A program made the translations under genes and the position numbers. From contig CAJQNP010000095.1 in NCBI GenBank assembly GCA_905479705.1, forward strand, positions 1 to 35,815: a stretch of 35,815 nt of DNA, read 5' to 3'. Below, piece by piece: positions 1 to 35,815 of this stretch. How positions within the stretch are numbered: position 1 is the stretch's first letter; the number at the start of each line of letters is the position of its first letter. The notes beneath the pieces are model-generated. The model worked only from the letters and a program-made list of their open reading frames with translations. It was not told the DNA's origin and made no database searches. Source of the stretch: an uncultured Gammaproteobacteria bacterium (GTDB lineage Bacteria; Pseudomonadota; Gammaproteobacteria; UBA9214).

Positions 1-42
1 CAGCCCGATCAGCCCGATGATGAATCCTCGCTGTTGTTGCAT
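1..42 (-). CDS. 5' end of a truncated minus-strand ORF (MQQQRGFIIGLIGL...), probably a membrane or exported protein
   Basis: ATG on the minus strand at 40-42, open to the window edge, immediately downstream of the ChaN-like stop codon; hydrophobic N-terminus. Confidence 0.4.
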   Translation of the reverse strand, partial: MQQQRGFIIGLIGL

Positions 43-43
43 G

Positions 44-1216
44 TTAATGCAGCATGATGTCGTAGCTCTGTTTGCTGTCCGGCAACAGCAGGCGTTTGCG
101 CACGGTATCCAGCTTGATGGTGTCACCGGGCTGCTTGTCCCACAGCGCCAGTCGCAGGTCGGTGAGGCTGTTGATGGCCGTGTTGTCGATGCCGGTGATC
201 TGTTCTCCGGCCTGAACACCCGCGTCAGCGCAGGCCCCCTTGCTGAAGACGACGGAAATGGTAGTCGCGCCATTTTCGTCTTTCAGCACCACGCCCAGTT
301 TTCCGCTGGGTGGCAGGGTCTGCTTTTCCGGCATCAGCAGGTAGTCGGCAAGTCCCGGTTTTACCGGGCCGTCCCAGCTGTTGAGGATGCTGGCTGTTGT
401 CACGGGTACACGCCGTTGCAGGCGTTGCGGGATGGCGCTGCCCCAGGCGATGTGCTGGTTGCCTGCGAGGACAACCAGCTGGTGATCCGGGTGTTCCTCG
501 AGAAAGGCAGCGGCACGTTCGGCCATGCTTTCATCCCACAGCAGTTGGGCCTCGAGGAAGTGCTCGAAGTTGTCATGCCCTGCTTCCCTGGGGTGGCTGT
601 CGTATACCCTTTTTATACGCTGGCGATAGGCGTCATCGGCCGGTGCCATGTCGGCGGGGATTTTCCGGCGGTCCTCGGTGCTCAGGCCATCCAGGCCGGC
701 GTGTGCAACACTGTGTGTTACCTCGGACGGGACATTCAAGGCAATGAGCGCCAGTCCGTGCTCACGGGCATAACGCAGTATCGGTGCATACAGCCGGTAA
801 TCCATGCGCCAGCGCTGGTAGTACCCGGTGGCGCGCAGCATGGTGTGTTCGTCGCTATTGCCCGCCACGTATTCATCCAGGGGCTGCTGTGATGGCTGCT
901 GAAACATTTCCATGCCGATGGCCAGTTTCGGATTCAGTGCATGCAGGCGCCGGATGATCTCCAGCTGGGTGAGGTGGTGGTCATAGCGGTCGTGCCGCTC
1001 GCCGATGAAGACCACGCGCTTTTCGGCCAGCGCGGGGATGATCTGCTGCATGGTTGAAAAGGCATTGAGGTCGAGTGCCGGGGAGGCCTCCACGGACAGT
1101 GAGGCTGGCGCTGTTTCCACGGGCTGGTCGGGCGTTCTGATTTCACCAAGAAATGTTTCGGCGTGAGTGAGGACACTGCAGGCCGACAGGATTATCAACA
1201 GGCTGAATTTTGACAT
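44..1216 (-). CDS. ChaN-like (DUF399) lipoprotein/haem-uptake-type protein with C-terminal PDZ-like domain
   Basis: N-terminal signal MSKFSLLIILSACSVLTHA; VVFIGERHDRYDHHLTQLEIIRRLH and AIGMEMFQQ motifs typical of the ChaN family; C-terminal GACADAGVQAGEQITGIDNTAI resembles PDZ. The ORF track starts upstream, but Met at 1216 is the likelier start. Confidence 0.8.
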   Translation of the reverse strand: MSKFSLLIILSACSVLTHAETFLGEIRTPDQPVETAPASLSVEASPALDLNAFSTMQQIIPALAEKRVVFIGERHDRYDHHLTQLEIIRRLHALNPKLAIGMEMFQQPSQQPLDEYVAGNSDEHTMLRATGYYQRWRMDYRLYAPILRYAREHGLALIALNVPSEVTHSVAHAGLDGLSTEDRRKIPADMAPADDAYRQRIKRVYDSHPREAGHDNFEHFLEAQLLWDESMAERAAAFLEEHPDHQLVVLAGNQHIAWGSAIPQRLQRRVPVTTASILNSWDGPVKPGLADYLLMPEKQTLPPSGKLGVVLKDENGATTISVVFSKGACADAGVQAGEQITGIDNTAINSLTDLRLALWDKQPGDTIKLDTVRKRLLLPDSKQSYDIMLH

Positions 1217-1567
1217 GCGGTGATGATAATGGTTTTTGTCGTTGTAATCTTCCTTGACCGGAATTAACCCGTGCGCGACGGGTAAGTGGCGCAACCCGCC
1301 AGTCCCCGGCGGGACTGCCATGAAAAAGAGTGGCATCGCTCAATGTTACCGCAAGCCCGGTAAGGTGACTTGATTGCGGCCTGGCGGTCAACCGGGCATG
1401 CCATCGGCGCAGCTCCCTCACATCGGTTGTGAAGGCGGCCTGTTTACAGAAACCGGGGCACGGCGGAAACCCGTCCTGGCCGGGGCTTGACTGTTTCCGG
1501 AAAGGCATGACCGGCATCCATGGTAAGATGTCCGCCACATAATAATGATTTCAGACGAGACCCGAAC

Positions 1568-2773
1568 ATGATTGACACCCTCCTGAATTTCCTTGGTACA
1601 GGCGGCATCGCGCAGCTGTCGACTGGCGCGCTGATTCTGACAGGCCTGGTACTGACCCAGGTGACGATTGCAGGCGTTACTGTCTACCTCCACCGGCACC
1701 AGGCGCATCGTGCGCTGGAGCTGCATCCCGCCATTGCTCATTTCTTCCGCCTCTGGTTGTGGATGACAACCGGCATGGTGACCCGCGAGTGGGTGGCTAT
1801 ACATCGCAAGCATCACGCGAAATGTGAAACCGCGGAGGACCCGCACAGCCCCCGGGTGCTGGGGATCAACACGGTCCTGTGGCAGGGCTCCGAGCTGTAC
1901 CGCAAGGAAGCGGGCAGACGCGGCACGATCGAACGCTATGGCCACCTGACGCCGGATGACTGGCTGGAACGCCGTGTCTATGCGCAATTTCCGTACCTTG
2001 GTGTCTCGCTCATGCTGTTGCTCGATTTGCTGCTGTTCGGTATGCCCGGCCTGGTGCTGTGGTCGGTGCAGATGGTGTGGATCCCGTTCTGGGCGGCCGG
2101 CGTGATCAACGGTATAGGTCACTACTGGGGCTACCGCAATTACGAGAGTGCGGATGCCTCGCGCAATATCCTGCCGCTTGGCCTGATAGTCGGTGGCGAG
2201 GAGCTGCATTCGAATCACCATGCCTTCCCGGCATCGGCACGTTTTTCCAGCAAGTGGTGGGAGCTCGATATCGGCTGGCTCCTTATCCGCCTGCTGGAAC
2301 TGCTGGGGCTGGCGAAGGTCAAGCGGCTTGCGCCCAAAAAGGCACTGATCCTGGAAGGCAAGCAGCAGGTAGACCTGGATACCGTGCAGGCCGTGGTGCG
2401 GCATCGCATGTACGTGATGGCCAGTTATGCGCGCGATGTCATTCGTCCGATACTGCGCCAGGAACGCAAGCGCTGTGACAGTTCCTGCAAGCGGACGCTG
2501 CGCCGCGCGCGCAGCCTGTTGACACGTGATGCCTCGTTGATCAACGAGCGCGCCGGTGTACGGCTGGAGCAGATCCTTGCCCGCTTCAATGACCTGCGGA
2601 TTGTCTATCAGTATCGCCAGCAGCTGCAGTCGGTCTGGGCCGGCAAGGTCACCAGCCAGGAGATGTTGCGCAAGGCACTGCAGGAGTGGTGCCAGCAGGC
2701 TGAGGAGACGGGTATTGGCGTCCTCCAGGATTTTTCCCGTCGCCTGCGTGGCTACAGCCTGCAGCCGGCCTGA
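1568..2773 (+). CDS. Acyl-CoA/fatty-acid desaturase (delta-9 type) with C-terminal helical extension
   Basis: Three histidine boxes HRHQAHRA, HRKHHAK, HSNHHAFP; membrane segments. Confidence 0.88.
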   Translation: MIDTLLNFLGTGGIAQLSTGALILTGLVLTQVTIAGVTVYLHRHQAHRALELHPAIAHFFRLWLWMTTGMVTREWVAIHRKHHAKCETAEDPHSPRVLGINTVLWQGSELYRKEAGRRGTIERYGHLTPDDWLERRVYAQFPYLGVSLMLLLDLLLFGMPGLVLWSVQMVWIPFWAAGVINGIGHYWGYRNYESADASRNILPLGLIVGGEELHSNHHAFPASARFSSKWWELDIGWLLIRLLELLGLAKVKRLAPKKALILEGKQQVDLDTVQAVVRHRMYVMASYARDVIRPILRQERKRCDSSCKRTLRRARSLLTRDASLINERAGVRLEQILARFNDLRIVYQYRQQLQSVWAGKVTSQEMLRKALQEWCQQAEETGIGVLQDFSRRLRGYSLQPA

Positions 2774-3411
2774 TGATGCGCTGGCCGTTGTGGCCGGGGC
2801 AGGCTGACAGGATATTCCCGCGGTACTGTCAAGAGACCTGTGAACCGGGTGACCGGGCGCCCCGGGGGTATGCCGGAAGAATTAACCGTGTATGCAGGGG
2901 GGCGTGTCCCGGAGTCTGATTGCATCCAGTGCCAGTCATGCGCTACCGAACGGGGGGTGTTTTCAGATTGTCTTGTAAAGTCCTTCATGCGCTGGGCTTA
3001 TATGTCTTTCAGGCAGTAGCAGCGTAGCAGGCAGTCGCAATTTTCCCTGGCGGGATCTGATCACAGGTCCCCGGACGTGTGGCGTGAAATGGCAGGATTC
3101 AGCGCGACCCCTCGATTACATTGCCTGCCGATGCCTGTCTATCTTCCTGCCCCGTGTGTGACCGGTGTCGCCATGCAGTGAACGCCTCCCGGTTTGGTCT
3201 CCCTTGAGACTGGAAAACAGCTCAAGGGTGACTGCCCGGCCAGGCCGGTCACCGGGGGTACCTGTCTGGATGGAATGAAATACACCGATTCAAGCGATGC
3301 GAATATACCTGTAGAAGTGAATCTGGATATCCTCGTGACGACCGCCACTGCTGGTGTATAGTTCTTGCGTTCGTCAAACAGACATTATTTGATCTCTTCA
3401 AGGAGTATGAC

Positions 3412-4227
3412 ATGACAGGCTTTCCCGGTTTTTATTCACGTATCGCTACCCTGATTTTTCTCGTCGTCGGCCTGGCAATTGCGCAGACGGCAACTGCCGG
3501 CAAGGCACTTTCCCGGATACAGGACAGGGGTGAGCTGGTGCTGGGCACCTCGGGTAACATGCCGCCAATGAGTCAGAAGCAGGAGGATGGCAAGGTGGTC
3601 GGTTTTGATGTTGACCTTGCGAGGCTGATGGCCTCCGGGATGGGTGTGAAACTGACTATCAAGACCATGCCGTTCAACGAACTGCTGTCTGCCCTGGAGG
3701 AAGGGGATGTTGATGTAGTGATATCCAATGTGACAGTCAACCCGCAGCGCAACATGAAGGTGGCCTTTGTCGGGCCTTACATGACTTCCGGCAAGTGTGT
3801 CATTACCAGGGAAGAACGCCTGGCCAAGGCCTCGGAAGCGGAGAATCTGAATGTGCCGGAGACCCGGCTTGCTGCGTTGAGCGGCTCCACCAGTGCAGAA
3901 TTCGTCAAGGTGCTGTTGCCGAAGGCCACGCTGACCCTGGTCGAGGACTTCGATGGCGGGGTGCGCATGATCAAGGCCGGCAAGGTCGGCGGACTGCTGA
4001 CGGACTACCCGATTTGCCTGGCGATGCAGAAAAAGTATCCGGATGCGGGCTTCGTCTCGGTGTTTTCGCTGCTCAGCTATGAACCCATCGGTATCGCTAT
4101 TCCCGGCGATGACTCGCTGTATCTCAACTGGACGGAGAACTTTCTGTTGCGTGTTGAAGGGATCGGCCTTCTGGAAGAACTGGCGGTGCGCTGGTTTGGC
4201 AGACCGATCAGCGAGGCTGATGAATAA
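3412..4227 (+). CDS. Family-3 extracellular solute-binding protein (amino-acid ABC transporter substrate-binding type), orphan
   Basis: Signal peptide; RGELVLGTSGNMPPMSQKQEDGKVVGFDVDLARLMA and VDVVISNVTVNPQRNMKVAFVGPYM motifs; no permease or ATPase adjacent. Confidence 0.85.
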   Translation: MTGFPGFYSRIATLIFLVVGLAIAQTATAGKALSRIQDRGELVLGTSGNMPPMSQKQEDGKVVGFDVDLARLMASGMGVKLTIKTMPFNELLSALEEGDVDVVISNVTVNPQRNMKVAFVGPYMTSGKCVITREERLAKASEAENLNVPETRLAALSGSTSAEFVKVLLPKATLTLVEDFDGGVRMIKAGKVGGLLTDYPICLAMQKKYPDAGFVSVFSLLSYEPIGIAIPGDDSLYLNWTENFLLRVEGIGLLEELAVRWFGRPISEADE

Positions 4228-4269
4228 CCGCCTGGCTTAACGGCCGTCTTTGCTGCCGGAGTTCTTGTC

Positions 4270-5256
4270 ATGAGTGAGACAACGGAAAACGAGAGCGGTC
4301 TGGTGCACGCCTACCTGCTCGACGGTACAGGCGGTGGTCGTCGCCTCGAACTGGCGGAGTTGGCATCCTGGACGCCGGAACAGGGCGTATTGTGGACGCA
4401 TTTCGACTACTCCGACGAGGATGCCCGACAGTGGCTGCGGAATTCCGCCGGACTGGACGAGCTGGTGGTCGCTGCCTTGTTGACGGAGGAGACCCGGCCC
4501 AGGGCCACGCTCATTGGCAACGGGGTGCTGGTGGCGTTGCGTGGTATCAATCTGAATCCCGGGGCAGAACCGGATGACATGGTCTCGGTCCGCCTGTGGC
4601 TGGACAATGAACGTATCATCAGCAGCAGGAAACGGGTCTTGTTGTCTGTCAGCGATATTGCCGAACAGCTGGATGCCGGAAAAGGCCCGGTTGATACGCC
4701 GGATTTCCTGGTTTCCCTCGCCGATCGCATCGTCTGGCGCATGAGTGATACCGTGGACCAGTGTGAAGACCAGGTGGCGGGCCTCGAGGAACAGGTCCTG
4801 GACGAGGGCCACACCGCGCTGCGATTCGACCTGGCAAGCCTGCGCAGACAGACGATCGCGCTGCGCCGTTATCTTGCACCGCAGCGCGATGCCTTTGCCA
4901 AGCTGATTATCGAAAAGATTGCCTGGCTCGATGATGACAGCCGACTGAGGCTCAGGGAGGTGAGTGACCGGCTCATCCGCCATATTGAGGACCTCGATGC
5001 AGTGCGCGAGCGGGCTGCCGTCACCCAGGAAGAACTGCTCAGCAGGCTCTCGGACCAGATGAACACCCGCATGTACGTGCTGTCGGTGGTTGCCGCGATC
5101 TTTCTGCCGCTGGGTTTCCTGACCGGGCTACTGGGTATTAACGTGGGTGGAATCCCGGGCTCGGAAAACCCCTGGGCATTTCTGTTGTTCCTGCTGTTTC
5201 TTGGCGTTGTTGTGCTCGCCCAGGTACTGTGGTTCAGGCATAAGAAATGGTTCTAG
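4270..5256 (+). CDS. zntB: ZntB/CorA-family cation transporter
   Basis: Full-length ORF; C-terminal two-TM region with GINVGGIPG signature; LWTHFDYSDEDARQWL N-terminal ZntB-like segment. Confidence 0.85.
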   Translation: MSETTENESGLVHAYLLDGTGGGRRLELAELASWTPEQGVLWTHFDYSDEDARQWLRNSAGLDELVVAALLTEETRPRATLIGNGVLVALRGINLNPGAEPDDMVSVRLWLDNERIISSRKRVLLSVSDIAEQLDAGKGPVDTPDFLVSLADRIVWRMSDTVDQCEDQVAGLEEQVLDEGHTALRFDLASLRRQTIALRRYLAPQRDAFAKLIIEKIAWLDDDSRLRLREVSDRLIRHIEDLDAVRERAAVTQEELLSRLSDQMNTRMYVLSVVAAIFLPLGFLTGLLGINVGGIPGSENPWAFLLFLLFLGVVVLAQVLWFRHKKWF

Positions 5257-5283
5257 ACAGTGATTGCGTAGCTGTTGTGCTGG

Positions 5284-6273
5284 TCACGCGCGCCTGCTGC
5301 ATTGCCTGATGGCCGAGTCGATGGCCATCTGCAGGCTGCCGGTATGTATGTTGCCGGTCCCGGCGAGGTCCAGCGCCGTACCGTGATCAACCGAGGTACG
5401 AACAAGCGGCAGGCCCAGGGTAATGTTCACGGCCTCGCCAAAGCCGCTGTATTTCAGTACCGGCAGCCCCTGGTCGTGGTACATCGCGAGGATGACGTCG
5501 CAGTCGGCTGCCTCGCTTGAATTGAAGATGGTGTCCGCCGGCAACGGGCCGACAAGCTTTATGTTCTGTTCGCGCAATGCCTGCAGGGCAGGGATGATGG
5601 TATCGATCTCCTCGCGGCCGAGGTGTCCGCCTTCTCCGGCATGCGGATTCAGGCCGCACACACCAATGCACGGCTGACTGATTGCAAAGCGCGACTGCAG
5701 GTCGCGGTGCAACACCTGGATGACCCGCTGCAAGCGGTCCGCGGTGATGTGTGCGCTGACCTGCGCGAGGGGCAGGTGGGTCGTTACCAGGGCAACGCGC
5801 AATGTCTCGGTCGCCAGCATCATCACCACGTCGCGGGTTCCGGTTCTGGCCGCCAGGTATTCGGTATGGCCGCTGAAGGGGATGCCGGCATCATTGATGA
5901 CACCCTTGTGCAGCGGAGCGGTGACCAGTGCATCGAAGCGGTCCGACAGGCAACCGTCGATGGCGGCATCCAGTGTGTCGAGGACGTAACGTGCATTCCC
6001 GGTGTCCAGCGTGCCGCTGTGTACAGTTGTCCTGGTACTGACCGGCAGGATACACAATTCACCGGGCGCGACTGTTGCCGTGCCGGCCGTGTCAAACAGC
6101 CGGTAGCGAAACGGCAGTTCAAGCTGCGCAGCCCGCCGGGCCAGCAGATCCGGGTCGGCGATGATGATAACCTCGGCAGCGCGTTGCTGCCCGGCAAGCA
6201 GCAGGCACAGGTCCGGGCCGATACCGGCAGGTTCGCCGGCGGTCAGGGCAATTCGGGGTAGACGGGTGGTCAC
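5284..6273 (-). CDS. pdxA: 4-hydroxythreonine-4-phosphate dehydrogenase
   Basis: [52 protein letters not shown] motifs. Confidence 0.97.
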
Positions 6274-6305
6274 GCCGTGCGGCTCATGAAGCAGGATTGC
6301 CCTGT

Positions 6306-7661
6306 TCAGGGCATGTCGATGCGATACTCCACATACGACTCATCACGCAGGCGTCGCATCCAGAGAATCAACTCTTCATCGTATTTACGTGCGCGTAACA
6401 GTTTTTGCACCTTGGCACGTTCATATTCCTCGGTGCTGTCATGGGTGCGGCGCTCCTGTACCTCGATAAGGTGCCAGCCGAATTCAGTTTTCACCGGTGT
6501 GCTGAGTTCGCCGGGTGCAAGCCTGTTCATGGCCTCCTCAAACTCGGCTACCGTGTCGCCCTGGTTGAGCCAGCCGAGATCGCCGCCGCGTGCTGCAGAC
6601 AGGGTATCCTGCGAGTTGGCGAGTGCAATGGTGGCGAAATCCTCACCGCCACGCAGGCGAATCTCCAGTTGCCGAATGCGCGCCTGCACATCGGCATCGG
6701 AGTGGAGTTCATCCGGTTTGATCAGGATGTGACTCGCCCTGGTCTGTTCGACAAAGTGGCGTTCGTCGCCGCGCTTGTCCATCAGCTTGATGATGTGGAA
6801 ACTGCCAGAGCTGCGGATCGGGTCAGAGATGTCACCCACCTGCATGGTCTTGACGGTATCGATAAACATGCTGGGCAACTGGCCCAGGTTGAGCCAGCCG
6901 AGATCGCCGCCTTCCAGGGCTGTCTGGCTGTCGGATGTAACCAGGGCTACTTCGGCAAAGTCGGCACCGCCGCGCAGGCGACCGAGAGTCGAGTTGGCGC
7001 GTGCCTCGGCAGCCCGAACTTCCTCGGGGCTGGCGGCCTCAGGGATGGCAATCAGTATGTGTCCAAGGCGGAATTCGACATCGCCCTGGCCGCTGGCCTT
7101 GAGTGTCGCGAGCAGGTTGTCGATCTCCTGGTCGTTGACCTTTATACGGCTGGCAACCATCTGCCTGCGTACCTGCATGATGGTCATCTGGCGGCGCAGG
7201 TCGTTGCGGAACTGTTGGTAACTGTAGCCGTCACGTTCCAGGATGTCGCGAAACTCGGTCAGGCTGACGCCGTTCTTCTCGGCGAGCCCCTTGATCTCCT
7301 CGTTGAGAACGCTGTCTTCAATCGTGATGCCGTTTGTGGTGGCGAGTTGCAGTTGCAGTGATTCTATCACCAGCTTGTTCAGCACCTCCCTGCTCAGGGT
7401 TGCCTGGTCCGGTATGGGCGTGCCTTTATCATTCAGCTGCCGGGTGATCTGCTGCGTGGCGCGCTCCAGTTCGCTGGCAAGGATGATGTCTTCGTTGGCG
7501 ATGGCCACAATACTGTTGAGCGGGTATTGCGGACGGGCCGCGGGTTCTTGCAGACGTGCCTCTTCAGTCAGCGGGGCTTCGACAGGGGCTTCATCAACGG
7601 CGGTTACAGCGGAAACGGAGAACAGCAGGCACAGGCCGGACAGTGCGGAAAAATACTTCAT
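6306..7661 (-). CDS. surA: Periplasmic chaperone / peptidyl-prolyl isomerase SurA (two parvulin domains)
   Basis: Signal peptide; [18 protein letters not shown]; two parvulin repeats ([15 protein letters not shown] and [19 protein letters not shown]); synteny with pdxA and lptD. Confidence 0.96.
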
Positions 7662-7682
7662 CGGAAACTCTTTCAGGGGTAG

Positions 7683-10577
7683 TTAAAGTGAATCGTAGCC
7701 AAGGATACCACGTTCCAGTGCCTTATCGACGGTGTTCACCAGCCGGCCCAAGCCTTTCAGTTCGACCTGCATGAAGATGGCGTTGTTTCTCTCGTTGCGG
7801 TTCTTGATGAAGCTGCGACCGACCAGCTGTACGGACCAGCAGCAGCTCTCGTAACCAAGGCCACCCATTGCCTCGAGTGTCTCGTTGTCGAGCAGCGAGT
7901 AATACCAGCGGCCCACCAGGTGCCAGGAATTGCCCAGTGGCCACAGTGCGGAGATGTCCGTTTGCTCCTGGATACCCCGGCGATAGCGGTAGGCGAGGTT
8001 GACCAGCTGCCGTGACCCCTTGCGGTACTGCAGGTGCAAGCTGTTGCGTTCTGTCTGCGAGGCATGCGGGTTCCACTGTGTCTCGGCCCTGGCGCGCCAG
8101 TTGTGTGTCAGGCCCAGGGTCAGCTCGCCAATGATGTTCGATGTACTGTCTGTCTCCACCTGTTCACCTGGCAGGGTGACCTCGCGATCGCGAAAGTACA
8201 GCAGCGAGCCCACGCTGATACTGAGCTGCTCCACGCCGCTCGCCGGGTTGAGTAGCCGCGATGTCAGCGCCACCGCCAGCTGGTTGGCATCGCCCATGCG
8301 GTCCGGCCCGCTGAAACGGTTCTCACGGAACAGTGTCCAGTAGTTGAAGTCGTAATCACTGGTGTCGAAGATCGGGATTTCATCCTGGTCGACTTCCGGG
8401 ACATACAGGTAGAACAGGCGTGGCTCCAGTGTCTGTACAAAGTCCGTGTTACCCCAGCGGCTGCTGCGTTCGAAGAAACTGCCGGCGTCGAGGCTGACGA
8501 TGGGCGTGGTTCGCGCGGGATTGTCGTTATCACTCTGAATGTTGTCGGTGAGGTTGTAGGCGGTATAGCGTACCGCCACGGACGGGTCGACATACCAGCC
8601 GGGCCGGTTGACCGGCAGGCTCAGTGTCGGTTGTATATCAAAGCGTGCGCCCTCGACCAGTACGTCGCCGCTGTGCCTGAAGTTGTTCAGTTCGGCGTTG
8701 GCGTCGAACTTCATGCCGAGGTAGCGGCTGGCCGGTTCGACGTTGAGCACAACCCTTGGCAGTTGCTCATACGGCCTGTTCTTTGATTTGATGGTCGGGT
8801 CGATGGTCTGGTAGTTCTGCACCATGACACCGAGGTCCCAGCCGCGTCCGAAATAGTCTGCCTTTGCGGTGCGTTCCAGGTTGGTCTGGCTGGTCTGCAC
8901 CAGGTTCTTGCCGAAGTCATCAAAGTAGAAATCATCCGAGACCTCGCTGGCCTTGACGGACGTCTTGAGTCGCGGCCACGGGTTGCCCTTGTGCTGGAAG
9001 CCGACCAGGTAACGGTCTTCATCATTGAACTTCCTGTCCGAGGGCAGGTACTCGCCGCTCACGCTGCCCTTGTTGTTCTCGTTCTTGTAGCGAAACTCGC
9101 CGCCCAGCATCACACCGCGATCGGTCATGATGCGCGGTACGATGGTGGCGTCACGGTGCGGCGCGATATTCCAGTACCACGGTATGCTGACATCGAAACC
9201 GGTCTCGTCTGTGATGCCGAATTTCGGTACCAGGAACCCCGACTTGCGGCGATCATCCAGCGGGAAGCTCAGGTAGGGGGAATACAGCACCGGAACTCCC
9301 TTGAGTTCGACCTTCGCATGGCGTGCCGTGCCGCTACCGGATTCCTGGTCAAGGTCGACCTTTTTCGCGAAGATCTCCCAGTCGGTGCTCTCTATGGAAC
9401 AGGTGGTATACGACACATCGCGCAGGTGCTGCCAGTCGCGACCCTCGAGTTCCAGGGACGAGGCCACCCCGCGCGCGTGCTGGTCCGGCAGGGCGTAGCG
9501 GGCGTCTTCTACATCGCCGATACCGGTGTCCGGGTAGAGCGTGCCGCGCGCGCCATCGACCAGCAGCTCGGGTGAGGTATAAACCAGGTTTCCGTCGGCA
9601 TCGATACGGCCTTCTTCCTGGTTATACGTCATGCGGTCCGCTTCCAGGCGCTGCCAGTCCATCTCGGCAACGGCATTGCCTTCCAGTATGAAGATATTGT
9701 TGTCGCGTGCCTGCGCGTTGTCGGCCTGCAGTTCGACGGTGCCCGAAGGACCCGCGGGTGCCTCGACGCGACGGTAATCGATTTGCGGACACTGTACCCA
9801 GCGCGAGTAGGCCAGTGCCTCGTCGAGTCGTTCGTCGGCGATACCCGTGATCGTGCCCAGTGTCGACGTCGCGCCACCGGGTTCGACGATGTCTGTGATG
9901 TCTGTAACAGGCCCGGCATCTTCCCCTGTGGTGGCCGCAACGCTGGCCCCGGGCGTGGGTGTGTCCGGGGTCGTTTCCCGGGCGGGTTCTGCCGAAGTTT
10001 GTTCAATGACCGGCTGCTCGATCTCCCCGTCATCTTGCGATGTCCCGGTTGTTGTATCCGCTACCGGCTGCCCGGTTTCCCCGTCCGCTGGTGATTCCCC
10101 GGTCGGCGTGACGGCTGCGGCCGGTTCCGCGGCCGGTTCCGGGGCTATTGGAGTGCTGGAAGATTCCTCCAGCGGTTCTGCGCCCGGGGTGGCCGCGGGT
10201 GAACTGCCCGGGGATGTCGTTGTCGGAAACAGCGGTGCAGCGGTTGCCGGGACGCTGCCGTGTCCAGGGGCGGGTTGTGCCAAGGGTTGTTCCGGGGGTA
10301 GTGCGTCTTGTGCCTGCGGTGTCGTGGGTTCGGTCGTGACTGGTGTGGCGGCTGCCGGATCAGTGTCCGTGTCAACACTGTCATCAGCCCTGGCGGGATC
10401 GATAGCCGGTATGGCTGGCGCCATAGCGGGTTGCCCGGCCGGTGTCAGTGTGCTGGTGCAGTCCCAGGATCCGTCTGCACTGTCCTGGCACTGCCATGGG
10501 CCCGCGTTTGCCGATGCTGTGCCGAGTATCAGCAGTGAGGCGATCGCGACCGGTTGCAGGCGCTGACGGATTAGCAT
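7683..10577 (-). CDS. lptD: LPS-assembly outer-membrane protein LptD with long Pro/Thr/Glu-rich N-terminal insert
   Basis: OstA/LptD jellyroll (NIFILEGNAVAEMDWQRLEADRMTYNQEEGRIDADGNLVY) and beta-barrel (YYSLLDNETLEAMGGLGYESCCWSVQLVGR); operon with surA. Confidence 0.96.
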   Translation of the reverse strand: MLIRQRLQPVAIASLLILGTASANAGPWQCQDSADGSWDCTSTLTPAGQPAMAPAIPAIDPARADDSVDTDTDPAAATPVTTEPTTPQAQDALPPEQPLAQPAPGHGSVPATAAPLFPTTTSPGSSPAATPGAEPLEESSSTPIAPEPAAEPAAAVTPTGESPADGETGQPVADTTTGTSQDDGEIEQPVIEQTSAEPARETTPDTPTPGASVAATTGEDAGPVTDITDIVEPGGATSTLGTITGIADERLDEALAYSRWVQCPQIDYRRVEAPAGPSGTVELQADNAQARDNNIFILEGNAVAEMDWQRLEADRMTYNQEEGRIDADGNLVYTSPELLVDGARGTLYPDTGIGDVEDARYALPDQHARGVASSLELEGRDWQHLRDVSYTTCSIESTDWEIFAKKVDLDQESGSGTARHAKVELKGVPVLYSPYLSFPLDDRRKSGFLVPKFGITDETGFDVSIPWYWNIAPHRDATIVPRIMTDRGVMLGGEFRYKNENNKGSVSGEYLPSDRKFNDEDRYLVGFQHKGNPWPRLKTSVKASEVSDDFYFDDFGKNLVQTSQTNLERTAKADYFGRGWDLGVMVQNYQTIDPTIKSKNRPYEQLPRVVLNVEPASRYLGMKFDANAELNNFRHSGDVLVEGARFDIQPTLSLPVNRPGWYVDPSVAVRYTAYNLTDNIQSDNDNPARTTPIVSLDAGSFFERSSRWGNTDFVQTLEPRLFYLYVPEVDQDEIPIFDTSDYDFNYWTLFRENRFSGPDRMGDANQLAVALTSRLLNPASGVEQLSISVGSLLYFRDREVTLPGEQVETDSTSNIIGELTLGLTHNWRARAETQWNPHASQTERNSLHLQYRKGSRQLVNLAYRYRRGIQEQTDISALWPLGNSWHLVGRWYYSLLDNETLEAMGGLGYESCCWSVQLVGRSFIKNRNERNNAIFMQVELKGLGRLVNTVDKALERGILGYDSL

Positions 10578-10733
10578 GCCGCTGGTTTCCACGGGCTGTC
10601 ACAGGGGCTGGGTATCGTCAGGCCGGTAATCATTGTCAGGGTACAGGATCGGATTTTCCGGGCAGCGGGTCGCTGGCGGGCGCGAGGTAAAATCGCATAG
10701 AATGGCCGTAACTTCAAATATTTTAATATCAGT

Positions 10734-11906
10734 GTGTTATCTATCAAATCACGTAGACAAATAGGCGTCATTGCCGGCCTTGTCGGGGTAGTCATCCTGC
10801 TTGTCCTGACCGCGCCGGACAGCGAGCCCGAGCTGGAAGAATCCATCGTGCCCGCGGTTCAGGTGGCCATGGTCGGCTTGCATGATCTGCTGCCCACCGA
10901 GACCGTCAGCGGCAGACTGCAGCCGGCCCGCAAGGCGGCATTGCATTTCGAGCTGGCCGGGCAGGTTTCCGAGCGACCGGTTGAGCCGGGGCAGGCGGTC
11001 GGGCAGGGTGCCCCCCTGCTGCAGCTGGCGTCCGGTGATTATGAAGATGCGCTGGCCGAGGCCGGGGCCATGCTGTCGCAGGAGAAGCGCAACATCCAGC
11101 GCGATCGCGAACTGCTGGCGCTGTCGCGCAACAACTACACCCTGCAAAAAAACGACCTCGATCGTCTCCTCAAACTCGGTGAGGATTCACTGGTGTCGAA
11201 GTCGCGGCTGGATGAAACACGCATCAAGCTGATCCAGCTGGAGTCGGAGGTGGCCCGGCTCAAGTCAAGCGTGGCCACCGCGGAATCGCGCATCGCGCTC
11301 AAACAGGCTGCCCGTAACCGGGCCGCACGCAACCTCGAGCGCACGCAATTACCGGCACCCTTTGCCGGCACCGTGAACGCGGTGAATGCGCAGGTCGGTG
11401 ACTACGTGACGCCCAGCCAGGTCATGGTGGACCTGATCGATGCGGCCTCGCTGGATCTGTATGCCGAGGTGCGTGGCAGTGTGGCGCAGTCACTCAAGCA
11501 GGGCCAGGCCATCACGGTCGAGGTCGATGGCATGGCGTTACAGGGCACGCTGATTGCACTGCAGATGGATCCCAGTCCGGACACGTTTACGCATGCCCTG
11601 CGTGTGCGTATTGACGGCGACAGCGCGCGGCCAGGCCAGGTCGCACGGGTACGTCTGCCATTACAGCAACGCCGGCGTGTTACCGCGGTGCCGTCAACCG
11701 CCGTGCTGTTTGATGAAGGCCGGGCCTTCGTGTTCCGGCTTGACGGCGACAGCCTGCAACAGGTCCCCGTGATAACAGGCGAGCGGGTCGACGGTCTGCA
11801 GGTCGTGCTGCAGGGCCTGGACGAGAATGACCGCGTGGTGTCCCGTGATGTCTCGGCGCTCAGTAACGGCCAGCGCGTGCAGGTCCTCGAGCCGGACGCA
11901 CGCTGA
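10734..11906 (+). CDS. RND efflux periplasmic adaptor (membrane fusion protein)
   Basis: Likely GTG start; N-terminal TM segment; lipoyl/barrel-sandwich and coiled-coil pattern; LPAPFAGTVNAVNAQVGDYV; followed by an RND permease. Confidence 0.9.
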   Translation: MLSIKSRRQIGVIAGLVGVVILLVLTAPDSEPELEESIVPAVQVAMVGLHDLLPTETVSGRLQPARKAALHFELAGQVSERPVEPGQAVGQGAPLLQLASGDYEDALAEAGAMLSQEKRNIQRDRELLALSRNNYTLQKNDLDRLLKLGEDSLVSKSRLDETRIKLIQLESEVARLKSSVATAESRIALKQAARNRAARNLERTQLPAPFAGTVNAVNAQVGDYVTPSQVMVDLIDAASLDLYAEVRGSVAQSLKQGQAITVEVDGMALQGTLIALQMDPSPDTFTHALRVRIDGDSARPGQVARVRLPLQQRRRVTAVPSTAVLFDEGRAFVFRLDGDSLQQVPVITGERVDGLQVVLQGLDENDRVVSRDVSALSNGQRVQVLEPDAR

Positions 11907-11938
11907 GCCTCGCGCCGTACACCTGATCCTGTCTGCAC

Positions 11939-14900
11939 ATGGGCCTGATACGCTTTTCCATCAACAACCCGCTGATCACCAACCTGTCGTTGCTGATCGT
12001 GATCATCCTTGGCGTGTTGTCATGGAACTCGATGCCGCAGGAGATGTTCCCGTCCTTTGAGCTGGACGCGGTCAGTATCGCCATCAAGTTTGAAGGCGCC
12101 TCTCCGGAGGAGGTGGAACGCCAGGTCATCATTCCTGTTGAAGAACAGTTCGAGGGCATGCCCGAGATCGATGTCATGAGCTCGGTCAGTAACGAGGGGC
12201 TGGGTACCGTCATCATCAAGCTGAAGAGCGGTACCAATGTTGACCAGTACATGCGCGATGCGCAGACCGCGATTGACCAGATAATGGATCTGCCCGACGA
12301 GGCGGAGGAACCGGAGCTGGTACGTATCAAGGCGCGCTTCCCCGTCATCAGCATGAGCCTGTACGGCGACGTCGCGCGCGGTTACCTGTATGACCGTGCC
12401 GACGAGATCAAGCAGCGCATGGCAAAGATTCCGGGTGTCGCCAGTGTCGGTATCGCCGGTTACCGCGAGTGGGAGCTGTGGGTCGAGGTGGATCCATTCA
12501 AGCTGGCTGCGCACTCCGTCTCCCTGGGGCAGGTTTTGAGCGCCATTCGCGGTAACCTGCGTGATTTGCCAGGCGGCTCCCTGAAGGCCAGCGAGGGCGA
12601 TATCCTGCTGCGCGGCAAGGGCGTGGCACCCGACCCGGAAGACATCGGCAAGATTGCGGTGCGCAGCAACGAGCGTGGTGGCCAGTTGCTGCTTGGCGAG
12701 ATCGCCAACATCGAGCTGCGACTGGAGGAGGCCGTGACCATTGGCCGCTTCAATGGTCGCCCTGCCGTCAACCTGACGGTGACCAAGACATCCGATGCCT
12801 CGACCACCACGGTGGCCGATGCCGTGCGCGAGTTTGCCGATCAGTTGCGCACGGAGTTGCCCCCCACCATCGAGATCGGCATGTTCAACGACCTCTCGGC
12901 CTACGTGAAGACGCGCCTCAACACGGTGAAGTCCTCGGGGCTGGTCGGCCTGTTCCTGGTGCTGCTGTCGCTGTACCTGTTCCTGAATTTTCGGGTTGCC
13001 CTGATCACTGCCATGGGCATCCCGGTGTCTTTCCTGTTTGCCGTGATCGCGATCTTCTATCTCGGCTACACCATTAACATGATCTCCCTGTTTGCCTTTC
13101 TCATCGCGCTGGGCCTGATCGTCGATGATGCCATCATTGTCAACGAGAACATCTATCGTCACATGGAGCAGGGCCTGCCGGCCCCGGAGGCCGCCCGCAT
13201 CGGAGCACGCGAGGTATTCTGGCCGGTCATGGCGAGTACCGCGACCACCATTGCGGCCTTCATGCCGATGTTTGCCATCAAGGGCATCATGGGTGCATTC
13301 ATTGCCGTGATACCGGTTGTCGTGACTGCCTCGTTACTGGGTTCACTGTGGGAGGCCTTCGGTGTGTTGCCGTCACACGCGGCCGAATTGCTGCACACCA
13401 GACGGGCGGCTGCGCGCACGCACGAGCGTAGCGTTGACTGGAGTGCCTTGCTGGAGCGCTATATTGGCTGGCTGCGCTGGTCCCTGCATAACCGCTATTT
13501 TGTCGCGCTGGTGTCCATCATCGTGCTGGTTATTTCAGCGACCTATGCAACCACGCGCCTGCCGTTCCAGCTGTTTGACGACGTGGAACTGGGGCAGTTC
13601 TTTATCAACGCCGAGGCGCCGCAGACCTACAGCCTGGAAGACACGGCCAAGCTGGCCTCGCAGATGGAACAGGTCGTGCTCGAGTCGTTGTCCGATGACG
13701 AGCTGAGTTCCCTGCTGACCAACGTCGGCGTCACCTTTATCGATTTCAATCGCTTTGAACTGGGCAGCAAGTATATCCAGCTGGTGATCGATCTGAAGAA
13801 ACCGGTACCGGAGGGTTTTATCGAGCGCTTCATCTCGCCACTGGTCAGTCTCAAGTTCAAGTGGGAAGGCACGCGTACCCGCCCGACCGAGGACATTGTC
13901 AACGAGCTGCGAGCCAGGCTGCGCAGGATTACCGGCATCAGCCGCATCTCCATACAGCGGCCACAGGGCGGACCGGCCGGTGCGGATATCGAGGTCGGTG
14001 TAACCGGGCCGGACGTGAACGTGTTGCGTGAACAGGCCGAGCGCATGCTGGAATACCTGCAGCGCCTGCCGGGTGTGCACGATGTGCGTCAGAATCTCGA
14101 GAGCGGCAAGATCGAGTACCGGTATTCACTGAATGATCGCGGCCGCGAGCTGGGCATCGACCAGAACCAGCTGGCCGACGCGGTGCGTACCGGTTTCCTC
14201 GGTGTCGAGGTGGTCTACGTGACGCTGGGTAACAAGCGTACGCCGGTGCGCGTGATCTACCCGGAGCGAATCCGTCAGACCAGCGATCTCGCGAGCCTGC
14301 CAATCGTGCTCGATGACGGTCGCCTCGTGTACCTCGGCGATGTCGCGGACATTACCCCCGGCCGTGCCATGAACACCATCAGCCGGCGCGATAACCAGCG
14401 CCTTGGCCTGGTCACGGCCGAGGTGGACGACCAGGTGACCACCCCGCTGGCGGTGACCGAGTTGCTGCGCAGTGAATTCGAGCACATCGAGGCCGAGTTG
14501 CCCGGCTACACGCTGGTGTTCCTCGGCGAGAAGAAGGATGCGTCGGAATCGTTCAGCGGTATGCGCGATGCCCTGCTGATCTCCGGTGCCCTCATTTTCT
14601 TTATCCTGGCGGCCCTGTTTCGCTCCCTGCTGGATCCGCTGGTGGTGATGTTTGCGATCCCCTTCGGCATGATCGGCGTGGTGTTCGGGCACATGCTGTT
14701 TGGTTATAACCTGCAGTTCCTGTCGGTCATCGGTTTCCTGGCGCTGACCGGCATCGTGGTGAATGACTCGCTGATTCTCGTCAACTTTGCCCAGCGCATG
14801 CGTGCCGAGGGCATGAGCCGTGTTGATGCCATGATCGAGGCGGGCAGGGTGCGTATCCGGCCGATCCTGCTGACCTCGATTACCACGTTCCTGGGCATTT

Positions 14901-15100
14901 CGCCGCTGATCTTTTTTGCCACGGGACAGACGGCGTTTCTCTCGCCGATGGCGGTCAGCCTGGGTTTTGGTTTACTGTTCGCGACCGGTATCATCCTGAT
15001 CGCGATCCCATGCTTCTACATGATTGCCGACGATATGCGCGTGCGTGTGCGCAACAGGCTGCGCCGGCTGCTGCCCCCGTCTGCCCGTGATACCGACTGA
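11939..15100 (+). CDS. RND-family efflux permease
   Basis: 1053 aa; INNPLITNLSLLIVIILGVLSWNSMPQEMFPSFELD; GLIVDDAIIVNENIYRHME; GIVVNDSLILVNFAQRMRAEG. Confidence 0.95.
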   Translation: MGLIRFSINNPLITNLSLLIVIILGVLSWNSMPQEMFPSFELDAVSIAIKFEGASPEEVERQVIIPVEEQFEGMPEIDVMSSVSNEGLGTVIIKLKSGTNVDQYMRDAQTAIDQIMDLPDEAEEPELVRIKARFPVISMSLYGDVARGYLYDRADEIKQRMAKIPGVASVGIAGYREWELWVEVDPFKLAAHSVSLGQVLSAIRGNLRDLPGGSLKASEGDILLRGKGVAPDPEDIGKIAVRSNERGGQLLLGEIANIELRLEEAVTIGRFNGRPAVNLTVTKTSDASTTTVADAVREFADQLRTELPPTIEIGMFNDLSAYVKTRLNTVKSSGLVGLFLVLLSLYLFLNFRVALITAMGIPVSFLFAVIAIFYLGYTINMISLFAFLIALGLIVDDAIIVNENIYRHMEQGLPAPEAARIGAREVFWPVMASTATTIAAFMPMFAIKGIMGAFIAVIPVVVTASLLGSLWEAFGVLPSHAAELLHTRRAAARTHERSVDWSALLERYIGWLRWSLHNRYFVALVSIIVLVISATYATTRLPFQLFDDVELGQFFINAEAPQTYSLEDTAKLASQMEQVVLESLSDDELSSLLTNVGVTFIDFNRFELGSKYIQLVIDLKKPVPEGFIERFISPLVSLKFKWEGTRTRPTEDIVNELRARLRRITGISRISIQRPQGGPAGADIEVGVTGPDVNVLREQAERMLEYLQRLPGVHDVRQNLESGKIEYRYSLNDRGRELGIDQNQLADAVRTGFLGVEVVYVTLGNKRTPVRVIYPERIRQTSDLASLPIVLDDGRLVYLGDVADITPGRAMNTISRRDNQRLGLVTAEVDDQVTTPLAVTELLRSEFEHIEAELPGYTLVFLGEKKDASESFSGMRDALLISGALIFFILAALFRSLLDPLVVMFAIPFGMIGVVFGHMLFGYNLQFLSVIGFLALTGIVVNDSLILVNFAQRMRAEGMSRVDAMIEAGRVRIRPILLTSITTFLGISPLIFFATGQTAFLSPMAVSLGFGLLFATGIILIAIPCFYMIADDMRVRVRNRLRRLLPPSARDTD

Positions 15101-15137
15101 GATTGCCTTGTCTTTGCACTGATACAGGACCACCCGC

Positions 15138-16139
15138 GTGCCCGAACGAATTGAACAACTGAAGAACTGGCTGAGCAGCGAACTCGATTTCAGCGAGTAC
15201 ACGCTCGAGCCGGCATCATCCGACGCCAGTTTCCGGCGCTACTTTCGCGTGGTCCATGCAGGCGAGAGCCTGGTCGTCATGGATGCGCCGCCGGCGCAGG
15301 AAGACACCCGGCCGTTCGTGCAGGTGTCCGGCATGCTCGCCGGGCTGGGGCTGAATGTGCCGCAGGTCATTGATGAAGACCCGCAGCAGGGTTTCCTGCT
15401 GTTGTCCGATCTCGGTTCAAGGCCCTACCTGGAAGCGCTCACCGAGGAGACCGTGGAACGACTCTATGGTGATGCGCTGGGCGCGCTGGCAACCATCCAG
15501 GCGTGTACCCCGGGCGACGCACCGCTGCCTGCCTATGAGCGGACGCTGCTGCTCAATGAGATGGAGCTGTGCCGGGAATGGCTGATCGGCAAGCACCTTG
15601 GCCTGGCGCTGACGCAGCAGCAGTCAGCCCTGCTCGATGCGGCCTTTGACCTGCTGGCGGACAGTGCACTGCAGCAACCGCAGGTGTGTGTGCACCGTGA
15701 CTATCATTCGCGCAACCTCATGCTGACGGAATCCAACAACCCGGGCATCCTCGACTTTCAGGATGCCGTGATAGGGCCGGTGACCTACGACCTGGTATCG
15801 CTGCTGCGCGACTGTTACATCGACTGGCCGCGCGAGCAGGTCGAGGACTGGGCGCTGGGTTACCAGACGCTGGCGCTGCAGTCCGGTGTGTTGCAGGCGG
15901 GGCACGATGATCCGCAGCAGTTCCTGCGCTGGTTTGACCTGATGGGGATACAGCGTCATCTCAAGGCGGCCGGAATCTTTGCACGCCTGAATCATCGTGA
16001 TGGCAAGCCGGGTTATCTCGGCGACATACCGCGCACCCTTGGCTACGTCGTCGAGGTTGCCACGCGTCACGAGGACCTGGCTGCCTTTGGTGCGTTTATC
16101 GAGTCCGCCGTGCTCGCGCGCCTGCCTGATGCGAACTGA
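15138..16139 (+). CDS. amgK: Aminoglycoside-phosphotransferase-fold sugar kinase, likely N-acetylmuramate/N-acetylglucosamine kinase AmgK
   Basis: GTG start; SDASFRRYFRV, VCVHRDYHSRNLM, ILDFQDAVIGPVTYDLVSLLRDCYIDWP; near murU and divergent from lptD as in the known AmgK/MurU locus. Confidence 0.88.
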   Translation: MPERIEQLKNWLSSELDFSEYTLEPASSDASFRRYFRVVHAGESLVVMDAPPAQEDTRPFVQVSGMLAGLGLNVPQVIDEDPQQGFLLLSDLGSRPYLEALTEETVERLYGDALGALATIQACTPGDAPLPAYERTLLLNEMELCREWLIGKHLGLALTQQQSALLDAAFDLLADSALQQPQVCVHRDYHSRNLMLTESNNPGILDFQDAVIGPVTYDLVSLLRDCYIDWPREQVEDWALGYQTLALQSGVLQAGHDDPQQFLRWFDLMGIQRHLKAAGIFARLNHRDGKPGYLGDIPRTLGYVVEVATRHEDLAAFGAFIESAVLARLPDAN

Positions 16140-16184
16140 AGGACACGTTATCGGCTTCATTGTGGCAACCCGGCAGGTGAACAG

Positions 16185-16787
16185 ATGACGCGACTCTGGC
16201 TGCTGGTGTTTACGCTGGTGTTTGTCTGGTCAGCGATTAATCCCGCGGACTTCCTGACCTGGCTGCTGGAGGTGTCACCGGCCGTGCTGGCGCTGCTGGT
16301 ACTGGTCGCCACGCGCAAGGTGTTTCCCCTGACAGGGCTGGTCTACAGCCTGCTCCTGCTGCACTGCATCATATTGATGGTTGGTGGACACTATACCTAC
16401 GCAGAGGTACCGGCCTTTGACTGGATACGGGACACCTTTGGGCATGCACGCAACAACTATGACAAGGTTGCCCATTTCGCACAGGGTTTCGTGCCGGCGA
16501 TGGTCGCGCGCGAGGTGCTGCTGCGTTTTCAGGTGGTCAACGGTCGTGCCTGGCTGAATTTCCTGATCGCGTGTTTTTGCCTGGCCGTCAGTGCCTTCTA
16601 TGAACTGGTAGAATGGCTTGTCGCCGTGATCGTCGGCGGACCTGCCGAGGCGTTTCTGGGTACCCAGGGTTATGTCTGGGATACGCAGTCGGATATGGCG
16701 TTCGCACTGCTGGGCGCCATCAGCGCATTGCTGCTGCTTGGCAGGGTACATGACAGGCAACTGCAACAGCACGGCTGGTTGCCGTGA
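16185..16787 (+). CDS. DUF2238 (YjdF-like) inner-membrane protein
   Basis: Multi-TM; DTFGHARNNYDKVAHFAQGF and GTQGYVWDTQSDMAFALLGA motifs. Confidence 0.82.
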   Translation: MTRLWLLVFTLVFVWSAINPADFLTWLLEVSPAVLALLVLVATRKVFPLTGLVYSLLLLHCIILMVGGHYTYAEVPAFDWIRDTFGHARNNYDKVAHFAQGFVPAMVAREVLLRFQVVNGRAWLNFLIACFCLAVSAFYELVEWLVAVIVGGPAEAFLGTQGYVWDTQSDMAFALLGAISALLLLGRVHDRQLQQHGWLP

Positions 16788-16808
16788 AACGAAGCAACGA
16801 GGTGGATA

Positions 16809-17108
16809 ATGGGTAATCTGGGTTTTCCGTGGCTGGCGCTGGGACTGGGACTGCTGGTTGCCGTCGGGCTGGTGTTCTCCGGGGCACTGTCGCCTGAAGG
16901 GCGCTATGACCTGCCGCTGCTGACCATGCTGATCGTCAACGAATTCGGTTTTTTCGTGACCGCCATCGGTGCCGGTGTCGGTATCAACACCTTGAGCCGG
17001 GACGGGATACAGCAACCCCTGCTCACTGTCGTGATCGCCTGCGGCATCCTTGCCGCAGGTTTTCTCTATGTTGCCATCAAGCTATGGCCGGGGATGGGAA
17101 CAGCATAG
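16809..17108 (+). CDS. Small membrane protein of unknown function (99 aa)
   Basis: Intact ORF with about three hydrophobic segments, co-directional with neighbours. Confidence 0.6.
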   Translation: MGNLGFPWLALGLGLLVAVGLVFSGALSPEGRYDLPLLTMLIVNEFGFFVTAIGAGVGINTLSRDGIQQPLLTVVIACGILAAGFLYVAIKLWPGMGTA

Positions 17109-17282
17109 GGGCTTGCGGGCGATCGTCTCGGTGCACTTCTTCTTCATTACCGGGGTCTTTGTTGATGTGGTTGTTATGGCGCTGTGTAAGGGTTGTGTGG
17201 CTGTTGTAACCAGCTGCACAATGCCGCGGAACTGCTTGATCTCGATATGTTTCAATGGCTTGTAAGTATGCGGGCTCGACCA

Positions 17283-17939
17283 ATGGCGACTGATCTGCCT
17301 GTGCTGTACTCCTTTCGCCGCTGCCCCTACGCGATGCGGGCGCGCATGGCCCTGTCCTATAGCGGGATTTCCGTCGAGCTCCGCGAGGTGCTGCTGCGTG
17401 ACATGCCGGCAGCGCTGTTGAGCTGCTCGCCGAAGGGGACGGTGCCGGTGCTGGTGCTGGAGGACGGGCGGGTGATCGAGGAGAGCCTGGATATCATGCG
17501 CTGGGCGCTTGCGGCCCGGGACCCTGATCACTGGCTGGCTGTCGATGCAGCGACACAGCTCGCGGATATAAACGGCCTGGTAGACGCCAATGACCGCTCG
17601 TTCAAGCCACAGCTGGATCGCTACAAGTATGCCGAGCGCTACCCGGAACAACCGGCCGCTGCATACCGCCGTGCGGGTGAACGGTTTCTGCAGCAACTGG
17701 AACAGCGCCTGGCAAGGACGGCGTGGTTGTGTGCCGGCCGCATGACGCTGGCGGATGTTGCCATCTTCCCGTTTGTTCGCCAGTTCGCCTTTGTCGACAA
17801 GCCGTGGTTTGACGCCGCAGCGTATCCTCGCCTGCAGGCATGGCTGGACGGTCTGCTTGAGTCGGTGTTGTTTCTGGGGGTCATGCAAAAGTACCCGCAG
17901 TGGCATGCGGGCGATGTGCCCACGGTGTTTCCCGATTGA
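17283..17939 (+). CDS. Glutathione S-transferase family protein
   Basis: Thioredoxin-like N-terminus LYSFRRCPYAMRARMAL, GTVPVLVLEDGRVIEESLDIMRW, C-terminal all-helical GST domain. Confidence 0.9.
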   Translation: MATDLPVLYSFRRCPYAMRARMALSYSGISVELREVLLRDMPAALLSCSPKGTVPVLVLEDGRVIEESLDIMRWALAARDPDHWLAVDAATQLADINGLVDANDRSFKPQLDRYKYAERYPEQPAAAYRRAGERFLQQLEQRLARTAWLCAGRMTLADVAIFPFVRQFAFVDKPWFDAAAYPRLQAWLDGLLESVLFLGVMQKYPQWHAGDVPTVFPD

Positions 17940-17989
17940 TCTGCATTTCTGTAGGATAGCCGTTCATAACAGGCTTGCTGCATAACTCC

Positions 17990-18385
17990 ATGTCCGGGAA
18001 AATACTGTTTTCAATTATCGAGTCGCCCATGCATCCGGATTTCTCCGGGCTCTACAGGCGGCTCGGGTTTCAGCAGGTCAAACTGGCCTCCATGCGCAAG
18101 GCCATCAGCGCATTAAAGACGCAAACACCGGCAATCGTGGTCGCTGAATTCATGTATGGTTATGGCAATAACTATGCCGGGGTCAATGTCAGTAATCTCG
18201 ATGTATTCCTGTACAGCCTGCAAAAATATTCACAGGACAGTGACATCGTTCTGCTGGTGGACAAGAGCGAGCTGCAGTACGTTGACAAGCTGCGTGCCCT
18301 GTTTCCTGTGTATGCAGTCTTGCAGCAGCCGGTGAATGAAGCTGCCATGGAGCGGTGTCTGACGAGGGGGGAACCAGCGGAATGA
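17990..18385 (+). CDS. Hypothetical protein, possible degenerate receiver-like alpha/beta fold
   Basis: Intact ORF MSGKILFSIIESPMHPDFSGLYRRLGF...; alternating hydrophobic strands (PAIVVAEFM, DIVLLVDKS, VYAVLQQPV) suggest a CheY-like fold; family not recognised. Confidence 0.55.
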   Translation: MSGKILFSIIESPMHPDFSGLYRRLGFQQVKLASMRKAISALKTQTPAIVVAEFMYGYGNNYAGVNVSNLDVFLYSLQKYSQDSDIVLLVDKSELQYVDKLRALFPVYAVLQQPVNEAAMERCLTRGEPAE

Positions 18386-18425
18386 AAACAGGCGGACAGA
18401 GGTTGTTGCCAAGGCAGCGTGTTGA

Positions 18426-19115
<690 letters not shown>

Positions 19116-19188
19116 CGACCCATGGCGCTGTATATATAGAGAGAGTCGTGTTGCAGTGACTGTAATCGGTGACGGTGGGTAAGACACT

Positions 19189-20622
19189 ATGGGCCAGGAA
19201 ATCGAGGCGGTACGTTTTACCCCGGATAACTTCGTGGAGTATGCAGAACGTCTCCGCGAGGAGACCCTGTTGCTGGCTGAATGGTTTGCCTCGGACATGT
19301 TTTCACACCGTGATCGCATGGGCGGCTACGAGCTGGAGGCCTGGCTGGTTGACGGCAATGCGCGACCCGCGCCGCTGAATGAAGTCTTTCTGAAGAACCT
19401 CGACAACCCCATGGTTGTGCCGGAGCTGGCACGTTTCAATGTCGAGCTGAACGATCACCCGCAACATTTATGGGGTTCCGCATTCAGCCGTTTCGAGGCC
19501 AGCCTCGGGGCGACGTGGAAGCAATGCAACAAGTACGCAGCCGAGTTGCACACCCACCTGGTCATGATCGGGATTCTGCCGACGCTGCAGGAAGGTGAAC
19601 TGACACAGGCGAACATGTCGGATCTGAAGCGCTACCGCGCCCTGAATGAACAGGTGTTGCGGCTGCGCGAGGGCCGGCCTCTGGAGCTTGATATCAGCGG
19701 GCGGGAGCATCTCAAGGTGTCACACAGCAGCGTCATGATGGAGGCGGCCACGACCTCGTTTCAGCTGCATATCAAGGTGCATCCACGCAAGGCACTGCGT
19801 GCCTACAATGCCTCGATGATTGCCTCTGCACCGATGGTTGCCGTTACGGCCAACTCGCCCTACCTGTTTGGACATGAGTTATGGGATGAGACGCGTATCC
19901 CGTTATTCGAACAGTCGGTTGCGGTCAGCGGATTCGCCGGCGCGAGTCACGGGCCATTGCGACGCGTGACGTTTGGTTCCGGCTATGTGCGCGACTCGAT
20001 CCTCGAGTGCTTTGTCGAGAACGAGCAACACTATCCTGTCTTGTTGCCCATGCGCTTTCATGATGGCCTGGAACAGATGTCGCACGTGCGCTTGCACAAT
20101 GGCACAATCTGGCGCTGGAACCGGCCGCTGATCGGTTTTGATTACGACGGCATTCCGCATCTGCGTATCGAGCACCGCGTCGTCCCGGGTGGCCCCACCA
20201 TTCTCGACATGATTGCCAATGCGGCATTCTTCTACGGCTTGATGGAGGCGCTGATGGGGGCGGAGACCCCGCCGGAGCAACAGCTGGATTTTTCGGTGGC
20301 GCGCGATAACTTCTACACTGCCGCACGCCATGGACTGGAGGCGCACATTACCTGGCTGGACGGTACGCGGGGGACGGTGCGGCACCTGCTGCGGACGCGC
20401 TTGCTGCCGATGGCGCGCCTCGGTCTGGAGCGGCTGGAGATTGATGTGGCTGACATTGACCGCTATCTCGGTATCATCGAGGCACGTGTCCAGACGGGGC
20501 AGACGGGGTCGGTCTGGCAGCGGGCCTATGCGCAGCAACACGGCGGGGATCTGGTTGAGATGACGCAGGTGTATCGCCACAACCAGGACAGCGGAACGCC
20601 CGTACACCAATGGGCGCTCTGA
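19189..20622 (+). CDS. GCS2-family glutamate-cysteine ligase / carboxylate-amine ligase
   Basis: GGYELEAWLVD, NVELNDHPQ, TTSFQLHIKV, ANSPYLFG, RIEHRVVPGGPT motifs of the GCS2 superfamily. Confidence 0.8.
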   Translation: MGQEIEAVRFTPDNFVEYAERLREETLLLAEWFASDMFSHRDRMGGYELEAWLVDGNARPAPLNEVFLKNLDNPMVVPELARFNVELNDHPQHLWGSAFSRFEASLGATWKQCNKYAAELHTHLVMIGILPTLQEGELTQANMSDLKRYRALNEQVLRLREGRPLELDISGREHLKVSHSSVMMEAATTSFQLHIKVHPRKALRAYNASMIASAPMVAVTANSPYLFGHELWDETRIPLFEQSVAVSGFAGASHGPLRRVTFGSGYVRDSILECFVENEQHYPVLLPMRFHDGLEQMSHVRLHNGTIWRWNRPLIGFDYDGIPHLRIEHRVVPGGPTILDMIANAAFFYGLMEALMGAETPPEQQLDFSVARDNFYTAARHGLEAHITWLDGTRGTVRHLLRTRLLPMARLGLERLEIDVADIDRYLGIIEARVQTGQTGSVWQRAYAQQHGGDLVEMTQVYRHNQDSGTPVHQWAL

Positions 20623-20853
20623 TGGTGTTTTTCGCCGTTATTAGAAGAATATAGGCTAATATGTAGCCATTTGATCAACAATTTACGGGTTTTTAGCTAG
20701 GCCCGGATTTGTCCCCGCGGGTTGCCAGAAAGGCGCCCGTCGGCCGGACAGGGTACATAAATCAAGTCAGATGTTAATCCGTCAATTAGCAACTAATCAG
20801 GGCATATAGCAGCAATTGAATACTAATAAACCCATGAAAGCGACCAATATCCC

Positions 20854-21867
20854 ATGCTGAACGAGATCGAATTCCTGCCCGACGGGCTGCTGGGCACGCC
20901 AGCGGAGAAGCTGGAGGCCCTGCTGGGTGGGCCAACGCTGATGCACCTGCCCGGGCGCCGCCCGGAGCCGTTGTTTGTCACGGTGCTGGCGCACGGCAAC
21001 GAGGGGACCGGCTACTGTGCCGTGCAGCAGCTGCTGCAGGCCTACCAGGACCAGGAGCTGCCGCGTGCCTTATCCGTGTTCTTTGCCAATGTCAGCGCTG
21101 CCAGCAAAGGTCTTCGCTTTCTCGACGGCCAGGCGGACTTCAACCGGGTCTGGCCGGGCACCGAGACCCCTGATGTGCCCGAGGCGCAGATGATGCAACG
21201 GGTCGTCGACAGCATGCAGGCGCGCGCAGCGTTTGCCAGTCTCGATGTTCACAACAACACCGGGATCAATCCGCACTACGCGTGCATCAACCGGGTGGAC
21301 AACCAGTTTCTGCACCTCGCCGCGCTGTTCAGTCGCACGGTGGTGTATTTCATTCGTCCGCTGGGTGTGCAGTCCATGGCGATGTCCTACGTGTGCCCGT
21401 CGGTAACGATCGAGTGCGGCAAACCTGACCAGGAATACGGTGTGGCGCATGCGCGCGATTACATCGATGCCTGCATGCATCTGAGCGAGTTGCCCGAGCA
21501 CCCGGTGGCCTCGCATGACGTGGACCTGTTTCACACGGTGGCGACCGTCAAGGTACCTGAAGCGGTCAGTTTCAGTTTTGAGGATGATGCTGTCGACCTG
21601 CGCCTGGTCGGTAACATCGATCACCTCAATTTCCGTGAACTGCCGGCCGGTACCCGGCTGGGTGGCGTGAACCCCGGTGCGTCTGTGTCGCTGGACGTGT
21701 GTGACGAAAACGGCCACCAGGTGAGCCAGCATTATTTCGCGATCGAGGATGATGCACTGCTGACCACGCGCCCACTGATGCCGTCGATGTTTACCCTGGA
21801 TGAGCGCATTATTCGCCAGGACTGTCTCGGTTACCTGATGGAGCGACTGCTGCCGGAGCGTGGCTAG
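20854..21867 (+). CDS. M14-family zinc carboxypeptidase-like deacylase (succinylglutamate desuccinylase/aspartoacylase type)
   Basis: VLAHGNEGTG, DFNRVWPG, DVHNNTG, VTIECGK motifs. Confidence 0.85.
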   Translation: MLNEIEFLPDGLLGTPAEKLEALLGGPTLMHLPGRRPEPLFVTVLAHGNEGTGYCAVQQLLQAYQDQELPRALSVFFANVSAASKGLRFLDGQADFNRVWPGTETPDVPEAQMMQRVVDSMQARAAFASLDVHNNTGINPHYACINRVDNQFLHLAALFSRTVVYFIRPLGVQSMAMSYVCPSVTIECGKPDQEYGVAHARDYIDACMHLSELPEHPVASHDVDLFHTVATVKVPEAVSFSFEDDAVDLRLVGNIDHLNFRELPAGTRLGGVNPGASVSLDVCDENGHQVSQHYFAIEDDALLTTRPLMPSMFTLDERIIRQDCLGYLMERLLPERG

Positions 21868-21898
21868 TACTCCTTCAACATGATATTGCCGGGTTCAG

Positions 21899-21994
21899 TT
21901 GGTCTGTCAGCGTTCAGGACAAGGCGCACCTCGCAGGGAATGGCCATAGTCCTTTCCAAGAGGTGCAACGCAGGCATGGGCGCTGACAGACCAA
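21899..21994. repeat. Hairpin A of the twin-hairpin element
   Basis: 14-bp perfect outer stem TTGGTCTGTCAGCG (21899-21912)/CGCTGACAGACCAA (21981-21994); inner stem GCACCTC/GAGGTGC; apical GGGAA/TTTCC; loop TGGCCATAGTCC. Confidence 0.85.
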
Positions 21995-22005
21995 CCCTTC
22001 GGGCG

Positions 22006-22097
22006 CGCATGTGGCGCCCTGCAGCGGTGTTACCGCGCTTGACAAGGACTAAGGCCATTGCCCGCGCACGGCGCCTTGCTGCAAAACACCACATGCG
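22006..22097. repeat. Hairpin B of the twin-hairpin element (inverted relative to A)
   Basis: Outer stem CGCATGTGG (22006-22014)/CCACATGCG (22089-22097). Read on the minus strand, the inner stem is GCCGTGC/GCGCGGT (with G-T wobbles), the apical stem GGCAA/TTGTC and the loop TGGCCTTAGTCC. Confidence 0.82.
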
Positions 22098-22139
22098 AGC
22101 TGAACCCGGCAATATCATGTTGAAGGAGTACTAGTCATC

Positions 22140-23240
22140 ATGCCGGCCACGGCTGTTGAGCGCCCGCATGTGTTGCTTGCCCTGTCGGCGCATGGCTACG
22201 GTCATCTCGCACAGTGCGCCCCGGTTATCAATGCCCTGTCGGTCGTGGTGCCGGCGCTGCAGCTGAGTGTATGCAGCACCCTGCCGCAGTCTGTTATCGC
22301 TGATCGAATCAGTATTCCTTGCGATGTGCATGCCGTTGAGCTCGATCCCGTGTTGCAAATGCACTCCGCCTGGGAGGTCGATGCGCCGGCGTCACAACAG
22401 GTCTACCGCGCCTTCCATGAGGACTGGGAGGCGGGCCTGCAGCGTGACCGCCAGCTGTTGCGCGAACTCAATCCGGATGTGCTGCTGGCGGATATCCCCT
22501 ACCGTATCCTGCTGGCGGCAGAACAACTCGGTGTGGCGACGATCGGCCTGTGCTCGCTGAACTGGGCTGCGATCTATTCGGCCTACTGTGCAGGCGATGA
22601 CATGGATACCCGCATGCTGGCACAGATGTTATCGGGCTACCGTGCAGCCGATGTGTTTCTGATGCCGCAACCCGCCATGGCCATGCCGGAACTGGACAAT
22701 GCCCGGGTGATTGGCCCGATCGCGCGCAGCGGCGTGCAGCAGCGCTCCGCTCTGCTAACAGGCGGTGGAATCCCTGTCGATGCCAGGGTGATACTGGTCG
22801 CGCTGGGTGGTATCGAGAGCGAAATGCCGCTGGCGAACTGGCCACGGCTTGAAAACACATGCTGGATTTTTGCCGACGCGGTGCATGCCGAACGGGATGA
22901 CATGCTTGATCTGGATGAACTGTCGATGTCCTTTATCGATGTGCTTGCCTCGGTCGATGTCGTGCTCACCAAGCCGGGTTATGGCACCTATGCCGAGGCT
23001 GTCTGTCACGGTGTGGCGCTGCTTGTGCTGGCGCGCCGCGACTGGCCGGAAACCGCGATGCTGAACCGGTGGGCACAGCAACACGGGCACATCGCCACGA
23101 TCACGCGTGAGCAGTTTCACGGCGGTGGGTTTGTATCCGAGATCGAGGCACTGCTTGCATTGCCGCCCGGGGCCGGGCTGGAACCCACGGGTATCGGCGA
23201 TGCCGTCGCGGTGTTGCGCGAGGCGCTGTCTGCTGATTGA
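22140..23240 (+). CDS. GT-B-fold glycosyltransferase-like protein (MurG/arabinokinase N-domain-like)
   Basis: HVLLALSAHGYGHLAQCAPVINAL N-terminal motif; VILVALGGI; VDVVLTKPGYGTYAEAVCHGVALLVLARRDWPET donor-binding-like segment. Confidence 0.75.
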   Translation: MPATAVERPHVLLALSAHGYGHLAQCAPVINALSVVVPALQLSVCSTLPQSVIADRISIPCDVHAVELDPVLQMHSAWEVDAPASQQVYRAFHEDWEAGLQRDRQLLRELNPDVLLADIPYRILLAAEQLGVATIGLCSLNWAAIYSAYCAGDDMDTRMLAQMLSGYRAADVFLMPQPAMAMPELDNARVIGPIARSGVQQRSALLTGGGIPVDARVILVALGGIESEMPLANWPRLENTCWIFADAVHAERDDMLDLDELSMSFIDVLASVDVVLTKPGYGTYAEAVCHGVALLVLARRDWPETAMLNRWAQQHGHIATITREQFHGGGFVSEIEALLALPPGAGLEPTGIGDAVAVLREALSAD

Positions 23241-23272
23241 GGGACCGCGAACTGCGGGCCTGCACAGCCGGA

Positions 23273-24217
23273 CTAGCTTTTCTCGAGCGTGTCCTTTGCC
23301 TGCTGGTCGGCGTGATAGGAGGAGCGCACCATGGGTCCACTGGCGACGTGGCTGAAACCCAGTTCGTTACCCAGTTCACCCAGCCGGGCAAACTCATCCG
23401 GGTGTACGTAGCGATCCAGCCGCAGGTGATGCACGCTTGGCTGCAGGTACTGTCCCAGTGTCAGCATGTTGCAATCATGGGCGCGCAGGTCGCGCATGAC
23501 CTGTTCCACCTCGTCGATGGTCTCCCCCACGCCCAGCATCAGGCCCGACTTGGTCGGTACCGAGGGGTACATTGCCTTGAAGCGTTTCAGCAGCTGCAGT
23601 GACCAGGCATAGTCCGAGCCCGGGCGAACCTTCTTGTACAGCGACGGCACGGTTTCAAGGTTGTGGTTGAATACATCGGGCGGTGATTTAACGAGGATGT
23701 CCAGTGCGCGGTCCATGCGGCCGCGAAAGTCAGGCACCAGTATCTCGACCTTGATGGCAGGGCTGTAGTGACGAATCGCCGCGATACAATCGGCGAAGTG
23801 GCCGGCGCCACCGTCGCGCAGGTCATCGCGGTCAACCGAGGTGACCACGACGTAACGCAGTTGCATGTCGCGGATGGTGCGACCCAGGTTATCCGGTTCA
23901 TCCGTGTCGAGCGGGTCAGGCCGGCCGTGTGCAACGTCACAGAACGGGCAGCGGCGGGTGCAGATGTCGCCCATGATCATGAAGGTCGCGGTACCACCCG
24001 AGAAACACTCGCCGATGTTCGGGCAGGAGGCCTCTTCGCACACGGTGTGCAGGCGGTTCTCGCGCAGCACGTCCTTGAGGCGTGCAACTGCGGGATCGGC
24101 AGGCGAGCGCGCACGAATCCACGCCGGTTTGCGCAGCGGTCGCGTGGTTACCTCGATCTTTACCGGTATGCGCGCCGTCTTGGCGGCGCCACGCTGTTTT
24201 CTGATGTCTTCACTCAT
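23273..24217 (-). CDS. lipA: Lipoyl synthase
   Basis: [39 protein letters not shown]; radical SAM CxxxCxxC. Confidence 0.98.
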
Positions 24218-24843
24218 GGTGTTGATGTATCCAGCAATCGTTCCAGGTGTTTCTGTAACTGTGTACTCACGTTCTCCATCGAGGCGTCGACGCCGAGCTG
24301 GCGCAGCTGTGTGACCTCCATGCCCTGGTAGCCGCAGGGATCGATCAGCGCAAACGGTGCCAGGTCCATGTCGACATTGAGGCTCAGGCCGTGAAAGGCG
24401 CGGCCCTTGCGGACACGCAAACCCAGTGCGGCGAGCTTGCGATTGTCCACGTAGACGCCGGGCGCGTTGTCGCGACGCTGTGCATGGATGGCATGGTCAC
24501 TGCAGAGGTCGATGACAGCCTGTTCAAGCAAACGAACAAGTGATTGTACACCGAGTTGGCGTCGATTGATGTCCAGCAGGGTGTAGACCACCAGTTGTCC
24601 GGGGCCATGATAGGTGACCTGGCCGCCACGATCGACGTTGATGACCGGTATCCTGCCCGTGTCGTGCAGGTGTTTCTGCTTGCCGTTGCGCCCCAGGGTA
24701 AACACCGGCGGATGCTGCAGAAACCAGAGTTCGTCCGCGGTATCTTGGTCGCGATTATGGGTGAAGACCTGCATGTCATGCCAGGCTGTTTCGTAGTCCA
24801 GCACCCCGGGGTGGCGGATAACCAGCGTGTCGGCGCTAATCAT
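24214..24843 (-). CDS. lipB: Octanoyltransferase
   Basis: [53 protein letters not shown]. Start Met at 24843 (MISADTL) chosen over the longer ORF; overlaps lipA by 4 nt. Confidence 0.96.
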
Positions 24844-24862
24844 GCGAATGCTGTGACCGGGT

Positions 24863-25132
24863 TCAGATTGCCATGATGACTGACTCGCAGTCGACCAGGT
24901 CCTGGTAGATGGCATCCAGTTGTTCGCGGCTGGTGGCATTCACAACCACGGTGACCGAGGTGTAGTTACCCTTGCTGCTGTCACGGTTGTAGACCGCGCC
25001 CTCGCCCAGGTCGGGGGCGTGCTTGCGTACGATCTCGACCACGATAGTGTCCAGTCCGCAGTCGGATTTTCCCATCGCCTTGATAGGGAATTTACAGGGA
25101 AACTTCAGCGGGCTTTCTGCTTGCTCGTTCAT
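24863..25132 (-). CDS. YbeD/DUF493-family protein
   Basis: MNEQAESPLKFPCKFPIKAMG...GNYTSVTVVVNATSREQLDAIYQDLVDCESVIMAI; conserved position upstream of lipB. Confidence 0.9.
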   Translation of the reverse strand: MNEQAESPLKFPCKFPIKAMGKSDCGLDTIVVEIVRKHAPDLGEGAVYNRDSSKGNYTSVTVVVNATSREQLDAIYQDLVDCESVIMAI

Positions 25133-25178
25133 GCGCACAGTGTAACAACCAATCGCGGCGAACTCACGGACCGGCAGT

Positions 25179-25700
25179 TTATCTGCGAGGCATGCCGGGT
25201 GTCTTGCCGAGTGACGTGCGCGGGTTTTTCGGTCGTGTATGCCCCGGATGGATCGGCTGTACCGGCCTGGGTTTGTGGCCGTGGCCCGGTTTCCAGGGAT
25301 GGTGAGCATAGCGAGGGTAGTATGAAAACACGGGGTAGTAGCGTGTGCTGTCGTGGTAGGCGCCTTGCTGAATCGCGCTGGCCTCTGCGCGCGCCTTGCG
25401 TGCCTCGGCATAGGCCTGTTTTTTCTCTGCGGCCAGTTTCTCGTTCTCCAGTCTGCGGGTCTGCATGCGTGCTGCCTGGTTGATCACGGAATAGAAGTCA
25501 TCACCCGTCCTGTCCGGTCCGCGCGGGGCCGGCATATCGAGATCGAGGAGCCGGGAATCCGCCGTGTCATCCGCTGGTGGCGTCTCGCTGAAATGGGTCA
25601 CACCCGTGTCATCGACCCATGTGAAGACCTGTGCGGCACCGGCAAGGGGTGCGCTGAGAAGCAGCAGCAGGATCAGGCTGAGTGGGGCGCTGGAGTGCAT
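25179..25700 (-). CDS. DUF4124-domain secreted protein
   Basis: Signal peptide followed by AAQVFTWVDDTGVTHFSETPPADD, typical of DUF4124. Confidence 0.82.
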   Translation of the reverse strand: MHSSAPLSLILLLLLSAPLAGAAQVFTWVDDTGVTHFSETPPADDTADSRLLDLDMPAPRGPDRTGDDFYSVINQAARMQTRRLENEKLAAEKKQAYAEARKARAEASAIQQGAYHDSTRYYPVFSYYPRYAHHPWKPGHGHKPRPVQPIHPGHTRPKNPRTSLGKTPGMPRR

Positions 25701-25990
25701 TACAGGCGTCTGGCTACGGTTCCGTGTGTTGTTACTAACAGTCTAGCCGAAGCGCAAGGTGGCTGTGGCCTGCACGGCTTCCGGCGCAGCGGGCCGGCCT
25801 TGGACGGTAAATTATAAATATGAATAACAGAAAGATAGCGACCAGTCATGAATTCCTGTCGAGGTGCTGGCGGCCCTCGGAATCCTGCGGATGTGGGGTC
25901 TCTAAAGGCCTATTTCATTATGGCCGATAGGGTTTTTACGCTCCCTTGTGAGGCAAGGCAGTGGGGTACCAACCGCCAAGGAGACAACTT

Positions 25991-26176
25991 ATGAGTGCTG
26001 TAACCCATGACGTAGTCCTGAAGACCAAGTCGGGCAAGAAGCGCCGCAAGAGCGTGTCCGCGCTGCGCAAGATTCGCAATGCCCTGGCCCGGCGCAAGCT
26101 CGAGGAGATGCACGAGGAAGAGGTACTGAAGGAACAGATTTATGATGTCTTCGCAGACCCCGATGATGGCAAGTAA
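25991..26176 (+). CDS. Small highly charged protein (61 aa), possibly PA3496-like
   Basis: AAGGAG ribosome-binding site upstream of ATG at 25991; MSAVTHDVVLKTKSGKKRRKSVSALRKIRNALARRKLEEMHEEEVLKEQIYDVFADPDDGK. Confidence 0.6.
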   Translation: MSAVTHDVVLKTKSGKKRRKSVSALRKIRNALARRKLEEMHEEEVLKEQIYDVFADPDDGK

Positions 26177-26235
26177 ACCCTGAACATCTTTGCATTTTCC
26201 TTGAACAATTCAGGCCGTCCTGATTAATCCGGTTA

Positions 26236-26386
26236 TCTGTCATCCCCGCGAAACCGGGAATCCATACCGAATTGAATGTAACCCCCTGGATGACTCGCCG
26301 CGCACGCCCCGCGGGCTGCCCTCCAGGCGTTAAACACGCTACGCACTCTTGTCCGGGTTTCCGCTACGCTCCACCCGGAATGACGC
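26236..26386. repeat. Palindromic intergenic repeat element
   Basis: Left end GTCATCCCCGCGAAACCGGGAATCCA and right end CCGGGTTTCCGCTACGCTCCACCCGGAATGAC form imperfect inverted termini; the right end is itself a CCGGGT/ACCCGG hairpin. Confidence 0.6.
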
Positions 26387-26473
26387 ATGCATCAGAATTA
26401 CCCTGATCACCCGGTTGGTCACTGAATTCCCCGCACGCCTGTTCGTGCGGCCTGATTGAATTATGATTCAGCC

Positions 26474-26845
26474 ATGGCCGCAAAAAAGATCACCCTGCGC
26501 TGCGATGTCCCCGTCAGGGACATTGTCTGTTGTGCCATTCGCGATTATGCCCGTGCCGCCTATCCGCAAGGGGGCTCCGAGTGTGCGCAGGTAGCACGCT
26601 ACACCCTGCTGGAACTGGCGGACGAGATAAACACCGGTATCAATGATGAAAGCCATGCCGTCGAGATAAGCCGGCGGCCACGTGCCATGGTGAGGGCGGC
26701 GTTTGAATATTATTTCAATCGCCTTGACGACACCGGGGGCGCAACCTCCAGCCGTCAGCGCCAATTGTTTGATGAGCTACTCGGGGAACAACCGCTGACG
26801 CTTGCCGAACTGCAGGCGGCTGCTGAACAAGACCGCGCCGGCTGA
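26474..26845 (+). CDS. Hypothetical protein (123 aa)
   Basis: Intact ORF MAAKKITLRCDVPVRDIVCCAIRDYARAAYP...; no family recognised. Confidence 0.5.
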   Translation: MAAKKITLRCDVPVRDIVCCAIRDYARAAYPQGGSECAQVARYTLLELADEINTGINDESHAVEISRRPRAMVRAAFEYYFNRLDDTGGATSSRQRQLFDELLGEQPLTLAELQAAAEQDRAG

Positions 26846-26883
26846 TCTTGATCTGCTGTGCAGCCGGCGTGGTGTCGGCGTGC

Positions 26884-27165
26884 TTACTTGATCCAGTCCT
26901 GCAGGGCCTCGATGATCTTTTCCGCCTGATCCTTGCTGGAAATGTTGAACTTGGATTTTGGCAGGTACTGGCCATTACGCTTCTGGTAGCGGCGGATGGA
27001 ATACTTGTCCGGGCCGTACTCTTCCTTGCTGCGGTTCCAGTCCTGGTAACGGAAGATCACGGTTGACCAGGCGCCCTTGGTCAGGATCTTCTTGTCGAGC
27101 TCCTTGACGGTTTCAATGCCGTCTTCCTCGTACCGGATAGTCAGTTCATCTACAGTTTCAGCCAT
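26884..27165 (-). CDS. Small conserved-looking protein, weakly PC4-like C-terminus
   Basis: MAETVDELTIRYEEDGIETVKELDKKILTKGAWSTVIFRYQDWN...YSIRRYQKRNGQYLPKSKFNISSKDQAEKIIEALQDWIK. Confidence 0.6.
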   Translation of the reverse strand: MAETVDELTIRYEEDGIETVKELDKKILTKGAWSTVIFRYQDWNRSKEEYGPDKYSIRRYQKRNGQYLPKSKFNISSKDQAEKIIEALQDWIK

Positions 27166-27326
27166 GCCGCCCTCCGCGGGATCTTGATCGGGTTATTTGC
27201 TGCACCGGATGCAGGTCCGGCAACGCCGGCCATCATACTGATTTATTCATTCCGCGGAAGTCCCGGCAACAAGGCGCTGATTTTTCAGGGTATCATCTGC
27301 GGCTTCAGGTTCAGGGACCCGCGCAC

Positions 27327-28670
27327 GTGTCAAAATACCTCACCGCACCGCTTCCCGCGCAGGGTATGCCCGGTGGCATGCCCTTTATTATCGGCAATGA
27401 GGCCGCCGAGCGTTTCAGCTTTTACGGCATGCGTGCCATCCTGGTGGTGTTCATGACCCAGTACCTCGTCGGCTCCGGCGGGGCGCTGGACGTGATGTCC
27501 GAGGAGGAGGCCAAGGGCTGGTACCACCTGTTTGTCTCTGGCGTGTATCTCACGCCCGTGCTGGGTGCGCTGCTGTCCGACGGTGTGCTGGGCAAGTACC
27601 GCACCATCATCCTGTTATCGCTGGTGTACTGTGCCGGTCACGCCGCGCTGGCGCTGGATGACAGCCGTGTCGGTCTGGTCGTCGGGCTGGGTCTGATTGC
27701 CATCGGCGCGGGGGGGATCAAACCCTGCGTGTCCTCGCACCTGGGCGACCAGTTTGGACAGAGCAACCAGGGACTGTTGTCGCGCGCCTTCTCGTGGTTC
27801 TATTTTTCCATCAACCTGGGTGCGTTCGTGTCCAGTCTCGCGACACCCTGGCTGCTGGCACACTATGGCGCATCGGTGGCCTTTGCCGTGCCCGGTATTC
27901 TGATGTTGCTCGCGACCCTGATGTTCTGGGCAGGTCGTCATCGTTTTGTGCATATCCCGCCGGGTGGCCGCGAGTTCCTCAGGGAGACCTTCAGTCGCCG
28001 CGGTCTGGGTACGCTGGGCAGGCTGGTCATCGTTTATCTGTTTGTCGCGGTGTTCTGGTCGCTGTTCGACCAGACCGGTTCGTCATGGGTGTTGCAGGCG
28101 GCCCATACCGATAATGTGCTGCTGGGTATCGAACTGTTGCCTGCCCAGATACAGGCGGCCAACCCGCTGCTGGTGATGCTGTTGATCCCGCTGTTCTCCT
28201 ACGTGATCTACCCGGCGATCGACAGGGTGTTTCCACTGACGCCGCTGCGCAAGATAGCGATTGGCCTGTTTCTGGCTGCGGCTGCCTTCAGTATTCCGAC
28301 CCTGATCCAGATGTCGATTGACCGCGGTGGCTCGCCCTCGATCGCCTGGCAGCTGCTGGCCTATATCGTGCTGACCGCGTCCGAGGTCATGGTCTCGATC
28401 ACCTGCCTGGAGTTTTCCTATACGCAGGCACCCAGGACCATGAAGTCATTCGTGATGGCCTTCTTCATGTTGTCGATTTCGCTTGGCAACCTGTTTACCA
28501 GTGCGGTCAACTTCCTGATCCAGAGGCCCGATGGCAGCAGCGCACTGCAAGGCGCGGACTATTTCCTGTTCTTCACCGTGCTGATGCTGGTAACAGCGAT
28601 ACTGTTTATTATCGTGGCACGCTATTACCGCGGCGAGACCTATATCCATGCCGAGCAGGCGGCGGCCTGA
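27327..28670 (+). CDS. POT/PTR-family proton-dependent oligopeptide transporter (MFS)
   Basis: NEAAERFSFYGMRAILVVFMTQYL, GAGGIKPCVSSHLGDQF, FYFSINLGAFVS; likely GTG start. Confidence 0.93.
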   Translation: MSKYLTAPLPAQGMPGGMPFIIGNEAAERFSFYGMRAILVVFMTQYLVGSGGALDVMSEEEAKGWYHLFVSGVYLTPVLGALLSDGVLGKYRTIILLSLVYCAGHAALALDDSRVGLVVGLGLIAIGAGGIKPCVSSHLGDQFGQSNQGLLSRAFSWFYFSINLGAFVSSLATPWLLAHYGASVAFAVPGILMLLATLMFWAGRHRFVHIPPGGREFLRETFSRRGLGTLGRLVIVYLFVAVFWSLFDQTGSSWVLQAAHTDNVLLGIELLPAQIQAANPLLVMLLIPLFSYVIYPAIDRVFPLTPLRKIAIGLFLAAAAFSIPTLIQMSIDRGGSPSIAWQLLAYIVLTASEVMVSITCLEFSYTQAPRTMKSFVMAFFMLSISLGNLFTSAVNFLIQRPDGSSALQGADYFLFFTVLMLVTAILFIIVARYYRGETYIHAEQAAA

Positions 28671-28684
28671 ACCCGGGCGACGCC

Positions 28685-29782
28685 ATGCGCATCCTGCTCC
28701 TGTCAGCCTATGACGCACACAGCCACCGCCGCTGGCGCGAGGGACTGGTTGCGGCATTCCCGGATTGGCACTGGACGGTGCTGACGCTGCCGCCGCGACA
28801 TTTCAGCTGGCGTGTGCGTGGCAACAGCCTTGGCTGGGCGTTTGCCGAGCGCGATACCCTGCAGCAACCCTATGACGTGCTTGTTGCCACGTCGATGACT
28901 GACCTGTCAGCCCTGAAGGGCATGGTGCCGGCGCTGGCATCGCTACCCGGCCTGGTGTACTGCCATGAAAACCAGTTCGCCTACCCGGACCGGCGCGAGT
29001 CGCTGCGCCTCGAGCCGCAGTTCACCAGCCTGTACGCGATGGTATCGGCCGATTGCGTGTTGTTTAACTCGGCGTACAATCGCGACACGTGTCTCGCCGG
29101 CGCACAGGCACTGTTGCGAAAGATGCCGGATGCCGTACCCGCGGGGGTGATTGAATCCATTGCGGACAAGAGCCGTGTCCTGCCTGTCCCGATCGAGAAT
29201 CACTGGTATGAGGAAGCACACCGCAGCATGGATAGCGCACAGCCACTGACCATCGTGTGGAACCACCGCTGGGAATACGACAAGGCACCGGAGCGCATGC
29301 TGGCCGCGCTGCTAGCATTACATGAAGCCGGTATCAATTTCAGCGTGCACGTGATCGGTCAGCAGTTTCGCAAGCAGCCAGAGGTATTTGCCGAGATGTA
29401 TCCGCGCCTGAAACAACACATCGGTGAGTGGGGCATGGTTGAGTCTGCGCAGGACTACAAGGCATTGTTGCAGAACGCGCATGTGGTGCTGTCCACCGCG
29501 CTGCATGAGTTCCAGGGACTGGCCGTGCTCGAGGCGGTTGCCAGTGGCTGCGTTCCGCTGGTGCCGGACCGCCTGTCCTACCCGGAACTGATCCCCGCGG
29601 CCTGTCGATTTGCCTCGTCACCGGAGGATGCCGGGGCAGAGAGCCGTGCGATCGCGGCTCAGCTGGGGCTACTGGGCCGGCAGTACGCGCGGGGTGAACT
29701 GCCCGCGGCGCCGGATGTCGGAAGACTATCCTGGCAACATCTTGCCGCAGACTACCGGGAAGTCATTCATGGTCTCGCGTAA
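28685..29782 (+). CDS. DUF3524-type glycosyltransferase (tRNA-queuosine alpha-mannosyltransferase/GTDC1-like)
   Basis: MRILLLSAYDAHSHRRWREGLVAAFPDWHWTVLTLPPRHFSWRVRGNSLGW, YDVLVATSMTDLSALKGMVP, YCHENQFAYP, WNHRWEYDKAPERML, ALHEFQGLAVLEAVASGCVPLVPDRLSYPE. Confidence 0.85.
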   Translation: MRILLLSAYDAHSHRRWREGLVAAFPDWHWTVLTLPPRHFSWRVRGNSLGWAFAERDTLQQPYDVLVATSMTDLSALKGMVPALASLPGLVYCHENQFAYPDRRESLRLEPQFTSLYAMVSADCVLFNSAYNRDTCLAGAQALLRKMPDAVPAGVIESIADKSRVLPVPIENHWYEEAHRSMDSAQPLTIVWNHRWEYDKAPERMLAALLALHEAGINFSVHVIGQQFRKQPEVFAEMYPRLKQHIGEWGMVESAQDYKALLQNAHVVLSTALHEFQGLAVLEAVASGCVPLVPDRLSYPELIPAACRFASSPEDAGAESRAIAAQLGLLGRQYARGELPAAPDVGRLSWQHLAADYREVIHGLA

Positions 29783-30650
29783 CAAGGAGCAGTTTCACGG
29801 TGGACGTAATGCGCAGCGCGCCATGCCACTGTCACTGCGCGCCATTCGCCTTGCCTTCTCGACCCTGGGTCCCGTCTTCCCGCGCCTGATGGGACGGCGC
29901 GCATTTGACCTGTGGTTTCGTACCCGCCGTTTTCCCGAGTCGGCTGCCGGCAAGCGCTTTACCCGTGAGGCGCAACGCGAGACGCTGATGGTGGAGGACT
30001 TGCCGGTGGCGGTCTATACCCTGGGCGAGGGACCGATTGTGCTGTTCGTGCACGGCTGGTCGGGGCGTGGCAGCCAGGTGGCGGCGTTTTCCGGACCGCT
30101 GGTCGCTGCGGGCTACCGGGTCATGGCTGTCGATGCCCCGGGTCACGGAGACACCCCCGGAGACCGGACCAACATCCTCGAATGCACGGCCGTGCTGCAG
30201 GCGTTCGCGCACAAGTACGGCAACGTGCATGCGGCGATTACCCATTCTTTCGGGGGCATGGTGCTGGCCTATGCGATGCACAACGGTGTGCATATCGACC
30301 GCGTGGTATGCATCAGCGCGCCCGCCCATGTGGATTACCTGCTGGACAGTTTTGCACAGACCCTGGCAATCCCCGACACGGTCATCGAGGATGTGCACCG
30401 GCGCATGGACGAGCGATTCGAGGAGGGTTTCTGGCAAACCATCTCCACCGTGGTCAACGTGCGTGAGCTGGATGTGCCGGCGCTGGTGATCCATGACGGG
30501 GATGATCACAATGTTCCCTGGGAGCAGGGAAAGATCATTGCGAATGCGTGGCCGGGTGCGCGGTTCATGAAGACCACCGGGCTGGGTCACGGGCGTATAC
30601 TGCGTGATGCCGGTGTCGTCACGGCTGCAGTGGATTTCATCGGCGCGTAA
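29769..30650 (+). CDS. Alpha/beta hydrolase
   Basis: VLFVHGWSGRGSQVAAF, ITHSFGGMVLAYA nucleophile elbow (GxSxG-like THSFGG), GLGHGRIL; overlaps the upstream gene by 14 nt. Confidence 0.87.
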   Translation: MVSRNKEQFHGGRNAQRAMPLSLRAIRLAFSTLGPVFPRLMGRRAFDLWFRTRRFPESAAGKRFTREAQRETLMVEDLPVAVYTLGEGPIVLFVHGWSGRGSQVAAFSGPLVAAGYRVMAVDAPGHGDTPGDRTNILECTAVLQAFAHKYGNVHAAITHSFGGMVLAYAMHNGVHIDRVVCISAPAHVDYLLDSFAQTLAIPDTVIEDVHRRMDERFEEGFWQTISTVVNVRELDVPALVIHDGDDHNVPWEQGKIIANAWPGARFMKTTGLGHGRILRDAGVVTAAVDFIGA

Positions 30651-30685
30651 ACTACCCGGTCAATGTTTTCAGGAAAATCAGCTTC

Positions 30686-31174
30686 ATGAAACTCTACCTC
30701 GTTCAGCATGGCCAGGCCGTCCCGAAGCAGGAAGATCCCGGGCGCCCCCTGGGCGAGCAGGGCAGGGAAGACGTGCAGCGCGTGGCGGCCTGTCTCGGTG
30801 AGGCGGGTGTCCGGGTGGTGCGTGTCTGGCACAGTGGCAAACTGCGCGCAGCTGAAACAGCCGGGATCCTTGCAGGGAAGGTGTGTTCAGGCAAGCAGGT
30901 CGAGATGATCAAGGGTATCCAGCCGAATGACCCGGTGGACGAGTTTGCCTCGGATGCCGATGTCTGGGGCGAGGATACCCTGGTGGTCGGTCACCTGCCG
31001 TTTATGTCGCGGCTGGTGTCCCTGCTTGTTGCGGGTGACGGCAAGCATGAACTGGTTCATTACACGCCCGGCAGCGTCGTGTGCCTGCAGCGCGATGACA
31101 GCGACCGCTGGGTCATCAGCTGGATGCTGAGTCCCGGCCTGCTGGGCGCGGCCCCGGCTGTGAGTGCGCCATGA
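30686..31174 (+). CDS. sixA: Phosphohistidine phosphatase SixA-like
   Basis: MKLYLVQHGQAVPKQEDPGRPLGEQGREDVQ, WHSGKLRAAETAGIL, LVVGHLPFMSRLV histidine-phosphatase motifs. Confidence 0.9.
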   Translation: MKLYLVQHGQAVPKQEDPGRPLGEQGREDVQRVAACLGEAGVRVVRVWHSGKLRAAETAGILAGKVCSGKQVEMIKGIQPNDPVDEFASDADVWGEDTLVVGHLPFMSRLVSLLVAGDGKHELVHYTPGSVVCLQRDDSDRWVISWMLSPGLLGAAPAVSAP

Positions 31175-31419
31175 GCCTGCGCGGTATCGTGCCACCCGAC
31201 CCCCAGACCAATGTGTCGCAGGAGCGCTTCGCGGTGATCTTTACGCCACGCCAGAACCGCAAACGTTTTCCGGCCGGGTGCGTGGAGATCTTCGATACAC
31301 ACGAGGCGGCCGTGGCCGCGGCCGACCCGGACAATAAGCGTCATGCGGCACGTGTCGTCGGCCCTTCAAAATCATCCGAGGGACAGTTTATCTACTACCT
31401 GATCAACTGGCTGGAATAA
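31171..31419 (+). CDS. Small hypothetical protein (82 aa), translationally coupled to sixA
   Basis: ATGA overlap with the sixA stop; intact ORF ending YYLINWLE. Confidence 0.65.
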   Translation: MSLRGIVPPDPQTNVSQERFAVIFTPRQNRKRFPAGCVEIFDTHEAAVAAADPDNKRHAARVVGPSKSSEGQFIYYLINWLE

Positions 31420-31438
31420 CGGGGCAGGGCACATGGTC

Positions 31439-31600
31439 ATTCGCGCCTGCAAGGCGCTCCTGCGCATGAAGATGCCCACATGATTGGTCGCGGATGCGAT
31501 CCGCTCCTACAAAGATAGCAACGACCTGCAGGAGCGGATCGCATCCGCGACAGGCGTAAACAGTGTGCAGATTTTGTAGGAGCGCCTTGCAGGCGCGAAT
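31439..31600. repeat. Nested REP/BIME-like palindromic cluster (A-B-B'-A')
   Basis: Perfect 23-bp outer inverted repeat ATTCGCGCCTGCAAGGCGCTCCT (31439-31461)/AGGAGCGCCTTGCAGGCGCGAAT (31578-31600); perfect 22-bp inner repeat GTCGCGGATGCGATCCGCTCCT (31487-31508)/AGGAGCGGATCGCATCCGCGAC (31530-31551). Confidence 0.92.
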
Positions 31601-31658
31601 AGTTATATATACACCCTGACAATCGGGGGGTGCCCATAACCAGGTTAACAGTGCCGGA

Positions 31659-32186
31659 TCATTTGTGGTCTGTCCCCGCCAGTCTGCGCAGGAATGCTAC
31701 ATACGCCGGCTTGTCCCATTCGCGATCACCCAGCGCCAGGTATTGCACCTTGCCCTCTGGATCCACCAGAAACGTCGAGGGCAGGCCCCGCGGCATCCAC
31801 ACCTGGGTCACCGTGCCGTCGGTGTCCATCAACGGCACCAGCTCGGGTGCGACGATGCCGAGAAACTCAAACACCGCATCCTCTGTTTCCGCGGTATTCA
31901 CAATGACAAACTCGAGATCGGTATCCTCGAGCAGCGGCATCATGCGCTGGATACTGGGCATCTCGCGGCGACAGGGGCCGCACCAGCTGGCCCAGAAGTG
32001 AACGAAGCGCCAGTGCCCGCCGGTTGTTGACAGGTCATAGGGATCGCCGTCGATACTGTCGAGTTTCAACCCGGGCGCATCCAGCCCGTTGATGCGCATC
32101 ACGCCCAGTGGTATGTCGTCTGCGGCTGTAGCCAGTGGCGTCTGCAGCAACAGGATGATCAGTAAACCGGCAAGTCGTTGTGTCAT
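31659..32186 (-). CDS. TlpA/ResA-like periplasmic thioredoxin-fold protein
   Basis: Signal peptide; FVHFWASWCGPCRREMPSIQRM; ends ...RRLAGTDHK. Confidence 0.92.
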   Translation of the reverse strand: MTQRLAGLLIILLLQTPLATAADDIPLGVMRINGLDAPGLKLDSIDGDPYDLSTTGGHWRFVHFWASWCGPCRREMPSIQRMMPLLEDTDLEFVIVNTAETEDAVFEFLGIVAPELVPLMDTDGTVTQVWMPRGLPSTFLVDPEGKVQYLALGDREWDKPAYVAFLRRLAGTDHK

Positions 32187-32776
32187 GGTTGCGCCTGTGT
32201 CGTTCCACATTCAATATCGGTAAAGCGTACCTGCAGCGGTTCGCCCTGCTTGTCCGCGCCGGTCCTGAAGTTCGCTTCGATATCAAAATGCTCTATGTTG
32301 CCGGGCAGCACGATGTTGCCACCGACGGGCTCATCCGCATGCAGGTCAACCACCGGGGGCAGCTGTGTCCAGAAGAAGGTGGAGCGGAATGCCTGCGGCA
32401 GGTCGATCTGCTCCCAGCTGGCGTCCCAGTATTCACTGCCGAGGATGTCCAGGGTCTTGCCCTGGCTGGTGAGTTGCCAGTTAGCGGTTTCCAGCCAGGT
32501 GATGTGCCGGCTCTTGTTGTCGATGTGGATGGTGACGAAACAGGTCGCTGTCACCGTGTCGATGGCTCGTTGCGGAAAGCCGCGCGCCTCGTAGAAGGCG
32601 GCCATCTGTTCCGCCGTGCGCGGGATAACGACCATCAGCAGCTCATCGTTTTCAAAGAAGGGGCCCGGGTAGGGTTTTTCCATGGCAGCGACGAATGAGC
32701 CAGACGCTATACTGAGTGCCAGCGCCAGTGCGGCGTGAGTGAGTAACGAGAGGCTGTTTATTCTTTTGTTATGCAT
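32183..32776 (-). CDS. Hypothetical exported protein
   Basis: Signal peptide MHNKRINSLSLLTHAALALALSIASGSFVAA; 4-nt overlap with the downstream TlpA-like gene. Confidence 0.65.
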   Translation of the reverse strand: MHNKRINSLSLLTHAALALALSIASGSFVAAMEKPYPGPFFENDELLMVVIPRTAEQMAAFYEARGFPQRAIDTVTATCFVTIHIDNKSRHITWLETANWQLTSQGKTLDILGSEYWDASWEQIDLPQAFRSTFFWTQLPPVVDLHADEPVGGNIVLPGNIEHFDIEANFRTGADKQGEPLQVRFTDIECGTTQAQP

Positions 32777-32838
32777 GGTCGGCAAACGAGTTGCTGGTTT
32801 ACGCTGAGTGTGCACGCTTTCCCGAAGGAGGACAAGAT

Positions 32839-33327
32839 ATGGTCAGGGTAGTGGCAGGACTGTTGTTTCTGGTGGTTTCCTCGACAGCCGTTGCGGTTGA
32901 CGTGGTGAATGTGAAACTCATGACGCTGGACCTTGCCGTGGATATTGCACAGGCTGCCGTGGAGGCCTGCCGCAAGGACGGATACCAGGTCTCCGTGGTG
33001 GTGGTTGATCGCAGTGGCAGGACCCAGGTGGTGATGCGCGATGTCTATGCCAACCAGTACATGACACAACTGGCGAAGGCCAAGACCAGCGCCGTGGTGT
33101 TGTCGAACACGAGTTCCAGTCTGCTGGGCAAGAACCGTGCTGACATTGCGGCCGAACTGAATCAGCTGGATGACCTGCTTGTGCTGGACGGTGCTGTAGC
33201 GATTACCGTTGCCGGTTCCATGATCGGTGCGGTCGGTGTCAGTGGCGCGCCGGGTGGCGAGCTGGACGAGGCCTGCGCACTGCGCGGTATCGAGGCCGTG
33301 CAGGAACGGCTGGATTTTGCCGACTAG
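32839..33327 (+). CDS. Exported GlcG/HbpS-family (DUF336) protein
   Basis: RBS AAGGAGGA; signal peptide; MTLDLAVDIAQAAVEACRKDGYQVSVVVVDRSGRTQVVMRD and GAVAITVAGSMIGAVGVSGAPGGELDEACA. Confidence 0.87.
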   Translation: MVRVVAGLLFLVVSSTAVAVDVVNVKLMTLDLAVDIAQAAVEACRKDGYQVSVVVVDRSGRTQVVMRDVYANQYMTQLAKAKTSAVVLSNTSSSLLGKNRADIAAELNQLDDLLVLDGAVAITVAGSMIGAVGVSGAPGGELDEACALRGIEAVQERLDFAD

Positions 33328-34355
33328 CAGCTGAGCACCAGCTTGCCGACGGTTTGAGCGGATTCCAGCTGCCGGTGGGCCTCGGCAACCGATTCCAGCG
33401 GGAAGGCGGTCACCGTCGGGACGGCCAGCCGGCCGTCGGCCTGCCACTGCAGGATCTGTTGCATGCCGGCTGCAAGCATCGCGTTGTGCTCGAACAGGTA
33501 GCTGAGATTGAAACCGAGCACGCTGCGGTTTTTCGTGGTCAGGTCAAAGGGGCTGAAACGCGGTGTGCGCAGGTAGTCCCAGGCCAGCCTGAGTTTTCCC
33601 GGCAGGCCGTTGCGGGTGGCAAGCATGCCGTGGAATCCGTAGACCACCAGCCGTCCACGTGGTGCGAGTTGCCGGTAACTGTCTTTCAGGGTGGTGATGC
33701 CGTTGGCATCGAGAACCACGTCATAACCCTCGGGTGCATGGCGTTGTGCGGCGTCCCGCAGTGACTCGACCGACTTGTCGATCACGGCATCGGCGCCGAG
33801 TTCCCTGGCAGCCTCGACCTTGTGTGTCGCCCCGACAACCGCGACGACCCGGCAACCGAGTATCTTTCCCATCTGCACCAGCATGCTGCCGACCCCGCCG
33901 GCGGCTGAATGTACCAGCAGGGTTTCGCCGGCCTGGACATGGGCAGCCTGCTGCAATGCGTACCAGGCCGTCAGTGATACGGTGGGCAGGGCTGCGGCCA
34001 TTGCAAACGAGAGGTCTTGCGGCTTTGTAAACACCTGTGAACGATCGACGCACAGGCGGCTGGCATAGCCATTGAAGCGTGTTACCGCGATGACGGCCGC
34101 ACCTTCCTGCAGGTCTGTCACCTGTGCGCCACACTTCAGCAGCAGCCCGCTGACCTCGAAACCTGGTGTTATCGGGTAACCGACATAGTGCTTCGCCGAG
34201 GCATACAGGCCCATGCGCGTTACGCAATCGGCATAGTTGACACCGATGGCCGAGACAGCAATGAGTACCTCATCGGGTGCGGGTACCGGGTCGGGGTGTT
34301 GCTCGATCGCTAATTGCCGGTAGCCGCCGGGCCTGTGGATGACGACCTTCTTCAT
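33324..34355 (-). CDS. Zinc-type medium-chain dehydrogenase / quinone oxidoreductase
   Basis: AAHVQAGETLLVHSAAGGVGSMLVQMGKILGCRVVAVVGATHKVEAARELGADAVID; GFEVSGLLLKCGAQVTDLQEG. Confidence 0.92.
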   Translation of the reverse strand: MKKVVIHRPGGYRQLAIEQHPDPVPAPDEVLIAVSAIGVNYADCVTRMGLYASAKHYVGYPITPGFEVSGLLLKCGAQVTDLQEGAAVIAVTRFNGYASRLCVDRSQVFTKPQDLSFAMAAALPTVSLTAWYALQQAAHVQAGETLLVHSAAGGVGSMLVQMGKILGCRVVAVVGATHKVEAARELGADAVIDKSVESLRDAAQRHAPEGYDVVLDANGITTLKDSYRQLAPRGRLVVYGFHGMLATRNGLPGKLRLAWDYLRTPRFSPFDLTTKNRSVLGFNLSYLFEHNAMLAAGMQQILQWQADGRLAVPTVTAFPLESVAEAHRQLESAQTVGKLVLSC

Positions 34356-34388
34356 GTGCGTGGCCCGGGTATCCGGCGGTCGTGCGGC

Positions 34389-35030
34389 TTACTTTGCGTC
34401 TTGCTGTTTTCCCCAGAGTTCCTCAAGGCGTTTGTCGCGGCCACAGCCGTAACGGTAGAACTTGTAGCGCACGGGATTCTTGGTGTAATAGTCCTGGTGA
34501 TAATCCTCGGCCGGATAAAAGGTCGATGCCCGGGTGATGCCGGTAACGATGTCTGCCTCAAAGGGCTTGAGTTCCAGCAGTGCGGTCCTTGATTGCTCGG
34601 CCTGTGCCTTCTGCGTGTCATCGTGATAGAAGATCTCGCTGCGGTACTGGCTGCCGTAGTCGCAGAACTGGCCGTTGGCGTTGGTCGGATCAATATTGTG
34701 CCAGAACTCGTTGAGTAGTTCCTCGTAACTGACGCGTGCCGGATCGTAAACGATCTGCACGGCCTCGGTGTGCCCGGTACCACCGCTGGAGACTTGCTTG
34801 TAGGTCGGGTTGTCCTTGTGTCCACCGATGTACCCCGAGGTCGTCGAGATCACGCCGTCCAGTTTGTCGAAAGGGGGTTCCATGCACCAGAAGCAGCCGC
34901 CGGCAAAGGTCGCCGTTGCATGTTGTGCCGGGTCGCTGTCACTGGCCGCATGCGTTGCAAACGCGCAGCAGCTGAGCAGCAGTATGCCCAGGGTACGGAT
35001 GAGTCGGGTGAGGGTCCGTGGGTTATGCAT
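34389..35030 (-). CDS. msrA: Peptide-methionine (S)-S-oxide reductase MsrA, exported
   Basis: Signal peptide then ATFAGGCFWCMEPPFDKLDGVISTTSGYIGG; GHTEAVQIVYDP; YHQDYYTKNP. Confidence 0.95.
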   Translation of the reverse strand: MHNPRTLTRLIRTLGILLLSCCAFATHAASDSDPAQHATATFAGGCFWCMEPPFDKLDGVISTTSGYIGGHKDNPTYKQVSSGGTGHTEAVQIVYDPARVSYEELLNEFWHNIDPTNANGQFCDYGSQYRSEIFYHDDTQKAQAEQSRTALLELKPFEADIVTGITRASTFYPAEDYHQDYYTKNPVRYKFYRYGCGRDKRLEELWGKQQDAK

Positions 35031-35247
35031 GGTGGTGTCCTTTACTGTGGTTTGTGTAGCCAATGGACAGCCTGGCTGGTCATTTGTTTCATTTTGGTTT
35101 GCCGCGGGCAGGCTGGCAGGAACGATCATGGCCGCAACCCCTGCTGATGTCTTATCTTGAATTTTATCAACGGGATAAGGGGCTTAATCGCGGAATGCCT
35201 GTGCCGATAAGCAGTATACAGGCAAGCAACGACCCTGGAGGTGTACG

Positions 35248-35493
35248 ATGGATGCAGGTTACCCGGAACCCGGTGAGGTGGGCATCAGGATCCCGCCGCA
35301 CCTCAAGCAGGAGCGCTTCCGTGACGGTTTCAGGCACGGCCTCAGGGGCGGGCAACTGGACAAGGCCATCCATATGCGCCTGTCTTTTCGTGAAGGTTAT
35401 CGCGCTGCAAAGATCTACCTGCGACAGTTGCGTCGCTCGCGCGGCATCCTGGATTTTCCGGCACGCTGGCGTGTGCGCATCCGCAACGCCTGA
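35248..35493 (+). CDS. Hypothetical basic protein (81 aa)
   Basis: Intact ORF with GGAGG upstream; no family recognised. Confidence 0.5.
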   Translation: MDAGYPEPGEVGIRIPPHLKQERFRDGFRHGLRGGQLDKAIHMRLSFREGYRAAKIYLRQLRRSRGILDFPARWRVRIRNA

Positions 35494-35533
35494 GCCACCG
35501 CGACCTTCCCCGCTTGCCTTTCTTGACTGCCAG

Positions 35534-35561
35534 CAGACACCGCCCGATATGGCGGTGTCTG
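35534..35561. terminator. Strong perfect hairpin, possible terminator
   Basis: CAGACACCGCC-CGATAT-GGCGGTGTCTG, 11-bp perfect stem downstream of the 81-aa ORF; no clear U-tract. Confidence 0.5.
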
Positions 35562-35584
35562 TACGTCAGGTCACAATAAACCAG

Positions 35585-35645
35585 TGCAGGTCGAATGAAT
35601 TCGACCCTGCATACCGCCTTGCAGGGCCGGACTCATTCGGCCAAT
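35585..35645. repeat. Tandem pair of related palindromic hairpins
   Basis: TGCAGGTCGAATGAATTCGACCCTGCA (35585-35611) followed by TGCAGGGCCGGACTCATTCGGCC; both are stem-loops with related frames. Confidence 0.6.
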
Positions 35646-35735
35646 TGGCAGATACGCCAGGTGCTGCTGCTAACAAAAGCCCCGGGTCTTGATTAGAATG
35701 GTTGCCCTGTCGATTCAATCACGGGAAGTGTCACC

Positions 35736-35815
35736 TTGTTCAACCAGCGCAGCATAGTCGGTTTGTTGCTCGGCCCGGTACTGTTTGTGCTGGTGCTGAT
35801 GATGCCGCTACCCGA
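35736..35815 (+). CDS. Truncated membrane-protein ORF (LFNQRSIVGLLLGPVLFVLVLMMPLP...), possibly an SLC13/DASS-type transporter
   Basis: TTG start after GGGAAGTG; hydrophobic N-terminus open to the window end. Confidence 0.45.
   Translation, partial: MFNQRSIVGLLLGPVLFVLVLMMPLP

Follow-up and report, generated by a model that had tools for sequence, protein, structure and literature searches.

The window, as we call the whole 35,815-nucleotide stretch of DNA analysed here, contains an AspA/AstE-like ORF and, downstream of it, a glycosyltransferase-like ORF (so named by reading, the Pfam search being without a hit), and the gap between the two is occupied by a 271-bp palindromic element whose features are collected in Table 1. 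An earlier note on this DNA had described exact 35-bp inverted termini, two inverted and mutually homologous hairpins that make the whole an imperfect palindrome, and no plausible protein, and this description is borne out: the terminal inverted repeats (TIRs) agree at 35 of 35 bp on inverted-repeat comparison, all 271 bp of the element align with its reverse complement (73%, E = 2e-30), and the two 84-aa ORFs found within it are by-products of the palindrome. Its fold as single-stranded DNA has an energy of -93.7 kcal/mol, where shuffled sequences average -46.3 (z = -12.5; 0/200 shuffles).

Table 1. Coordinates of the element, its parts and the neighbouring ORFs, as positions of the window
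Feature	Positions	Strand	Description and basis
Upstream ORF, AspA/AstE-like	20854-21867		Pfam PF24827
CTAG, probable insertion target	21864-21867		its TAG (21865-21867) serves the upstream ORF as stop codon; junction unoccupied in G004
Family ends proper, AGT...ACT	21866-22132		outer CTAG is the target motif
Left 35-bp TIR	21864-21898	+	CTAG target motif + AGTACTCC...GTTCAG; exact inverted copy of 22100-22134; homologous 32-36 bp TIRs class-wide
Hairpin A	21898-21995	+	variable basal stem (15 bp, perfect, 21898-21912 with 21981-21995) and conserved apical core; inverted repeat, alignment and pair counts
Hairpin A conserved apical core, model R1	21916-21977	+	cmsearch 72.8 bits, E = 4.9e-18; not an independent score, both window cores being model-building sequences
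Central mini-hairpin CCC-TTC-GGG	21995-22003	+	between hairpins A and B; conserved in relatives
Hairpin B	22003-22100	-	homologous to A once reverse-complemented; stem of 23 nt at 78% (22003-22025 with 22078-22100); inverted repeat and element self-match
Hairpin B conserved apical core, model R1	22021-22082	-	cmsearch 69.7 bits, E = 4.1e-17; likewise not independent
Right 35-bp TIR	22100-22134	-	last 4 nt CTAG (22131-22134); exact inverted copy of 21864-21898
AAGGAG within right TIR	22123-22128	+	11 nt before the ATG (22140) of the glycosyltransferase-like ORF; read from sequence
84-aa ORF	21864-22118	-	by-product of the palindrome
84-aa ORF	21880-22134	+	by-product of the palindrome
Downstream ORF, glycosyltransferase-like	22140-23240		named by reading

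In the congener G004 (L063), the same two genes are joined without the element, the unoccupied junction containing ...GGCTAGCC... and the gene-gene junction reading ...AAAGCGGCTAGCCTGTCCGGATATG..., and it is this empty junction that points to CTAG as the probable target of the window insertion. The element would have entered between the two genes, its TIR supplying the upstream ORF with a stop codon and the downstream ORF with a possible ribosome-binding site, in that the AAGGAG of the right TIR may act as a new Shine-Dalgarno sequence. The case shows how two genes that meet at an operon junction can both survive an insertion when it falls on a stop codon within CTAG.

A genome search found no further copies in the window's own genome; the element is a single copy there with homologues elsewhere, the nearest full-length ones (90% in one congener, 79% in another family) lying at unrelated loci. 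The dispersed homologues with intact termini that a mobile-element reading had called for in the earlier note are thus present, and Rfam, searched in gathering and E-value modes, returned nothing above chance and no match at curated score; with homologues at hand and no Rfam match, the outcomes that the earlier note had named as refuting its reading have not come about. The conserved core pattern occurs in at least 119 genome stretches, many of the matches lying at contig ends as expected for repeats, and the genera represented include Stutzerimonas, Gilvimarinus, Microbulbifer, Salinisphaera, Halothiobacillus, Thiohalobacter and Thiobacillus. Covariance model R1 recovers the hairpin core from 81 of 274 Gammaproteobacteria genomes, many with at least 19 scored candidates each, and from 64 of the 299 genomes of a phylum sample, including families of other classes; between about a quarter and a third of the sampled Gammaproteobacteria carry the family. 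The window element had no match in plasmids or phages, nor the core pattern in viral contigs; plasmids carried the Pseudomonas-type member only, on five plasmid records and without annotation.

The full-length architecture is always the same, running from TIR through hairpin A, CCC-TNC-GGG and the inverted hairpin B to the second TIR, with a median length of 270 bp (256-291 bp, 5th-95th percentile, n = 127), and no cargo ORF was found inside these 127 elements. TIR and stem sequences diverge strongly between subfamilies with pairing retained; the elements of G037, G043 and G014, for instance, have the interior in common and TIRs of equal length but very different sequence. Two short motifs are fixed: the mini-hairpin, which in relatives reads CCC-TNC-GGG or its reverse complement CCC-GNA-GGG, the loop always being TNC/GNA (TTC, TGC, TCC and TAC in 48, 12, 7 and 2 of 69 elements) and the CCC...GGG, both G-C pairs, invariant in 16/16 aligned elements; and CAG (TTCAG), at the inner TIR end and 5' of both hairpins, invariant in the aligned AGT class.

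Several variants accompany these full-length copies. Single-hairpin derivatives occur in the family, and a 61-bp palindrome consisting of two TIRs only (L041:4867-4927, G004:C55) is a deletion derivative. In L036 and L037 (G010:C432, G012:C70), a lone left TIR borders directly on the beginning of a gene for a YhbY-like RNA-binding protein (identified by eye), possibly as a remnant or a recruited 5' sequence. One G499 copy (L361, G499:C1:1408561-1409221) harbours, nested within it, a second kind of palindromic element (CTAGCAGGCCGTTGAAAAAC...GTTTTTCAACGGCCTGCTAG) whose hairpin is related, which may indicate a wider superfamily. A further core match lies on a MAG contig labelled Bifidobacterium breve (L095), probably a mis-binned gammaproteobacterial contig. 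Apparently unpaired cores were considered as a sign of an autonomous long version, and proved to be mostly ordinary elements with a diverged second core, the remainder being truncations.

The retention of pairing through this divergence can be put in figures from 16 aligned elements. Of 91 predicted pairs, 68 carry two-sided compensatory changes, paired cells make up 92.4% against 69.0% in shuffles, cells with two-sided changes number 329 against 98, and the covariation score is 0.602 against 0.183, none of 500 shuffles reaching any of these values; the alignment was made without fitting to structure, but the structure itself came out of this same alignment of related sequences, so that the shuffle figures are inflated and are not probabilities. 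When the partners are slid by one to three columns, pairing falls to about 40%. This covariation supports the maintenance of a folded structure.

The irregularities of the fold bear on the molecule in which it is maintained. On one strand, T.G mismatches abound in hairpin A and C.A mismatches in hairpin B, a strong bias of opposite sense; read in its own orientation, either hairpin shows a T.G wobble at stem positions 14-15 and, above it, the same A.C/AAGG-AAC irregularity (an AAGG/AAC internal loop). With the wobbles on opposite strands, one transcript cannot hold both, whereas two identical sites on opposite DNA strands can. Selection on RNA would also favour G-U over A-C in the TIR, and the mismatches there (GT+TG 63, AC+CA 74, in 69 non-redundant elements) therefore speak against RNA. 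Together these patterns point to a constraint acting on DNA strands rather than on RNA.

Evidence for movement comes from occupied and empty sites. Besides the window locus, borne by its own genome and element-free in G004, four further loci in the genus exist in element-bearing and element-free versions, the flanks joining cleanly in the relatives. The site between glmU and glmS is empty in G012, G001, G011 and G003 (junction, for example, AAAGGAT^AG), and empty sites of the same genus are found at three loci other than these two. The elements of G004 and G010 at the glmU-glmS junction belong to different subfamilies; a single orthologous insertion was dropped as an explanation on that ground, and the site has probably been hit twice. 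The 35 element ends seen in G218, which represent at least 28 sites, combine near-identical subfamily sequences with differing flanks. Given empty sites in congeners and these dispersed, near-identical copies, the element is therefore almost certainly mobile.

Insertions are discrete, mostly intergenic, and fall into CTAG or near variants of it (CTAA/TTAG, GTAG, CAAG). CTA stands directly before 34 of the 35 G218 ends, which corresponds to CTAG targets, and among 49 diverse elements, with ends AGT...ACT between flanks CT/AG and with left and right variants unmatched to each other, the commonest targets are CTAG (21), CTAA/TTAG (9) and GTAG (4). As CTAG is self-complementary, a TA duplication, a CTAG duplication and no duplication yield the same string; the end and flank pattern of the 49 elements fits either no target duplication or a duplication of TA. 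Of ten AGAGCC-type cases in G499, eight have the same three letters on both flanks (TAA/TAA or TTA/TTA), which look like a 3-bp target duplication, and the insertion chemistry may differ between subfamilies. At L124:5800-6337, two different elements stand in tandem with one CTAG in common, so that an element's own end serves as a target.

The mobilising enzyme was sought beside the copies, in autonomous relatives and among known transposases. Neighbour ORF clustering at the fetched loci, the families not being annotated singly, gave no obvious recurrent transposase or other neighbour family. The complete G499 chromosome contains no autonomous element with these ends, its paired TIR motifs all lying within 135-443 bp, and no long TIR pair was found in the two genomes searched, namely complete G499 and the intact contigs of G218. 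Of 17 genomes searched for DDE_Tnp_1 (IS4/IS5 type), all chosen as element-rich save the window's own, seven lack it, the complete G499 and G289 among them, which speaks against an enzyme of this type as the general mobiliser. Y1 transposases are present in 19 of 20 genomes, a sample of element-rich genomes only, and the hairpin core flanks 0 of 30 Y1 transposase loci in such genomes, on which basis a RAYT/Y1 enzyme as partner in cis is rejected for the loci examined. The strongest inverted repeats around these Y1 genes are unrelated to the element, several having a GGGGTC motif. Those Y1 (RAYT-like) genes with inverted repeats of their own (L287, L288, L300-L302, several with GGGGTC) resemble the 'TIRtrons' (PMC3733652).

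We place at about 0.7 the probability that this is a mobile DNA element of some 270 bp, non-autonomous and coding for no protein, from a family that spans the class, the steps of movement proposed here being taken as inferences, and its best reading is that of a MITE- or REPIN-like element whose fold is what is recognised. The folded single strand or a cruciform would be bound by an enzyme acting in trans, hairpins A and B presenting one imperfect hairpin twice, once on each strand, while the TIR stem draws the two ends of the element together; cutting at the CT/AG boundary at both ends would then be followed by insertion at another CTAG, a movement analogous to that proposed for REPINs through TnpA_REP. 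Enzymes of the TnpA_REP kind cleave single-stranded DNA at CT, and in E. coli the REP stem must contain a bulge (PMC8266576); this cut and this need for a bulge resemble the CT/AG boundary and the conserved wobble described above. Recognition of folded single-stranded DNA is tentatively the most likely mode.

The next likeliest mode, possible but doubtful, is that of a classical MITE, in which a DDE transposase, either IS630/Tc1-like at the TA of CTAG or IS5-like at YTAR/TNA, reads the double-stranded TIR and the inner hairpins are passengers. IS630 elements prefer CTAG, and groups of IS5 target YTAR/TNA. Perfect TIRs of 32-36 bp with a CTAG/YTAR target preference suit such an enzyme, as do the apparent TNA direct repeats beside the G499 copies and the existence of single-hairpin and TIR-only derivatives, and for the IS630 family the TA target is in keeping, with the duplication left ambiguous by CTAG. 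Against this stand the seven genomes without DDE_Tnp_1 and a complete G499 without any IS bearing the same TIR; an enzyme that reads the TIR, moreover, leaves unexplained why stems covary and cores are conserved beside TIRs that diverge.

Another account has pairing maintained without selection, by copying from arm to arm, through template switching or gene conversion in the inverted repeat, in an otherwise ordinary, decaying insertion. This we regard as improbable, although it can coexist with the mobile-element explanation. The arms are near-perfect despite sequence drift, and an insert of roughly 22 bp lies in hairpin A of some G218 copies and in hairpin B of others, at the homologous place, which suggests exchange between the inverted hairpins; perfect correction of the arms would, however, erase specific irregularities such as the T.G wobble and the AAGG/AAC loop, and spacing and length are tightly kept. 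The insert, CCAACAGTAGGCGCTTTAGGCGA, is seen in the G218 copies (L228-L257) and in L007, L022, L027, L147 and L171, and G013 has a comparable string that lies outside the element (L381).

A structured RNA, that is, an intergenic transcript kept for mRNA processing, stability or attenuation, is very unlikely: strong covariation and positions just after a stop codon in likely operons (the window, glmU-glmS and a plasmid acyl-CoA dehydrogenase/CaiB junction) would suit it, but the TIR shows no excess of G-U over A-C, the wobbles of A and B could not both form in one transcript, insertions lie at unrelated loci that close relatives have unoccupied, and Rfam has no match. Where the earlier note had left the choice between a non-autonomous mobile element and a structured RNA or single-stranded DNA element, mobility and folding have thus both stood, and the mismatch pattern favours DNA over RNA.

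Beyond the mobile, folded DNA element favoured here lies a bolder and rather doubtful proposal, that the family is a separate and ancient non-autonomous class, spread through Gammaproteobacteria and other classes of the phylum, recognised by folded DNA shape (the TIR stem, two inverted hairpins and the mini-hairpin) and not by sequence, and moved by an enzyme so far unlinked to palindromic repeats. If the favoured reading is right, a repeat carried by some quarter to third of sampled Gammaproteobacteria is without a family name or a mobiliser; its fixed fold, spacing and core offer a sequence-independent signature for annotating intergenic DNA that breaks assemblies; and it allows a direct test of folded single-stranded DNA as a transposition substrate outside REPs, IS200/IS605 and integrons.

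No published description, by concept or by literal TIR strings, was found in the open-access literature (ISfinder was not compared), and several known systems come close to the element. Integron attC sites have a conserved fold and a variable sequence and are recognised as folded single-stranded DNA. The element is like them in conserving its fold while its sequence varies, and differs in forming no tandem array, in its two hairpins and TIR stem, and apparently in lacking a cassette gene and an integrase beside its copies, where neighbour ORF clustering, with proteins not annotated singly, gave no obvious recurrent family. Pseudomonas fluorescens R0/R2 and R26/R200 are likewise gammaproteobacterial intergenic repeats, of which R0/R2 are TIR-bounded, 89-110 bp long and have inverted repeats in common with IS elements, and R26/R200 are longer, these latter being set beside the element by description and not by sequence (PMC2718517).

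REPINs share more of its build: two imperfect inverted hairpins forming a larger one, no gene, many intergenic copies, stem irregularities and CT at the inferred cut sites. They measure about 100 bp, whereas the element has about 270 bp, with a 32-36 bp TIR stem outside the hairpins and a conserved apical core; the GTAG tag at the foot of REPIN/REP palindromes is absent, CAG (TTCAG) standing 5' of both hairpins instead, and the repeat-flanked RAYT gene has no counterpart at the 30 Y1 loci. Bacterial MITEs (Correia/NEMIS, ERIC, RUP, Nezha and others) are, like the element, small, non-coding, TIR-bounded, dispersed and mostly intergenic, and its size and lack of coding (70-400 bp, no coding, for MITEs), its TIRs, its dispersed copies and its presence or absence between relatives all agree with them. 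A parental IS with matching TIRs was not found in G499 or in the intact G218 contigs, though the parent may be lost or distant, and the DDE_Tnp_1 expected of an IS5-family MITE in many-copy genomes is missing from 7 of the 17. The element is thus a MITE by the general definition except for the parental IS, with a REPIN-like architecture that lacks the GTAG tag and the RAYT flank; unlike MITEs, it leaves the letters of TIR and stem free while conserving, class-wide, its fold and its interior core.

Follow-up and report, generated by a model that had tools for sequence, protein, structure and literature searches.

Two opposed hairpins within a larger palindrome

In the window, the 35,815-nucleotide stretch of DNA from an uncultured Gammaproteobacteria bacterium analysed here, two hairpins of opposite orientation lie between two codirectional genes 272 bases apart, which raises the question of what they are and in which nucleic acid they fold. 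A preliminary description of the two hairpins had proposed that their stems carry compensatory changes, that a folded nucleic acid is under selection, and that each arm may act from its own strand. All the stems that it named were present in the sequence, and their folds were computed. Hairpin A (21,898–21,997, plus strand) consists of an outer stem TTGGTCTGTCAGCG/CGCTGACAGACCAA, an inner stem GCACCTC/GAGGTGC (21,926–21,932 pairing with 21,960–21,966, the inner stem and apical part spanning 21,926–21,966), and an apical stem GGGAA/TTTCC. Hairpin B (22,001–22,100, minus strand) consists of an outer stem CGCATGTGG/CCACATGCG, an inner stem GCCGTGC/GCGCGGT with two G-U pairs, and an apical stem GGCAA/TTGTC with one. 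The apical loops are TGGCCATAGTCC in A and TGGCCTTAGTCC in B, and the apical sequences that follow the family consensus are AATGGCCATAGTCCTT (21,939–21,954) and, on the minus strand, AATGGCCTTAGTCCTT (22,044–22,059). Compared with shuffled sequences, A read on the plus strand and B read on the minus strand gave z values of −4.8 and −3.4, respectively, and no shuffle folded as well in either case. In contrast, B read on the plus strand folded poorly (z = −1.06), no better than many shuffles.

Both hairpins are enclosed by a larger palindrome that the preliminary description had not seen. A 47-nt inverted repeat (21,861–21,907 and 22,091–22,137) is 89% complementary, and the terminal inverted repeats within it, 21,864–21,898 on the plus strand with the end CTAGTACTCCTTCAACATGATATTGCCGGGTTCAG and 22,100–22,134 on the minus strand, are complementary at 35/35 positions. 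The whole palindrome, including the flanking CTAG copies, covers 21,864–22,134; assuming a duplication of TA (21,865–21,866 and 22,132–22,133), the element proper is 265 bp long (21,867–22,131). The left TA, within CTAG, supplies the T and A of the TAG stop codon of the upstream gene (20,854–21,867, plus strand), an open reading frame encoding an AstE/AspA-like protein (PF24827). The downstream open reading frame (22,140–23,240, plus strand), which has no NCBIfam or Pfam match, begins 6 bases past the end of the element. At the right end, the terminal repeat finishes with GGAGTACTAG (22,125–22,139), placing a GGAG 11 bases 5′ of the downstream ATG; the insertion may thus supply the ribosome-binding site of this gene, within the stem of the full palindrome. 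A pattern scan for an intrinsic terminator or a promoter within the element found neither.

Compensatory changes across homologous arms

Two arms alone are insufficient to establish compensatory change; hence the evidence was taken from homologous arms of the family. The consensus over 119 arms was gCaAGgCgc-stem-cGcaGgn-AATGGccntagtCCTT-nnCAAG-stem-GcAACgcnG, in short gCaAGgC, a stem, GcaG, an apical AATGG..CCTT, CAAG, the second strand of the stem, and GcAACgc. Among 42 diverse arms, 88% of the cells were paired, and 31 of the 39 pairs had changed on both sides, a count reached in 0/500 shuffles. These arms had a covariation score of 0.637; shuffles scored 0.210, and slid structures did not exceed 0.137. 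In the inner stem, every pair that varied in the family had changed on both sides. Finally, 394 double-changed cells were counted, whereas 200 simulations in which sites evolved independently on a tree gave no more than 137; the tree and rates used were rough. The homologues thus confirmed the compensatory changes and supported the proposed selection on a folded nucleic acid.

Two variations of the module were observed in other copies. In some arms (in L049, L093, L095, L111, L144, L161, L038, and others), the internal loop carried a 22-nt insertion, CCAACAGTAGGCGCTTTAGGCG. Its 21 instances, from 14 distinct contexts, all separated CA from A, some in the 5′ and others in the 3′ strand of the loop. 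In L047 (47–248) and L076 (293–508), the two core hairpins had the same orientation instead of being opposed.

Wobble pairs indicate the strand that is constrained

A transition at a G-C pair gives G-U or A-C about equally often, and only G-U still pairs. Each arm was read in its own sense, and the two outcomes were counted as cells of alignment columns and as parsimony changes on the tree. The inner and apical stems of the 119 arms contained 148 G-U and 10 A-C cells; as the copies share ancestry, such cells are not independent, a problem that the tree counts (59 changes from Watson–Crick to G-U vs. 9 to A-C) lessen and do not remove. The excess of G-U over A-C was observed in A-type arms (36 vs. 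4), B-type arms (60 vs. 5), and other subfamilies (52 vs. 1); for the inner stem of A-type arms taken alone, the counts of 8 and 3 were not significantly different. At some stem positions, G-U was the commonest type of pair. The terminal repeats had no wobble bias, with 19 G-U and 26 A-C cells. This asymmetry indicates a constraint on each arm to pair as a single strand when read in its own sense, which supports the earlier suggestion that each may act from its own strand. In this respect, the terminal repeats resemble the double-stranded ends of transposons, and the arms resemble single strands that fold, one from each DNA strand.

Because G-T is also better tolerated than A-C in single-stranded DNA, the nature of this strand has to be inferred; RNA is the most likely. 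The main rival to a role in transcripts is that the arms fold and function in single-stranded DNA, for instance on the lagging strand, and are bound by a DNA-binding protein of the host or of a mobile element. One sense hairpin per DNA strand would suit such a strand-symmetric role, and the tolerance of G-T fits it as well. However, IS630 and IS5 transposases, which are implied by the ends described below, are double-strand DDE enzymes and need no single-strand step, and positions at which G-U is the commonest pair suit RNA better. We consider recognition as single-stranded DNA unlikely.

A further explanation is that palindromic DNA itself gives rise to the paired changes, with template switching copying one arm onto the other in the absence of any selection on folding. 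The terminal repeats, differing between elements, matching within each, and lacking wobble bias, look like products of such copying. Copying would not favour G-U in the strongly one-sided manner found in the stems, nor would it hold the unpaired CAAGGC, GCAG, CAAG, and GCAAC fixed over dozens of families. As the origin of the stems, template switching is quite improbable, and a strand-specific constraint on a fold remains the preferred reading.

The element is one copy of a MITE family

In two genomes of the same genus (G003 and G004), the two flanking genes lie a few bases apart around a single CTAG, without the element. These empty sites indicate that the element was inserted at this locus, with duplication of TA or CTAG; the two are indistinguishable in the window because CTAG is palindromic. 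A duplication of TA only was evident from near-identical dispersed copies in G141, a single-contig genome with approximately 20 copies located by their ends: four of these, compared with copy L291, were 99.6% identical over 265–271 bp and had only TA in common outside the repeats. The bases directly inside the TA were the same (GT...AC) in all 27 distinct elements compared from the window's subfamily. The element occurs once in the window's own genome, and related sequence was identified in 19 of the 96 genomes of a relatives search that included this genome.

The element therefore has terminal inverted repeats, a target duplication with an empty site, dispersed copies, and ends in common with autonomous insertion sequences (ISs). 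We concluded that it is one copy of a mobile, non-autonomous transposable element family, that is, a MITE. At 265 bp it is too short for a transposase gene and hence has none inside. Its interior is not a deleted transposase gene, consisting of two opposed copies of one conserved hairpin. By eye, one G141 copy (L323, G141:C1 at about 458052) was seen just upstream of an AstE/AspA-like gene, which is likely to be related to the gene that precedes the window copy.

IS630-type ends and candidate partners

The ends of the window copy (GTACTCCTTCAACATGATATTG) were identical at 27/35 positions, counted by eye, to the right inverted repeat (CTAGTACTCCATCAACATTGTATTGATGGATAAAG) of an IS630-family IS in G269 (L382), and at 23/35 positions to the inverted repeat of L347. 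The latter is a 1248-bp IS630-family element in G211 with a transposase matching NF033545 (148 bits) and PF13358, and its 33-nt inverted repeats, CTAGTACATCGACCAGTTTATATTGACGGATAG, match MITE ends at up to 30/35 positions. The transposase of L347 (1367–2614) is split into two overlapping frames of 183 and 231 amino acids, which points to a programmed frameshift or to decay of this copy. A homologous IS630 element with similar ends, CTAGTAGTCCTTCAATAAGATAAATTAGG, was found in G004, within the window's genus. L347, L378, and L382 are IS630-type ISs that share their end type with the MITE, and the likeness of the ends identifies the window element as an IS630-type MITE. Judging from these ends, the window copy was most likely moved in trans by an IS630-type transposase into a CTAG site, with duplication of TA. 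A search of the window's own genome for an IS630 transposase close to that of L347 found none; this genome has one other DDE_3 gene. The IS630 elements of G141 were rejected as the partner of the TACTAAGACAA subfamily, their ends being TTATTGAGCCTTGCATAAAT.

The same module between different ends

In Shewanella and Gilvimarinus, the same core lies between GGAAGGTGCGAAYAAG or GGAGCCTCTGATTAA ends and is flanked by 4-bp duplications of TTAG, CTAG, or similar sequences, with an identical 4 bp on both sides in 4/6 Shewanella and 2/4 Gilvimarinus copies. The Shewanella end, GGAAGGTGCGAAYAAG, equals the left end (IRL) of ISKpn26 (PMC10569121) over 14–16 nt. IS5-like ends and a 4-bp duplication at CTAG/YTAA, the same IS5-type target, are known from MITEPsy1 (PMC3189936). 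Both subfamilies accordingly have IS5-type ends together with a 4-bp YTAR duplication, as found in IS5-driven MITEs. A search for the IS5 transposase domain (DDE_Tnp_1, PF01609) gave no match in G096 and G098 and two matches to the domain in G097. With this domain absent from two of the three genomes searched, DDE_Tnp_1 was rejected as the partner that now serves the GGAGCCTCTGATTAA and GGAAGGTGCGAA subfamilies, and the autonomous partner of the IS5-type subfamily may have been lost. In the IS5-type subfamilies (L097, L113, L124, L154, and L163), the CAAGGC/AACGC internal loop tends to be retained in the second arm, whose apical sequence differs.

At least seven kinds of ends were distinguished among 132 non-redundant elements by a rough motif grouping that left 37 unclassified and one class mixed. 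Only the IS630 and IS5 kinds were tied to a transposase family, and several end types were assigned to such families by sequence likeness alone. The retention of the module with IS630-type, IS5-type, and other ends makes recognition of the ends by a transposase improbable as its job. It suggests to us, at somewhat less than even odds, a selfish structured-RNA module that is carried as an inverted pair, so that either strand gives one active hairpin, and that would spread in Pseudomonadota by repeatedly joining up with ends that belong to unrelated transposases, among them IS630 and IS5. Evolution would in that case keep the folded arm and not the terminal repeat.

These ends also bear on two other explanations. 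An inverted pair of hairpin units dispersed in genomes is formally REPIN-like, and the element could be regarded as a REP/REPIN family member moved by RAYT (Y1) transposases. This is very improbable, as the element is approximately 265 bp long, compared with 20–40 bp for a REP (PMC3733652), and has target duplications and long terminal repeats common to IS630 or IS5 elements. A host regulatory RNA of this two-gene locus, which the position between codirectional genes and over the upstream stop codon might suggest, is hardly credible, since same-genus relatives have both genes with few bases between them and no element, and copies elsewhere adjoin unrelated genes.

Distribution of the family

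A covariance model, R1, was built from this family and scored hairpins A and B of the window at 100.1 and 96.5 bits, respectively; close matches are expected for such a model, whereas wide matches at 60–100 bits are not. R1 matched 116 of 370 gammaproteobacterial genomes (E up to 0.001), about a third, in 91 genera, and many of these genomes had at least 11 scored candidates. Across the phylum, 65/398 genomes were matched (E up to 1e-4), some outside the window's class. No match was obtained in 18 genomes of other groups, each with a chance match to the 16-base loop pattern.

Database searches returned no known family. Searched with Rfam at gathering and relaxed thresholds, the window gave only chance miRNA-type matches, none above the gathering score, and over 20 distant loci Rfam identified two neighbouring tRNAs and nothing over the hairpins. 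The window copy had no match among phages and only 23–27-base matches among plasmids. With the Shewanella subfamily as the query, approximately 100 bases at 86% identity were found on conjugative Klebsiella and E. coli plasmids (NC_021667.1 and others), under an annotated transporter gene. Topic searches of the literature returned related MITEs only. In open-access papers searched for the element sequences, the family was undescribed; ISfinder and most subscription papers were outside this scope, and an earlier description as a local repeat in some species is possible. MITEs as a kind of element are known; what is new is the hairpin module with its exchangeable ends, and the family is apparently undescribed.

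Genomic context and proposed role

With simple and hence approximate ORF calling, just one of the 106 usable copies fell within a gene, and the copies were located near the 3′ ends of genes. By the same calling, codirectional, convergent, and divergent neighbours were about as frequent as in the background. The stronger arm was in sense in 33 of 56 codirectional cases, and the copies had no clear bias of orientation or context.

Summarizing the above results, we put at roughly 70% the reading that the locus carries one copy of a widespread IS630-type MITE with strand-specific foldable hairpin arms that may have a job at the transcript level. After placement in CTAG by a transposase acting in trans, with duplication of TA, the opposed arms, one optimised for each strand, would provide any transcript across the element with one good hairpin. 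The hairpin would then have its effect in the host transcript, perhaps limiting the damage of landing between co-transcribed genes or adjusting the expression of flanking genes. By analogy with the RNA of Correia/NEMIS elements, we tentatively propose that the hairpins act in host transcripts independently of orientation, which seems possible rather than probable.

Comparison with known systems clarifies what is unusual here. The RUP element of Streptococcus pneumoniae, an IS630-Spn1 MITE, is likewise short and non-coding, with IS630-family-like ends, TA termini, and tightly folded transcripts (PMC2229807, PMC3049150); it is 107 bp long with one simple fold, whereas the present element has approximately 265 bp and two opposed conserved hairpins, is spread over many bacterial families, and is also combined with further kinds of ends. 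The Correia/NEMIS elements are likewise MITEs that have TA at their termini, terminal repeats, and RNA folds acting on adjacent mRNA via RNase III, but they differ in sequence and length (107–155 bp) and are known from Neisseria only; the papers cited for them describe no opposed hairpin module (PMC2229807, PMC2649163). ERIC and YPAL/RU-2 of enterobacteria share the palindromic form, intergenic position, and transcript-level structure (PMC2229807); they are shorter and have other sequences, whereas the module described here goes with several kinds of ends. MITEPsy1 and IS5-type MITEs resemble the Shewanella subfamily in ends and target (PMC3189936), but MITEPsy1 is 100 bp long and, as far as described, has no such hairpin pair. 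REPINs and BIMEs are also inverted pairs of hairpin units in high copy; their units are far smaller, are moved by Y1 RAYT enzymes, and lack long IS-type terminal repeats.

MITEs are usually seen as IS remnants defined by their ends, whereas here the interior is the conserved part: a hairpin with strand-specific wobbles in each arm, associated with at least two transposase systems and absent from Rfam in all copies scanned. The family is also a warning for structured-RNA searches, as strong covariation need not imply a host RNA gene. If the module acts in RNA, one covariance model would flag very many sites at which a mobile RNA domain could change the host's transcripts; the purpose of the interior of a MITE would also become testable.
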